NCBI GenBank assembly: GCA_002254365.1
Contig: NIUT01000162.1
Location: 1-50,877, forward strand
From: Nitrospira sp. UW-LDO-01
GTDB lineage: Bacteria > Nitrospirota > Nitrospiria > Nitrospirales > Nitrospiraceae
Reading direction: 5' to 3'
Length of the DNA: 50,877 nucleotides
Shown piece by piece: positions 1 to 50,877 of this stretch. Under the pieces are notes generated by a model. The model saw nothing but the letters and a program-made list of their open reading frames with translations, was not told the origin of the DNA and did no database searches. Positions within the stretch are counted from its first letter, which is position 1. Each line of letters opens with the position of its first letter. A program made the position numbers and the translations under genes.

Positions 1-119
1 GAGAGCTGGGACATGATGGCGATCGTTGTTCCTACGTCAAATGTGTGCGCCAATTTTTCACGGGTGACTCTCAAAATACCCGTATCGACTCTTGACAACG
101 AAGACAGTTGCTGACCCCA

Positions 120-296
120 TTATACCTCGCGGGTAGTAAAGCGCGTAATGGTGAGATTTCCCCGTGGATCAACGACCGTGGTGGCCAGCACCGTCCCGCT
201 GGTGATCGTATAGCCCGCTTGCAGATTCTCCCAGGAATCGATCGTGGGACAGGCGGACCGCTGATCAAACGTAACGTGATGACGAACATCGTAGAG
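120..296 (-). pseudogene. C-terminal remnant of an unknown protein
   Basis: A minus-strand frame of 58 codons ends in TAA at 120-122. It is cut off upstream by an in-frame TAA at 297-299 and contains no ATG. The deduced peptide (ending ..LTITRFTTREV) has alternating hydrophobic and polar residues, as in beta-rich secreted or surface proteins, and GC-rich codons like the flagellar genes to the right. The neighbouring 300-700 stretch looks AT-richer by eye. I read it as the tail of a broken gene, possibly disrupted by whatever brought in the next ORF. The family is not recognised, and a chance open frame cannot be excluded. Confidence 0.3.
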
Positions 297-383
297 TTAG
301 CGAGGAGCAATTGGCTCGTTTGGAGTAAACATCAGCGGCGAGTTGAGCCAGAGCCCTCCCAATGGACGCACGGACGAGACAAT

Positions 384-695
384 TTACAATTTTTCTCGAT
401 CAAGGAAATTTCTAATGAATGGAACATATTTCCTGATCAAGGCAAATACAAAGTACGCCCCAATTATGGTCGTGCTAACTGGAATCACGACACGAGGACC
501 TCTATCTATGAGGAAAACGGCAATCAGAGCGGAAGTACCGGCAGATACCGCAACAAATTCACGGCGATCGATTTTTATATTCCAGAAGTGGCGCAGTGGG
601 AATGAAATGACTTTGACCGTCATCCCTATGCCAACCGAATAGATGACGATTTCAAACAAGTGCCTGGTAAGATCGTCGATAACTTGGTCTATCAT
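384..695 (-). CDS. Small predicted membrane protein, unknown function
   Basis: The 103-residue product has about three hydrophobic stretches, roughly residues 12-35, 46-63 and 69-87, with basic residues between them and at the C-terminus. That is the pattern of a small integral inner-membrane protein. The ATG at 693-695 has only a weak purine-rich leader, so the start is uncertain. Codon use and base composition look AT-richer than the flagellar genes downstream, which fits recent acquisition. A longer plus-strand frame at 108-605 overlaps it antisense but encodes a charged, compositionally odd product and is judged a shadow. No family is recognised. Confidence 0.5.
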   Translation of the reverse strand: MIDQVIDDLTRHLFEIVIYSVGIGMTVKVISFPLRHFWNIKIDRREFVAVSAGTSALIAVFLIDRGPRVVIPVSTTIIGAYFVFALIRKYVPFIRNFLDREKL

Positions 696-804
696 TTTCT
701 GCTACCAGTCATTGCAGCCTGAGCCGAGGCAGGAGTTGAGGGGCAAAAGGGGACAAGGCTACTTTTCCGTTGCCTCACCCCGCCGTCCCGCGTATCCTCG
801 CCCT

Positions 805-864
805 ATGCCCCGCATCCCTCGCGGTCATCTGGCCGGCCAAAGAACTTTTTTGGTCAGATCTTGA
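805..864 (+). pseudogene. Possible truncated REP-associated (Y1) transposase start
   Basis: The ATG at 805 opens a frame beginning MPRIPRGHLAGQ, which resembles the N-terminus of REP-associated tyrosine transposases (TnpA_REP/Y1 family). These typically start MPRxPR followed by a short Gly-containing stretch before the HVxxR motif. The resemblance ends after about 12 residues and the frame stops at 864; no HUH motif follows. If correct, this is a dead fragment of the element class that mobilises palindromic repeats like those found elsewhere in the window. The match is short, so this is tentative. Confidence 0.22.
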
Positions 865-1217
865 ACCGTGTATCACCCTCACCAACAGCAACTGTCCCGT
901 GACATGGTGCAGGCGTCTCACCGGGCTACTGTATGCCAAGTGGATGAAGTCGCCAACAGGTCTGCAAGAATACGCCGAACATCATCGACCAACATCAGGC
1001 GCCGTGAGATGAGCCGAGGCGAGAATTTGTTTTAGGCGGCAGCAATAACGGTGGTACGGGCATGCAAACACAAGATCTGACCATGACTGCTAATTCTTGC
1101 ATAGGTCAGCACCCGTTGAGCGTAGAGTAGCGCAATGTCCATCGCCTTGTTAACTTTCTGGACCCGTGATGGCACCATTCGCAACCGCACGGCGGCACGG
1201 ATAGATTCTGCCCAGCA

Positions 1218-1241
1218 GGCGGCACATTTTTCCTGGCCGCC
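1218..1241 (-). terminator. Possible hairpin terminator after fliA
   Basis: GGCGGC (1218-1223) pairs with GCCGCC (1236-1241) around a 12-nt loop, 23 bp beyond the fliA stop in the direction of transcription. There is no clear run of T after the stem, so it is at best an imperfect intrinsic terminator at the end of the long flagellar operon. Confidence 0.3.
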
Positions 1242-1263
1242 ATCGCGATCTTCCGGGCGACTC

Positions 1264-2013
1264 CTAGGTGATCGCTTCGAGGGTGGCTTTGAGTCGGATG
1301 ATGGCTTTCGTGTGGATTTGGCAGACTCGCGATTCTGTCACCTTGAGAAGCTCTCCGATTTCTTTCATGGTGAGTTCTTCGTAGTAGTACAGCGTGAGTA
1401 CCAACCGTTCCTTTTCCGGCAACATCTGAATCGCCCCAGCAATGGACTCGCGTTCACGCTCATTCACCAATGAAGAGAGCGGATCAGGAGTATGGGTATC
1501 GGCTAACATCTTCACGACTTTGTGCCCGTCCGGCTCCTGAAGGCTCAGATCGTCGACACTGATCATGACCGCCCCCCGGGCACGTGTGATGAACTCATCC
1601 AGCTCTTCCAACGACATCTTGAGTTCGGTCGCGACCTCCTCATCCTGGGGCGGTCGGCCGAGTCGGCTCATCAGGAGGGTGTGTGTTTTCTGGAGCAAGG
1701 AGATTCGTTCGTGGACCGATCGCGGAATCCAATCCATGGCGCGGATCTCGTCGAGCATCGCGCCTCGAATGCGAAACTCCGCATACGTTTTGAACTTGGC
1801 TTCCCTTGTCGGATCATACTTGGTCATCGCATCCATCAATCCGATGGTGCCGACGGAAATCAGATCCTCTGCATCCAGATAGGCCGGCAGCCGGAACGCC
1901 AACCGATGGGCCATGGCGCGAATGACATGGGCAAACTCTTTGATCAGTTGCTCACGTCTCGCCCCTTCTGCTGAGAACGCTTTCCGCTCGTGTGGTAATG
2001 CCGCCTTACTCAT
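1264..2013 (-). CDS. fliA: Flagellar sigma-28 factor FliA
   Basis: This 249-residue alternative sigma factor of the FliA/WhiG type directs RNA polymerase to late flagellar promoters. Region 2 lies in the first half, with conserved DLISVGTIGLMDAMTKYDP and the FKTYAEFRIRGAMLDEIR block ending in DWIPRSV. Regions 3 and 4 follow, with the C-terminal helix-turn-helix around LTMKEIGELLKVTESRVCQIH. Length and motif order are normal for the family. It is the last gene of the fliL-to-fliA run, 19 bp after flhG, a common place for fliA beside flhF/flhG. No flgM (anti-sigma factor) is visible in the window, so how it is held inactive before hook completion cannot be seen here. Confidence 0.95.
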   Translation of the reverse strand: MSKAALPHERKAFSAEGARREQLIKEFAHVIRAMAHRLAFRLPAYLDAEDLISVGTIGLMDAMTKYDPTREAKFKTYAEFRIRGAMLDEIRAMDWIPRSVHERISLLQKTHTLLMSRLGRPPQDEEVATELKMSLEELDEFITRARGAVMISVDDLSLQEPDGHKVVKMLADTHTPDPLSSLVNERERESIAGAIQMLPEKERLVLTLYYYEELTMKEIGELLKVTESRVCQIHTKAIIRLKATLEAIT

Positions 2014-2032
2014 AATAGTTGCTAACCTTTTG

Positions 2033-2902
2033 CTAGTTGCCGGCGTGCGTCGCCGACCGTTGCCACACCAACTGCATCGAGCTTTTCGGAAGCACAGGCT
2101 TCGGCCATTGCACGATCTGCCTGGCTAACTTTTTAAAGGCTTCGGACGCCGGCGCCTCAGGGAATAATTCCAGGACTGCCTTCTGCTGCATGACGGCCAT
2201 CGGCACATAGTCGTCATACGGAATGGCTCCAACCAACTCGAGCGCAACATGCAAAAAACGATCCGCCGCGACATCGAGTTTTCCGAACACCTCGGAGGCT
2301 TCTCGAGGACTCTTGGCTTGGTTCACTAATATCTTGAAGCGACGTGCACGATATTGACGCGCCAAGACCTTGATCAGGGCATAGGCATCTGTGAGTGATG
2401 TGGGTTCTGGAGACACCACGACCACGGTTTCATCAGCCGAGGCGGCAAAAAATGTCACACTTGTAGAAATACCGGCACCGGTATCAATCAACAGCACATC
2501 CATCCCGCCGGAAAACTGCGCTAATTGATCCTGGATGATGAGCTGTTGGGATTCTGTTAATGTCGTCAGCTGCGGGACCCCGGAACTCGCCGGCAAGACA
2601 TGAATTCCTGCCGGGCCTTTCAGCACGATTTCGTCAAATGTATGGGTTCCGGCAAGCACATCTTCGATTGTGAGCCGTGGGACCAGGCCAAGCAGCACAT
2701 CGAGATTTCCTAGGCCGAGATCGGCATCCAGGATGAGGACTCGTTTCCCAAGTTTGGTCAGGGCCATGCCCACATTGGCCACCACATTGGTTTTTCCCAC
2801 CCCACCTTTTCCGCTTGAGACGGCAATCACTTGAGGGAATGACTCACCTTCCCATCTGACATGCTCCGGCACCAGGGCAGACGATTTGGATCTGAGCTGC
2901 AT
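2033..2902 (-). CDS. flhG: MinD-like ATPase FlhG (FleN), flagellar number control
   Basis: This ParA/MinD-family ATPase partners with FlhF to set flagellar number and position. The deviant Walker A KGGVGKTN sits near residue 32, followed by DADLGLGNLD and the LLIDTGAGIS switch region; a C-terminal amphipathic stretch (AFKKLARQIVQW) could bind membrane. The start at 2902 is preferred because GGAGGT lies 6 nt upstream; a longer frame to 3004 would overlap flhF and adds an unconserved extension. That gives 289 residues. The N-terminus lacks a visible DQAxxLR-type motif, the element that stimulates FlhF GTPase in characterised FlhG proteins, and the same gap is present with the longer start. Confidence 0.93.
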   Translation of the reverse strand: MQLRSKSSALVPEHVRWEGESFPQVIAVSSGKGGVGKTNVVANVGMALTKLGKRVLILDADLGLGNLDVLLGLVPRLTIEDVLAGTHTFDEIVLKGPAGIHVLPASSGVPQLTTLTESQQLIIQDQLAQFSGGMDVLLIDTGAGISTSVTFFAASADETVVVVSPEPTSLTDAYALIKVLARQYRARRFKILVNQAKSPREASEVFGKLDVAADRFLHVALELVGAIPYDDYVPMAVMQQKAVLELFPEAPASEAFKKLARQIVQWPKPVLPKSSMQLVWQRSATHAGN

Positions 2903-2921
2903 AGTGTGACCTCCAACCGCG

Positions 2922-4340
2922 TTATCGGTGATAAGTTCCCGTTGCCGCCAACACCAGGTTCGCTTCCACTGAGCGATCTGACTCTCTGACATGATCGTGC
3001 GCACGCTCCGAGCTCCCTGTCGTGAGCTTGGTGGCTAGCTCTTCCGGAGAGGCGACCTCAATATCCCCTGGGACCCGCCGTCCAACACTCCAGTACGACA
3101 GTGGAACTCCGGTCGCATGTCCCACTTCAAAGATCGTTCCAGAAGAGTCCGTTTCGTCGAGTTTGGTAAAGAACAACCGGAGATCCGGAAGTGCCCTCAC
3201 GCAATCGGTCATTTGACAGGCCTCTCGTGCTCTGATGGCGGCCGGCAAGACCAGATGCGTCGTAATAGCATCGTGCTTCAACAAACGACAAAGATCCTGC
3301 GCCAAGGCCAGGTCCGCCGGGGTAATCCCCGGCATATCCATCAACACAAGGTCCACCTTCGCATGGCGGCGCAGCCCGGCTTGCACCTGCCGAGCTGAGA
3401 GCGCACAGGCAAACGGCACTCCGATGATCTTGGCGTACCGCCGAAGCTGTTCCACTGCGGTTTCGCGATAGGTGTCAAACGTAATCAGCGCGACCGACTT
3501 CCGCTGCTCCTGGCGATAGTAGGCAGCGAGTTTGGCGACGGCTGACGTCTTCCCCGCTCCGCTTGGGCCGATGAACAGTTCAATCGCCGGACGTGCCTGT
3601 CCATGATCCAACGGGCCGGTGACGCGCACACGCCGTACAACTTCCTGATGGAGTGCGCGTCTCATCATCTGTTCATCTGGAACATGCGCCAGTCGCCCGG
3701 CCTTCAGTACCTCGCTGAGGAGCAACTCGGTCGTGGACGGATGCATCCCCTGATCGCACAATGATTGACGGAGAGTTGAAAGAACCGGGAACGATTGACC
3801 ACCCGCTGCGGGGGGAGCGCCGACTGGTAAATCACCGAGAGGAACAGTTGAACGAACCGGGATCAATTGACCACTCCCTGCTGGATCTGCTTCCGGCGAA
3901 AGGTTGCGCAACAACTGACTCAGTTCGTCATACACCACTCGTACCCGGCGGCGCCGATTCGGATTCCCAGCCGATGTGGCAGGCGTTTGTGGTGGCTCCT
4001 GTTGGTGATGCTTTCTCCGTTTCGTCTCAGTGATAGGTTTCAACAATCCTCGCAAGGTATGCTGGAATGTCTTCTCCGGATCAACGGCCGGAGGGCTGTC
4101 CCCTGACGTTCGTACGGTCGGCACGGATTCTTGAGCCTGTTTGCTCTCCCGTACAACCTGTGGACGCTCGTACTCAGCTGCCGCCATCACTTCCAACACG
4201 GTGTGATTGAAGACTCGCAGCAGTCGCCCCCCCTCGCGCACTTCTTTGGAGGACAGGATAATGGCATCCGGTCCCAATTCCTCCTTGATGGCTCGGAGGG
4301 CATCCTGCATGGTGAGCGCGTGAAATGTCTTGACCTTCAT
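2922..4340 (-). CDS. flhF: SRP-family GTPase FlhF
   Basis: FlhF is the third SRP-type GTPase and places the flagellum. The 472 residues comprise an N-terminal B domain (MKVKTFHALTMQDALRAIKEELG), a long low-complexity basic linker (about 60-200), then N and G domains. G1 is GPSGAGKTS near residue 257, G2 region DTYRETAVEQLRRYAKIIGV, G4 TKLDE, and the closing GRRVPGDIEVASP is typical of FlhF. G3 reads DMPGI where most family members have DTAGR or DTPGR, so the usual Thr and Arg are missing; GTPase activity may be altered. The linker carries a 24-residue internal duplication (see the repeat at 3774-3880). It is translated just before flhG with a 19-bp gap. Confidence 0.93.
   Translation of the reverse strand: MKVKTFHALTMQDALRAIKEELGPDAIILSSKEVREGGRLLRVFNHTVLEVMAAAEYERPQVVRESKQAQESVPTVRTSGDSPPAVDPEKTFQHTLRGLLKPITETKRRKHHQQEPPQTPATSAGNPNRRRRVRVVYDELSQLLRNLSPEADPAGSGQLIPVRSTVPLGDLPVGAPPAAGGQSFPVLSTLRQSLCDQGMHPSTTELLLSEVLKAGRLAHVPDEQMMRRALHQEVVRRVRVTGPLDHGQARPAIELFIGPSGAGKTSAVAKLAAYYRQEQRKSVALITFDTYRETAVEQLRRYAKIIGVPFACALSARQVQAGLRRHAKVDLVLMDMPGITPADLALAQDLCRLLKHDAITTHLVLPAAIRAREACQMTDCVRALPDLRLFFTKLDETDSSGTIFEVGHATGVPLSYWSVGRRVPGDIEVASPEELATKLTTGSSERAHDHVRESDRSVEANLVLAATGTYHR
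3774..3880 (-). repeat. 72-bp in-frame tandem duplication inside flhF
   Basis: Two 35-nt blocks, 3774-3808 and 3846-3880, are the same except for about five substitutions. They lie exactly 72 bp (24 codons) apart, so the duplication keeps frame. At protein level it gives two versions of a Q-x2-PV-x-ST motif in the FlhF linker. The substitutions show it is not recent. It lies in a disordered stretch where length change is probably tolerated. Confidence 0.65.
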
Positions 4341-4348
4341 CGGCTATC

Positions 4349-6445
4349 CTAGGACGACTGTGCCAACTCGGAGTCGACTCGTACCGTATCAAGCGACTGT
4401 AAGCGAACAAACGAATCGACCTCGTTAAACCCCATCACCGGAACGGAATGAAGAATGCGATCGCTGTGGCGACGAAGATGCCGCCGAACAGCCTGTGAAC
4501 AGATCACGATCGGTTGTTGCCCTCGAGCCGCAACCCGTTCAGCCGCCTGTTTAATTCCCGTCAGAAGCTTGTGCGACACGGTCGGATCAAGCTGTAAGGA
4601 CGCGCCGGGCGGAAGTGCCGCAACTTGGTCGGCCAGCGACCGGTCTAGCCGAGGATCCAGCGTAATCACCTGGAGGCTTCCGTCTGATGCTTGATACTGT
4701 TTGGTAATCGTCCTCGCCAAGGCTTGCCTGGCATATTCCGTCAGCAGTTCAGGATCTTTACTGTTCGAGGCTTGATCAGAAATCGCCTCCAGAATGGAAC
4801 GCAGGTCTCGAATCGGAATGCCCTCTTTGAGCAGGTTACCGAGGACCCGAACAACTGTTCCCAAGGGAACCATCGTCGGAATCAGCTCTTCCACCAGCTT
4901 GGGATGGGATTTCCCAACCTCATCCAGCAGCGCCTGAACCTCCTGGCGCCCCAACAATTCGTGACCATACCGCTTCACTAACTCTGAAAGATGAGTGGCG
5001 ATCGCGGAACTCGCATCTACAACGGTGTACCCGGCAATCTGAGCCTGTTCTCTTCCAGCTTCCGGGATCCACAGTGCCGGCAGCCCGAATGCGGGCTCCT
5101 TCGTCGCAATGCCCTGGACCACCCCCTTCTGCCCCGTCCCTGGATCAATCGCCAACAGGTGCCCAGGCAAGACATCCGCTTTGGCGACCTCCACCCCCTT
5201 CAACATGATGGCGTATTCGTTGGGTCTCAGCTGTAAATTATCGCGGATATGAATGGGTGGGACCACGAATCCCATCGTCTCCGCAAACTGCCGCCGGAGC
5301 GCTTTGATCCGATCGAGCAAGGCGGTGCCCTGCGTCCCTTCCACCAGACCAATCAGTCCATAGCCCACTTGCACTTCCATCAGATCCAATGGCGTCACAC
5401 GGGTTGGCCCCTCATCAACTTTGGGAGCCGCAGGCGTCGGGGTTGGTGCAGATTCGCGAAGCTCCTCTTGGTGCAAGTGATAGGCCATCCAAGCCACTGC
5501 GCTGCCTAATACCAAGAAGGCCAGATGCGGCAGGCCAGGGACTAAACCAAGCGCGAGAAGAATCCCCGCTGCAATCCCGACCGGCTTGGGGGACATCAGC
5601 AGTTGCTTTGTCATCGCCCCCCCCAAGTCCATATCTGAAGCAGCCCGCGTCACGACAATACCGGCTGCAGTCGATACAATGAGAGCGGGGATCTGCGCGA
5701 CCAGTCCTTCACCGACGGTCAGCACCGTGTAGGTTTGCGCGGCGAGTCCCGGACTCATCCCTTGTTGCAAGACACCGATGGCCAGGCCGCCGAGGATATT
5801 CACCAGGGTGATGATCACTGCGGCGATGGCGTCACCTCGAACAAACTTACTGGCTCCGTCCATCGACCCGTAGAAATCTGCCTCTTCGGTGATTTCGCGC
5901 CTTCGTCGGCGCGCGTCGGCTTCATTGATCAACCCGGCATTCAGATCCGCATCGATGCTCATCTGCTTCCCTGGCATCGCATCCAACGTGAACCGTGCCG
6001 CAACTTCGGCGACACGGCCTGCTCCCTTGGTGACCACTACAAAATTGATGACGACGAGAATCGTAAAGACCACGAGACCGACGGTGTAATTGCCGCCGAC
6101 GATGAAATTGCCGAACGCCCGAATGACCTCACCGGCTGCCCCGGCCCCTTCGTTGCCGTGCAGAAGGATGAGTCGCGTCGAGGCGATATTCAGCGACAAT
6201 CGGAACAAGGTAATCATCAAGAGAATCGATGGGAACACTGAAAACTCGATGGGCCGGCGTACTTGAAGGCCGACCAAGAGAATGATGACAGAGAGGGTGA
6301 TGTCGAAGCTGAGCAACAAGTCGAGGATGAACCGAGGCAACGGGAGGAGCATCACCATGAGAATGGCGACGACCCCCACGGACATGAGCACGTCCGGGTG
6401 CTTGATGAAGTGAGTTGAGCCTGCTGGTTCCGTGACGGTTGCCAT
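4349..6445 (-). CDS. flhA: Flagellar export gate protein FlhA
   Basis: FlhA is the large gate component of the flagellar type III export apparatus in the inner membrane. The 698 residues show about eight membrane segments in the first 340 residues, including the FHIPEP-family signature block (RFTLDAMPGKQMSIDADLN and then RRRREITEEADFYGSMDGA). The C-terminal cytoplasmic domain (about 360-698) docks chaperone-substrate complexes. Length is normal. It follows flhB by 23 bp and precedes flhF by 8 bp, which implies one transcript. The ATG at 6443-6445 has only a weak Shine-Dalgarno sequence. Confidence 0.97.
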   Translation of the reverse strand: MATVTEPAGSTHFIKHPDVLMSVGVVAILMVMLLPLPRFILDLLLSFDITLSVIILLVGLQVRRPIEFSVFPSILLMITLFRLSLNIASTRLILLHGNEGAGAAGEVIRAFGNFIVGGNYTVGLVVFTILVVINFVVVTKGAGRVAEVAARFTLDAMPGKQMSIDADLNAGLINEADARRRRREITEEADFYGSMDGASKFVRGDAIAAVIITLVNILGGLAIGVLQQGMSPGLAAQTYTVLTVGEGLVAQIPALIVSTAAGIVVTRAASDMDLGGAMTKQLLMSPKPVGIAAGILLALGLVPGLPHLAFLVLGSAVAWMAYHLHQEELRESAPTPTPAAPKVDEGPTRVTPLDLMEVQVGYGLIGLVEGTQGTALLDRIKALRRQFAETMGFVVPPIHIRDNLQLRPNEYAIMLKGVEVAKADVLPGHLLAIDPGTGQKGVVQGIATKEPAFGLPALWIPEAGREQAQIAGYTVVDASSAIATHLSELVKRYGHELLGRQEVQALLDEVGKSHPKLVEELIPTMVPLGTVVRVLGNLLKEGIPIRDLRSILEAISDQASNSKDPELLTEYARQALARTITKQYQASDGSLQVITLDPRLDRSLADQVAALPPGASLQLDPTVSHKLLTGIKQAAERVAARGQQPIVICSQAVRRHLRRHSDRILHSVPVMGFNEVDSFVRLQSLDTVRVDSELAQSS

Positions 6446-6468
6446 AATGGATCGAACTTACGACCGAC

Positions 6469-7545
6469 TCACGCCGCGCCCCCTCTCGCGCGATACACAA
6501 AGGCCAGGATCTCCGCCACCGCGCGATAGAGATCGTTCGGAATTTCTTTTCCGATATCGACGAGCCTGAATATCGTCCTGGCGACAAACTTATTTTCCAC
6601 GACCGGTACGCTATGATGTCGTGCCAACTCTCTGATTCGTTCCGCAATCACACCGGCACCTTTGGCCACCACGACCGGAGCCGTCATCGTGGCGGTGTCA
6701 TACTTCAGTGCGACGGCCAAGTGCGTGGGGTTCGTAATCACCACATCAGCCGTCTTGACGGCCGCCAGCATGCGTTTCTTCATCAACTCACGCTGGGCGA
6801 TTCGTACGCGACTCTTAATCAGAGGATCGCCTTCCGCCGCCTTGTGTTCTTCTTTGATCTCCTCCTTCGACATGCGGAGACTGCGTTCCCATTCATATCG
6901 CTGATAGGCATAGTCAAAAATAGCCAGCACCGCAATCGCGCCCGACACCGCCAACCCGACCTTGAACGCAAGACTCCCCGCCAGCGGTAACACGCCGCTC
7001 AACTCAAACTGAATCAACTCTGGAATCCGCAACACGTCAGGACGGGTGACCCACAGCCCGATTCCAGTAATGATGGCGATCTTCAGCAGACCCTTGACGA
7101 GTTCCATGACGGAACGCAACGAGGCCAGGCGGGCGAATCCTTTGGCGGGATTGATTCGACTCCAATCGAGTTGAAAGGCATTCGTTCGCCACAACAAACC
7201 TGTTTGGAGGAGTGTGGCCACACTCCCCAAGATAAGGACACCCGCGACGATCGGAAGACTCAACGCGCCTACCGTCACGCCGGTCTGAATAAGAATCGTA
7301 TAGACTTGCTCAATCGAGATGTGGCGATACCACTCTCCGGGAAAGGAAAGCGTCAACCCTTGGCGAGTCATCTCCGTCATTTTCAGAAGACCAACCGGCA
7401 ACATGGCACCCAACAATCCCACGCCGCCTAAGAGCACGGCGGCGGTTGACAGGTCGCGACTCACGGCGACCTGTCCTTGCTTGCGAGCCTCCTCCTTGCG
7501 TTTGGGAGTCGCCGGCTCTGTTTTATTTCCCTTGTCCTCAGCCAT
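6469..7545 (-). CDS. flhB: Flagellar export switch protein FlhB
   Basis: FlhB switches the export apparatus from rod/hook to filament substrates. The 358-residue protein has a basic cytoplasmic N-terminus (KTEPATPKRKEEARKQGQ), four membrane segments (about 35-55, 85-115, 150-170 and 190-215) and a cytoplasmic domain containing the autocleavage motif NPTH near residue 270. All expected elements are intact, so self-cleavage between N and P is expected. FliK, its partner in hook-length control, is encoded 7 kb upstream on the same strand. The start overlaps the fliR stop by 8 bp, indicating translational coupling. Confidence 0.97.
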   Translation of the reverse strand: MAEDKGNKTEPATPKRKEEARKQGQVAVSRDLSTAAVLLGGVGLLGAMLPVGLLKMTEMTRQGLTLSFPGEWYRHISIEQVYTILIQTGVTVGALSLPIVAGVLILGSVATLLQTGLLWRTNAFQLDWSRINPAKGFARLASLRSVMELVKGLLKIAIITGIGLWVTRPDVLRIPELIQFELSGVLPLAGSLAFKVGLAVSGAIAVLAIFDYAYQRYEWERSLRMSKEEIKEEHKAAEGDPLIKSRVRIAQRELMKKRMLAAVKTADVVITNPTHLAVALKYDTATMTAPVVVAKGAGVIAERIRELARHHSVPVVENKFVARTIFRLVDIGKEIPNDLYRAVAEILAFVYRARGGAA

Positions 7546-8326
7546 GTCCTAACGCCTTCAGAAGTCCAAAGATCGTAAACTGCAATCGTTCGATTTCTTG
7601 AATCAGAAGTTCCACTGTAAACGGCATTGATACGCTGAGTACCGCCAATCCACCGACAATGGTGATAGGGAAGCTCAGCACGAACACGTTGATTTGACTG
7701 ACCGCCCGGCCCAGAATCGCGAGTAGAATGTTGATCATCAGAATGATGATGAGCACCGGGGCGGCAAGCTTGAGCCCTATCATGAACATGTGTTGGGAGA
7801 GGCGCAGCACCTCATCTCCAGCTCCCGACGGAAGAGAGGCTCCAAATGCCGGGATGGATTCATAGCTGGACACAATCGTCGCCACAATGAGCATGTGGCC
7901 ATTCAATGAGAGCAGGACGAGGGACGCCAGAAGGGTAAAGTACTGTGCCATCAGCGGTGTCTGGCGCGATGTGGCGGGATCAAGGAGCTGCACGACACCG
8001 AATCCCATCTGTACGCCGACCATTTCTCCCGCAACCTCAAACGCGCCAAAAAACAGCCTGACAGCCAAACCAATAGCCAACCCGATGACCAGTTCGCTGA
8101 GGAGCCCGGCAGCTAGCACAAGGGGATCGTAGGGCACCGCCGGAAGATGGATCAAAGGAGCCAACAGCACTCCCAACGCCAATACCAACGCTCCTTTTAC
8201 CTTCAATGGAACTGAGCGTCCACTGAGGACCGGCAATGCGGCGAGAAGCCCTCCGATTCGAGAAATGAGGACCAAGAACGCTTGAAACTCAGGAAGGAGC
8301 ACCTGAATGGTTTGTGTTAACGCCAT
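7538..8326 (-). CDS. fliR: Flagellar export gate protein FliR
   Basis: FliR is a subunit of the FliP5-FliQ4-FliR1 export gate. The 262-residue product is almost entirely hydrophobic with about six membrane segments and the usual FliR motif region VGVQMGFGVVQLLDPA near residue 100. An AGGAAGGA ribosome-binding site sits just before the ATG at 8326. Its 3' end overlaps flhB by 8 bp. A 135-bp gap, larger than elsewhere in this operon, separates it from fliQ; I see no gene or clear hairpin in that gap. Confidence 0.96.
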   Translation of the reverse strand: MALTQTIQVLLPEFQAFLVLISRIGGLLAALPVLSGRSVPLKVKGALVLALGVLLAPLIHLPAVPYDPLVLAAGLLSELVIGLAIGLAVRLFFGAFEVAGEMVGVQMGFGVVQLLDPATSRQTPLMAQYFTLLASLVLLSLNGHMLIVATIVSSYESIPAFGASLPSGAGDEVLRLSQHMFMIGLKLAAPVLIIILMINILLAILGRAVSQINVFVLSFPITIVGGLAVLSVSMPFTVELLIQEIERLQFTIFGLLKALGHG

Positions 8327-8461
8327 CGTTCCTTCCTAGTATCCGGTTGAAACCATTCGTCCAAGCTGATTCTCACATCGCTGAGCGCCTCGCCATCACG
8401 TCCTGCGGCATCCATGATGACGAGGTGTCGAGGTCTCTACCATCGTGTTTCAACAAGCCCG

Positions 8462-8731
8462 CTAGCGCACGTAATTCGGAATGTTCATCAGGAGATTTGC
8501 CATGAACGTTGTCATGACGTTCAACATCCACGGGAGAAACACTAATAATGCTCCGAAGAGTGCCAAGACTTTGGGAACGAACGTCAGCGTGGCCTCATTC
8601 AGCTGAGTCATGGCTTGGAACGCACTGATGATCAGACCGACGAGCAGACTGAGTCCTAAGATCGGAGCCGACACGAGCAGCGTGGTTTCCAGCGCCTGCC
8701 TGCCCAATTCCGTCACGATTTCAGGTGTCAT
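8462..8731 (-). CDS. fliQ: Flagellar export gate protein FliQ
   Basis: The 89-residue protein has two hydrophobic helical segments separated by a short loop (SAFQAMTQLNEATLTFVPK), the classic FliQ/SpaQ hairpin. It assembles with FliP and FliR into the export gate. Length is normal for FliQ and GGGAG precedes the ATG. It sits between fliP and fliR, the conserved order. Confidence 0.96.
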   Translation of the reverse strand: MTPEIVTELGRQALETTLLVSAPILGLSLLVGLIISAFQAMTQLNEATLTFVPKVLALFGALLVFLPWMLNVMTTFMANLLMNIPNYVR

Positions 8732-8821
8732 CGACTGCTCCCTACTGAATCATGTCCAGAGTCGCCGTCAGCCGCATCGCACACAACTCCCGTTGCCTCA
8801 GTCACTCAAACGACCATGGAG

Positions 8822-9589
8822 TCATTGAAAACTGCGCACCATCGAGCCGACAACGAGATACCAGCCGTCGGCCAGCACGAATAGAATCAACTTGAACGGG
8901 AGGGAGATGACGACCGGAGGCAGGAGCATCATACCCATCGACATCAAGATGCTCGCGACAACCATGTCGACGATCAGAAATGGAATGTAAATCAAGAAGC
9001 CGATTTGAAAGGCGATTCGCAACTCACTCAGAATAAAGGCAGGAATGATGGCTTGGGTCGGAACGTCCTCAACCCGATCCGGTTTGGGGATGTGACTTAA
9101 CTGAATGAACAACTCAAGGTCCTTGTCCCGGACCTGTTTCAGCATGAACCCACGAACCGGCTCAATCCCCTTCTTCCACGCATCTTCATAGGAGATCTGT
9201 TCGGCAAGCAACGGCTGCAGCGCGTTGTTGTAGACGGACTGCCCGACCGGCGCCATAATGAACATCGTCAGGAACAGGGCCAAGGACAACAAGACTTGAT
9301 TGGGAGGGACGGCTTGTGTGCCGAGCGCTTGCCGGAGGAAAGCCAGGACAATGACGATCCTGGTAAACGATGTGACCATGATGAATAAGGCCGGTGCCAA
9401 AGACAGCACCGTCAACAGGATCAGAATCTGGATGACGACGGCCATTTGTTTCGGGCCGCCAGCCCCCAAATCAATGCTGACGGACGGGCCGTTTGTGGCT
9501 GCTTCTGCTGCCGATGCCAAAAGCAGCATCCCCGCCCCGACGACAAGCGTCCAGCCAAGAAATCCTGAATGAACGCGATCAGCGACCAT
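8822..9589 (-). CDS. fliP: Flagellar export gate protein FliP
   Basis: FliP is the main pore-forming subunit of the flagellar export gate. With the start at 9589 it has 255 residues: an N-terminal cleavable signal sequence (hydrophobic core ending ASAAEAA), then four membrane segments and the FliP signature near RIVIVLAFLRQALGTQAVPP. The ATG at 9589 is chosen because AGAAGGA lies about 7 nt upstream; a longer frame reaches 9649 but lies within fliO and adds no conserved sequence. It overlaps the fliO stop by 11 bp, so translation is probably coupled. Confidence 0.96.
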   Translation of the reverse strand: MVADRVHSGFLGWTLVVGAGMLLLASAAEAATNGPSVSIDLGAGGPKQMAVVIQILILLTVLSLAPALFIMVTSFTRIVIVLAFLRQALGTQAVPPNQVLLSLALFLTMFIMAPVGQSVYNNALQPLLAEQISYEDAWKKGIEPVRGFMLKQVRDKDLELFIQLSHIPKPDRVEDVPTQAIIPAFILSELRIAFQIGFLIYIPFLIVDMVVASILMSMGMMLLPPVVISLPFKLILFVLADGWYLVVGSMVRSFQ

Positions 9590-9986
9590 GCTGTTCCTTC
9601 TCATGATCAGCCCAATGGAGCGGTTGTCGTTGAAGCCATGACGCCACATCCGCCCCTGGGGCCGAGGTCATCTCAGGGGAAGGCTTTTGAGCCGGCATCC
9701 CCAGCAATTCACGGAGATGTGCCGTATTGTTGATCCGTCCCAAGGAAATGAGATCGGTTGCCGTTGCTCCTACGATCAGATACTCGCCGGCGACTTCCAC
9801 CACACTGATCGTCTTGCGCGGAGCAAGATACCCACTCGCTAACACCTGAACCAGTGGCCGGCCACCGGAATTCCCTGCCCGTGGCCCCATCACCCGACGG
9901 GCCACAAATGCGACGATACCGATACAGACCAACACCACGGCCAGCGCCAAGACGGTTCGAATCAGGCTATCCCAGACGTCAATCAC
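9579..9986 (-). CDS. fliO: Flagellar biosynthesis protein FliO
   Basis: FliO is a small membrane chaperone that helps FliP assemble. The 135-residue product has one membrane segment near residues 8-30 and a cytoplasmic domain with the family pattern VASGYLAPRKTISVVEVAGEYLIVG, quoted here as two overlapping short stretches. A GTG start at 9984-9986 is preferred over the upstream ATG at 10046 because AGGGAG lies 6 nt before it; the ATG would also overlap fliN by 41 bp. It sits in the conserved fliN-fliO-fliP order. Confidence 0.9.
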   Translation of the reverse strand: MIDVWDSLIRTVLALAVVLVCIGIVAFVARRVMGPRAGNSGGRPLVQVLASGYLAPRKTISVVEVAGEYLIVGATATDLISLGRINNTAHLRELLGMPAQKPSPEMTSAPGADVASWLQRQPLHWADHEKEQHGR

Positions 9987-10005
9987 GCGTTCTCCCTTTG
10001 ACCAT

Positions 10006-10374
10006 TTACCGGAGCTGCTGAACCCGCTCGGCCGCACTGACCACATCGGTCAACCGAATACCGAACTTCTCGTTCACCACGACGACCTCGCCACGTGCAA
10101 CCAGTTTATTGTTGACCATCACCTCCATTGGTTCGCCTGCCAATTTGTCGAGCTCGATGACGGACCCTTGCGCCAACTGGAGCAGATCACGGATCGCCAT
10201 TTTGGTGGATCCCACATACACCGCGACATTCATCGGAATATCTAAAATAAAGTCGATATTCTTTGAGCTGCCTCCGGTTTCTGAATCCTGAACAGGCGGA
10301 AACGATGCAAGCTGTGGAGACATCCCTCCACCGGTCTGGGAATCATGAGGCGTCGTGGAATCTGATTCGGCCAT
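10006..10374 (-). CDS. fliN: Flagellar motor switch protein FliN
   Basis: FliN forms most of the lower C-ring. The 122-residue protein has a polar N-terminal tail (about 1-38) and a C-terminal SpoA domain (about 45-115) with the typical LDIPMNVAVYVGSTKMAIRD start and the LVARGEVVVVNEKFGIRLTD end. Length and domain order are normal. It follows fliM by 24 bp and precedes fliO by 19 bp. Confidence 0.96.
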   Translation of the reverse strand: MAESDSTTPHDSQTGGGMSPQLASFPPVQDSETGGSSKNIDFILDIPMNVAVYVGSTKMAIRDLLQLAQGSVIELDKLAGEPMEVMVNNKLVARGEVVVVNEKFGIRLTDVVSAAERVQQLR

Positions 10375-10398
10375 GTCGTTCGCGTCCTCCGGTCCCGC

Positions 10399-11373
10399 TT
10401 ATGTCAGCACTTTGGTCACGCGACATGCGTGATTGCCCTTATAGACCCCGGGACTGCCCTGAAATTTATGGTACCCTTCGATAAAGCAATCGAGTGGATC
10501 ACCCGGTCGCTGATTGAGTAACACCACATCCCCGGGAGAGAAATTGAGAACATCCTTGACCGTCACCGTGGCAGTTCCCAACCGAACGGCGATCGGCAGA
10601 GGACATTCCTGCAAGCGTTCTCGGAATCGTTGACTCCAGTCTCCATTCTGATCGACTTGGTCGGATACCAGGCCTGAATACAGTTTTTCTTTGATCGGTT
10701 CGAGCATGGCATAGGGATACACAATATAGAGCTCACGAGCGGTTTCACCGAGCACAACCTGCAACGTGACGACCATCACGATTTCTGACGACGTCACAAC
10801 CATTGCAAACTGCGGGTTACTTTCCGACCGTACATATTCCACTTTCACCGGTGCGACAGCCTGCCATGCCTTTTCAAGATCGACCAACGCCTGCAGCAAG
10901 AGCTTTTTGATCACACGTAACTGCACAGGAGTAAAGTCCCGGCCTTCCGGCTTCACGTGAGTTTGCCCCTTCCCGCCGAAGAAGTAATCGATGATCAAGT
11001 AGACGAGAAATGCATCCATCACGTAGAGCGCGCTACCGCGCAATGGCGACATGTGAAACACATTCAGCGAAGAGGGCTGCGGGATTTTCTTGAGAAATTC
11101 ACCGAACTTGATCACTTGAGTCCCGACCACCACAAAATCAATGGCGTCACGAAACATATTGGTCCAGGCCACCGATTGCCGGCGAATAAACCGGTCGTTG
11201 ATCATTTCCATCGTGGGCATTCGCCCGCGAATGATCCGCTCTTGATTGAAAAGATCGTATTGCGCGACTCCCTTTGCGGTCGTTTCACCTTCCTTGGGAG
11301 TCGTGTCGACTTCTCCCGAGACGACGCCTTTCAAGAGGGCATCAATTTCGTCTTGTGATAGGATTTTTTCCAT
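10399..11373 (-). CDS. fliM: Flagellar motor switch protein FliM
   Basis: FliM is the C-ring protein that binds phosphorylated CheY and joins FliG to FliN. The 324-residue sequence opens with MEKILSQDEIDALLKGV, the FliM N-terminal region where CheY-P normally binds. A CheC-like middle domain (about 50-230) and a C-terminal SpoA domain (about 245-320) follow. Length is normal. fliL ends 11 bp upstream. Retention of the CheY-binding segment implies that chemotaxis genes exist elsewhere in the genome. Confidence 0.96.
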   Translation of the reverse strand: MEKILSQDEIDALLKGVVSGEVDTTPKEGETTAKGVAQYDLFNQERIIRGRMPTMEMINDRFIRRQSVAWTNMFRDAIDFVVVGTQVIKFGEFLKKIPQPSSLNVFHMSPLRGSALYVMDAFLVYLIIDYFFGGKGQTHVKPEGRDFTPVQLRVIKKLLLQALVDLEKAWQAVAPVKVEYVRSESNPQFAMVVTSSEIVMVVTLQVVLGETARELYIVYPYAMLEPIKEKLYSGLVSDQVDQNGDWSQRFRERLQECPLPIAVRLGTATVTVKDVLNFSPGDVVLLNQRPGDPLDCFIEGYHKFQGSPGVYKGNHACRVTKVLT

Positions 11374-11384
11374 ACGAGCGATCT

Positions 11385-11936
11385 TTACTGAACGACAAAA
11401 TCCGTGAAATACGCCGACCGCACACCCGGCTTAGGGAGCAGCCCATTGATCCGTTGCGTAATCTCATCTCGCAATTGAAACTTCCCTTGCGTGGTTCTGA
11501 CCGCATTCACATCCTTACTGCTGAGTAACACCAGGACTGCGTCGCGGACCTGAGGAACCCGGGCGGACAGATCGGCAGAAACCGCATCACTGTCGACTTC
11601 AAGCTTGACCGTCAGCTTCAAATAGCGGACGTCCGGAACGTCAGCCAGATTCACAATGAACGGATCCAAATCGAACATCACTCCTGGGGCGGCAGTCTGT
11701 CCTGGCTTTCCACTTGTTCCGCCTTGTGGGTCGGGTTTAGCCGCTGTCTCAGTCTTATGCTCATCGGTATGTTCCGCATTTTTATCGGATCCGCCGAAGA
11801 ACTTGACGGCGACAACCGCTCCTCCCACACCGAACAGGAGGGCAACCACCGACACAATAATAAGCAACTTGATCGGGAGTGCCGGAGCGAGGGCCGCTCC
11901 AGCGGTTTTGTCGTCTGTCTCGGCTGCATCTGCCAT
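11385..11936 (-). CDS. fliL: Flagellar basal-body-associated protein FliL
   Basis: FliL is a single-pass membrane protein around the stator that supports motor output. The 183 residues comprise a short cytoplasmic tail, one membrane segment (about 20-45), a charged, Gly/Lys-rich periplasmic linker and a periplasmic FliL domain (about 90-183, with FDLDPFIVNLADVPDVRYLK). GGAGGA lies just before the ATG. It is the first gene of the fliL-fliM-...-fliA run, and a strong sigma-54 promoter match lies 41 bp upstream. Confidence 0.93.
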   Translation of the reverse strand: MADAAETDDKTAGAALAPALPIKLLIIVSVVALLFGVGGAVVAVKFFGGSDKNAEHTDEHKTETAAKPDPQGGTSGKPGQTAAPGVMFDLDPFIVNLADVPDVRYLKLTVKLEVDSDAVSADLSARVPQVRDAVLVLLSSKDVNAVRTTQGKFQLRDEITQRINGLLPKPGVRSAYFTDFVVQ

Positions 11937-11976
11937 AGCTCCTCCTTGAAGGCCTCACCGCCCCCGTGAAGCAACT

Positions 11977-11992
11977 GCAATGCATATGCCAT
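11977..11992 (-). promoter_or_regulatory. Sigma-54 promoter of fliL operon
   Basis: Read on the minus strand the site is TGGCATATGCATTGCA. It matches the sigma-54 pattern TGGCACG-N4-TTGCW with intact GG (-24) and GC (-12) at the correct 10-nt separation. Transcription would start near 11966, giving a 30-nt leader that contains the fliL ribosome-binding site. Two NtrC-type activators are encoded in the same cluster. Confidence 0.75.
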
Positions 11993-12150
11993 TGAACGGC
12001 TTGTGGTTGCCGGCCACGGAGCTTTGCAATAGATGTATTTCCACGAGGTTTTAGGAGAGGTGGGCCTGGTAGCTGGTACCTTCCCACTATACCGTCAGGC
12101 GAGTCGTTGACACCGTCAAGAAACTGACATGAGGGGAAGACGCGAGGAGT

Positions 12151-12180
12151 GGCACGGTGCCCCCAGTAGGGCTCCGTGCC
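12151..12180 (-). terminator. Stem-loop downstream of flgE
   Basis: GGCACGG pairs with CCGTGCC, and CCCC with GGGG inside, between flgE and the fliL promoter. With the neighbouring hairpin at 12191 it probably ends the fliK-flgD-flgE transcript. No clear T-run follows. The adjoining GAGAACGA resembles part of the palindromic repeats elsewhere in the window. Confidence 0.45.
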
Positions 12181-12190
12181 TGAGAACGAG

Positions 12191-12216
12191 GCCCGGGAAG
12201 AATCTTCCTCCCGGGC
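12191..12216 (-). terminator. GC-rich terminator hairpin after flgE
   Basis: GCCCGGGA at 12191 pairs with TCCCGGGC ending at 12216, extended by a GAA/TTC pairing, 15 bp beyond the flgE stop. The position and stability fit an intrinsic terminator separating flgE from the sigma-54-driven fliL operon. Confidence 0.6.
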
Positions 12217-12230
12217 TACAACCGATACAT

Positions 12231-13589
12231 CTATCGTTTCAGATTCACCAACTCTTGAAGCACTTCATCCGAAGTCGTGATGACCCTCGAATTTGCCTGG
12301 AAGCCTCGCTGGGCTGCAATCATCTCAATAAAACTTTCCCCCAGATCAACGTTGGACAACTCAAGCGTATTGGCAAGGACTCTTCCAAGACCAGCAGACG
12401 TGGCTGCCCCGATCAACGGTTGTCCGGAGGTACCGGATTCGGCAAACGTATTTTTTCCGGTTCGCACAAGCCCGAGGGGATCAGGGAACCGCGCCAACGC
12501 TAACTGGGCCAGCGGCCGGACCTGCCCATTTGAGAATCTTCCATTGATCATTCCGTTGGTCTCCACACTGAATGTCTGGAGCGCTCCGGCCCCGAATCCA
12601 TTTTGAGATTGCTGAACCAGCCCTGAGGCGGCCCCGAACTGAGTGGTCAAGTTCATGCCGTTTCCCCCATCGGTCGTGACACTTGTCCCGAAGTTGAAGC
12701 TGATCGCTTGATCGGCAGTCGCGCCGACAAAATCGATCTGTGACTGTCCAACTGTACCTCCGGCCGTGCCTCCAGCCGTGCCGCTATCGTAGCTCGTCAC
12801 GACACTCTCCGTGTCCAATGCGCCTGAGGTGTTAAAGGTCAACGTCCCCGAGGCTAACCGCACCAGTCCGAGCGAGGTATTCACATTCGATGTATGGTAA
12901 TTACCCGTGACGATTTCGCTCGTACTGCCGACCACGTTATACGTCCAGGTGTTCGCTGCCGTCTTCGTAAAATAACTCGTCAGGAGATGACTGTTGCCCA
13001 CGGAGTCATAGACCGTGATCGACGAGGAGAACCGAGCCGTCCCGGCCGGATCCGCAAGGGAAAATGTATCGGTCGCCGATTGTGAATTGAGATTGGCGCC
13101 GATATCGACGGTGCTGGTCGGATTCGGAGGAGCCGTGGTCGTCGGAAGTGTTACACCGCTGATGCTGGCAGTGATGAGCCCACTGGTATTGACTTGAAAA
13201 CCCTGGAGCAGAAATCCGCTTGGATCAACGATCTGGTTCTGCGAATTCAAGTGAAACTGTCCAGCCCGAGAATAAAACGCCGCCCCGGCTGTATCGCGAA
13301 GGACAAAAAATCCGTTACCGTCTACAGCCAAGTCCAATGCGTTGCTCGTGGTGCTGAGCGAACCTTGGCTGAAGTTTCCTTGCACGCCGTTGAGCGCGAC
13401 ACCCAGACCGGTCTGAATCGCTCCGCCCGCCCCTCCCAGTGAGGAACTGATCAGGTCGGCGAAGACAGAACGGCTGGACTTGAATCCCACCGTGCTCAAA
13501 TTCGCAATATTATTTCCCACGACCGATAGCGCATTGCCGTTTGCGTTCAGCCCGCTGACGCCCGTAAAAAGCGACGACAGAATTCCCAT
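12231..13589 (-). CDS. flgE: Flagellar hook protein FlgE
   Basis: FlgE is the hook subunit exported through the flagellar apparatus. The 452-residue protein starts with the rod/hook N-terminal motif (FTGVSGLNANGNALSVVGNN, then IANLSTVGFK). The middle is Ser/Thr/Ala/Gly-rich and beta-rich. The C-terminus is the coiled-coil motif LSNVDLGESFIEMIAAQRGF. A strong GAGGAGGA ribosome-binding site fits a highly expressed structural protein. It directly follows flgD by 21 bp, and terminator hairpins lie beyond its stop. Confidence 0.95.
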   Translation of the reverse strand: MGILSSLFTGVSGLNANGNALSVVGNNIANLSTVGFKSSRSVFADLISSSLGGAGGAIQTGLGVALNGVQGNFSQGSLSTTSNALDLAVDGNGFFVLRDTAGAAFYSRAGQFHLNSQNQIVDPSGFLLQGFQVNTSGLITASISGVTLPTTTAPPNPTSTVDIGANLNSQSATDTFSLADPAGTARFSSSITVYDSVGNSHLLTSYFTKTAANTWTYNVVGSTSEIVTGNYHTSNVNTSLGLVRLASGTLTFNTSGALDTESVVTSYDSGTAGGTAGGTVGQSQIDFVGATADQAISFNFGTSVTTDGGNGMNLTTQFGAASGLVQQSQNGFGAGALQTFSVETNGMINGRFSNGQVRPLAQLALARFPDPLGLVRTGKNTFAESGTSGQPLIGAATSAGLGRVLANTLELSNVDLGESFIEMIAAQRGFQANSRVITTSDEVLQELVNLKR

Positions 13590-13610
13590 CGGTACAGTCC
13601 TCCTCTTGTG

Positions 13611-14264
13611 TTATCTCAACTCGACGATCTCGGACGGATCAACCGACAAATCACCGACCAGGAGTTTTGCCTGCCCTTCTTCCATGCGGATACCGGACAC
13701 GGTGAGGGTCGCACGCCCCTCTACGTTCACCGACCTTCCTTCCCCGTCTGCTGCGGAAATGACATAACGGTACAGGCCCTTGGGCATCTGCACTCCGTTC
13801 TGGTTCTTTCCATCCCACTCGGCAGCATTGGGTCCGGCCAATCGATCACGATACTCTAGCGTCCTCATGACTTGTCCGTCTGCATTCTGAATGCTGACGA
13901 GAACTTTCGCAGCATTCTTCTCCAGCGAGTACCCGAACGTGGCCGGGCCCTCTCCCAGCTGAACCAACGGATGACCGATCGTCACCGTGCGGCCAACCAT
14001 GGGAAGCAGTGTGAATTGTAAAGACGCCGTTTGCGCATCGAGGCTCTGCTGCAGCAGCTGCGCTTGTTTTGCACTTTGTTCGAGCTGGCTGAACTGCGCG
14101 AGCTGCGAGACGAACTCGGTATTGTCTGTCGGCTTCAATGGGTCTTGGTTCTTCAGCTGCGTAACCAATAGTTTGAGAAAGTCGTCCTGTCCCAGGGATC
14201 GAGGTCCTGTTTTTTCAGGCGTGGATGGGGTCACGGTCGTGCTCAGTCCTGCGGGATCGATCAT
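13611..14264 (-). CDS. flgD: Hook assembly scaffold FlgD
   Basis: FlgD caps the growing hook. The 217-residue product has the export/assembly region LGQDDFLKLLVTQLKNQDPL (about 26-45) followed by PTDNTEFVSQLAQFSQLEQ, then a FlgD Ig-like/tudor region (about 75-190) with AEWDGKNQNGVQMPKGLYRY. Domain order and length are typical. GGGAG precedes the ATG. It lies between fliK and flgE, a conserved arrangement that couples hook-length control, capping and hook subunit. Confidence 0.95.
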   Translation of the reverse strand: MIDPAGLSTTVTPSTPEKTGPRSLGQDDFLKLLVTQLKNQDPLKPTDNTEFVSQLAQFSQLEQSAKQAQLLQQSLDAQTASLQFTLLPMVGRTVTIGHPLVQLGEGPATFGYSLEKNAAKVLVSIQNADGQVMRTLEYRDRLAGPNAAEWDGKNQNGVQMPKGLYRYVISAADGEGRSVNVEGRATLTVSGIRMEEGQAKLLVGDLSVDPSEIVELR

Positions 14265-14282
14265 GTGGAGTCTCCCTTCGTC

Positions 14283-15905
14283 TTACGCCACCACGTTCAG
14301 CCGCCCCTGGAGGGGACGGTACATCTCATCCGACCACCCGTGAGCCTGCTCCTGTACGCCCCTCTGGGATCCTTGCTGTCCGGATTGTCCCTGTTCCTGA
14401 AACAATCCCTGTTGGAACGAGCGCCCACCACTCTGGCGATCGATGTCGACTCGAAACTGTCCCATGTCGAGTCCGCTCGCTTGCAGCGTGGTTTGAAGTC
14501 TGTCCTGTCCGTTGAGAAGGAACTGCCCAACCTCCACCCGATCCGTCAAGAAGTGAGCGTGAACGGACTCGTTCATCATGGCAACACGGATGTTGACATG
14601 CCCCAACTCTGGCTGGGCCACTTCCAACACCACTGAGCGCAAAAGAGAAGGAGTGGGTGGCTGGGTCAGATCAGGCACTGGGGAGACTGGTTGTGCCGGC
14701 GGCACAATGACCGTTGGGGAAGATGCCGTGGGTACGGAAACGGCTTGACTTTGTGCGACAGCCGCATACTGTTCCATTGTACGGCCATTCATGGATGGAA
14801 GGTCGACAACCGCCCCCTGAACGAGCTTGCTTTCAGGATTGCCTTGCTGTCGCCCCTCATGCTCCTGCCCTGACTGACTGAACAGTTCCTCCTGATCAGC
14901 AACGAGTTGCCGTCCATGAGGGATGATCTCCTGAGTCTTTGGACCAGCATCTCCCTGATCCTCATGAGCCGGCACAAGTTGAGGCCCCTGATTCTCCGCT
15001 GAATGGCGCGCGACACCATTATCGCCTCGATCAGGGGCCGCCAGGTTTTGATCAAATTGACTCCCTGGTAAGAGCTTTCCGTCATGGGTCTGGACAAGCC
15101 GAGCACTAGTGTGATCGGACGCCGAAATGGTTTCACCGGATGGCGAGGTTTGAATCGCAGCGTGAGTGGTTACAGAATCGGTTGCGCTCCGCTGCAGGTC
15201 ATGATCACCCTTGGTGCCCCCCAGCTCAGTGGTCTGCTTGACGTGGGGCTCAGCTTCTCTCTGAGACGGCGATGCCGCCTGAGCCTGTTCCGGCCCGTCA
15301 GCCGATACAGGAGGTGCTCCTTTCTCAAGTGAACGATTCTCGGTTGGTCGCACTGAAGCGTTAGTCACCATTGGTGTTGATGAAGATCCTTCATCGGAAC
15401 TACATTCGCAGTCTGAGACCTGCAAGCCATCGTGCGTCTCCGGTACCACATTGGCCACCATCGGAGCTCCTGCCTGAGACACATTCGCTGGCGTCATCGA
15501 CACAAACATGGATCCATCCGCTGTTGATCCGGAGTTACTCTGCGACAATGCCGATTCAGATTCGTCCTGAGAGCTATCCGTTGTCTGACTTTGACTATCG
15601 CTTAACTTTTCACTACCTGAAGTACGAGCCTGTGTGGCCTCAGCCCGTTCAGTGTGAGACGCCGCAGAGCTAAGGTCTTTACTCTGCTTGGGATCCGGTC
15701 GATCCTCGGCCTTATAGGATCCTCGTGGACTCTCCGCTTCCTGAGTGTTCCCCTTCCTCTCTTCGCCACGAACCCCTTGCAAAACAGAAGAAAAACTCTT
15801 CTGAACGGCAGGACCACTGAAAGAAGCAGAACGAGCAGTCCGCACTATTCCACCTGAGGTAGGGTTCGATGTGGTGGAGAGTAGATCTGGGGTAATGAAA
15901 TCCAT
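14283..15905 (-). CDS. fliK: Hook-length control protein FliK
   Basis: FliK is the secreted ruler that measures the hook and switches FlhB. The 540-residue product has a long Ser/Gln/Glu-rich, low-complexity N-terminal part (about 1-420). A C-terminal hook-length domain (about 440-520) carries LEVAQPELGHVNIRV and GQFLLNGQDRLQTTLQASGL. The start at 15905 is chosen because GAGGA precedes it and because a longer frame to 15953 would overlap the sigma-54 promoter. At 540 residues it is longer than enteric FliK (about 405), and the ruler part would set a longer hook if length scales. Identity rests on the C-terminal domain and on flgD/flgE next door. Confidence 0.9.
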   Translation of the reverse strand: MDFITPDLLSTTSNPTSGGIVRTARSASFSGPAVQKSFSSVLQGVRGEERKGNTQEAESPRGSYKAEDRPDPKQSKDLSSAASHTERAEATQARTSGSEKLSDSQSQTTDSSQDESESALSQSNSGSTADGSMFVSMTPANVSQAGAPMVANVVPETHDGLQVSDCECSSDEGSSSTPMVTNASVRPTENRSLEKGAPPVSADGPEQAQAASPSQREAEPHVKQTTELGGTKGDHDLQRSATDSVTTHAAIQTSPSGETISASDHTSARLVQTHDGKLLPGSQFDQNLAAPDRGDNGVARHSAENQGPQLVPAHEDQGDAGPKTQEIIPHGRQLVADQEELFSQSGQEHEGRQQGNPESKLVQGAVVDLPSMNGRTMEQYAAVAQSQAVSVPTASSPTVIVPPAQPVSPVPDLTQPPTPSLLRSVVLEVAQPELGHVNIRVAMMNESVHAHFLTDRVEVGQFLLNGQDRLQTTLQASGLDMGQFRVDIDRQSGGRSFQQGLFQEQGQSGQQGSQRGVQEQAHGWSDEMYRPLQGRLNVVA

Positions 15906-15941
15906 GTCTATCCGTCCTCGTGAGATTCCGGCAGGACGAAA

Positions 15942-15957
15942 TACAAGCCCCATGCCA
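15942..15957 (-). promoter_or_regulatory. Sigma-54 promoter of fliK-flgD-flgE
   Basis: The minus strand reads TGGCATGGGGCTTGTA, matching TGGCACG-N4-TTGCW except T for C at two positions, one of them in the -12 GC. Spacing is exact. The start of transcription would be near 15931, 26 nt before the fliK ATG. A dyad, GTGATT-N8-AATCAC at 15996-16015 (about -65 to -84), could be an activator site. Confidence 0.62.
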
Positions 15958-16484
15958 GGCTAGCGGTTCCTAATGATCTGAAATATCGAGTGGTTGTGAT
16001 TCCACTTACAATCACAGAGAGGGAAAGAGGCAAATTTTACTCGGTGGTAGGCAAAAGGAATCGGAATGGGGAAAGAGCTCGTTTCAACGTTCTTAGAACG
16101 GAGGCTCCATGTGTTGTGGATTCTCCGTACCAGGCTCCTCTGGCAGTTTGAACCGAAAATGCCAATCCGGGTGTCAGCACTCCGGAGGCGATCGGACTTG
16201 GACTTGCCTTCAGGATCGTACTTGAACCGCAGCGAGCGAAAAAAGATCCAAACTCAGCGCCTCCTGAAATGGTTGATCAAGATTCACGGAATCAGCGGCC
16301 TTGACCACAGCTGGCACTCCAAGACACATTAGCCCCACGGCTGCGGATGAGAGAAGTCAAATCATGGTCCTACCCAACCTACTGAATGGGAACTGGTTAG
16401 GTCATCTGAGGTGTCTCCGGTTCACAACATCTGTCCGTCGGCCACTGTGCGCTGTTTCCAGCATCTACCCCAAAACTTCTACCC
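15958..16484. other. 527-bp stretch between exported-protein gene and fliK
   Basis: This gap contains the small exported-peptide ORF at 16210-16338 and the 6-bp dyad at 15996-16015. A plus-strand 88-codon frame (16066-16332) is Arg/Leu/Lys-rich and antisense to the operon; I do not call it a gene. With the gene at 16485 it interrupts the motE-fliK junction. Confidence 0.5.
16210..16338 (-). pseudogene. Small exported-peptide ORF or truncated gene
   Basis: A 42-codon minus-strand frame (GTG at 16336-16338, an internal ATG at 16327-16329) encodes a hydrophobic segment ending in an Ala-x-Ala-type cleavage site (VPAVVKAAD). About 25 residues starting SVNLDQPFQEALSLD follow, then TGA at 16210-16212. 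In the same frame five hydrophobic or small residues precede the GTG, back to a TGA right after ATG-ATT (16363-16365). A normal signal peptide may therefore have been broken by that stop. It could be a tiny secreted peptide or the head of a decayed periplasmic protein. No family is recognised. Confidence 0.35.
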
Positions 16485-17096
16485 TCATTGCACCCACTGA
16501 CCGACGATCGTGAGCTGGCCGGCCACAATACTCGTGATGTGCCCTTCTTGGTCAAGAAGCGCGATCAGCCATCCACTCACATTCCCCTTGCCTTTGGCCC
16601 CGCTTTGAAAATTCATTCTGCCGTTCAGCAACAGTCCTGGCACGAAGTTGCCGACCGGTGTCTCAAGACAGGTCGCACCATCCGGTATCTCACAGGGCAC
16701 CGGAGTAGGACCGACACTGGATACCATCGTCATATTTGCCTCATACACACCGGCAACCATTCGAGCGTGAATGGGACCAGACTGGGTGGCAAGTGGAACA
16801 TTGGTATCATAGGTGACTGTGAAGCCACCACTGATGTCGCCTGCAAATGTACCCGTGATGTGCCGATCTCTCACAATAAACCGCGCGCTGTGACCAGCAG
16901 GCTTGACGTCACCCTCATCGATCGACCAAGGCGTATTCTGAGCATGTGTACTTGAGACAATGAATGGAACCTGCTGGCCGGCAACCACCGGCTCAGAAAG
17001 AGCATCAAGCGTAACCATGATTATACAAGCCAAGAGCGAAGCCCTGGATAGAGCTGTTCGTAGAGACTGACTAATAGAGGCGCTGCGTCGAGACAT
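16485..17096 (-). CDS. Predicted exported protein, unknown function
   Basis: The 203-residue product (start at 17096, MSRRSASI) has an Arg-containing N-terminus, a hydrophobic segment near residues 17-35 and a likely cleavage after VVAG, so it is probably secreted. The mature part is Gly/Thr/Val-rich with alternating beta-strand pattern and two Cys (PCEIPDGATC) that could form a disulphide. ATGs at 17126 and 17111 are alternatives. An AT-rich leader with a TATAAT box suggests it has its own promoter. It sits between motE and fliK where no flagellar gene of this kind is expected, and looks like an insertion into the flagellar order. No family is recognised. Confidence 0.7.
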   Translation of the reverse strand: MSRRSASISQSLRTALSRASLLACIIMVTLDALSEPVVAGQQVPFIVSSTHAQNTPWSIDEGDVKPAGHSARFIVRDRHITGTFAGDISGGFTVTYDTNVPLATQSGPIHARMVAGVYEANMTMVSSVGPTPVPCEIPDGATCLETPVGNFVPGLLLNGRMNFQSGAKGKGNVSGWLIALLDQEGHITSIVAGQLTIVGQWVQ

Positions 17097-17145
17097 GCCA
17101 ATGTTCTCCATTAAATTTAATAACATACGTATTATGATTCAAGTT

Positions 17146-17151
17146 ATTATA
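17146..17151 (-). promoter_or_regulatory. Possible -10 box of the exported-protein gene
   Basis: A perfect TATAAT on the minus strand lies 50 bp before the start at 17096, in a conspicuously AT-rich 60-bp leader between GC-rich genes. No good -35 hexamer is seen 16-18 bp upstream, so an activator or chance is possible. Confidence 0.35.
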
Positions 17152-17279
17152 TCGTATAGTATTTATTTAGCGAATGCAACTCTCGAGAGAGCGGCCAAGC
17201 CGTCGATCGTCCTGAGGACGGACGGAAAGAGACTGAAGTTCATCTGTGTGGCTGAAACAACCAACGGTACGGTGGAATT

Positions 17280-18035
17280 CTACGGCGTTTGCGTCAGCAA
17301 CTGTTCGGTGAGTTTAGCAGCTCGGTCAGCTTTCACCTGAGAAAGGATCGCTCCTGCCGTCTTGGACTTGACCATTCGTAGAATTTCAATCGCTTTTCTG
17401 TCCGGCATCCGCTCAAGACGTGCTGCAGCATCCTCCGACGGCATCGATTCAAAGATTTTAGCCAGTTGAGTCCGCTGTTCCTGTGCTCCACGATCTTTGT
17501 CCGCTTGATTCTTGGTCGATTGAGCCGCAGGACGTTCCTCTTTGGCTCGTGCGCTCTGCATCCGCTTTTCCAGCGCCTCGTTCTGTTCAAGAAGCTCCTC
17601 GACCTGACTCCGCACGATCATGAGTCGTTCTTCATTCTGGCGAAGGACCTCTTCCCGTCGATCCAGGTCGCGCTTTCGTTGATCCAGCATCTCGAGTATT
17701 TCGCGGGGCATCTCAATGGCCGGTCCCTGAGTCGCCGATCGGACCGCGGCCGTTGCCCCTTCCTTGGCTTCAGGCTCGTGAAGTGGTCCCTCTTGGGCAG
17801 ATGCTTGCCCTTCTTGCTTGGCGGAATTTTGTGGCGGCGAGGCTTTGGGCTTGGGATCTGAAGAGGCTTGCCCCAACTGCACCATCATCCAAAAAAGAAT
17901 CGTCGAGACGACCAATCCCCCGACCATCGTCCAGAGGGGTGCACGCCGGTTCCCCCTCAATCGCGGCGTGAACCACGACCAGCGAGTCCTGAGAGTACAC
18001 CCTGAACCTTTCATCCGTCTGACATACTTCGTCAT
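17280..18035 (-). CDS. motE: MotE-like flagellar protein (MgtE-N-like domain)
   Basis: The 251-residue product has a basic cytoplasmic tail, one membrane segment (about 35-55), a polar linker (about 60-105), a long coiled coil (about 108-190, rich in Glu/Arg/Gln) and a C-terminal helical domain. That domain contains KIFESMPSEDAAARLERMPD and repeats of I-L-x2-M/V, the pattern of MgtE-N/MotE proteins. MotE is a periplasmic chaperone of the stator protein MotC in rhizobia; similar proteins are common next to fliJ. Its start overlaps the fliJ stop (ATGA), so it is coupled to fliJ. The gene name is by domain and context, not by tested function. Confidence 0.75.
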   Translation of the reverse strand: MTKYVRRMKGSGCTLRTRWSWFTPRLRGNRRAPLWTMVGGLVVSTILFWMMVQLGQASSDPKPKASPPQNSAKQEGQASAQEGPLHEPEAKEGATAAVRSATQGPAIEMPREILEMLDQRKRDLDRREEVLRQNEERLMIVRSQVEELLEQNEALEKRMQSARAKEERPAAQSTKNQADKDRGAQEQRTQLAKIFESMPSEDAAARLERMPDRKAIEILRMVKSKTAGAILSQVKADRAAKLTEQLLTQTP

Positions 18036-18472
18036 GAGTCGACCCGGCTTCGCATAGACACCTGACGGCTGGCAGCCTCATCTGTTGCCCACTGCTCCCG
18101 ACGAGCATGTGCCGTACGCACCACGCTCCGGCGCTGCTCAGCTACTCGTTCAAGAAGCTTGCACTCTTGCCTGGCCACAACAAGTCGTTCCTGAGTCTGC
18201 TGCCACAGACCGGTCGCATGATCGATTGCGGCACGGACTTGCTGCAGCGCAGAACGCTGGGCATCCAGCGTCGCCTGCCATTGCAACAGGTCTTCGATCG
18301 TCAGGCCCTGCCTGGCCTGTTGAGCATAGGTCTCAGTATCCGCCTGAAGCTGAACCTCCATGGTGCGATACTGCTCTTCACTGTGAGTAAGCGCTTGTAC
18401 GATATGTGATAATTCCATCATCAGTGACTCGACAGTCTGTGCGTGAACCTTACGTATCGAATCAAGACTCAT
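18032..18472 (-). CDS. fliJ: Flagellar export protein FliJ
   Basis: The 146-residue protein is predicted to be almost wholly alpha-helical and coiled-coil, rich in Gln, Glu and Ala, as expected for FliJ, the stalk that inserts into the FliI ring. Sequence conservation in this family is low. The call rests on size, coiled-coil character and the exact fliH-fliI-fliJ order, with 4-bp overlaps on both sides (start inside fliI, stop inside motE). Confidence 0.85.
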   Translation of the reverse strand: MSLDSIRKVHAQTVESLMMELSHIVQALTHSEEQYRTMEVQLQADTETYAQQARQGLTIEDLLQWQATLDAQRSALQQVRAAIDHATGLWQQTQERLVVARQECKLLERVAEQRRSVVRTAHARREQWATDEAASRQVSMRSRVDS

Positions 18473-19776
18473 GCCGCTTGCCGCGCTAACGCCTCAAGCT
18501 CCTGCACCGAGGAGGCCAAGCTTGCAGGCTGGTCGATCGCTTGTCGGAGATATCCGTTGATTGAATCCTGGGCTTGAACGGCTTTGTCGAGTACCGCATT
18601 CATCCCAGCCTTGTACGCGCCTAATAACACGAGATCCTCGGACTGTTGATACCGAGCCATCAATTCAAGCACCCGCCTAGCGGCATCATGATGCGTCTTC
18701 CCCACGATATCCCGCATGACACGGCTCGTGCTCTGGAGCAGGTCAATGGCCGGAAAGTGGTTGCGCGCGGCCAACGTACGCGACAACACAATATGGCCAT
18801 CTAAAATCGATCGTACGGTATCGGCGATGGGATCATTCATGTCATCACCGTCCACTAACACGGTATAGAGACCGGTAATGGTTCCTGGTCCGGGCCCTGT
18901 TCCCACACGCTCCAAGAGCTGTGGCAGAAGCGCAAACACCGATGGCGTATAGCCTTTCGTTGTCGGCGGCTCTCCGATGGCCAGTCCGACCTCTCTCTGG
19001 CTATAGGCCAGCCGCGTGACTGAATCCATCAACAAGAGAACATGCTGTCCTGCATCACGGAAGTATTCGGCAATCGCCGTGGCCACCAATGCGGCTCGCA
19101 GACGTATTAAAGGGGCTTGGTCGGACGTTGCGACGACCACGATGCTTCGCGCAAGTGCATCGGCCCCCAGGTCACGCTCAAGAAACTCGTTGACTTCTCG
19201 TCCTCGTTCTCCGATGAGGGCAATGACGTTGACATCTGCCTTTGTATAGCGGCTAATCATCCCTAACAGGACGCTCTTTCCGACCCCGGACCCTGAAAAA
19301 ATCCCCATCTTTTGTCCACGGCCACAGGTTAAGAATCCGTTGATCGCACGAACGCCGAGATCAAGTGGATCCTGGATGCGAGCCCGCTTGAGCGGATTCG
19401 GTGCGGCAGTATGCAGCGGATACGAATGACTCGTCTTCAACGCTCCCTTACCGTCGATAGGATCCCCGCATCCATCCAGAATCCGGCCTAACAAGCCGGA
19501 CCCGACTGCGAGGCTCGCCACCTGGCCGGTCATGGTGATGCGGCTGGCGGGTCCGATCCCGCGCATATCTCCAAGCGGCATCAACAACACACGCTCCCCA
19601 CGAAATCCGACCACCTCCGCCGTAATCGGAGCTTCACCCACCTCCCTGGTAATGCGGCAGAGCTCGCCGATGGTCGTCATCGGGCCATAGCCTTCCACCA
19701 CCATCCCTACGGCCTGGGCCACCCGTCCGGATATCTCAAGAGGTTCGATGTGCTCAAGGAGATGACTAAGACTCAT
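18469..19776 (-). CDS. fliI: Flagellum-specific ATPase FliI
   Basis: FliI is the hexameric ATPase of the flagellar export apparatus, homologous to F1-beta. From ATG 19776 it has 435 residues. Walker A GIFSGSGVGKS is near residue 160, followed by GERGREVNEFLERDLG, the Walker B LLLMDSVTRLA, and the catalytic-domain motif GEPPTTKGYTPSVFALLPQL. Its N-terminal 24 residues have a near-copy just upstream in the mini-ORF at 19766-19915, the product of a tandem duplication. The ATG overlaps the mini-ORF stop in the same way that the mini-ORF start overlaps the fliH stop. Confidence 0.96.
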   Translation of the reverse strand: MSLSHLLEHIEPLEISGRVAQAVGMVVEGYGPMTTIGELCRITREVGEAPITAEVVGFRGERVLLMPLGDMRGIGPASRITMTGQVASLAVGSGLLGRILDGCGDPIDGKGALKTSHSYPLHTAAPNPLKRARIQDPLDLGVRAINGFLTCGRGQKMGIFSGSGVGKSVLLGMISRYTKADVNVIALIGERGREVNEFLERDLGADALARSIVVVATSDQAPLIRLRAALVATAIAEYFRDAGQHVLLLMDSVTRLAYSQREVGLAIGEPPTTKGYTPSVFALLPQLLERVGTGPGPGTITGLYTVLVDGDDMNDPIADTVRSILDGHIVLSRTLAARNHFPAIDLLQSTSRVMRDIVGKTHHDAARRVLELMARYQQSEDLVLLGAYKAGMNAVLDKAVQAQDSINGYLRQAIDQPASLASSVQELEALARQAA

Positions 19777-19980
19777 AGGACACCCCATCCTGCACGGCCC
19801 GTCCTAAACGAGCTGACTGCATCATAAGGGACGCATCCACCACCCCCACGGCCTGGGCCACCCGTCCGGATTTCTCAAGCGGTTCGATGTGCTCAAAAAG
19901 ATGACTAAGACTCATGAGGCACTCCATGCTGCACAGCATGGCCCAAACGGGCCAACTGCGTCTCAAGGGAGGCATCGACC
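19694..19980 (-). repeat. Tandem duplication across the fliH-fliI junction
   Basis: Two diverged copies of about 144 bp lie head to tail, about 19694-19838 and 19838-19980. Each contains the end of fliH, the overlapping stop/start, and the first 24 codons of fliI. Shared blocks include the string encoding SGRVAQAV and that encoding MSLSHL. Several substitutions per 20 bp show that the duplication is old. Confidence 0.85.
19766..19915 (-). CDS. 49-codon mini-ORF, FliI head fused to FliH tail
   Basis: Created by the tandem duplication, this frame starts with ATG at 19913-19915 and ends with TAG at 19766-19768. Residues 1-24 copy the FliI N-terminus (MSLSHLFEHIEPLEKSGRVA) and residues 26-49 copy the FliH C-terminal tail (VDASLMMQSARLGRAVQDG). 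It overlaps the fliH stop at one end and the fliI start at the other, so ribosomes could pass fliH, mini-ORF, fliI by coupled re-initiation. FliI N-terminus and FliH are natural binding partners, so a peptide with a role is conceivable. It could equally be a tolerated scar. Confidence 0.55.
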   Translation of the reverse strand: MSLSHLFEHIEPLEKSGRVAQAVGVVDASLMMQSARLGRAVQDGVSYES

Positions 19981-20930
19981 AATCGCGTACTGGTATGCAA
20001 AAGACAACTCCCTCGTGGGAGTGATGGAACCGCTTCAACGGTGATCGCGAAAGAGATATCTCGTTGTCCTGCGAGCTCAGCCTTGGCCGCTTCCAAGACA
20101 CCGGCATCCAAGGGATGTGCCTGTATCACCACGCTCTCGGCGTCGCGCAACGCATGGATCCCAGCCTTAGCCTGAACGATGATCTGCTCCCGGGACGATT
20201 CAGCCGACTCATGCAGAATCTTGGAAGCCACTTGAAACGCCAACTCGATCACGTCCGCTTCCATCGTCTGCCGCACCGTTCCTCGCGCGAGGTCAAACTG
20301 TCTCGCGGCGTTGGTCAGCACGGCCAAGACCTGTCGACGTTCATCCTCTACGAGCCGTTGTCCCTCCGCCAACCCACGCTCGTACTCCCCAGGACCATCG
20401 GCTTCCCGAAACATGCCACCCTCATCAAAGGTATGAAAGGGTGTATTCTGTAGCCGGATCGCCCCAGACCGGACAGCCGCGTGCTTCACCACCGAATTTT
20501 CCCCGCGCGCCTGATGAACCGCCAACAAACGTCGAACTGTGGCACTGACCACTTCAGTCTGAAACGGCTTCAAGAAGAACTCGACAGCCCCTGCTTTCAT
20601 TGCTCGCACGGCAAGCTCGATGGTGGCCGCTCCGGTCATCACCGCGCCGATGATCCGATTGTCCAGTTTCTGTACTTCTTCCAAGACGGCAATGCCGTCT
20701 CCATCCGGCAGCAACACGTCGACAATCATCAGAGTCGGCGCCATCTGCTTGACCATCGCCACCGCTTCCTGTCGTGAACCGGCAACGCGGACATTGATGC
20801 GCTCAGACCTGAAGAGTTCACGGAAGAGGTTCCGAATGCTTTCTTCATCATCGACGACAAGAACCGTTCCCTGCACTCTGGAGAGTCCCTGCCCCTGAGA
20901 CGACATCGACGACATGGCCGTAGCTGCCAC
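19905..20930 (-). CDS. fliH: FliH with N-terminal response-regulator receiver domain
   Basis: FliH is the stator-like partner that recruits and restrains FliI. This 341-residue version carries a complete receiver domain at residues 21-140: acidic pair D27/D28, phospho-acceptor D71 (IVDVLLPDGDG), T99 (VMTG) and K121 (FLKPF) are all present. A FliH coiled-coil/stalk and FliI-binding region follow at about 175-341 (ERGLAEGQRLVEDERRQ, then AFQVASKILHE). Ordinary FliH is about 230 residues without a receiver. The GTG at 20928-20930 overlaps the fliG stop and has GGAGAGGAG upstream. The fusion suggests that phosphorylation could tune the export ATPase; the donor kinase is unknown, and the PAS kinase at 26366-27664 is one candidate. 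Confidence 0.92.
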   Translation of the reverse strand: MAATAMSSMSSQGQGLSRVQGTVLVVDDEESIRNLFRELFRSERINVRVAGSRQEAVAMVKQMAPTLMIVDVLLPDGDGIAVLEEVQKLDNRIIGAVMTGAATIELAVRAMKAGAVEFFLKPFQTEVVSATVRRLLAVHQARGENSVVKHAAVRSGAIRLQNTPFHTFDEGGMFREADGPGEYERGLAEGQRLVEDERRQVLAVLTNAARQFDLARGTVRQTMEADVIELAFQVASKILHESAESSREQIIVQAKAGIHALRDAESVVIQAHPLDAGVLEAAKAELAGQRDISFAITVEAVPSLPRGSCLLHTSTRLVDASLETQLARLGHAVQHGVPHES

Positions 20931-21922
20931 TAGAGCATCTCCTCTCCAACGCCGGCGATGACAATACGGCCTTCGTCCTCCAGCTTTCGGCAGACTTTGA
21001 GGATATTCTGTTGTGATTTTTCGACATCGGATACTTTAACCGGCCCCCTGGCTTCCATATCATCCTTCAACATTTCCGCAGCACGACTCGACATATTCTT
21101 GAAAAATTTCTCCTTCACCTCAGGATTTGCGCCGCGCAGCGCCACCGGCAAATCTTCCTTGCTGATCTCCTTCATTAATTCCTGGATTCCACGATCGTCC
21201 ACTTTCACCATGTCGTCAAATACGAACATCAGTGCCCGAATGTTATCGGCAAGCGTTTGACTCTTCTCCGTGATGCGCGCCATGATGCCGCCTTCATTCG
21301 ATTTATCCATTCGCATCAGAATATTGGCAATCACTTCAGCGCCTCCCACGCTATGTGCGCCGACCCCCTTGCCGGCCAGCAAGGTTTCTTGTAGCGTGTC
21401 GCTTAGTTCCTCCAGCACATCCGGCTGTACCTCTTCCATGGTTGCAAGCCGAAGCGCCACGTCCCCTCGCATCTCCTCCGGAAGCGCAGCCAGGACTTGA
21501 CCGGCCTGGTCGCTCTCCAGATGTGCAAGGATCACAGCGACTGTTTGCGCATGTTCGATCTTGAGCATCTGCGTGAGAGTTTTCACGTCAACCCACTTCA
21601 ATGCCTCAATCCCGGGATAATTTTTCTGCGTCATGGACTCAATAATCCGCGCCGCTTTGTCTGCTCCCAGGGCCTTTGTCAGTACCGTTTTAATGAATTC
21701 TCGTCCTTGGAATTGAATGCCTCCGGCCGCGCTGGCCGCCTGGAAATCGGAAATGACCACTTCTTCGTCCTCTCGGGAAATCTGTGCAGTCCCGCTCATG
21801 AAGCTTCCCAGCTTCTTGATCTCCTTCGGATCCAGCTGCTTCATGACTTGGGCAGCCGCCTCTTCTCCGATCGCACGAAGCAGAATCGCCGCTTTTTGTT
21901 CACCGGTCAGAGTATTTGCCAT
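20930..21922 (-). CDS. fliG: Flagellar motor switch protein FliG
   Basis: FliG is the rotor protein that couples stator torque to the MS ring. The 330 residues show the N-terminal FliF-binding domain (LTGEQKAAILLRAIGEEAAA), the middle domain with the EHAQTVAVILAHL-type motif, and the C-terminal torque domain with FVFDDMVKVDDRGIQELMKE and the charged residues expected for stator contact. Length is normal. It follows fliF by 9 bp and its stop overlaps the fliH GTG. Confidence 0.97.
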   Translation of the reverse strand: MANTLTGEQKAAILLRAIGEEAAAQVMKQLDPKEIKKLGSFMSGTAQISREDEEVVISDFQAASAAGGIQFQGREFIKTVLTKALGADKAARIIESMTQKNYPGIEALKWVDVKTLTQMLKIEHAQTVAVILAHLESDQAGQVLAALPEEMRGDVALRLATMEEVQPDVLEELSDTLQETLLAGKGVGAHSVGGAEVIANILMRMDKSNEGGIMARITEKSQTLADNIRALMFVFDDMVKVDDRGIQELMKEISKEDLPVALRGANPEVKEKFFKNMSSRAAEMLKDDMEARGPVKVSDVEKSQQNILKVCRKLEDEGRIVIAGVGEEML

Positions 21923-21931
21923 CGCCAGACT

Positions 21932-23497
21932 CTAGCTTGGACTCTTCAACCATTCTTTGACCACCACAGCCGTCGCATCAGGGTTTTTTTTGGCCATATC
22001 AATGATCTGCGCTCGATCCGGGGTATTCGCCAACGTCGCTCCACCCGCTGCGGTCCCACCAGCAAGCTCTGCCACGGACGCCTCTGCCTGTGCCTGTTCT
22101 ATATTTGTTCCCAACATGGCCAACAAGGGCCGCACGACAAACAAGAGAATAACGGCAAAGAGAAGCATCGCCACTCCGTATCGAAGATAGGGCATCCATG
22201 GTTTCAACCCTTCTGAGGCAACTTCCGCCGTCCCCGCCTGCGGTTCCTCAGCCTCGGTCCCGAACTGCACGTTCACAACTTGCACCTGATCTTGCCGTTC
22301 AGCAGAAAAGCCCATCGCCTTCTTCACGATGTCTTCGATACGCTTGAGATCCTCCTCCGATCGTGGAACATACTTTCGTGCCGCAGCCGGCGCATCCCCC
22401 GCCTGACCTTCACCGGCCTTTGCCGCTTCATACACCCCGTCGACCAACACCGCGACCGACAGTTGCTTGATGGCACCGACAGGTTCCACAATTTTTGACA
22501 CGGTGCGGCTGATCTCATAGTTGACCGTTTCATTTTTTGTTTGACTGCTGTTTGAACTGGTTTGTGCCGGCTCAGCATCGGTTCCTGGCGGCACGTTGGA
22601 CTGAACGCCGGGCACACCGCCACCAACCCCATTGCTCCCATTGGACTTTTCTTGGCCTCGTTGTTCGCTTCTCACGACTTGGCTATTCGGATCATATCGC
22701 TCCTCCGTCGTCTCGACTTTTCTGAAATCCACGACACTCGACACACGAACAACGGCCTTATTGGGTCCGACGATCCGTTCCAACATCGTTTGGATACGCG
22801 TCTCAATGTCCTTTTCAATGCTGCGCTGATAATCGAGTTGCGTATTGCTCAGCCCGGCCGTCTCATCCGTCACCGTCGCCGACAGGAGACGCCCGTGTCC
22901 GTCCACCACGGTCACATCGCGGGATTGAAGCCCTTCCACACTGCTCGATACCAAATGGATGACCCCCTGCACCTGTGCCGGCGAAAGTTGCTGCCCACCA
23001 CGAAGCGTGACGATCACGGAGGCTCTCGCTTTCTCCTGCTCACTCGCGAACAGTCGTCGCTCCGGCATGGCCAGATGGACGCGGGCCCGTTCCACTTCCG
23101 GCATCTGAGCGATGGTTCGCGCCAATTCTCCCTGCAATGCCCGACGATAATTCAACTTCTGAACAAATTCGGACATCCCGATTGAGGTCTTGTCGAAAAT
23201 CTCGAATCCGACTCCACCGCCGTGGGGAAGCCCTTGGGTCGCAAGTTGCAATCGCAGGTCGTGAACCTGATCGCTGGGCACCAGTACGGTTGATCCGCCG
23301 CCGGTCGTCTCGTACGGCACTTTGGTCTCTTTGAGCTTGTCGATAATGGCGGCGGCGTCTTCGCTGCCAAGGTGGGTGAACAGCACTTGCATATCGGGCT
23401 GTTGCGTCCACAAGGCGATGGCGATCAGACCGGCAATGGATCCCGCCAAAGCGACGAGGATGATCATCCGTTGATTGATGGAAAACTTGGAGAACAT
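21932..23497 (-). CDS. fliF: Flagellar MS-ring protein FliF
   Basis: FliF builds the MS ring in the inner membrane, the base on which the C-ring and export gate assemble. The 521-residue protein has an N-terminal membrane segment (about 12-32), YscJ/FliF ring-building domains in the periplasm (about 45-220), a Ser/Gly/Asn-rich linker (about 280-320), a second membrane segment near 435-460 and a short cytoplasmic tail that binds FliG. The ATG at 23497 follows AAGGGG; a GTG two codons upstream is an alternative. Confidence 0.96.
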   Translation of the reverse strand: MFSKFSINQRMIILVALAGSIAGLIAIALWTQQPDMQVLFTHLGSEDAAAIIDKLKETKVPYETTGGGSTVLVPSDQVHDLRLQLATQGLPHGGGVGFEIFDKTSIGMSEFVQKLNYRRALQGELARTIAQMPEVERARVHLAMPERRLFASEQEKARASVIVTLRGGQQLSPAQVQGVIHLVSSSVEGLQSRDVTVVDGHGRLLSATVTDETAGLSNTQLDYQRSIEKDIETRIQTMLERIVGPNKAVVRVSSVVDFRKVETTEERYDPNSQVVRSEQRGQEKSNGSNGVGGGVPGVQSNVPPGTDAEPAQTSSNSSQTKNETVNYEISRTVSKIVEPVGAIKQLSVAVLVDGVYEAAKAGEGQAGDAPAAARKYVPRSEEDLKRIEDIVKKAMGFSAERQDQVQVVNVQFGTEAEEPQAGTAEVASEGLKPWMPYLRYGVAMLLFAVILLFVVRPLLAMLGTNIEQAQAEASVAELAGGTAAGGATLANTPDRAQIIDMAKKNPDATAVVVKEWLKSPS

Positions 23498-23530
23498 GCC
23501 CACCCCTTACTCGTCAACCGAGACGACCGA

Positions 23531-23842
23531 TCAGATTTGCATCCGTTGAATTTCCTCATAGGCGGTCACGAGCTTATTTCTGACCTGCATCATCAATTGG
23601 AACGACACATCGGCTTGCTGCAGTGCAACCATGGTCCGATGAATGTCTTGCGTATCGCCGGTCATGAGCGCATCGACCGCTCGACCCGCTTCCCTTTGCG
23701 CATCGTTGACATTGCCGATCGCCGACTTGAGTGAATCCAGGAATCCTGGGCCGCCTGTTTTTCCAGTCGTGCCCGTGGATCCAGTCGATGCCACATCGAC
23801 AATAGGAGCGATGCCGGATGCCACACCAGTGATTGGCCCCAT
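23531..23842 (-). CDS. fliE: Flagellar rod/export-gate junction protein FliE
   Basis: FliE links the MS ring and gate to the rod. The 103-residue protein has a Gly/Thr-rich N-terminus and the conserved C-terminal region with TQDIHRTMVALQQADVSFQL followed by MMQVRNKLVTAYEEIQRMQI. The ATG at 23842 is preferred over an ORF start at 23875 because GGGAGG lies 6 nt upstream. It follows flgC with only 2 bp between them. Confidence 0.94.
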   Translation of the reverse strand: MGPITGVASGIAPIVDVASTGSTGTTGKTGGPGFLDSLKSAIGNVNDAQREAGRAVDALMTGDTQDIHRTMVALQQADVSFQLMMQVRNKLVTAYEEIQRMQI

Positions 23843-23844
23843 GA

Positions 23845-24294
23845 TTACCTCCCGATTTCCAGCGCCTTGTTCCACATCGTGCGTGTCGCATTGATCGCCT
23901 GCACATTCGCTTCATACGCGCGCGACGCCCCGATCATATTCACCATTTCCTCCATCACATTGACGTTGGGAAGCCGGACGAATCCTTTTGGATCGGCATC
24001 CGGATGGTGCGGATCATAGATCAGTTGCCCGGGCTTGGGATCTTCTTGCACCCGTGAGACAGAAACCCCTTCAAGCGCATGGGCCGATGGGCCCACGGCC
24101 ACCTGCCGAAACGATCGCTGAAATGCACTGGGAACTGCCGTCGATCGAAAGACCACGTCCCGCCGCTTATACGGACCGCCGGACGGCGTTTTCGTCGACT
24201 GCGCGTTGGCGAGATTGCTGGCAATGACGTTGAGTCGTCGCCGTTGAGCATCTAACCCGGAAACCGAAACAGCCAGACTGTCTGACATCTCCAT
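23845..24294 (-). CDS. flgC: Flagellar proximal rod protein FlgC
   Basis: FlgC is a rod subunit. The 149-residue product opens with the rod N-terminal motif (LAVSVSGLDAQRRRLNVIAS, then NLANAQSTKT) and ends with MIGASRAYEANVQAINATRT, the paired coiled-coil ends typical of axial proteins. The ATG at 24294 is preceded by GAGGAGG; the ORF is open to 24351 but the extension is not conserved. Order flgB-flgC-fliE is the usual one. Confidence 0.96.
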   Translation of the reverse strand: MEMSDSLAVSVSGLDAQRRRLNVIASNLANAQSTKTPSGGPYKRRDVVFRSTAVPSAFQRSFRQVAVGPSAHALEGVSVSRVQEDPKPGQLIYDPHHPDADPKGFVRLPNVNVMEEMVNMIGASRAYEANVQAINATRTMWNKALEIGR

Positions 24295-24362
24295 GGTGAA
24301 CCTCCTCGATATCAAGAATGACTCGTCAACCGTCTTCCCGCTGTGGAACACTCGCTACATCG

Positions 24363-24773
24363 TTATCGTCCCTCTCGTATGGCATTCAACAGCCCGTTGA
24401 ACTTCTTCGCAAGAATGGTGGCAGCCGCGTTGTACTGCATGACGTTCTCAGACAACTTCGCCATCTCCAATTCGAGATTGACCGAATTGGCATCGAGCGG
24501 AATGTCTCCGGCCGGCACCTCACCGAGCTTTCCCGTCACCGCCTGCACTCCTTCCGCCCCGTGAAGACCAAAATGCCGGGGCTGGGTCGCCGCTAAGACG
24601 ATTGGGAGACGCCCCTTGTGCGCCGACTGCAATTGATCCATGAACGTCAGCTCCGAGGCTCGATATCCTGGAGTTTCTTCATTCGCGAGATTCGAGGCGA
24701 TGACCCGTTGCCTGCCACTGCGAAGGTCAAGCGTGCGCTCCAGCAACCGCATCGTTCGATCGAAGATCGTCAT
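24363..24773 (-). CDS. flgB: Flagellar proximal rod protein FlgB
   Basis: FlgB is a rod subunit next to FliE. The 136-residue sequence has the N-terminal SGRQRVIASNLANEETPGYR motif and the C-terminal helix EMAKLSENVMQYNAAATILA. GAAAGGAG precedes the ATG at 24773. It heads the operon flgB-flgC-fliE-fliF-fliG-fliH-fliI-fliJ-motE, with a sigma-54 promoter 38 bp upstream. Confidence 0.96.
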   Translation of the reverse strand: MTIFDRTMRLLERTLDLRSGRQRVIASNLANEETPGYRASELTFMDQLQSAHKGRLPIVLAATQPRHFGLHGAEGVQAVTGKLGEVPAGDIPLDANSVNLELEMAKLSENVMQYNAAATILAKKFNGLLNAIREGR

Positions 24774-24810
24774 GCTTTTTACTCCTTTCAGGGTGACACC
24801 CTATCGTTCT

Positions 24811-24826
24811 TGCAACCTGAGTGCCG
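24811..24826 (-). promoter_or_regulatory. Sigma-54 promoter of flgB operon
   Basis: The minus strand reads CGGCACTCAGGTTGCA. GGCAC and TTGCA match the -24 and -12 elements of sigma-54 promoters at the right spacing. Transcription would start near 24800 and give a 26-nt leader with the flgB ribosome-binding site. Confidence 0.78.
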
Positions 24827-24919
24827 ATCTCCCGGTATAAACGTTACCCACGAGTGCTGCCCTAGGCCACACCCCTTGTGTTCAGCCCTCCCACCTCTTC
24901 AGAGCTCTGTTGCGCACAG

Positions 24920-24954
24920 CAATTGCCTGGGACAATTTTGCCCATCGGCAATTG
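24920..24954 (-). terminator. Stem-loop after the sigma-54 regulator gene
   Basis: CAATTGCC (24920-24927) pairs perfectly with GGCAATTG (24947-24954), with GGG/CCC pairing inside the loop, just 3 bp beyond the regulator stop. It could terminate that operon. Because it lies about 120-155 bp upstream of the flgB start site, it could also be an activator-binding dyad. The sequence does not decide between these. Confidence 0.5.
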
Positions 24955-24957
24955 TGG

Positions 24958-26373
24958 TCACCCTCCCGGCGAACCGAAGGCCGAGTGTTCACCCTCCCGA
25001 TACTCCCGCAGTTTGTTACGGAGCGTGCGGATGCTGATGCCCAACTCTTTTGCCGCATGGGTCCGATTGTCTTTCACACGAGCCAAGGTTTTGAAAATCA
25101 GCTCTCGTTCCATCTCCCACAGCGATCCATTCATCGGTGGTGATGCACGCACTAACGGAATCGTGACGTCCTCGTTCCTTTCAGGAGGACAATGTTCCGG
25201 TAAAATAGGCCCTTGGCCGGCCAACAACAGTGCTCGTTCCATCACGTTCTCCAACTCACGCACATTTCCTTTCCAGGGCAAGCGTTGCAAATGCGCCAGA
25301 GCACTGTCCGACAGAGCCGGTGGAGTCAGACCATTTCTCATGGCTGATTGGTTCACAAAATGGCGCGCGAGTACGGGGATATCGACGACACGCTCGCGTA
25401 ACGGTGGCACCGTCACGGGGAAGACGTTCAAGCGATAATAGAGATCTTCGCGAAAACGGCCCTGCTCAACCTCCCGATAGAGCATGCGATTCGTCGTGGC
25501 GATCACACGAATGTTGACCGGAACCGGATCACGCCCACCGATCCGATCCACCTCACGTTCCTGCAAGACACGCAACAATTTCGCCTGGAGGGCCAGATTC
25601 ATTTCGCTGATTTCGTCCAAGAGTAAGGTGCCTGTATGGGCCATCTCAAACTTCCCGACTTTCCTGATGACGGCACCGGTAAATGCCCCTCGCTCGTGGC
25701 CGAAGAGTTCGCTTTCCAGTAATCCATCAGGAAGCGCGGCACAGTTCACCGCAATGAACGGTCGATGGGCCCGCGGACTTCGCAAATGAATAAACCGTGC
25801 CAGCAACTCTTTGCCCGTTCCACTTTCGCCATGAATCAGGACGGTGGCCTGACTGGAGGCCACTCCTTCAATCGTGCTCAGGAGTCTGACCATCCCAGGG
25901 TCTTGGCTGAGCAGCGCTCGGTGCTCTACCTGATGGATCGGCCGACCGAGTCCAATCCCTTCCTCACGGCCTGCTTTGAGATTGGCAATGGCCCGCTCCA
26001 GTACATCCATGGAAAATGGTTTCAACAGATATTCGCTGGCCCCCAGCTTCATGGCCTCAACGGCTGTTTCAACTGTTCCGTAGGCCGTCATGAGGACAAT
26101 CGCCGTTTGCGGGGCTCGTGCCTTCATCTCCTTGATCAGCTCAAGACCCGTAAGGCGAGGCATGCGCAAATCCGTCAAGACCAACCACGGACGAAACTTC
26201 GTGATTCGCTCCAAGGCCTCTGTCCCATCAGTCGCCCCCTGCACGGCATAGCCAAGCCGCCTGATGGTTTCCATCAAGGCGATACGCATCGACGGATCAT
26301 CATCGACGACCAGAATCCGCTCCTGCTCCTCACCGGTCTCCGCCATCGGGATTTGCTTCTCACGATCAGTCAT
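24958..26373 (-). CDS. NtrC-family sigma-54 response regulator (FlgR/FleR-like)
   Basis: This 471-residue transcription activator has a receiver (about 17-130, phospho-acceptor in VLTDLRMPRLTG), a sigma-54 AAA+ domain (about 155-390) and a Fis-type helix-turn-helix (about 425-465, AAKELGISIRTLRNKLREY). The AAA+ domain has Walker A GESGTGKE, the sigma-54 contact loop GAFTGA, Walker B LLDEIS and RLNVFP. All catalytic parts look intact. It overlaps the histidine kinase gene by 8 bp and so is probably its cognate regulator. Its gene ends just upstream of the sigma-54 promoter of flgB, which supports the view that it activates flagellar class II promoters. The specific name is by context. Confidence 0.9.
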   Translation of the reverse strand: MTDREKQIPMAETGEEQERILVVDDDPSMRIALMETIRRLGYAVQGATDGTEALERITKFRPWLVLTDLRMPRLTGLELIKEMKARAPQTAIVLMTAYGTVETAVEAMKLGASEYLLKPFSMDVLERAIANLKAGREEGIGLGRPIHQVEHRALLSQDPGMVRLLSTIEGVASSQATVLIHGESGTGKELLARFIHLRSPRAHRPFIAVNCAALPDGLLESELFGHERGAFTGAVIRKVGKFEMAHTGTLLLDEISEMNLALQAKLLRVLQEREVDRIGGRDPVPVNIRVIATTNRMLYREVEQGRFREDLYYRLNVFPVTVPPLRERVVDIPVLARHFVNQSAMRNGLTPPALSDSALAHLQRLPWKGNVRELENVMERALLLAGQGPILPEHCPPERNEDVTIPLVRASPPMNGSLWEMERELIFKTLARVKDNRTHAAKELGISIRTLRNKLREYREGEHSAFGSPGG

Positions 26374-27664
26374 AAGACGAATCCTCCATCAGGACGACCT
26401 CTCGCACTGCTCGCTCGGCGTTCTTGACGGCACCCTTTTCGCAGCCTGGGCCGTCCTCGGGACTTACGTCTCCGGCTACTGAGGGATGAGGGAGAATGAT
26501 TGAACAGGCCGTGCCCTGCCCCACCGTGCTCTCGACATCGATCCGTCCATGGTGGGCGTCCACAATGGAATGTACGATAGCGAGCCCCAGACCGGTCCCC
26601 TCGTCTTTCGTCGTAAAAAATGGGTCGAACAGGCGCGAGCGATGCGCTGGATCGATCCCCATACCCGAATCACGGACCGTTAGTCGCACCGCTGAGGTTC
26701 CCAGCGACTGAAGCGGCTCTTGGGACAGACTGATCGCTAACTCGCCTCCGTTCGGCATCGCTTGGACGGCATTGACGATCAAATTCACAACGACCTGTTT
26801 TAACTGCCCGTCGTGACACCAAATCGACGGCACCTCCCGGCTGATGTCCATGCGAATGTCTACGGGTGATTTGGCAATCGCATGCGCAGCCAACTCCAGA
26901 GATTCGTTGAGCAACGATTCCGTGTGATGCCACGATCGCGTCAAGTGCACCGGACGCATGTACAGCAGCAGATTCGCCAGAAGACCATCCATCAACTGAA
27001 CGGCCTGTGAAATCTGCTGCGCGTACCGTTGCGTGGGCTCATGCTCGTTGAGGTCGCGTTGCAGCAACGACGCAAAGAGTTCCACACTGCCCAACGGATT
27101 GCGGATCTCATGCGCGATCCGACCGATCAGTTCACCCATCGCAGCAAGCCGATCCTTTCGTTGCAATTGTTCTTCGAGTTGATAGACCCGGGTAATGTCC
27201 TGAAGCAGAACCAGCTGCCCGGAATCCTCACCGGAGTCGTTTCGAAGCGGGACCTGACTGATGGAAACTACGCTCTGCCCAATGCGTTGCGGACGATCAG
27301 AAACCGTCAGACCTCGACCCGCTAAGACCTCCGGGATGCAACGACTGTGTAGTTCCACATCGCTTCTCCCAAGGAGCTGCTCCGCGGCGCGGTTACTACG
27401 AGTGATGATCCCGCGCTCGTCCACCACCACTACCCCGGTCGACAACGATTCGAGGATTCCATCTAAGCGCACGCGCATGGCTTCGTTGTCGACAAGCTGT
27501 CGACGAAGCGCCTCGTTGCTCTGCGCGAGTTCGGCATCCATCTCCTCCACGCGTGCCGTGAGTGCGCTATAGGATTGCTGTAACGTGTGTGCTGCCTCGT
27601 CAAAACTCTGAAAAGCCGCCTGTAAGAGGGCCCGTTCCTCCGGGTTTGTCGTCATGTTGGTCAT
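26366..27664 (-). CDS. Soluble PAS-domain histidine kinase (FlgS/FleS-like)
   Basis: This 432-residue kinase has an N-terminal coiled coil (about 10-65), one PAS domain (about 68-170), a HisKA dimerisation domain with phospho-histidine in IGRIAHEIRNPLGS (about 195-210), and an HATPase domain. The latter carries the N box VNLIVNAVQAM and the G boxes DSGMGIDP and TGLGLAIV. No membrane segment is seen, so it probably senses a cytoplasmic cue, as FleS and FlgS do. The start overlaps the TPR gene stop (ATGA) and its stop overlaps the response regulator. A second ATG three codons in (27655) is an alternative start. It could also phosphorylate the receiver on FliH. Confidence 0.9.
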   Translation of the reverse strand: MTNMTTNPEERALLQAAFQSFDEAAHTLQQSYSALTARVEEMDAELAQSNEALRRQLVDNEAMRVRLDGILESLSTGVVVVDERGIITRSNRAAEQLLGRSDVELHSRCIPEVLAGRGLTVSDRPQRIGQSVVSISQVPLRNDSGEDSGQLVLLQDITRVYQLEEQLQRKDRLAAMGELIGRIAHEIRNPLGSVELFASLLQRDLNEHEPTQRYAQQISQAVQLMDGLLANLLLYMRPVHLTRSWHHTESLLNESLELAAHAIAKSPVDIRMDISREVPSIWCHDGQLKQVVVNLIVNAVQAMPNGGELAISLSQEPLQSLGTSAVRLTVRDSGMGIDPAHRSRLFDPFFTTKDEGTGLGLAIVHSIVDAHHGRIDVESTVGQGTACSIILPHPSVAGDVSPEDGPGCEKGAVKNAERAVREVVLMEDSSYD

Positions 27665-29835
27665 AGCCCCTCCGCCTTTCCTGATTGCCGGACCGATTGC
27701 ACAGCCCCCTTGAGCGATGCTGAGAGCCGATTCACTATCTCATCATCCGCACGACCGAGTTCCGCCAGAGCCACCGTGGCGCGATCGTATTGCTTCAGCG
27801 CGGTCCAATGCTGAGCCGTTTGCAGGCGAGCCCATTCAGCTTGGCGTACTTTAGGCTTCTTCTCCAACACCGACTGATACACCGCGATCGCTCGTTCGTG
27901 GCGATTCAACCGCGATAATGTGTCGGCGTACGCCAACAGTGTCTCGGAAGACGCAACGGCCCCGGCCTTGAAGCCTTCTTCATAGGCCAGAGCCGACTCT
28001 TCAAGCTTGTCCAGCTCTCCCAACGTCTTAGCCAACTGAAGATACATCGCAGGACGCTCTCGATGACCGGGATGGCGCAGCAGCCATGTGCGGCACAGAT
28101 GGAGGAGGCCCTGCATATCTCGCTGCTGCCGCATCGCCTGTACCAGCAACAGCACGACTTCCCCTTCGTAGGTTCCAAGCGGAAACTGAAAACGGTATCG
28201 TTCAAACACCTTCCGTGCCGCATCGGGGTCGCGCTGATCCAGATAGATTTTCCCAAGCCCTATCAAAGCCGGCTCGATCAACGCCGGATCGTTGTGGACT
28301 TTAATCACCTGCTGGTACAGACTGCTGCCTTCTGCCGCGAATCCCAACCGGCGATGTGCGTCGGCAATCTGCAACAAGAGTGGTGATCGCGCATAGCGTT
28401 GTCTGGCCACGCTTCCATGCCGATGGAACAGACTGACCACCGTCAGATCATCCTGCGATGCGATGGCTGCCTCAATCCATGGAGTCAGCAGTACAGCCAG
28501 ACGGTCGACGGCTTTTGCAGCCCAGGGATCATTCACCTGCCCCGTCTTCAGAGTGATATCCCGGTAGAGGCCAATCGCCCGGTGCATGTCGTTGCTCTGC
28601 TCTGCGGCCTTCGCCAGGTAAAAGAGCGCCTCGCTCCCGGCTGGGTTCGCCGCTTCTCGCGTGGCAATGTCTTCCAATAAGGACCGATACGATGCGGCAC
28701 TCTGGAACGGAGTCGGGACATCGTGCATCATGGCACTGACCGTGCGGCCGAGTGACTCGACTCCCCCGGTCTGCATCATCTCTGTCTGCTGAACCGCTAA
28801 GCGGAGCTTGGCGGTCGTGGCCGGCACGCTATAGGGATAGAGCGCCGGAAGGAGGGCGTACACAAACTCCGCGAGTCGCTGGTTGGCACCGGCCCTCAGG
28901 CTCTCGGCAAGCTGCAACAGCGCCGCAGGCGTATGCTCGTGACGGGGGTATAAATTGTATAACAACAGGAGCAACTCTCTCGCGGATGCCTCATGCTGAA
29001 GCCTGATTTCCGTCACCGCGAACCGTTGAAGCGCAAGTGGGTCCGCCTTCACCAGGCGAGGCCACCGTCGATAGGCGAGGTCGAAGAGCGGTTGCGCATC
29101 GGCGTATCGCTGTTGCCGATACAAGGCATGGGCCATCCCCAGCGTGGCACCTTGCAACAGTGGCTCGTGCTCAGTTCGTGTGCGTACATTTGAAAAAGCA
29201 TGCTCAGCCTCGCTCCACTTGCCCATGGCCATATACGCATAGCCCAGACCGAGCAACGAGCGTGGACCGTCAAAGTGACGGCTCTCAGCATGAGCCATCG
29301 CTTGCTCATAGAAGACCTGAGCCTCTTGATACCAGCCTTGTTCAAAGTACAGATCCCCGATCCGCCACTCTGCTCGCCGAGCATTGATCGACTGCGGATG
29401 GTCTCGCACGAGTTTCTTGTACTCCTGGATTCCCAACGCGCGACCTTGGCCTGAGGAGTCCTCACGAAGAGCCAGTTCAATGAGAAACGCTTTCGCGGAC
29501 GGCACAAGCGGGCTTTCAGGGTAATCCGTGACAATCTTCGCAAAGAATCGTTGCGCCTCTGCCCACGCTTGCTTCTTGTAGGCAGACTGCCCCTCCTGCC
29601 ACGCCAACCCATCGATCCCGGTCGACTGACCTTCTAGGCGTGGACCATCGTCCGGCAATAACAGGGCAAGTCGTTCAACCGGCGCCTGGTTTTTCACCGC
29701 TGCCGGCCGGCTACCGACAGGACTACTGGAACTCTTCCCGGAGGGAAGTGTCTGTCCAATGGCCACCGAAGGCACAACTGTCCAGACGACGATCAGGACA
29801 ATCAGTCGGACATATGGAAGACGGCATAGATTCAC
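27661..29835 (-). CDS. Exported tetratricopeptide-repeat protein
   Basis: The 724-residue product has a hydrophobic N-terminal signal (LIVLIVVWTVVPSVAIGQ) and then many TPR-like helical pairs from about residue 75 to 700, with recurring A-x-Y/F patterns such as WAEAQRFFAKIVTDYPESP and YQEAQVFYEQAMA. It is probably periplasmic or outer-membrane anchored and acts as a protein scaffold. It begins with GTG (29833-29835) and no clear ribosome-binding site. Its 3' end is coupled by ATGA to the histidine kinase gene, so it may feed an envelope signal to that kinase or serve flagellar assembly. I do not recognise a specific family. Confidence 0.85.
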   Translation of the reverse strand: MNLCRLPYVRLIVLIVVWTVVPSVAIGQTLPSGKSSSSPVGSRPAAVKNQAPVERLALLLPDDGPRLEGQSTGIDGLAWQEGQSAYKKQAWAEAQRFFAKIVTDYPESPLVPSAKAFLIELALREDSSGQGRALGIQEYKKLVRDHPQSINARRAEWRIGDLYFEQGWYQEAQVFYEQAMAHAESRHFDGPRSLLGLGYAYMAMGKWSEAEHAFSNVRTRTEHEPLLQGATLGMAHALYRQQRYADAQPLFDLAYRRWPRLVKADPLALQRFAVTEIRLQHEASARELLLLLYNLYPRHEHTPAALLQLAESLRAGANQRLAEFVYALLPALYPYSVPATTAKLRLAVQQTEMMQTGGVESLGRTVSAMMHDVPTPFQSAASYRSLLEDIATREAANPAGSEALFYLAKAAEQSNDMHRAIGLYRDITLKTGQVNDPWAAKAVDRLAVLLTPWIEAAIASQDDLTVVSLFHRHGSVARQRYARSPLLLQIADAHRRLGFAAEGSSLYQQVIKVHNDPALIEPALIGLGKIYLDQRDPDAARKVFERYRFQFPLGTYEGEVVLLLVQAMRQQRDMQGLLHLCRTWLLRHPGHRERPAMYLQLAKTLGELDKLEESALAYEEGFKAGAVASSETLLAYADTLSRLNRHERAIAVYQSVLEKKPKVRQAEWARLQTAQHWTALKQYDRATVALAELGRADDEIVNRLSASLKGAVQSVRQSGKAEGL

Positions 29836-29849
29836 AGCGGGAAGACACC

Positions 29850-29865
29850 AGCAAAGCTCATGCCC
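29850..29865 (-). promoter_or_regulatory. Possible sigma-54 promoter before the TPR gene
   Basis: The minus strand reads GGGCATGAGCTTTGCT, a good sigma-54 -24/-12 match (GGCATG, TTGCT, correct spacing). The predicted start near 29839 leaves a leader of only about 4 nt before the GTG start at 29835. Either the message is nearly leaderless, the start codon lies further in, or the match is chance. Confidence 0.42.
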
Positions 29866-29953
29866 TTCGCATCAGCCAAAAACATGAGGAAAATCAGAAG
29901 AATTATCGCGAGGAATTGAGAATCTATACGAATCGCGTCAGGACTGGCATCGA

Positions 29954-31411
29954 CTAGGTCGGAAGGTCGTCAATCTTTTGACTGGATATGCGGGGCCAGA
30001 GCGGAAGGGTTTCCACATGGGAGCGAGGATCAACCCCCTTGCGTTTCAGCTTTTCAACCAACGTCGTTCGATTCAAGTGCAGTAACTGCGCGGCTCTGGA
30101 GGTGACACCATTCGCTTTGCGCAACGCTTCCATGATGAGATGCTTTTCGTACTGCTCCACCTCTCTCGAGAGATTGATCCCCTCGTCGTTGAACCGAATG
30201 AACTGCTCCTTGAATTCAGGCGCGATCGACCGGCGACCGATTTTGGGAGGCAAGTCTTCAACCGCCAACGTCCCCTGCTTTTTTAGAACGACCAATCGCT
30301 CGATCATATTCTCCAACTCGCGAATGTTGCCGGGCCAGTCGTACTCGATCAAGAACTGCAGCGCATCTGACGAAAAACCCGACACATCCGTATGCTTACT
30401 CTGATTGAAGCGCGTCAGAAAGTGCTCAATAAGCAACGGGATATCACTTCGTCGTTCTCGAAGTGGAGGAATCACAATGGGAATGACATTGAGCCGATAG
30501 AAGAGATCCTTCCGAAATCGCCGTTCCTCCACCTGCAGTTCTAGATCCTGATTCGTCGCCGCGATAATGCGGACATCCACATGAATCGTACGATTGCCGC
30601 CGACTCGTTCAAACTCCCGCTCCTGCAACACCCGCAGGAGCTTCACTTGCAACGGGAGACTCATTTCGCCGATTTCATCAAGAAAGATCGTCCCGCCGTT
30701 CGCCAATTCAAACCGACCCATCCGCGAATGCGTGGCTCCGGTGAAGGCACCCTTTTCGTGTCCAAAGAGTTCGGACTCCAGCAGGTTTTCAGGAATGGCC
30801 CCGCAGTTGACCGGAACAAGCGGGCGGTCCCTTCGCAGGCTGTTGAAGTGGAGCATTCGGGCAACCAACTCCTTGCCGGTGCCGCTCTCACCTTGGATCA
30901 TGACAGTACTGTCGCTGTCGGCGACCTTTTGCACGAAATCCAACACCTGTTGCATCGGCTCACTGACGCCGACTAACTGCTCCAACCGATACTGATCACG
31001 GACGGCTTTCCGTAGCAGGTGATTTTCCTGTCGCAGCCGATAGAACTCCGCCGCCTTTCGCACCACGACCGCCACGGTCTCAAGATCAAAGGGTTTGGTA
31101 ATGAACTCAAAGGCCCCGGACTTCATGGCCCGTACCGCGGTTTCGATCGTCCCAAACCCAGTCATCATGATGGGAATGATTTTGGCATCCTGCTTGGCCA
31201 AACGATCGATGATCTCCAGCCCATCGATATCGGGCAACTGCAAGTCCGTGATCACGATATGAACGACCGACTCCTTGACAATGTGAATCGCCGCGTTGCC
31301 GTCTTCAGCCATGGACACACCGTAGCCTTCGTGCAGGAGCACCTCCTGCAGAATCGCCCGGACGGCCGCATCATCGTCGATAATTAGTACGTTGACTGGG
31401 TTTATGCTCAT
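29954..31411 (-). CDS. NtrC-family sigma-54 response regulator (second)
   Basis: The 485 residues comprise a receiver (about 7-120, acceptor in VITDLQLPDIDG, T in MMTGFGT, K in TKPFD), an AAA+ domain (about 145-380) and a C-terminal helix-turn-helix (AAQLLHLNRTTLVEKLKRKG). The AAA+ domain has GESGTGKE, GAFTGA and FLDEIGEMSLPLQ. The HTH region and AAA+ domain resemble FleQ-type master flagellar regulators. Unlike FleQ, whose receiver-like domain lacks the phospho-acceptor, this one appears phosphorylatable. A 118-bp gap separates it from the TPR gene. It may be the first tier of the flagellar cascade, transcribed from a sigma-70-type promoter. Confidence 0.88.
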   Translation of the reverse strand: MSINPVNVLIIDDDAAVRAILQEVLLHEGYGVSMAEDGNAAIHIVKESVVHIVITDLQLPDIDGLEIIDRLAKQDAKIIPIMMTGFGTIETAVRAMKSGAFEFITKPFDLETVAVVVRKAAEFYRLRQENHLLRKAVRDQYRLEQLVGVSEPMQQVLDFVQKVADSDSTVMIQGESGTGKELVARMLHFNSLRRDRPLVPVNCGAIPENLLESELFGHEKGAFTGATHSRMGRFELANGGTIFLDEIGEMSLPLQVKLLRVLQEREFERVGGNRTIHVDVRIIAATNQDLELQVEERRFRKDLFYRLNVIPIVIPPLRERRSDIPLLIEHFLTRFNQSKHTDVSGFSSDALQFLIEYDWPGNIRELENMIERLVVLKKQGTLAVEDLPPKIGRRSIAPEFKEQFIRFNDEGINLSREVEQYEKHLIMEALRKANGVTSRAAQLLHLNRTTLVEKLKRKGVDPRSHVETLPLWPRISSQKIDDLPT

Positions 31412-31443
31412 AACATTTGGAATGCGAAATGCGTGGCGGGCTT

Positions 31444-31472
31444 AGAATAATGGCCCAAGGCATCCATTGCAA
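31444..31472 (-). promoter_or_regulatory. Sigma-70-type promoter of the second regulator
   Basis: On the minus strand TTGCAA (31467-31472) and TATTCT (31444-31449) are separated by 17 bp, upstream of the regulator start at 31411. This is a reasonable housekeeping promoter for the presumed top-tier regulator. Confidence 0.5.
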
Positions 31473-31517
31473 GCGATATCAATTACTTTGATGAGGCTTG
31501 GAGGAGCGGAAGGTTTC

Positions 31518-31547
31518 TTGACAGGCTTGTTGGCCTATTGGTACTGT
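31518..31547 (+). promoter_or_regulatory. Promoter of tRNA-Thr
   Basis: A perfect TTGACA (31518-31523) and TACTGT (31542-31547) are 18 bp apart and would start transcription about 25 nt before the mature tRNA. Confidence 0.6.
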
Positions 31548-31579
31548 TCCGCACTGCATGGTCATGTGGACATCGACAG

Positions 31580-31655
31580 GCTGGCGTAGCTCAATCGGCA
31601 GAGCAGCGGTTTTGTAAACCGCAGGTTGGAGGTTCGATTCCTCTCGCCAGCTCCA
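31580..31655 (+). tRNA. tRNA-Thr (anticodon TGT)
   Basis: All four arms pair: acceptor GCTGGCG with CGCCAGC, D-arm GCTC/GAGC, anticodon stem GCGGT/ACCGC with loop TTTGTAA (anticodon TGT), and T-arm GGAGG/CCTCT (one G-T pair) with TTCGATT. The CCA end is encoded. It is 76 nt long. The anticodon reads ACA threonine codons. It sits at the junction between the flagellar supercluster and the unrelated right part, a common integration landmark, although I see no integrase beside it. Confidence 0.97.
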
Positions 31656-31688
31656 CATCTTCCTACAGCAATTCCCTGGGCGGTGACG

Positions 31689-32870
31689 TTACCCAAGCCC
31701 TCGTATAATTTCTTGATAATAGACATCCAACATCCCAGCGCGAGCCTGCTCCACGATGACTAACTGGCGTTGGTCGAAGGTATTCGCGCAATACAAATAC
31801 TGAAATCCTCGAAACTGTCCATACTCGACATGGACCTGTCGACCATCCGCCCCCTGACGTGTGGTGTCTGCAAGTACATCACGATCAATGAGTTGTTCCC
31901 ATGCGGTTTGAGCCGAAGGCCAATGATTTTCATAGAGGGGATTCTCGGCATCGGGAAAGGTCGCAATTGTTTCAGGAGAAAATGGACGACCATCATCCGG
32001 TTCTGGTGATTCATCCCAGGCAACAGTCTGCTGACTTCCCCGCTGCAACAAATAGAACGGTCCATCCTCAACCGGTTCTTCGACTGATTGGTATCGGACT
32101 AGAGTCGGAGGTTCGAGAAGTTGCAATCCCCGCGCCGCCAAGGCTCGCTGAAAGGGAACTCGTCTGGCCAGTTGCCTGGTCTTCTCACACAACATCACGC
32201 GGCCATTGGACGACAGAACGTTCAGAAGGTTGTCCAGCCGAGGGCCAAGCCCAATGCGCTGTTCAAATGACCTCTGGAGCACTGGATCATGCCCTCGTTC
32301 AAAGGTTCGCCAACTTCGACTTGGAAGACCGGGATCCTGCTCAGCCTGAACCAACACATGCGTAGCCACCACGAGGTCGTAACCACCGGAAAGCGGCTGG
32401 ATGTTTCCATCCATACAGTCGAAGCGGAGATTGCGCAAGCCCAGCCGGTCGGCTTGTTCCTGTGCGACTCCAATAGACGCGGATGACCGGTCGATTCCTA
32501 GAAAACTCTTCTCTGGAAACAGACGTGCACAAAAAGAGGTCAGAATGCCCGGCCCACAACCAAAATCGAGGATGCTCTTCGCGTCACCACACTGCACAAC
32601 CATCCGTGGAGCAATCGCCTCGTAATAGTCATACCGCTGGCTGTACAGCACCGGAAAAATCTTCGGATGGGCAGCGAGATCATAGAACGCCGTCTCATCA
32701 TGATGATCGCCTTCACGTTTTCGTTGAGCGCGTGACGCAAGCTGTTTGAGATCATCAGGGGAGAATTGTTGCTGTTGCCAGGCAAAGTAGTCCCGGTCGG
32801 ATGTGAACCGTCGAAGTCCCCACCAGGCCAGATGCTCACGGAGCAATCGTTGCAGTGAATCATTGGCCAT
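31689..32870 (-). CDS. SAM-dependent methyltransferase, unknown substrate
   Basis: The 393-residue protein has an N-terminal helical region (about 1-95), a class I methyltransferase fold (about 98-250) with motif I ILDFGCGPGILT, acidic loop LGIDRSS and a motif resembling DLVVATHVL, and an extra C-terminal domain (about 280-393) of unknown role. The ATG at 32870 has a weak Shine-Dalgarno sequence. A palindromic repeat lies directly upstream. The substrate cannot be told from sequence. It is transcribed away from the tRNA and towards it from proA, but no operon with proA is clear because the repeat fills the gap. Confidence 0.75.
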   Translation of the reverse strand: MANDSLQRLLREHLAWWGLRRFTSDRDYFAWQQQQFSPDDLKQLASRAQRKREGDHHDETAFYDLAAHPKIFPVLYSQRYDYYEAIAPRMVVQCGDAKSILDFGCGPGILTSFCARLFPEKSFLGIDRSSASIGVAQEQADRLGLRNLRFDCMDGNIQPLSGGYDLVVATHVLVQAEQDPGLPSRSWRTFERGHDPVLQRSFEQRIGLGPRLDNLLNVLSSNGRVMLCEKTRQLARRVPFQRALAARGLQLLEPPTLVRYQSVEEPVEDGPFYLLQRGSQQTVAWDESPEPDDGRPFSPETIATFPDAENPLYENHWPSAQTAWEQLIDRDVLADTTRQGADGRQVHVEYGQFRGFQYLYCANTFDQRQLVIVEQARAGMLDVYYQEIIRGLG

Positions 32871-32876
32871 TCGTCA

Positions 32877-33003
32877 GGCGCCTGCTCAAAACGGTTCCCT
32901 GCAAGGCCGCAGGGAGCGAGAACCACGAGGCGTACGCAGCAGGGATACGGTGAGTGGTTCGAACGACTGAGAACGAAGCTGGGAAGCCTTTTCAGTAGGC
33001 GCC
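32877..33003. repeat. Imperfect palindromic intergenic repeat (copy 1)
   Basis: Arms GGCGCCTGCTCAAAACGG (32877-32894) and AAGCCTTTTCAGTAGGCGCC (32984-33003) are nearly complementary. A nested hairpin with GGTTCCCTGC/GCAGGGA sits inside. The core AGGCCGCAGGGAGCGA and the GAGAACGA block recur in the element at 48379-48505, so both belong to one REP-like family. Transcribed, it folds into a long hairpin after proA and may act as terminator or stabiliser. Confidence 0.75.
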
Positions 33004-34370
33004 TACGGCCGTTTCAACATGATTGCGTCGAAATATGTCTCCGGCACCGGATGGGGTAACCGCAGTTGACCGGATCCGAACGCGACATACTTCTCACACG
33101 TCAGCTGCTCCAGACCAATCGGGCCCTTCGCATGCAGCTTCCCAACACTCAACCCCATATCGCGTCCCATTCCAAAAGCCTCCCCGGCATGGAGCCTGGT
33201 TGACGCATTCACCAACACGGCGCCGGCATCGACCTCTCTGGTGAATCGCATCGCCGACTCATAGCGGTTGGTGGCGATCACCGCTGTCAGGCAGGGGCGA
33301 TAGGCGGCAATGTGAGCCAGTGCCTCGTCCAAACCTTCCACCATCTTAATAGCTAACGTCGGTCCGGCAAACTGGGTGCGCCAATCCGCCTCCGTTGCGG
33401 GGACGATTGCCGTATGACCCGTCATGGCCATCTGCCCCATGAGGGCGACGGTCTTCGGGCAGGCATGCACTTCTACCTTAAATTCATCAAGTAATCGATT
33501 AATCACCGGCGGCAGGAACTGTCGTCCAATCACCTGTTGCACCAGCAACGTATCCAGGGAATTGGAGGCTCCCGGCTGTTGGACCTTCGAGTTAATCACG
33601 AGGTTTTGCGCCATTGGAATATCGCTGTCGCCATCGATATACAGGTGCGTCACCCCACCGTCATCGCACAACACCGGCACCTTCGCCTGCTCCGCGACAG
33701 CCTTTCGTAACCCGGCGCCGCCTCGCACGATGAGAGCATCTACCGCTTTTGCCGATCGCATCAGCTCGAGCGCTACATCCTTGTCCGGCCGATCAATCAG
33801 AACCCACGCCCCAGCCGGCACTCCGCTCTTCACGGCCGCCTCACGCAATCCCGCATCGATCGCCTGATGCGTGTACCGCCATTCTGGAGCCCCACGAAGA
33901 ATACAGAAGTTCCCAGACTTCAGCCCCAAGGCAATCGACTCCATGCTGACGAGCGGATTGCGCTCTGAAAGCACCGCAAGCACACCGATCGGCACCTTAA
34001 CCCGCGAGACGAGCAAGCCATCCGGACGCTCCTGTCGTGACACCACCAGCCCCACCGGATCCGGTAGCTCGGCAATCTGATGAAGTTGTTCAACCAGCTC
34101 GTAGAGCTGCTCAGCCGTCACCCGCACATGGGCCACGGCAGCCTTCATCCGCTCCTTTGCGGTCCCCTCCCCAAAAGACTTTCCCACCGCCTCGACATCC
34201 TTCGCATTCGCCGTTAGAATTGTGCCATGGTCGGAGGCTACGCGCTCAGCCATGGCGTGTAGGACCGTCGTCTTGACCGAGCCTGGGAGGATCCCCAAGG
34301 CATTTGCGATACTCCGTGAGTCTTTCAGGAGCTTCTCGATGTATAATTTGGCAGGAACGTCAATCGCCAT
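33003..34370 (-). CDS. proA: Glutamate-5-semialdehyde dehydrogenase ProA
   Basis: ProA reduces gamma-glutamyl phosphate to glutamate-5-semialdehyde in proline synthesis. The 455-residue product has the aldehyde-dehydrogenase fold with conserved ERNPLVSMESIALGLKSGN, the catalytic cysteine region with VPVLCDDGGVTHLYIDGD, and the C-terminal LHAGEAFGMGRDMGLSVGKL followed by GPIGLEQLTCEKYV. It is about 35 residues longer than E. coli ProA, partly from a C-terminal tail (VPETYFDAIMLKRP). Start choice between 34370, 34379 and 34388 is uncertain; 34370 gives the best family fit. proB is not adjacent. Confidence 0.93.
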   Translation of the reverse strand: MAIDVPAKLYIEKLLKDSRSIANALGILPGSVKTTVLHAMAERVASDHGTILTANAKDVEAVGKSFGEGTAKERMKAAVAHVRVTAEQLYELVEQLHQIAELPDPVGLVVSRQERPDGLLVSRVKVPIGVLAVLSERNPLVSMESIALGLKSGNFCILRGAPEWRYTHQAIDAGLREAAVKSGVPAGAWVLIDRPDKDVALELMRSAKAVDALIVRGGAGLRKAVAEQAKVPVLCDDGGVTHLYIDGDSDIPMAQNLVINSKVQQPGASNSLDTLLVQQVIGRQFLPPVINRLLDEFKVEVHACPKTVALMGQMAMTGHTAIVPATEADWRTQFAGPTLAIKMVEGLDEALAHIAAYRPCLTAVIATNRYESAMRFTREVDAGAVLVNASTRLHAGEAFGMGRDMGLSVGKLHAKGPIGLEQLTCEKYVAFGSGQLRLPHPVPETYFDAIMLKRP

Positions 34371-34591
34371 AGGCCTCATGGTCCACAAACAGGTTTAACT
34401 GCGTCGTTGCCAGCACGATCACCTCGTGAGCACCGACCTGATGATGGAGACAGCGGACTATACCACGCGATTTTTCAATCAGTAAACCATCGTTGAGACC
34501 CAAGGCGTACCGAATACGGCACTGATCAATAAGGATGACGAATAGCAAACCGGCGCGAGCACCTCGAGGTGAGCCGGACGAAGGAGGAACA

Positions 34592-35422
34592 ATGCGGTCT
34601 GGAGTGCAAATGAACGGACGCGGGTGCTACCTGGCGTTCTGCCTAATCCTCACAGCAACGTTGGGAGCCTGCGCGCAATTGAAATCCTCACCGACGTTGG
34701 CGGCACCGACGCAGGCCACCCCTGAACAAGTCGCCGAACGAGAGCGAGAGAGCCAACCACCCAAAGCCGTGCAAGCGCGTTCGGCCGAGGGTTCTCGCCA
34801 ATCGTGCCTGGTCACGTTCGACGACGAAGCTGCACTGGGGCAGATCTACGGGCATGCCAGATCGACCTTGGCCCTCAAAAGCAGCCGGGGACCGAATGGG
34901 CAACTGCAAATGTGCGACAGCACCAAGCACACCAACTGCTGGACCTACCGTCAGCACTGTTCTCGCAGCGACGTCAATCTTGAGACCATCGGCTCGGCCC
35001 ATTATCATTTGAGTATGGAGACAGGCATCGAGTGCTACACCCTCCCGGATCCGGGAGACGGCCTGGGACGAGGATTCGGCAGACTCGTGGAATGGAAATG
35101 CACCGATGTGGATTGGGCCAGAACCCCGCGCGTCCTGACCTCTCATGACCAAAGCCAATGGGTCAAGATATGGCTCAGCACAACTGACACCCACGCGCCC
35201 ATGTACTTTGACATGGAATCCATTCAGGTGCTCCCTGATACCTCGATCCAGCTCTGGTTCCGGAAGCGCGATGGTACCTGGTGGTTCTGGCCCGAGCTGC
35301 AAGCCAACAACACGTGGACGCTCCGTGAGCATATACGCGATGTCTCCGAAGTGCGGATCCGAGGAGCCAGAGCAGGCCGAACCAGCTCGTACGTTATCGG
35401 ATCGGTGACGGTCCGCGACTAA
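34592..35422 (+). CDS. Predicted lipoprotein, unknown function
   Basis: From the ATG at 34592, preceded by AAGGAGGA, the 276-residue product has a signal sequence with lipobox LGAC near residue 28, so it is probably lipid-anchored. A Pro/Gln/Glu-rich linker follows (about 35-70), then a beta-rich domain with many Trp residues (WFRKRDGTWWFWPELQ) and four Cys in DSTKHTNCWTYRQHC and similar stretches. The longer frame to 34535 lacks a ribosome-binding site. It is divergent from proA. No family is recognised. The lipobox and start are seen directly; location is inferred. Confidence 0.8.
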   Translation: MRSGVQMNGRGCYLAFCLILTATLGACAQLKSSPTLAAPTQATPEQVAERERESQPPKAVQARSAEGSRQSCLVTFDDEAALGQIYGHARSTLALKSSRGPNGQLQMCDSTKHTNCWTYRQHCSRSDVNLETIGSAHYHLSMETGIECYTLPDPGDGLGRGFGRLVEWKCTDVDWARTPRVLTSHDQSQWVKIWLSTTDTHAPMYFDMESIQVLPDTSIQLWFRKRDGTWWFWPELQANNTWTLREHIRDVSEVRIRGARAGRTSSYVIGSVTVRD

Positions 35423-35760
35423 GCGGTAGCCCCTGACGCAGTCTTAGGACAAGTCTCGTTCGTGGTGAGCTAGTCGAACCACGAACGAACCCGAGACACC
35501 CTCTCATATTCACAGGGCTGCTCTGATCTCGCCGACACGCTCAGGACAAATGAGCGGACGCCGCTACACTCGACACGCACGTGCGAAATTTCTCGAACCG
35601 TAACGTCAGCAACCCCACCGCATGACAGGCTTACACAGCCTGCGAGGCTGCCGGGAGCCGTTGTATGCCATCTCTTCATGAGACGACTGCTCAGACGCGC
35701 CAAGAGCTGAAGCACCTCATTCGATTTTCAGAACGAGACAAAACAGCTTCACAAAGTCTT
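35423..35760. other. 338-bp convergent intergenic region
   Basis: It holds the terminator at 35456-35488 and otherwise nothing I can support. A minus-strand 81-codon frame (35470-35715) is Ser/Arg/Val-rich and lies partly over the terminator; not called. Confidence 0.5.
35456..35488 (+). terminator. Terminator hairpin after the lipoprotein gene
   Basis: TCGTTCGTGGT and ACCACGAACGA form a perfect 11-bp stem with an 11-nt loop, and GTCTCG/CGAGAC extend it after a small bulge. It lies 34 bp after the stop. No long T-run follows, but stability and place make a terminator likely. Confidence 0.65.
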
Positions 35761-37047
35761 CTACGAAGATGATGACGACCGATGGCTCTCTTGTCGAGCC
35801 AGCACCGTCGCCAACCAAGCCCAAAGGAACATCAACGGCACCATGGCCCATGCAATCTGAGCCGTCGTGGCACCAAGGGCTTTTACACCCGTGACCAGCC
35901 ATCCGGTTGAGGCATCACCGCCACGCGAGATGGCCGTGTCGATGAAATTCTTGGCCTTATATTTCTCTTCACGACTGACGACAGTGAATAGCACTTCACG
36001 TGCCGGCTTCGAGAGCGCATACTCCCCCACCCGCCGTAACACGGAAAAGACCACGTAGAGTGCAAGAGTCGGCCATAAGGCGATGCCCAAAAATCCCATC
36101 ACACTAATCACGGGCAAAAACAATAATGGAGCGACCAGACCAAATCGCCGAATGACTCGTTGTGTGAGAAACACCTGGGTCAACCACGTCAACAGACCTG
36201 TCGTAAAGTCCAGACTGGAAAAGAGCCGCGTGCGGGCTTCGGGCTGGTCGAGATATTCCGATACCAAGCGAGTCTGCTCAAGATAGAGAAATGTGGCGGT
36301 CATGGTCAGACAAACCAGGTATCCGCAGATCTTCATCAAGTACGGGGAGGAGAGGGTTAGACGAATGCCGGCGAGGAAGCTGCCGTGAAGCGGATCACCT
36401 GGTCGTGGCTGGTGATGTTCGGACCGTTCACGTCCCCATCGCTCGAGTCGATAGATACATCCCAGACAGAGGAAGAGAAATCCCGCCGAGGCCAGCATAA
36501 GCACCGGCACCGGGAAGACAAACATCAGTCCCGTTGTGATCAACGGGCCGACCAAGGCTCCGCTACTCCCCCCTGCCGCAATCACTCCGAACAGTCTTGT
36601 TCCCTGCTCGGTTGTGAAGAGATCAGCCATGAAGCTCCAGAACACCGACACGATCAATAAGTTGATGACTGAGAGCCACACAAAAAAGCTGCGGGCCACC
36701 CACTCGGGATACACATGACTTGTCATCAACAGGTAGTAGGCCAGCAGATTCGTAATAATGAACCCGTACACCGTCAGCAACAATCGATAGCGTGAGCATC
36801 GTGCGGAGAGCCACCCGAAGAGCGGCGTGGCCGCGAGCATCGTGAGAAACGTCGCCGTCATCATCCACGGGAGATGCTTGAGTCCCCCTTCGATGGCCAT
36901 TTCGTCACGTACGGGACGGAGGATGGCATACCCGCACAGGAGGCAGAAGAAATAGGCGAACGCCCAGGCCAAGGGCACCAACTCTTCCTGTTGTGCTCCC
37001 AGGAAGTCGGCCCATCGCTGAAGTCGAGAAAGACGTGGAGCATCCAT
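35761..37047 (-). CDS. MFS/NTT-like membrane transporter
   Basis: The 428-residue product has about 11-12 membrane segments spread over the whole length, with a loop near residues 190-210 (RSEHHQPRPGDP). The early motif CGYAILRPVRDEM is typical of bacterial proteins related to NTP/NDP exchange (Npt/Tlc) transporters and their MFS relatives; the later SKPAREVLFTVVSREEKYKAKNFID is also characteristic. Substrate is unknown; free-living bacteria carry such proteins without evidence for ATP uptake. The C-terminus is a Ser run (HRSSSSS). Its start is 31 residues downstream of no better codon, so ATG 37047 is accepted. Confidence 0.8.
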   Translation of the reverse strand: MDAPRLSRLQRWADFLGAQQEELVPLAWAFAYFFCLLCGYAILRPVRDEMAIEGGLKHLPWMMTATFLTMLAATPLFGWLSARCSRYRLLLTVYGFIITNLLAYYLLMTSHVYPEWVARSFFVWLSVINLLIVSVFWSFMADLFTTEQGTRLFGVIAAGGSSGALVGPLITTGLMFVFPVPVLMLASAGFLFLCLGCIYRLERWGRERSEHHQPRPGDPLHGSFLAGIRLTLSSPYLMKICGYLVCLTMTATFLYLEQTRLVSEYLDQPEARTRLFSSLDFTTGLLTWLTQVFLTQRVIRRFGLVAPLLFLPVISVMGFLGIALWPTLALYVVFSVLRRVGEYALSKPAREVLFTVVSREEKYKAKNFIDTAISRGGDASTGWLVTGVKALGATTAQIAWAMVPLMFLWAWLATVLARQESHRSSSSS

Positions 37048-37119
37048 GGCGCCCGCAGTGTATCAGGTGTATCGTCGCCTGCAAGTAGAAGATCTGTTAC
37101 AATGCCCTGCCAAATGCTA

Positions 37120-37330
37120 GCCCACATTATTCATGACAGTTCGTGACGAAACCGACGACACGCCAGGCGAGACGGGCACGCGGAGCACTGAGAGACCAAG
37201 GCATACTTGAAACAGTATGTCGAGGTCACGAAGGGCGAGCCTGCTCGCCTGGCCGCTGACAGACCGCGGCCAGGCTTGTCGCAGCGGCGTATCGGCGGGT
37301 GCAGGAGAAGTGTTCATGAATAATGCGGGC
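37120..37330. repeat. 211-bp element with inverted arms and inner hairpins
   Basis: Outer arms GCCCACATTATTCATGA (37120-37136) and TCATGAATAATGCGGGC (37314-37330) match at 16 of 17 positions. Inside are a perfect 10-bp hairpin GCCTGGCCGC/GCGGCCAGGC (37247-37275) and a 6-bp hairpin CATACT/AGTATG (37203-37220). It fills the gap between the transporter and the threonine aldolase and ends just before the latter's ribosome-binding site. It looks like a small non-coding mobile element (MITE-like) or a structured leader. Confidence 0.7.
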
Positions 37331-37346
37331 GAGGGAGGCCGTGGGA

Positions 37347-38378
37347 ATGATTGATCTTCGTAGTGATACCGTCACCAAACCAACCGATGAGATGCGCAAG
37401 GCGATGGCCCGCGCGGACGTGGGCGATGACGTCTATGGCGAAGACCCGACCGTCAATCGACTGCAAGACATGGCCGGAGCGATGCTGGGCAAGCGGTTCT
37501 GCCTCTTCGTTCCTTCCGGCACGATGGCCAATCAACTGGCGATTCGCATTCAGACCCAACCAGGACAAGAAGTCATCGTCGAAAGCACAAGCCATATCGT
37601 CCGATACGAGCAGGGTGCAGCCGGTGCCCTAGCCGGTGTGCAGCTGCACTGGGTGCCGGGAGAACGCGGCATCATCACGGCTGAACAGGTGGAAGCCGCG
37701 ATCCGACCGACTGATCCGCACAGCATCACAACCGCGCTGATCTGTCTGGAGAATACACACAATGCCGGCGGCGGCACCATCTACCCCCTTTCAACGATCG
37801 AAAAAATTCGCACGGTTGCGGTGCGGCACGGCATCCCGATGCATCTGGACGGCGCCAGACTCTTCAATGCCGTGGCCGCCACGACGCTTCCGCCGACCGC
37901 GTATGCTCAGCACTTTGAAACCATTTCTCTCTGCCTCTCGAAGGGACTCGGCGCACCCGTCGGATCGCTGCTCCTCTCCAACGATCCCAAGCTCATCGAG
38001 CGAGCCCGTCGCTTTCGTCGCATGTACGGAGGCGCCATGCGTCAGGCCGGCGTGTTGGCCGCCGCTGGAATCTACGCATTGGAACGACATGTGGCTCGTC
38101 TCAAGACCGACCACGAACATGCCAAGAAACTGGCCCGCTTGCTTCAACAAATTCCAGCGATCCAGATTGCTCCACAGCATGTGGAAACGAATATCGTGAT
38201 CTTCGACATCCTCGACGAGGGACGCTCACCGAGCGAACTGGTTGCCGCGCTCAAAGAGCAGGGGGTACTCATCAACTCGGTCGGCGGCAAGAGCTATCGC
38301 GCCGTCACACACCTGGATATTGCAGAACCTCAGATTGAAGAAGCCGTCGTAGCTTTCACGCGGGTGCTCCCTCGGTAA
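37347..38378 (+). CDS. ltaE: Low-specificity L-threonine aldolase
   Basis: This PLP enzyme cleaves threonine or allo-threonine to glycine and acetaldehyde. The 343-residue product begins MIDLRSDTVTKPTDEMR, the family hallmark, followed by DVGDDVYGEDPTVNRLQ. The cofactor lysine lies in LCLSKGLGAPVGS near residue 200. Length and motifs are normal. The ATG at 37347 follows GGGAGG; a frame from 37323 has no such site. The 211-bp palindromic element lies immediately upstream. Confidence 0.93.
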   Translation: MIDLRSDTVTKPTDEMRKAMARADVGDDVYGEDPTVNRLQDMAGAMLGKRFCLFVPSGTMANQLAIRIQTQPGQEVIVESTSHIVRYEQGAAGALAGVQLHWVPGERGIITAEQVEAAIRPTDPHSITTALICLENTHNAGGGTIYPLSTIEKIRTVAVRHGIPMHLDGARLFNAVAATTLPPTAYAQHFETISLCLSKGLGAPVGSLLLSNDPKLIERARRFRRMYGGAMRQAGVLAAAGIYALERHVARLKTDHEHAKKLARLLQQIPAIQIAPQHVETNIVIFDILDEGRSPSELVAALKEQGVLINSVGGKSYRAVTHLDIAEPQIEEAVVAFTRVLPR

Positions 38379-38502
38379 GCATTCGACATTGACAGGCTAT
38401 CCCTTGATCCATAGAATGCCGAAGTGATGTCGTGGGATGGGGGACATCGCGTCATAAATGTGCAAGACAGCCATCATCCATAACCACCCGCAATAAGTAT
38501 AG

Positions 38503-39294
38503 ATGTCTATGGAATCCATCACGGCGTCCACCACTCCTACTCGTGAAGAACTGAATGCCGAGTTGCTCGAAGTGCCCGAGCCGCCGGAACAACCGGAGAC
38601 TCCTCCCCCTCCGGGATTTGAAGACGGCATTGAAGTAGCCGTCCGGCACGTGAAGGGCCGTAGAGGAGGCGACTTAGTCGGCATCCTCCTGGTCGGATCC
38701 GGAGCACGACGCACACTCACCGCCCATAGCGATATCGATCTGCTTGCTCTCGTCAAGGGTGAAACGGAGGGTCATGAAATTCTCCGAGTCGGCGAGCGAC
38801 TCGCTGATATCCGCTATCATGGCTACCGCTCGGTTGAAGAAGACCTCGCCTACTCCCTGCGACTCCCTTCCCTCTTGCGAAAAAGTCGGATCCTCTACGA
38901 TCACGACGGTGTCTGCGCCAAGCTCCTCGACAAAGTCCATCAGCGCTTCCGACAGGGCCCGCCGTCTGCATCCATCAATGAGCAGATTCGTCTCAAAGCG
39001 GAATGCTATCATCTCTTAGGCAAGGCGCAGGATCTCGTAGACAAACCGGGCACCGCCTACTACCTATTGACACTGTTTTACGAAGATTGCGTTTCCGCCT
39101 TCTTTCGGCTGAAAGGGTTTTGGCTGGTCGCACCGGTGGATGTCCATCGGTTCATGTTTTCCCGCGAGCCCACCCTCGCCGACCTAGCCGGACAGTTCCT
39201 GACCTCCGCGACTCTCGCCGACCGGCTCAACTTCGGCCGGCAATTTGCCGATCTCCTCTTTAAGGATGTTCCGAATCCGGCTCGTATCGACTGA
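38503..39294 (+). CDS. Nucleotidyltransferase-domain protein
   Basis: The 263-residue protein has a Pro/Glu-rich N-terminus (about 1-40, PEPPEQPETPPPPGFED). A pol-beta-type nucleotidyltransferase domain follows (about 45-130), with the GS motif LVGSGARRTLTAHSDIDLLA and the catalytic acid pair D-x-D. A HEPN-like helical region (about 160-255) may include AECYHLLGKAQDLVDKPGTA. The combined NTase-HEPN-like layout recalls minimal nucleotidyltransferases and MNT/HEPN modules, here on one chain. Its substrate is unknown. The ATG at 38503 has no clear ribosome-binding site; 38509 is an alternative. It stands alone between ltaE and the gnd gene. Confidence 0.75.
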   Translation: MSMESITASTTPTREELNAELLEVPEPPEQPETPPPPGFEDGIEVAVRHVKGRRGGDLVGILLVGSGARRTLTAHSDIDLLALVKGETEGHEILRVGERLADIRYHGYRSVEEDLAYSLRLPSLLRKSRILYDHDGVCAKLLDKVHQRFRQGPPSASINEQIRLKAECYHLLGKAQDLVDKPGTAYYLLTLFYEDCVSAFFRLKGFWLVAPVDVHRFMFSREPTLADLAGQFLTSATLADRLNFGRQFADLLFKDVPNPARID

Positions 39295-39432
39295 CCACGG
39301 AGGGTACAGGACCAGTACCTCTGCATGACAACATGACTTGCCGGCGATGGAAGTAGCCTGCGCCTCTGGCGGTGCCACTCCATCGGTCGGCACAGTTCTT
39401 CATCACCGACCTTCATACCAAGGAGCCTTTTT

Positions 39433-40329
39433 ATGGAACTGGGATTTATCGGATTAGGCAAGATGGGCATGAACATGGTCACGCGGCTTCGACGCGACCA
39501 ACATCGCGTAGTAGTTTATGATCGCTCAAACGACCTGATCAAGCAGGCCGAAGGCCTGGGCTGCATCGGATCCTCATCCCTTGCCGATCTCGTCGGTAAG
39601 CTGAGCGCGCCCAAAGCCGTCTGGGTCATGGTTCCCTCCGGAGCCCCGACCGAAGAAACCATCAAAGCCGTTGCCGCATTGTTACAGCCGGGCGATACCA
39701 TCGTGGATGGGGGAAACACGCGATTCCACGACGACGTGCGGCGCGCCGCGGAGCTGAAGACCAAAGGGATTCACTACGTGGACGCCGGAACCAGCGGAGG
39801 AATTTGGGGACTTACGGTCGGGTACTGCCTCATGGTGGGCGGCGAAGAAGCCGTTGTCCAACACCTCGCCCCGGTGTTCAAAACCTTGGCCCCTGAGAAT
39901 GGATGGGCGCATGTCGGCGCAGTCGGCGCCGGACATTACGTAAAGATGGTCCACAATGGGATCGAATACAGCATGATGCAGGGCTATGCCGAAGGATTCG
40001 AGTTGATGTCGAAGAGTGAGTACAAGCTGAACCTAGCCCGCATCGCGGATCTGTGGATGCAGGGCAGCGTCGTCCGATCATGGCTCTTGGAGTTGGCAGC
40101 CAGCGCGCTCAAACAGGATCCGAAACTAGATCAGCTGAAAGGGTACGTCCAGGATTCCGGAGAGGGCCGCTGGATGATCGCCGACGCCATCGAAAAAGAC
40201 GTTCCGGTCCCTACCCTCACCACAGCGCTTTTCACACGATTTCGATCACGACAGGAGCAGTCGTTTGCCGAAAAAATGCTGGCGGCCTTGCGCAATGCCT
40301 TCGGCGGTCACGCCGTCCGCAAATCATAA
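39433..40329 (+). CDS. gnd: 6-phosphogluconate dehydrogenase, decarboxylating (short type)
   Basis: This oxidative pentose phosphate enzyme converts 6-phosphogluconate to ribulose-5-phosphate and CO2. The 298-residue product shows the Rossmann motif GLGKMGMNMV, the substrate region VDGGNTRFHDD and YVDAGTSGGIWG, and the catalytic HYVKMVHNGIEYSMMQ. It belongs to the short (about 300-residue) class, in which NAD preference is common; cofactor choice is not proven here. AAGGAG lies upstream. zwf follows after 24 bp and the pair is likely one transcript. Confidence 0.93.
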   Translation: MELGFIGLGKMGMNMVTRLRRDQHRVVVYDRSNDLIKQAEGLGCIGSSSLADLVGKLSAPKAVWVMVPSGAPTEETIKAVAALLQPGDTIVDGGNTRFHDDVRRAAELKTKGIHYVDAGTSGGIWGLTVGYCLMVGGEEAVVQHLAPVFKTLAPENGWAHVGAVGAGHYVKMVHNGIEYSMMQGYAEGFELMSKSEYKLNLARIADLWMQGSVVRSWLLELAASALKQDPKLDQLKGYVQDSGEGRWMIADAIEKDVPVPTLTTALFTRFRSRQEQSFAEKMLAALRNAFGGHAVRKS

Positions 40330-40353
40330 GCCGCTTTGTCTGAGGAATCATCC

Positions 40354-41901
40354 ATGACACCCACGAATACGCAACGCATCGATGTCAACCCTGTCCGGGA
40401 GCCGCTCCCTCCCGTTGAACCCTGCGCGCTGGTCATTTTTGGAGGTTCTGGTGATTTGGCTCGCCGCCGCCTGATTCCGGCCGTCTACAATCTCCTTCTT
40501 GATAACCTGATGCCGTCGAATTATGTCGTCATCGGTCTTGGGCGCACCCCAATGAGCGATGAAGAGTTTCGAGCCACCGTTCGTGAAGGGGTCATCAAAC
40601 ATTCTCGCCAGGAATTGCTCGAGGAAAAATGGACGGCCTTTTCCGAACACCTGTTTTACATGGCGGGAGGGAACGACGACGCGCAGACGTATGCGCAACT
40701 CAAGGCTCGCATCGAGGAACTGGAGCAGAAGTTCCAACTGCCGGGAAACCGCATTTTCTATCTCAGCATTCCGCCTAGCTCGTTCACCTCCGTCTGCGAA
40801 GGCTTGTCGCATGCCGGCCTGTCAGGCTCTCCCGGTGCTCACTCCCCCTATACCCGCATCATCGTCGAAAAACCGGTCGGGCGTGACCTGGCCTCCGCGA
40901 AAACCATCAACGAAGTCACCGGCCGAGTCTTTGACGAATCGCAGATTTTCCGGATCGATCATTATCTGGGCAAAGAGACCGTTCAGAATCTCATGGTCGT
41001 CCGTTTTGCCAACAGCATCTTTGAGCCGATCTGGAACCACAAGTACGTCGACCACGTCCAGATCACCGTCAGCGAAGCCGAAGGGGTTGGGACGAGAGCC
41101 ACCTACTACGAAGAGGCGGGCGCACTGCGAGACATGATTCAGAATCATCTCCTCCAGCTTCTGTGCCTGGTAGCGATGGAGCCGCCCTACTCGCTGGACC
41201 CGAACGTCGTGCGAAACGCCAAAATGGAAGTCCTCCGCTGCCTGCGGCCCATCACGGCTAAAGATGTCGATACGTGTACCGTGCGAGCGCAATACACCGA
41301 GGGAAAAGTCCATGGCACACAGGTGCCGGGCTATCGCCGTGAGAAAGGTGTGAAACCAGACTCCACCACCGAAACCTATGTGGCCGTAAAATGTTTCGTC
41401 GAGAACTGGCGCTGGTCGGGCGTCCCCTTCTATCTGCGTACGGGGAAAGCGTTACCCTTACGGGCCAGCGAGGTTGCCGTCCAATTCAAAGAGATCCCGC
41501 AGATCCTCTTCAATGCCAACCAACAAAACCCTCAAGCCCCAAACGTCCTGGCCTTGAAGATTCAACCGGAGGAAGGCTTGTCGCTTCGTATCGTCTCTCG
41601 CGTGCCCGGCACACGCGCCCAAACCCATCCGGTAGAGATGAACTTTAAGTATGGAGAGGTCTTCGGCCGGCCATCCCCAGAGGCCTACGAACGCCTTCTA
41701 CTCGACGTGATGGCAGGCGATGCATCCCGCTTCATGCGCCGTGACGCCGTCGAAGCGTCCTGGGCCTGGATCACCCAGATCCTCGAAGCGTGGGAAAAAT
41801 CAGGCCAGCGCTGGCTCCCTGAATACCAAGCCGGTACCTGGGGGCCTGTTGAAGCCGATCGCCTGATCCAAAACGACGGCCGCACCTGGCGGGTGCTGTA
41901 A
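40354..41901 (+). CDS. zwf: Glucose-6-phosphate 1-dehydrogenase
   Basis: Zwf oxidises glucose-6-phosphate to 6-phosphogluconolactone, the step before gnd. The 515-residue product has the nucleotide-binding start VIFGGSGDLARRRLIPA and the active-site signature RIDHYLGKETVQN, then EAEGVGTRATYYEEAGALRD. Length is normal. The ATG at 40354 follows GAGGA; an upstream TTG at 40336 is less likely. With gnd it forms an oxidative pentose phosphate unit. A phosphogluconolactonase gene is not in the window. Confidence 0.95.
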   Translation: MTPTNTQRIDVNPVREPLPPVEPCALVIFGGSGDLARRRLIPAVYNLLLDNLMPSNYVVIGLGRTPMSDEEFRATVREGVIKHSRQELLEEKWTAFSEHLFYMAGGNDDAQTYAQLKARIEELEQKFQLPGNRIFYLSIPPSSFTSVCEGLSHAGLSGSPGAHSPYTRIIVEKPVGRDLASAKTINEVTGRVFDESQIFRIDHYLGKETVQNLMVVRFANSIFEPIWNHKYVDHVQITVSEAEGVGTRATYYEEAGALRDMIQNHLLQLLCLVAMEPPYSLDPNVVRNAKMEVLRCLRPITAKDVDTCTVRAQYTEGKVHGTQVPGYRREKGVKPDSTTETYVAVKCFVENWRWSGVPFYLRTGKALPLRASEVAVQFKEIPQILFNANQQNPQAPNVLALKIQPEEGLSLRIVSRVPGTRAQTHPVEMNFKYGEVFGRPSPEAYERLLLDVMAGDASRFMRRDAVEASWAWITQILEAWEKSGQRWLPEYQAGTWGPVEADRLIQNDGRTWRVL

Positions 41902-41922
41902 GAAGCCCGATGAACAGCGGAA

Positions 41923-42258
41923 TCAGCCGGACAAAGCGGTTTCAATCTTCGTCCGTATGGCCTCCTTCTTCCCAAGCCCTCCGATGAAGGTCACCAACTC
42001 ACCGTTCTTGTAGAGCGCCAGCGCTGGGAGCGACGAAATTTCCAACTCGGCGGCAATCTGAAACTGTTCCTCAACGTTCATCGTCAGGATAGTTACCCGC
42101 TCCTCCAATTCTTCCTGTAATTGCTCCAATTCTTTCATCAATGCTCGGCAATGACCACACACAGGTTTCCAGAATTCGACCAGCACCGGTACGGAGCTGG
42201 CTTCAACCACTCGGGCAAAGTCTCGATCAGTGACGGCCTGGAGCGTAGATCTCGTCAT
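41923..42258 (-). CDS. Thioredoxin-like protein
   Basis: The 111-residue protein has the thioredoxin fold pattern with redox motif FWKPVCGHCRALM. CGHC replaces the usual CGPC; the later cis-proline region is ISSLPALALYKNG. A His in the motif generally raises redox potential and is seen in disulphide isomerase-like proteins, so it may not be the main thioredoxin. It overlaps the SGNH hydrolase gene by 4 bp (ATGA) and is probably co-transcribed with it. It is convergent with zwf. Confidence 0.9.
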   Translation of the reverse strand: MTRSTLQAVTDRDFARVVEASSVPVLVEFWKPVCGHCRALMKELEQLQEELEERVTILTMNVEEQFQIAAELEISSLPALALYKNGELVTFIGGLGKKEAIRTKIETALSG

Positions 42259-42890
42259 CGGCGGCCCTGCTCCAAGAGCGGTTTTAAAATCAGGGCGACT
42301 CGCTCAGCAAAGAGCCGATAGCCTGCGGTGGTCAGGTGAATGCCGTCGTTTGAATAGTTTACTGCCAGTTGGCCGCTCTCTGGCTCAGCCGTCGCAGCGA
42401 ATAAATCAACGTAGGCAAGTCGTTTCAAATCGGCATACTCCCGGATCAGTTGATTCAACTGGCTTCGACGAGCCAGGTGCTCGGCGACCCACGCCTGTCC
42501 CTCCCGGCTCTCCGCCGCACCTTCCACGCGAATGGAGGGAACGGTCACGGGAATCGGCAAGCTCCCCATTCCTAAAACTTGCTCATACATCGTAATGAGA
42601 TTATTGATGATGTCTTGCGGTGACGCATTCCAACCGAGATCATTTGTTCCGCCGAGGATAGGCACATACTTCGGCTGGTGATCGAGGACATCACGCCCAA
42701 ATCGGGCAACCATCTCTCCTGTCAGTTCACCACAAACCCCGCTGACGCGAATCTCTACCGCATCATCCAGATACAACGGGAGGAACTGTCCGTACGGAGT
42801 GTCTCGTCCGGTCGGATTCTCCCTTGTCGCTGACTGGAATCCCGCCGTTAGGCTATCCCCAAAACAGATCATGAGAGGTGATCGACTCAT
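42255..42890 (-). CDS. SGNH/GDSL-family hydrolase (lysophospholipase-like)
   Basis: The product from the ATG at 42890 has 211 residues with block I ICFGDSLTAGF (catalytic Ser), block III GGTNDLGWN and block V DGIHLTTAGY (Asp/His). The family resembles E. coli TesA and arylesterases. No signal peptide is seen. The longer frame to 42926 adds an unconserved leader. It precedes the thioredoxin gene with ATGA overlap. Substrate is not predicted. Confidence 0.85.
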   Translation of the reverse strand: MSRSPLMICFGDSLTAGFQSATRENPTGRDTPYGQFLPLYLDDAVEIRVSGVCGELTGEMVARFGRDVLDHQPKYVPILGGTNDLGWNASPQDIINNLITMYEQVLGMGSLPIPVTVPSIRVEGAAESREGQAWVAEHLARRSQLNQLIREYADLKRLAYVDLFAATAEPESGQLAVNYSNDGIHLTTAGYRLFAERVALILKPLLEQGRR

Positions 42891-43021
42891 CGCGTAGGTC
42901 GATTCTACCGATGCTTCTGATATCATACAAGCCGCTCAGGCTGCAGCCCTTCCACACCCCCAACAGCGAATAATGGTGATTTTCTTGACGAATACTGGAT
43001 CTCTCGGTAGGTCTTACTCTT

Positions 43022-44845
43022 ATGTCCACGAACGTCACGTCGGCCCAGGAGATGCTCGCGGCTGCCGTTGCAGCACGAGGCGCGGAAGATCCGGAGATCG
43101 TCTCAATCAAGCGTGTCCTCAAGCTGTTAGACAAAACTGCAAAGTCGAATCGAACCTACGGCTCCGCCAACCCCGTCGCTCAGAAATTTTCACATCAGCT
43201 CTACGAAGAACTGACCGCACATCTGATCACCTATTCCAAACTCACCTTCCTCGTCCAACGAACGGCGCTCCTGTGCAAAGAATGTGTAGTCTATCAGGCA
43301 GAACAGGATGGTGGTGGGGAAAGCCTGGCATTTAAGCTGTACGCGGACGGAATCCGAGAATTGGCGCTGCATCAAGGTCTGACCGAGGAAGATCTGGGAT
43401 TCTTCCTAGACTCCCTGTGGGGCGGACTTGACGCCACTAAGGACGATGATGACATTGTGACGCGCATCTGGGAAAAGAATCTTTCGAGCATCTCCATCGT
43501 CACGGCCGAAGAAGTCGCAAAAGCCTCCATCGGAAATGAGGGATTCTTTCGCCTGGATGGCGGAATGAGTCTGTCCGATTCGACACTCCGAGAACTGTTG
43601 GATCGTGAACGAGGTCGTAGCCGGCAAGGGGACACCGGGACTGGGGACGGAGATGGCACGAAAACCTCCGGCAGCGCTCTCGGCAACCGTTTTCAATCAG
43701 GACTCGTCGGGTACGAAGTCACCGAAGAAGAACTGACCGCACTCGCAAGAGAAATTGAAGCGGAGAGTAAGCAAGATGGCCTCTCGTACATTTTAGATGC
43801 CATGACCTCAATTCTGGTCTCCGAGACATCCCCGGCATTGCTGACCAAACTGTTCGGCCTGTGGGGCCATGTCGTCGAGACGCTCCTCCGCGAAGGGAAA
43901 TGGACGGTGCTGGAGCATGTGTTGAGCCTGCTGCATGAAACTGAGGCTGTGAGACCTGATATCAGCACGGAACACAAGCAGCAACTCGCCTCAATCATGG
44001 ACGGGCTCGGACGCACCGAACGCATCAAAGCCATTGAAAGTTATCTGAATCGAACTCCGGATGCCAATGTCGAAGGACTCTCGACCATTTTACTCCTCAT
44101 GAAGCCGGAGGCAGTGCCTGCTCTCTGCACGCTCCTGGCAAACCTCACATCCGTAGCACATCAGGCTATCGTGGTCGAAGCCCTCACCCTCTTGGCAAAA
44201 GACAAGCCGGATCCTGTGGTCCGGGGATTAATGGATCGTCGACCGATCTATGTCCGCAATCTCATATCCATTCTTCTGACCTGGAATAGTCCAAAATTCG
44301 TGGAGCCGATCGAAAAGTTGATCCGGTATCCTGACGCACAGATCCGGCGTGAAGTCGTGCGCGCAATCGGTCGGCTTCGTCCGAACGGCTCGGGAGTGAA
44401 ACTTGTGCCAGTAACCAACGATCAGGACGAAAACGTTCGCTTTGCGGCACTGAAACTGCTCATGTCAGGCCAATATACCGCACCCTTCACACAATGGGCT
44501 CCAGTCCTTTCCGAGGACGACTTCATGGACCGGCCCATCAGCGAACGTCGCGGCATCTTTCAGGCCATGCGGGTCTCTTGCGGAGACGAAGCGGTGCCGT
44601 ACTGGCAGGGACTCATGACGGCATGGGCCTGGACCAATCGCAGGAAAAAAGAAGAGCTTGCGATACTCGCCGCTGAGACGCTCGGGAAGCTTGCGACGCC
44701 CGCGGCAATCGCCGCCTTGGAACGAGGGGCAAAAAAGGGAAGTTCGGCTGTTCGTCAAGCGTGCAGCATGGCCCTACTGCAAACGTTAAAGCCCCATCGG
44801 GAACCCCGTTCCGGCACCCACTCGACGGATGGAGAACCATCATGA
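43022..44845 (+). CDS. HEAT-repeat-containing protein, unknown function
   Basis: The 607-residue protein has an N-terminal helical region (about 1-130), a variable charged stretch (about 190-225, DTGTGDGDGTKTSG) and a C-terminal half (about 330-590) of HEAT-like helical repeats. Typical pieces are PDAQIRREVVRAIGRLRP and DENVRFAALKLLMSG. Such folds act as scaffolds. The stop overlaps the start of the HD-GYP gene (ATGA), so the two are probably co-translated and work together. I do not recognise a named family. No enzyme motif is seen. Confidence 0.85.
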   Translation: MSTNVTSAQEMLAAAVAARGAEDPEIVSIKRVLKLLDKTAKSNRTYGSANPVAQKFSHQLYEELTAHLITYSKLTFLVQRTALLCKECVVYQAEQDGGGESLAFKLYADGIRELALHQGLTEEDLGFFLDSLWGGLDATKDDDDIVTRIWEKNLSSISIVTAEEVAKASIGNEGFFRLDGGMSLSDSTLRELLDRERGRSRQGDTGTGDGDGTKTSGSALGNRFQSGLVGYEVTEEELTALAREIEAESKQDGLSYILDAMTSILVSETSPALLTKLFGLWGHVVETLLREGKWTVLEHVLSLLHETEAVRPDISTEHKQQLASIMDGLGRTERIKAIESYLNRTPDANVEGLSTILLLMKPEAVPALCTLLANLTSVAHQAIVVEALTLLAKDKPDPVVRGLMDRRPIYVRNLISILLTWNSPKFVEPIEKLIRYPDAQIRREVVRAIGRLRPNGSGVKLVPVTNDQDENVRFAALKLLMSGQYTAPFTQWAPVLSEDDFMDRPISERRGIFQAMRVSCGDEAVPYWQGLMTAWAWTNRRKKEELAILAAETLGKLATPAAIAALERGAKKGSSAVRQACSMALLQTLKPHREPRSGTHSTDGEPS

Positions 44846-46425
44846 CGGCCCCCAGGACAGCACTGCCACAGTCGAAGAGACACACCGCCCAGGCCGAACC
44901 GCTCCTGACTCATGAAAAATCCTTGTCTCAGAAAATCGGACAGGGTTCCGAAGCCGGTGATATTCTCGACCAACAGCTGGCGATGTTGGGATTCCAGCTC
45001 ATTACGCAGCTAAATACGCTCATCAAGACATCACGCATTCATGGCAGGACGAACGCCGCGCTCGATAAACCGGTCGAAACCATGTTGACCCTGATTCAGA
45101 CGCTGGCCAATGACCACCCCGTGACGTTGCGGATTCAGAATGATTTTCTCTTTCTGGGAGAGCGACATCTCAAGATCAGTGCACAACAGATGCTCGTTGC
45201 ATCGAGCATGATCGACACCATGGCCAAATGGAAGATCGGCGGATTGACGTTTACCTCCTCAACGTCGTCCAAGGATCTTCGCGAGTTCGCCTATCTCTTT
45301 GTCACGCTCGACCCGACCACAAAGTCACTGGAAGAACTCCGACAGGAACTCACGGCCAACGGGGTCACCGCCATCCAACTGGAAGATCCTCGTGAGCTTG
45401 CCCTTCGTGAGGACCCTGCTGGAACGGACCAAGGATCGGCGTCCGGCAACGGGACAGGATCCGCCTCAAAGGCCCATCATAAAGCTCAGTCGAAAGTCGT
45501 GTACGGGAAAGCCGCCAACGAAGTCGGACAGCTGACACAATCGGTACGTGATGGCGGAACGCTGAACTTCAAGCAAGCCAAACGAGCCATCCAAAACATC
45601 GTGGATCTCATGATGCAGGATGAGTCGACGCTGCTGGGTCTCACGACGCTCCGTTGCCACGACCAATACACCCACAACCATTCCGTCAACGTATCTCTCT
45701 TGTCCATCGCCCTCGCAAACCGCGCCGGATATCCCAAGGTCGAACTGGCCGACCTTGGATTGGCAGCGCTGTTTCACGATATGGGGAAAGCCAACATTCC
45801 ACTCGACGTGCTGAACAAACCAGGTGAGTTCACGGAAGAGGAGTGGACGCTGATGCGCAATCATCCGACTGAAGGCGTCTTGAGTCTCACTCAGATCCGT
45901 GGCATCACCAATCTTCCATCGCGCATGGTCGCAGCATCGTTCGAGCACCACATGAATTTGGACTATTCCGGTTATCCCAAATTAAAAACACCGTGGAAAC
46001 TCTCTCTGACTGGCCGCATTCTGATGATCGCAGATTGCTATGACGCGATGACTTCATCACGCGTCTATCGACGAGAACCAATCTCTCCGTCCAAAGTGCT
46101 GAGCATCATGTTTTCAAAATCCGGAAAGAGCTTCGACCCCACACTGCTCAAACTCTTCGTCAACTGTGTCGGCATCGTCCCGATCGGAAGCCTGGTCATG
46201 TTGGACACCGACGAACTGGCCGTGGTACTCAAGCCAGCCGTCGACAAATCCAACGCTGAACGACCTCTGGTCAAAGTGATTACCGACCAGTATGGCACCT
46301 CCATCGACAATGGGCCCGAGCGTGACCTCACCGAACAGGACGAGACCGGCAACTATCGGTACAGCATCATTCGCTTAATCGATACCACCGAATATAAGAT
46401 CGATACCAGCCGGTACTTTGTCTGA
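44842..46425 (+). CDS. HD-GYP domain protein (probable cyclic-di-GMP phosphodiesterase)
   Basis: The 527-residue protein has an N-terminal region of unknown fold (about 1-240) and an HD-GYP domain (about 270-470). Metal ligands are visible in YTHNHSVNVSLLS and LFHDMGKANIP, followed by NHPTEGVLSL and FEHHMNLDYSGYPK. The last motif keeps GYP, but the usual DGxGYP reads DYSGYP. Active HD-GYP proteins hydrolyse cyclic-di-GMP; activity here is unproven because of the change. The start at 44842 overlaps the HEAT gene stop. It lies between the HEAT protein and the folB fusion gene. It may link to motility through cyclic-di-GMP. Confidence 0.88.
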   Translation: MTAPRTALPQSKRHTAQAEPLLTHEKSLSQKIGQGSEAGDILDQQLAMLGFQLITQLNTLIKTSRIHGRTNAALDKPVETMLTLIQTLANDHPVTLRIQNDFLFLGERHLKISAQQMLVASSMIDTMAKWKIGGLTFTSSTSSKDLREFAYLFVTLDPTTKSLEELRQELTANGVTAIQLEDPRELALREDPAGTDQGSASGNGTGSASKAHHKAQSKVVYGKAANEVGQLTQSVRDGGTLNFKQAKRAIQNIVDLMMQDESTLLGLTTLRCHDQYTHNHSVNVSLLSIALANRAGYPKVELADLGLAALFHDMGKANIPLDVLNKPGEFTEEEWTLMRNHPTEGVLSLTQIRGITNLPSRMVAASFEHHMNLDYSGYPKLKTPWKLSLTGRILMIADCYDAMTSSRVYRREPISPSKVLSIMFSKSGKSFDPTLLKLFVNCVGIVPIGSLVMLDTDELAVVLKPAVDKSNAERPLVKVITDQYGTSIDNGPERDLTEQDETGNYRYSIIRLIDTTEYKIDTSRYFV

Positions 46426-46521
46426 CCAGACCAATAATATTCATCATCGCCATTGATAGTCCCCGCTCGATTTCCTTCCCCTCGCTTGACAGGTCAAAAG
46501 AGGATCTTCGACAATGTGCTC

Positions 46522-47457
46522 ATGACCGACCAGATCTGCATCGAGAGATTGGAATTTCGTGGCCGTTGCGGCGTGACACCTGAAGAACGCGCGCGCCCGC
46601 AACCCCTTGCCGTCGATCTGGAGTTGGGATGCCGGATGGATGACGTAGGGATTTCCGATGATCTACGCCACACCATCGACTACGCAGCTGTAGCCCACCG
46701 CATCGTCGAAATCGGAACCGATCGAGAAGCGCAGCTTCTAGAGTCATTCGCCGAACAGCTCATAGCCGCTATCTTTGCTGAATTCCCTGTTGATCGGATC
46801 AAGCTCTGGTTGCGCAAATTGCATCCGCCACTCGTCCATATCACCTCATCCGTCGGCATCACCATTGAGCGGACCAGGTTTGCCCAACTGTTGCTCCGCG
46901 CAGATCCACCCCCAGCAAGGTTTCTCGTGCAGCAGCTGAATCGCCTCCCCAAGGGACTGGTTCTCGACGTCGCCGCAGGAAGGGGACGACACACGCTATT
47001 TCTTTCATCTCTCGGGTACCAGGTCGAAGCCATCGACCGAGATGAGCAAGCGCTCGCACAGCTGTTGGCCGACGCGCGATCGAGACACCTCGCCGGCGTC
47101 ACGACGCAAGCACTGGACTTGGAATCCACGCACCCGCCGGATCTTGGCGAGGAACGGCATGACGCTATCCTCGTCTTCTTGTATCTGCATCGACCGCTCT
47201 TTCCACATCTCATTCGCGCACTGAAACCTGGTGGACTGTTGGTCTATGAGACTTTTCTCATCGATCAGCACCTCCATTACCAGCATCCACGGCATCGGGA
47301 GTTCTGCCTGAGCCATGGGGAACTTTTGGGCCTTACCGCCGGGCTTCGTGTCCTTCACTATGATGAAGGATTACATGAAGGGGCTCGAGACGGAGATTCG
47401 GCCTACACGGCGCAACTCGTAGCACAAAGACCTTTCACCCCTGGAACTTTAGTATGA
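46522..47457 (+). CDS. FolB-type aldolase fused to a SAM methyltransferase
   Basis: The 311-residue product (ATG 46522) joins two domains. Residues about 1-118 match dihydroneopterin aldolase FolB: CIERLEFRGRCGVTPEERA at the start, ESFAEQLIAA and LWLRKLHPPL near the end. FolB makes the hydroxymethyl pterin precursor of folate. Residues about 135-305 form a class I methyltransferase similar to TehB-like proteins: motif I LVLDVAAGRGRHTLFL, then VEAIDRDEQAL and ALKPGGLLVYETF. A GTG at 46516 is an alternative start. The stop overlaps the PHP gene (ATGA). FolB fusions with FolK or FolP are common; one with a methyltransferase is unusual. Confidence 0.85.
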   Translation: MTDQICIERLEFRGRCGVTPEERARPQPLAVDLELGCRMDDVGISDDLRHTIDYAAVAHRIVEIGTDREAQLLESFAEQLIAAIFAEFPVDRIKLWLRKLHPPLVHITSSVGITIERTRFAQLLLRADPPPARFLVQQLNRLPKGLVLDVAAGRGRHTLFLSSLGYQVEAIDRDEQALAQLLADARSRHLAGVTTQALDLESTHPPDLGEERHDAILVFLYLHRPLFPHLIRALKPGGLLVYETFLIDQHLHYQHPRHREFCLSHGELLGLTAGLRVLHYDEGLHEGARDGDSAYTAQLVAQRPFTPGTLV

Positions 47458-48302
47458 GCCGCTTGGACCTTCATCTTCATACAACCCACTCTGACGGAAG
47501 CTGTACGCCCGCGGAGGTCATCAGCCTCGCGCATCAAGCCGGTGTGACGGCCCTCGCTATCACAGATCACGACATCATGACCGGTGTGGCCGAGGCAGTC
47601 ACGGCGGGGGAGCACTGTGGAATTGAAGTCATCCCAGGTGTTGAAGTGAGCTCCATCAGTGGTCGATCAGAGTTGCATATTCTCGGCTACTTTCTTGACT
47701 GGCAAGATGCTGCCCTCAATGAACGATTCAAAACCTTGCGTGACAGTCGACACCGGCGCAATCCACAAATCGTTGAACGGCTCCAAGCACTCGGGATTGA
47801 CATCACCTACGACGAAGTTCGAGCGCTTGCGGGCAGTGACTCGGTGGGTAGACCACACATCGCTCGTGTCTTGATGGACAAACAGGTGGTCTCGTCGGCC
47901 AAGGAGGCCTTTGATCGTTTTCTTGCCGATGGAAAACCTGCCTACGTGCCTCGCGATCTCCCAAGTCCCGCTGAAGCTATTCAATGGATTAAAGCAGCTG
48001 GAGGGTTGGCCGTCTTGGCCCATCCGACCTGGGTCAAACTCGCTGATCGCTCGTTAATCGAGCTGGTTCGAGATCTCAAATCTGCTGGACTCGATGGTGT
48101 GGAGGTCTACTACAGCACCCATGCAACCCGCCAAACGCGCGAGTATCTGAGCCTTGCCCAGCAGCTCGGCCTGTTGGTCACCGGAGGAAGCGACTTCCAT
48201 GGTCTCACAAAACCGGACATTGACGTTGGAATCGGCAAGGGCACTTTGCATGTCCCCACCTCTCTGCTCACGAAAATGAAGGCCGCTGTCGGACGGGTCT
48301 AG
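47454..48302 (+). CDS. PHP-domain metal-dependent phosphoesterase
   Basis: The 282-residue protein begins MSRLDLHLHTTHSDGSCTPA, the PHP motif I, followed by ITDHD (motif II), VIPGVEVSS and a later HPTWV and GGSDFHG, giving a full set of metal-binding His/Asp residues. Length and motif order resemble the TrpH/YciV (RNase AM) family, which degrades short RNAs or 3',5'-nucleoside bisphosphates. It is the last gene of an overlapping set with the folB fusion and ends 76 bp before a palindromic repeat. Confidence 0.9.
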   Translation: MSRLDLHLHTTHSDGSCTPAEVISLAHQAGVTALAITDHDIMTGVAEAVTAGEHCGIEVIPGVEVSSISGRSELHILGYFLDWQDAALNERFKTLRDSRHRRNPQIVERLQALGIDITYDEVRALAGSDSVGRPHIARVLMDKQVVSSAKEAFDRFLADGKPAYVPRDLPSPAEAIQWIKAAGGLAVLAHPTWVKLADRSLIELVRDLKSAGLDGVEVYYSTHATRQTREYLSLAQQLGLLVTGGSDFHGLTKPDIDVGIGKGTLHVPTSLLTKMKAAVGRV

Positions 48303-48378
48303 CAGGTTGCGGGCAAACTCATCGTGACCTCTGTAGCCGTCACAGATATCGAGACGTGAGACGACGCTGAACAGCCAG

Positions 48379-48505
48379 GCAGGATGCGCAAAAAGGCCGT
48401 ACGGCGAGGCCGCAGCGAGCGAAGAGGCGAATCCTACTCTGGGCCGTACGGTGGGCCTCTGCGCGAGGCGAGAACGCCGCTGGCGGGCTTTTCCCGCACC
48501 CTGTC
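48379..48505. repeat. Imperfect palindromic intergenic repeat (copy 2)
   Basis: Arms GCAGGATGCGCAAAAAGGCC (48379-48398) and GGCTTTTCCCGCACCCTGTC (48486-48505) are imperfectly complementary. The inner core AGGCCGCAGCGAGCGA and the block GAGAACGCCGCTGG match the corresponding blocks of the element at 32877-33003 with few changes. Both copies are 127 bp and sit between genes, so this is a dispersed REP-like family. Confidence 0.75.
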
Positions 48506-48553
48506 AGATGGGCTTCGATCCGTTCGTGTCCATCGCATGATTTCTTCAATCCG

Positions 48554-48581
48554 TTGACTCCCCTCTCAGATCGGCTAGACT
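48554..48581 (+). promoter_or_regulatory. Sigma-70-type promoter of the kinase gene
   Basis: TTGACT (48554-48559) and TAGACT (48576-48581) are 16 bp apart, 26 bp before the ATG at 48608. The TTG codon within the -35 element, which could open a longer frame, is therefore unlikely to be the start. Confidence 0.5.
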
Positions 48582-48607
48582 CTGCCTGTCCTCTCAACAC
48601 GTCGGTT

Positions 48608-49999
48608 ATGATCAATACGTCACGCTGGGCTCTACCGTATTTTCTGATGACCTGCGCGGCTCTCTTCGCTGGTCCCATATTGAGCAAATTATCTGCGGCT
48701 CAATCGTTCCCACTCACCCTCTTCGGTCTGAGCGGCTCCCAAACTGTTCACCTGATCACCGAAGCGATCGGAGTTGTGACCCTCTTCCTGATCTCAGCCC
48801 GCCTGGTTCACACGATGCCGGATGACGGACAAGGCCAATCGTTCCTCAAACGGATGACCCGTCCCGTCACGACCCTCTTCATCGTCATGGCAGTGGACAA
48901 AACCCTTCGAGTTCTTGGCCCCTCGCTCATCGACAGCCTTGGGATAGCACGCTATGCCATCGCTCAAACGACAATCCTCACTCTCACCGGTCTCTGGATT
49001 ACCACGACCTGGTTGTTAAATGTTGATGCGCTCCACCGATTCTTTGCAACACCATCGAAGACAACTCACCATACAGCCTCCCTCACAACACCCGATGCGC
49101 TCGGACAGGAAGAGGATGACGACTGCGAAGTGGGCACCTCACCTCGTCACCCCACCACACAGGGCGGCTCACCTTCGACACTTGGTCGCTATAAAGTCTT
49201 AAAGGAGTTGGGACGTGGAGCAATGGGCGTGGTGTACCTCGGAAAGGATCCGACTATTCAGCGATTCGTGGCGATCAAAACCATGCGGCTCGACGAGACC
49301 GACGACCCCGATAAACTCCAGGAGCTAAAGGCACGATTCTTTCGAGAGGCTGAATCCACGGGTCGGTTGTCACACCCAAACATCGTCACGATTTTCGATG
49401 CAGGGGAAGAGGGGGCTCTTGGATACATTGCAATGGAACTGCTCGAAGGGACGACGCTCAAGGAGTGGTCACGGAAACCAAAGTTGCTGCCGTTCGATCA
49501 TGTGACTTCGATCGTGGCCACCGTCGCCGAGGCAATGGACTATGCTCACCAACAAGGCGTGGTCCATCGTGATATCAAACCGGCCAATATCATGCTGACC
49601 AAGGAACAGGTCGTGAAAATCATGGATTTCGGTATCGCCAAGATGGCAATGTCCGCCAAGACTCAGACGAATATCGTGATGGGTACGCCCACCTACATGT
49701 CTCCGGAACAGATCGCAGGGAAAAAGGTAGATGGACGTTCTGATATGTTCTCGCTTGGCGTCGTCATGTTCGAACTGCTGACCGGCCGGCCCCCGTTCCT
49801 GGCCGACAACGTATCCGCGCTCTTATTCGCCATCGCCCAGACACCCCATCCGAGTTTGAAGGCGCTCAGACCTGATCTACCTCCCACCGTCAAGGACGTC
49901 ATGGATCGCGCGTTGCAGAAAGACCCGGCCCAACGCTACCGCAGCGCCGGCGAGTTCGCCACAGCTCTTCGCTCTTGCACCCAAGGGCTGGCGGCATAA
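48608..49999 (+). CDS. Membrane Ser/Thr protein kinase, Hanks type
   Basis: The 463-residue product has three or four membrane segments at the N-terminus (about 8-30, 40-62, 80-105, 115-140), a short polar linker, and a C-terminal protein kinase domain (about 195-460). The domain has a Gly-rich loop GRGAMGVVYLGKD, VAIKTM lysine, catalytic HRDIKPANIM, DFGIAKM and the APE-region TYMSPEQIAGK. All catalytic residues are present. Most bacterial membrane kinases have the kinase domain first, then one membrane segment and an outer sensor; here the order is reversed and no outer sensor domain is evident. The substrate is unknown. Confidence 0.9.
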   Translation: MINTSRWALPYFLMTCAALFAGPILSKLSAAQSFPLTLFGLSGSQTVHLITEAIGVVTLFLISARLVHTMPDDGQGQSFLKRMTRPVTTLFIVMAVDKTLRVLGPSLIDSLGIARYAIAQTTILTLTGLWITTTWLLNVDALHRFFATPSKTTHHTASLTTPDALGQEEDDDCEVGTSPRHPTTQGGSPSTLGRYKVLKELGRGAMGVVYLGKDPTIQRFVAIKTMRLDETDDPDKLQELKARFFREAESTGRLSHPNIVTIFDAGEEGALGYIAMELLEGTTLKEWSRKPKLLPFDHVTSIVATVAEAMDYAHQQGVVHRDIKPANIMLTKEQVVKIMDFGIAKMAMSAKTQTNIVMGTPTYMSPEQIAGKKVDGRSDMFSLGVVMFELLTGRPPFLADNVSALLFAIAQTPHPSLKALRPDLPPTVKDVMDRALQKDPAQRYRSAGEFATALRSCTQGLAA

Positions 50000-50010
50000 A
50001 GCTGAAATCC

Positions 50011-50044
50011 GTGAACCCTCGGTATCGTATACGCCAGGGCTCAC
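50011..50044. terminator. Possible bidirectional hairpin between convergent genes
   Basis: GTGAACCCT and AGGGCTCAC pair with one mismatch around a 16-nt loop, in the 72-bp gap between the kinase gene and the convergent cysteine-rich gene. No T-run is seen; a weak terminator at best. Confidence 0.35.
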
Positions 50045-50071
50045 ATCAGAATACCAAGCAGGGTGGAGTGT

Positions 50072-50683
50072 TCAGTTCCTGAAATGAAGTCGACCCTTCA
50101 GCAAGCTTTGGTAGCAGGCTTCCGAGAGATCCTGTTCGTGTTCTTGTAGGCATGCGAGAATGCGGCCCTCCCCCGGCTCCACGGTCTGGCACATGCGCGT
50201 GGCATCTGCCGCACAAGCCAACCGATATCCATCGGCAGCTTTCCATCGTATCATGCGCTGTCGGACGATTTGCTGACAGGACTGATCGAACTGTCGCATG
50301 CGCTGCGTCACACAACGTCGTCTCTCGTCCCCGGTGAGTGAGTCGGGACAAAATTCCTGCACGTGTGCATCGCACCGTACTTCCGCAATTTGTCTCGCAC
50401 GACTGTCTTGCGGAGCAACGTTCCCACTACCTGCTGTGCCACGTGATGACTCTTCAGTTCCAGTCGAGCCCTGCAGAGACCGGCGTGTCACGCCGGGAAT
50501 TGTCAGGTCGAGCTCAACTTGGCGTGGCCGTTCTGCGGATACTGTTGTAGATTGAGCGGACAAGAGCTCGTCCTTCGACGGGAAATTCGTCCAGATGATC
50601 GCCCAGACGAGAATCAACCCACCTCCCGTGACGAGACTCGCTGTGGCCTTTGCAGATTGGTTCGTCTGTTTTGGTTGCACCAT
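50072..50683 (-). CDS. Membrane protein with cysteine-rich (GLG1-like) repeats
   Basis: From ATG 50683 the product has 203 residues: a short tail, one membrane segment (about 18-35, VTGGGLILVWAIIW), a polar linker, and two cysteine-rich helical units near 115-158 and 160-200. Each unit has four Cys in a similar spacing (CDAHVQEFC..C..C and CAADATRMC..C..C). This resembles the cysteine-rich FGFR/Golgi GLG1 repeat seen in some proteobacterial proteins. It is probably anchored in the inner membrane with the repeats in the periplasm and disulphide bonded. A GTG frame reaches 50764 but neither start has a good ribosome-binding site. Function unknown. Confidence 0.7.
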   Translation of the reverse strand: MVQPKQTNQSAKATASLVTGGGLILVWAIIWTNFPSKDELLSAQSTTVSAERPRQVELDLTIPGVTRRSLQGSTGTEESSRGTAGSGNVAPQDSRARQIAEVRCDAHVQEFCPDSLTGDERRRCVTQRMRQFDQSCQQIVRQRMIRWKAADGYRLACAADATRMCQTVEPGEGRILACLQEHEQDLSEACYQSLLKGRLHFRN

Positions 50684-50823
50684 CGAGGTGAGAATAAAAT
50701 AAAGCCGCTCGAAAATCACCGAAACAGGCGTTTTGCGCAGACCCATTACATGGAGTGATATCACACAAACTGAAGAAATCTCGAGAAGTTAAACCGGAAG
50801 GGGACAGCTAGGGCCTGTTAACG

Positions 50824-50877
50824 CTACCGTAAGCCATCCACGATCAACGCGAAATTGATGAAGGCGACGAACATGAC
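50824..50877 (-). mobile_element. Likely IS5-like transposase C-terminus, cut by window edge
   Basis: The last 54 bases encode on the minus strand VMFVAFINFALIVDGLR and a TAG stop at 50824-50826. A hydrophobic last helix of this type is typical of IS5-family DDE transposases. The adjoining GGGCCTGTTAACGCT (50811-50825) looks like an IS end. The rest of the element would lie beyond the window. The family assignment is by recognition of a short piece only. Confidence 0.45.

Follow-up and report, generated by a model that had tools for sequence, protein, structure and literature searches.

We found that a gene of Nitrospira sp. UW-LDO-01 encodes, in a single chain, a dihydroneopterin aldolase (FolB) and, behind it, a TehB/Slr1183-like class I SAM methyltransferase, and that this fusion is spread through the order that contains Nitrospira, has a single origin and carries intact motifs in both halves. 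The reading that we favor, with a probability of about one-half, is a two-headed protein in which an ordinary aldolase is joined to an inherited small-molecule methyltransferase, the latter acting independently and on a substrate that is likely not a pterin. We infer the activity of both halves, the independence of the methyltransferase, and any benefit of the link from the data described below.

The window is the whole stretch of DNA that was analyzed, contig NIUT01000162.1 (assembly GCA_002254365.1), with a length of 50,877 nucleotides. The fusion gene starts with ATG and encodes 311 amino acids plus a stop; an in-frame TTG lies upstream of this ATG, at position 46453, and the upstream gene, which encodes an HD domain, ends at 46425. 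The domain order is supported by Pfam, NCBIfam, and fold matches, and the AlphaFold2 model of the whole protein has a mean pLDDT of 93.9 and a pTM of 0.86. In an Rfam scan, no RNA or riboswitch reached the gathering score at the fusion gene, and the sole match in the window was a tRNA at 31580-31652. A large block at 1264-26373 resembles flagellar genes when its ORFs are read by eye.

Table 1. Positions, in window coordinates, of the fusion gene, its parts, and the adjoining downstream gene
Feature	Position	Strand	Extent or remark	Basis
FolB-methyltransferase fusion gene	46522..47457	+		ORF list, Pfam, NCBIfam, AlphaFold2 model
FolB domain	46522..46878	+	residues 1-119	Pfam/NCBIfam, conservation, fold
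Interdomain junction	46879..46908	+	residues 120-129; short, partly helical	AlphaFold2 model, junction sequences
Class I SAM methyltransferase domain, TehB/Slr1183 fold	46909..47439	+	residues 130-306	Pfam, conservation, fold
PHP-family gene	47454..48302	+	4-bp (ATGA) overlap with fusion gene	ORF list, Pfam, NCBIfam

In the N-terminal half, Pfam FolB matches residues 5 to 116 with 93.9 bits (cut-off, 31.8), the NCBIfam folB equivalog TIGR00525 matches with 85.0 bits (cut-off, 72.15), and residues 2 to 120 of the model superpose on solved FolBs with a Z of about 17. Residues E22, Y54, E74, and K99, which we take to be the catalytic Glu/Tyr/Glu/Lys positions of FolB, occur without exception in the 98 non-identical fused proteins (from 108 loci, with identical sequences counted once); among the solved structures, Yersinia FolB is represented, according to the titles, by Tyr53Phe and Lys98Ala variants. 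The initial annotation had allowed for a FolB part that lacks catalytic residues, and the invariance of these four, which extends to the divergent L080, L090, and L092, rules out a degenerate FolB. These three loci have lost W96, an otherwise near-invariant FolB residue. Together with L160 they make up a divergent fused branch, of family f40 where known, and neither moa nor PHP probes matched near its fused genes. The junction, conservation, and fused-versus-free sets do not include L001-L003, which duplicate the window, or L069/L070, a single gene divided between two contig ends; L119, which is cut by a contig start, was omitted from the last two, and L117, with an odd domain parse, from the fused-versus-free comparison.

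The genome that holds the window (3.91 Mb, 99% complete) has one HPPK/FolK, one FolE, and one FolB match, which is the fused one. Thus, a stand-alone folB, which the initial annotation had thought worth looking for, was not found in this genome, and we saw no candidate for the aldolase step other than the fused FolB. A PTPS-III bypass of the FolB step is described in PMC5041015.

When 295 genomes of the phylum were searched with the fusion protein, 97 of the 98 genomes of the order matched, and in 96 of them, many being one-contig genomes, a single match spanned both domains. Seven of the 96 were flagged as having a stop inside the match; all seven genes were fetched and are intact fused ORFs with the stop at the C-terminal edge; what was flagged is therefore the regular end of the gene. 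In G220, the fusion is split over two contig ends. A FolB profile matched 142 of 146 genomes of the order and all 29 sampled genera, and 140 of the 143 FolB places in these 142 genomes lie in frames of at least 304 amino acids, a length from which fusion is judged in order genomes neither fetched nor included in the 98-genome search. The remaining three places are two at contig ends (G220 and G322) and one free-standing FolB in G312, and the profile found no FolB in four genomes: G288 (99% complete), G302 (92%), G324 (73%), and G331 (64%). The initial annotation regarded the joining of the two domains in one chain as non-standard, and it is indeed real, unusual, and fixed across the order. That separate genes in relatives and an assembly error might account for it did not hold up: relatives within the order are fused as well, and the order-wide full-length matches and intact fetched ORFs rule out an assembly error. 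We found nothing in support of an artefact of assembly, frameshift, or chance, the probability of which we consider practically negligible given the 96 fused genomes, with one-contig genomes among them, and the FolB frame lengths, with two of the three exceptions at contig ends.

G288, which is of the same genus, matched neither FolB nor the fused methyltransferase and has folK; the PHP neighbor also had no match there, in a search run without a positive control, and the absence is likely a gap or a local deletion. G312 has a fused FolB and the free-standing one (L162 and L163), the latter of which groups with FolBs from outside the order and could be a second enzyme, a transfer, or contamination. 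Among plasmid records, none of the 30 with a match spanned 80% of the fusion query.

In the loci that we read from outside the order, FolB and the methyltransferase are encoded separately. Four FolB frames of at least 280 amino acids were read there and none has a methyltransferase: one is a Nudix-FolB, one a FolB-HPPK, and two have upstream extensions. The Nudix-FolB fusion is from the same phylum (L155 in G154, 2162-2929, plus strand) and probably brings two steps of dihydroneopterin metabolism into one chain, and the FolB-HPPK (FolK) fusion (L158 in G290, 2739-3554, minus strand) is from the same class, in a genome that has another FolB. A genome scan confirmed 217 stretches, and of the best 80, which were kept, 76 had Nitrospirota-type titles; the other four comprise two unfused cases, L115 (Planctomycetia) and L122 (Nitrospinota), and two fused ones, L138 (Nitrospinota) and L135 (Nitrosospira). 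L087, titled "Nitrospira," is unfused. The titles of L138, L135, and L087 are at odds with their placement and are probable mis-titles, with transfer as the alternative.

We built trees from 62 methyltransferase sequences and from 46 FolB sequences. A single branch separates the 32 fused methyltransferases from the others, with support of 98/98 and in 99% of bootstrap trees, and the fused FolBs need two changes on the FolB tree because the very long-branched FolB of L159 falls among them. These sequences are best explained by one fusion event, no later than the base of the Nitrospira-containing order, and the join looks old, real, and common to Nitrospira-type bacteria.

The C-terminal half has the Rossmann-like fold and the SAM-binding motif of a class I SAM methyltransferase, as seen by Pfam, conservation, the model, and fold comparison. 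Pfam TehB matches residues 144 to 236 with 40.4 bits (cut-off, 20.4) and Methyltransf_25 matches residues 147 to 238 with 35.9 bits (cut-off, 27), whereas scores against NCBIfam tehB equivalogs were 39.2, 42.9, and 34.9 bits for cut-offs of 219.5, 303, and 218, respectively. Since these scores are far under the cut-offs, the domain is TehB-like and not TehB by the NCBIfam test, which rules out a TehB identity; the term "TehB-like" in the initial annotation was therefore apt for the fold and the Pfam family and does not extend to the equivalog. TehB is thought to detoxify chalcogen oxyanions or thiols, and we know of no substrate for the family of the fused methyltransferase. A detoxifying role of this kind, with FolB merely as a carrier, would agree with the Pfam match and with Slr1183 (Z, 23.6) and TehB (Z, about 22) as the closest solved folds, but we consider it decidedly improbable in view of the wide margin by which the equivalogs were missed and because no tellurite gene was recognized among the window ORFs that we read (five proteins by family scan, the rest by eye).

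SAM-site residues D149, G155, R156, and D172 are invariant in all 98 non-identical fused proteins, as are the motifs E243-T244-F245, H255-P256, and E260-F261-C262. We compared the fused methyltransferases with 33 free-standing ones, counting identical sequences once in the whole comparison; free-standing entries that scored below 100 bits or spanned fewer than 140 columns had been omitted. There are 39 methyltransferase positions with at least 95% conservation in 100 fused sequences, and 28 of these are identical in at least 27 of the 33 free-standing proteins. For example, the free-standing proteins agree with the fused ones at R224 and E267 (33/33 each), E282 (32/33), E243 and T244 (31/33 each), and Y221 (30/33). 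Because most core residues are thus common to the free-standing relatives, the two-headed protein is favored. Other positions distinguish the two groups: H255 is present in 100 of 100 fused and 6 of 33 free-standing methyltransferases, L275, L271, and L263 are found in 5, 12, and 13 of the 33, respectively, and D172 is found in 16, with Glu in the others. The residues altered with the fusion (H255, L263, L275, and D172) could reflect a changed pocket. Some genomes of the order also have a free-standing methyltransferase paralogue (L050, 6250-6996, minus strand; L174, 3210-3929, plus strand), which is longer at the N-terminus by about 75 to 80 residues, a segment in which Pfam shows no domain of its own.

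The conservation data also bear on whether the methyltransferase domain might regulate FolB as a SAM sensor or a scaffold, without catalysis of its own. The permanent 1:1 link would suit such a role, and since folate one-carbon metabolism feeds SAM, feedback of SAM on FolB would make sense; however, the invariant residues outside the SAM site match those of the free-standing members, and we regard this role as very improbable.

The PHP gene downstream of the fusion gene recurs in 97 of 115 fused loci, always in the orientation of the fusion gene and in 64 cases with the 4-bp overlap, and is absent from 13 of the 108 fused loci that have at least 600 bp downstream. All neighborhood counts are of loci, not genomes, since some genomes are represented more than once. 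Each ORF was taken from its earliest potential start, and PHP gaps other than the 4-bp overlap are therefore biased upstream. The PHP protein scores 233 bits against the NCBIfam 3',5'-nucleoside bisphosphate phosphatase (cut-off, 400) and 198.5 bits against RNase RNM (cut-off, 375), below the cut-off in both cases. On the other side of the fusion gene, moaC is divergent in 36 of the 115 fused loci, mostly within about 150 bp, and many relatives have the fusion gene back to back with moaC-moaE-moaA, some of them with accD and folC farther out. The 77 fused loci of at least 6 kb include 32 with moaC, 31 with moaE, 30 with moaA, 18 with accD, and 16 with folC, which are lower bounds because many loci end at contig ends. 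These identities come from Pfam; for folC, the representative belongs to the Mur-ligase family, and we take it to be FolC in view of its position beside accD. None of the five genes is next to the fusion gene in the window. Thus, the initial view that no folate genes surround the fusion is accurate for this window and does not carry over to many of its relatives.

Among 35 free-standing methyltransferase loci of at least 6 kb, probes for folB, folC, accD, moaA, moaC, and moaE gave no match, and the neighbors, read by eye, presumably encode PrmA, ferredoxin, peroxiredoxin, and LON domain proteins. A folC gene lies within a few kilobases in 3 of 14 free-standing FolB loci of at least 6 kb (L167, L171, and L172, all of family f19), so the neighborhood of the fused gene may reflect FolB alone. 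Of 197 genomes outside the order, 18 have both FolB and the methyltransferase (scored as present from 100 bits), 11 the methyltransferase only, 38 FolB only, and 130 neither, a co-occurrence above chance by a Fisher test that ignores kinship (P = 7e-5). FolB was thus not detected in 11 of 29 methyltransferase-bearing genomes; folK is present in 10 of these 11, which makes it probable that they contain pterins, and the 11th, G059, is 71% complete. This co-occurrence neither proves nor excludes a pterin link.

The initial annotation had raised the chance of a methylated pterin product or of a folate/SAM-linked side reaction. These data were weighed for the possibility that the methyltransferase methylates the FolB substrate, its product, or a downstream pterin, which would yield a lineage-specific methylated pterin or drain dihydropterin when SAM is plentiful. 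Such a substrate is suggested by gene-fusion logic, with Nudix and FolK as the partners in the two other FolB fusions that we read in the phylum, by the adjoining moa genes and sometimes accD-folC, by the invariant, fusion-specific H255 with its hint of a changed pocket, and by folK in the FolB-less genomes. We nevertheless consider it unlikely, as most core residues are shared with a free-standing family whose members have no folate or moa probe match in 35 loci and no detectable FolB in 11 of 29 genomes, and as the neighborhood may speak for FolB alone. That Nitrospira-type bacteria use the FolB-joined methyltransferase to make a methylated (dihydro)pterin, or to gate folate synthesis through SAM, is likewise unlikely. 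Independent halves would sit less easily with a fusion retained across an order, which usually means functional linkage, and with the pairing of FolB with Nudix or FolK in the other fusions met in the phylum; the fusion-specific positions, the FolB/methyltransferase co-occurrence, and folK in the FolB-less genomes may also count against independence.

In the two-headed enzyme that we favor, two working parts would have been joined once, no later than the base of the order. The N-terminal half would be the cell's ordinary aldolase, converting dihydroneopterin to 6-hydroxymethyl-dihydropterin and glycolaldehyde and so feeding FolK. The C-terminal half would be a working SAM-dependent methyltransferase from a free-standing family that has retained its old small-molecule substrate, most likely no pterin. 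What the link provides would then be constant co-expression of the two halves, and perhaps a methyltransferase displayed on the FolB oligomer, and not a newly coupled reaction.

The Nitrospira-type clade is important to nitrification, and the fusion ties a methyltransferase family with no substrate found to a defined pathway enzyme in that clade. Since the partner enzyme is defined, one protein and a short substrate list would test both halves. If the methyltransferase takes a pterin, the result would be a new pterin branch in an order of nitrite oxidizers and their kin; if it does not, the protein would clearly illustrate that a fusion can be old and fixed although no pathway couples its halves, a useful counterexample to naive gene-fusion inference. 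In either case, the names "dihydroneopterin aldolase" and "TehB" each cover half of the protein. We found no report of a FolB-methyltransferase fusion in the open-licence literature searched, and in the main text of the gene-fusion survey PMC4921024 the terms "FolB" and "dihydroneopterin" occur 0 times.

Among known systems, FolB (PF02152/TIGR00525; 1DHN, 2O90, and 5F3M) has the whole domain, the presumed catalytic residues, and the fold in common with the fusion; the listed solved stand-alone FolB chains are about 115 to 146 amino acids long, whereas the fusion adds a C-terminal methyltransferase. The FolB-FolK protein of Streptococcus pneumoniae (2CG8) likewise has an N-terminal FolB followed by a second enzyme (119 residues aligned; Z, 16.8), but its partner is the next folate enzyme and that of the fusion is a methyltransferase without a known folate step. 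The TehB tellurite methyltransferase (2XVA, 2XVM, 4DQ0, and 3M70) is like the second half in fold and Pfam family and differs from it by the equivalog scores. The closest solved fold to residues 130 to 306 is Slr1183 of Synechocystis (3MER and 2KW5), for which we saw no function in the open-licence literature searched. It superposes on the methyltransferase half at 1.8 Å over 167 residues with 29% identity and is a free-standing protein, whereas the methyltransferase described here is joined to FolB.
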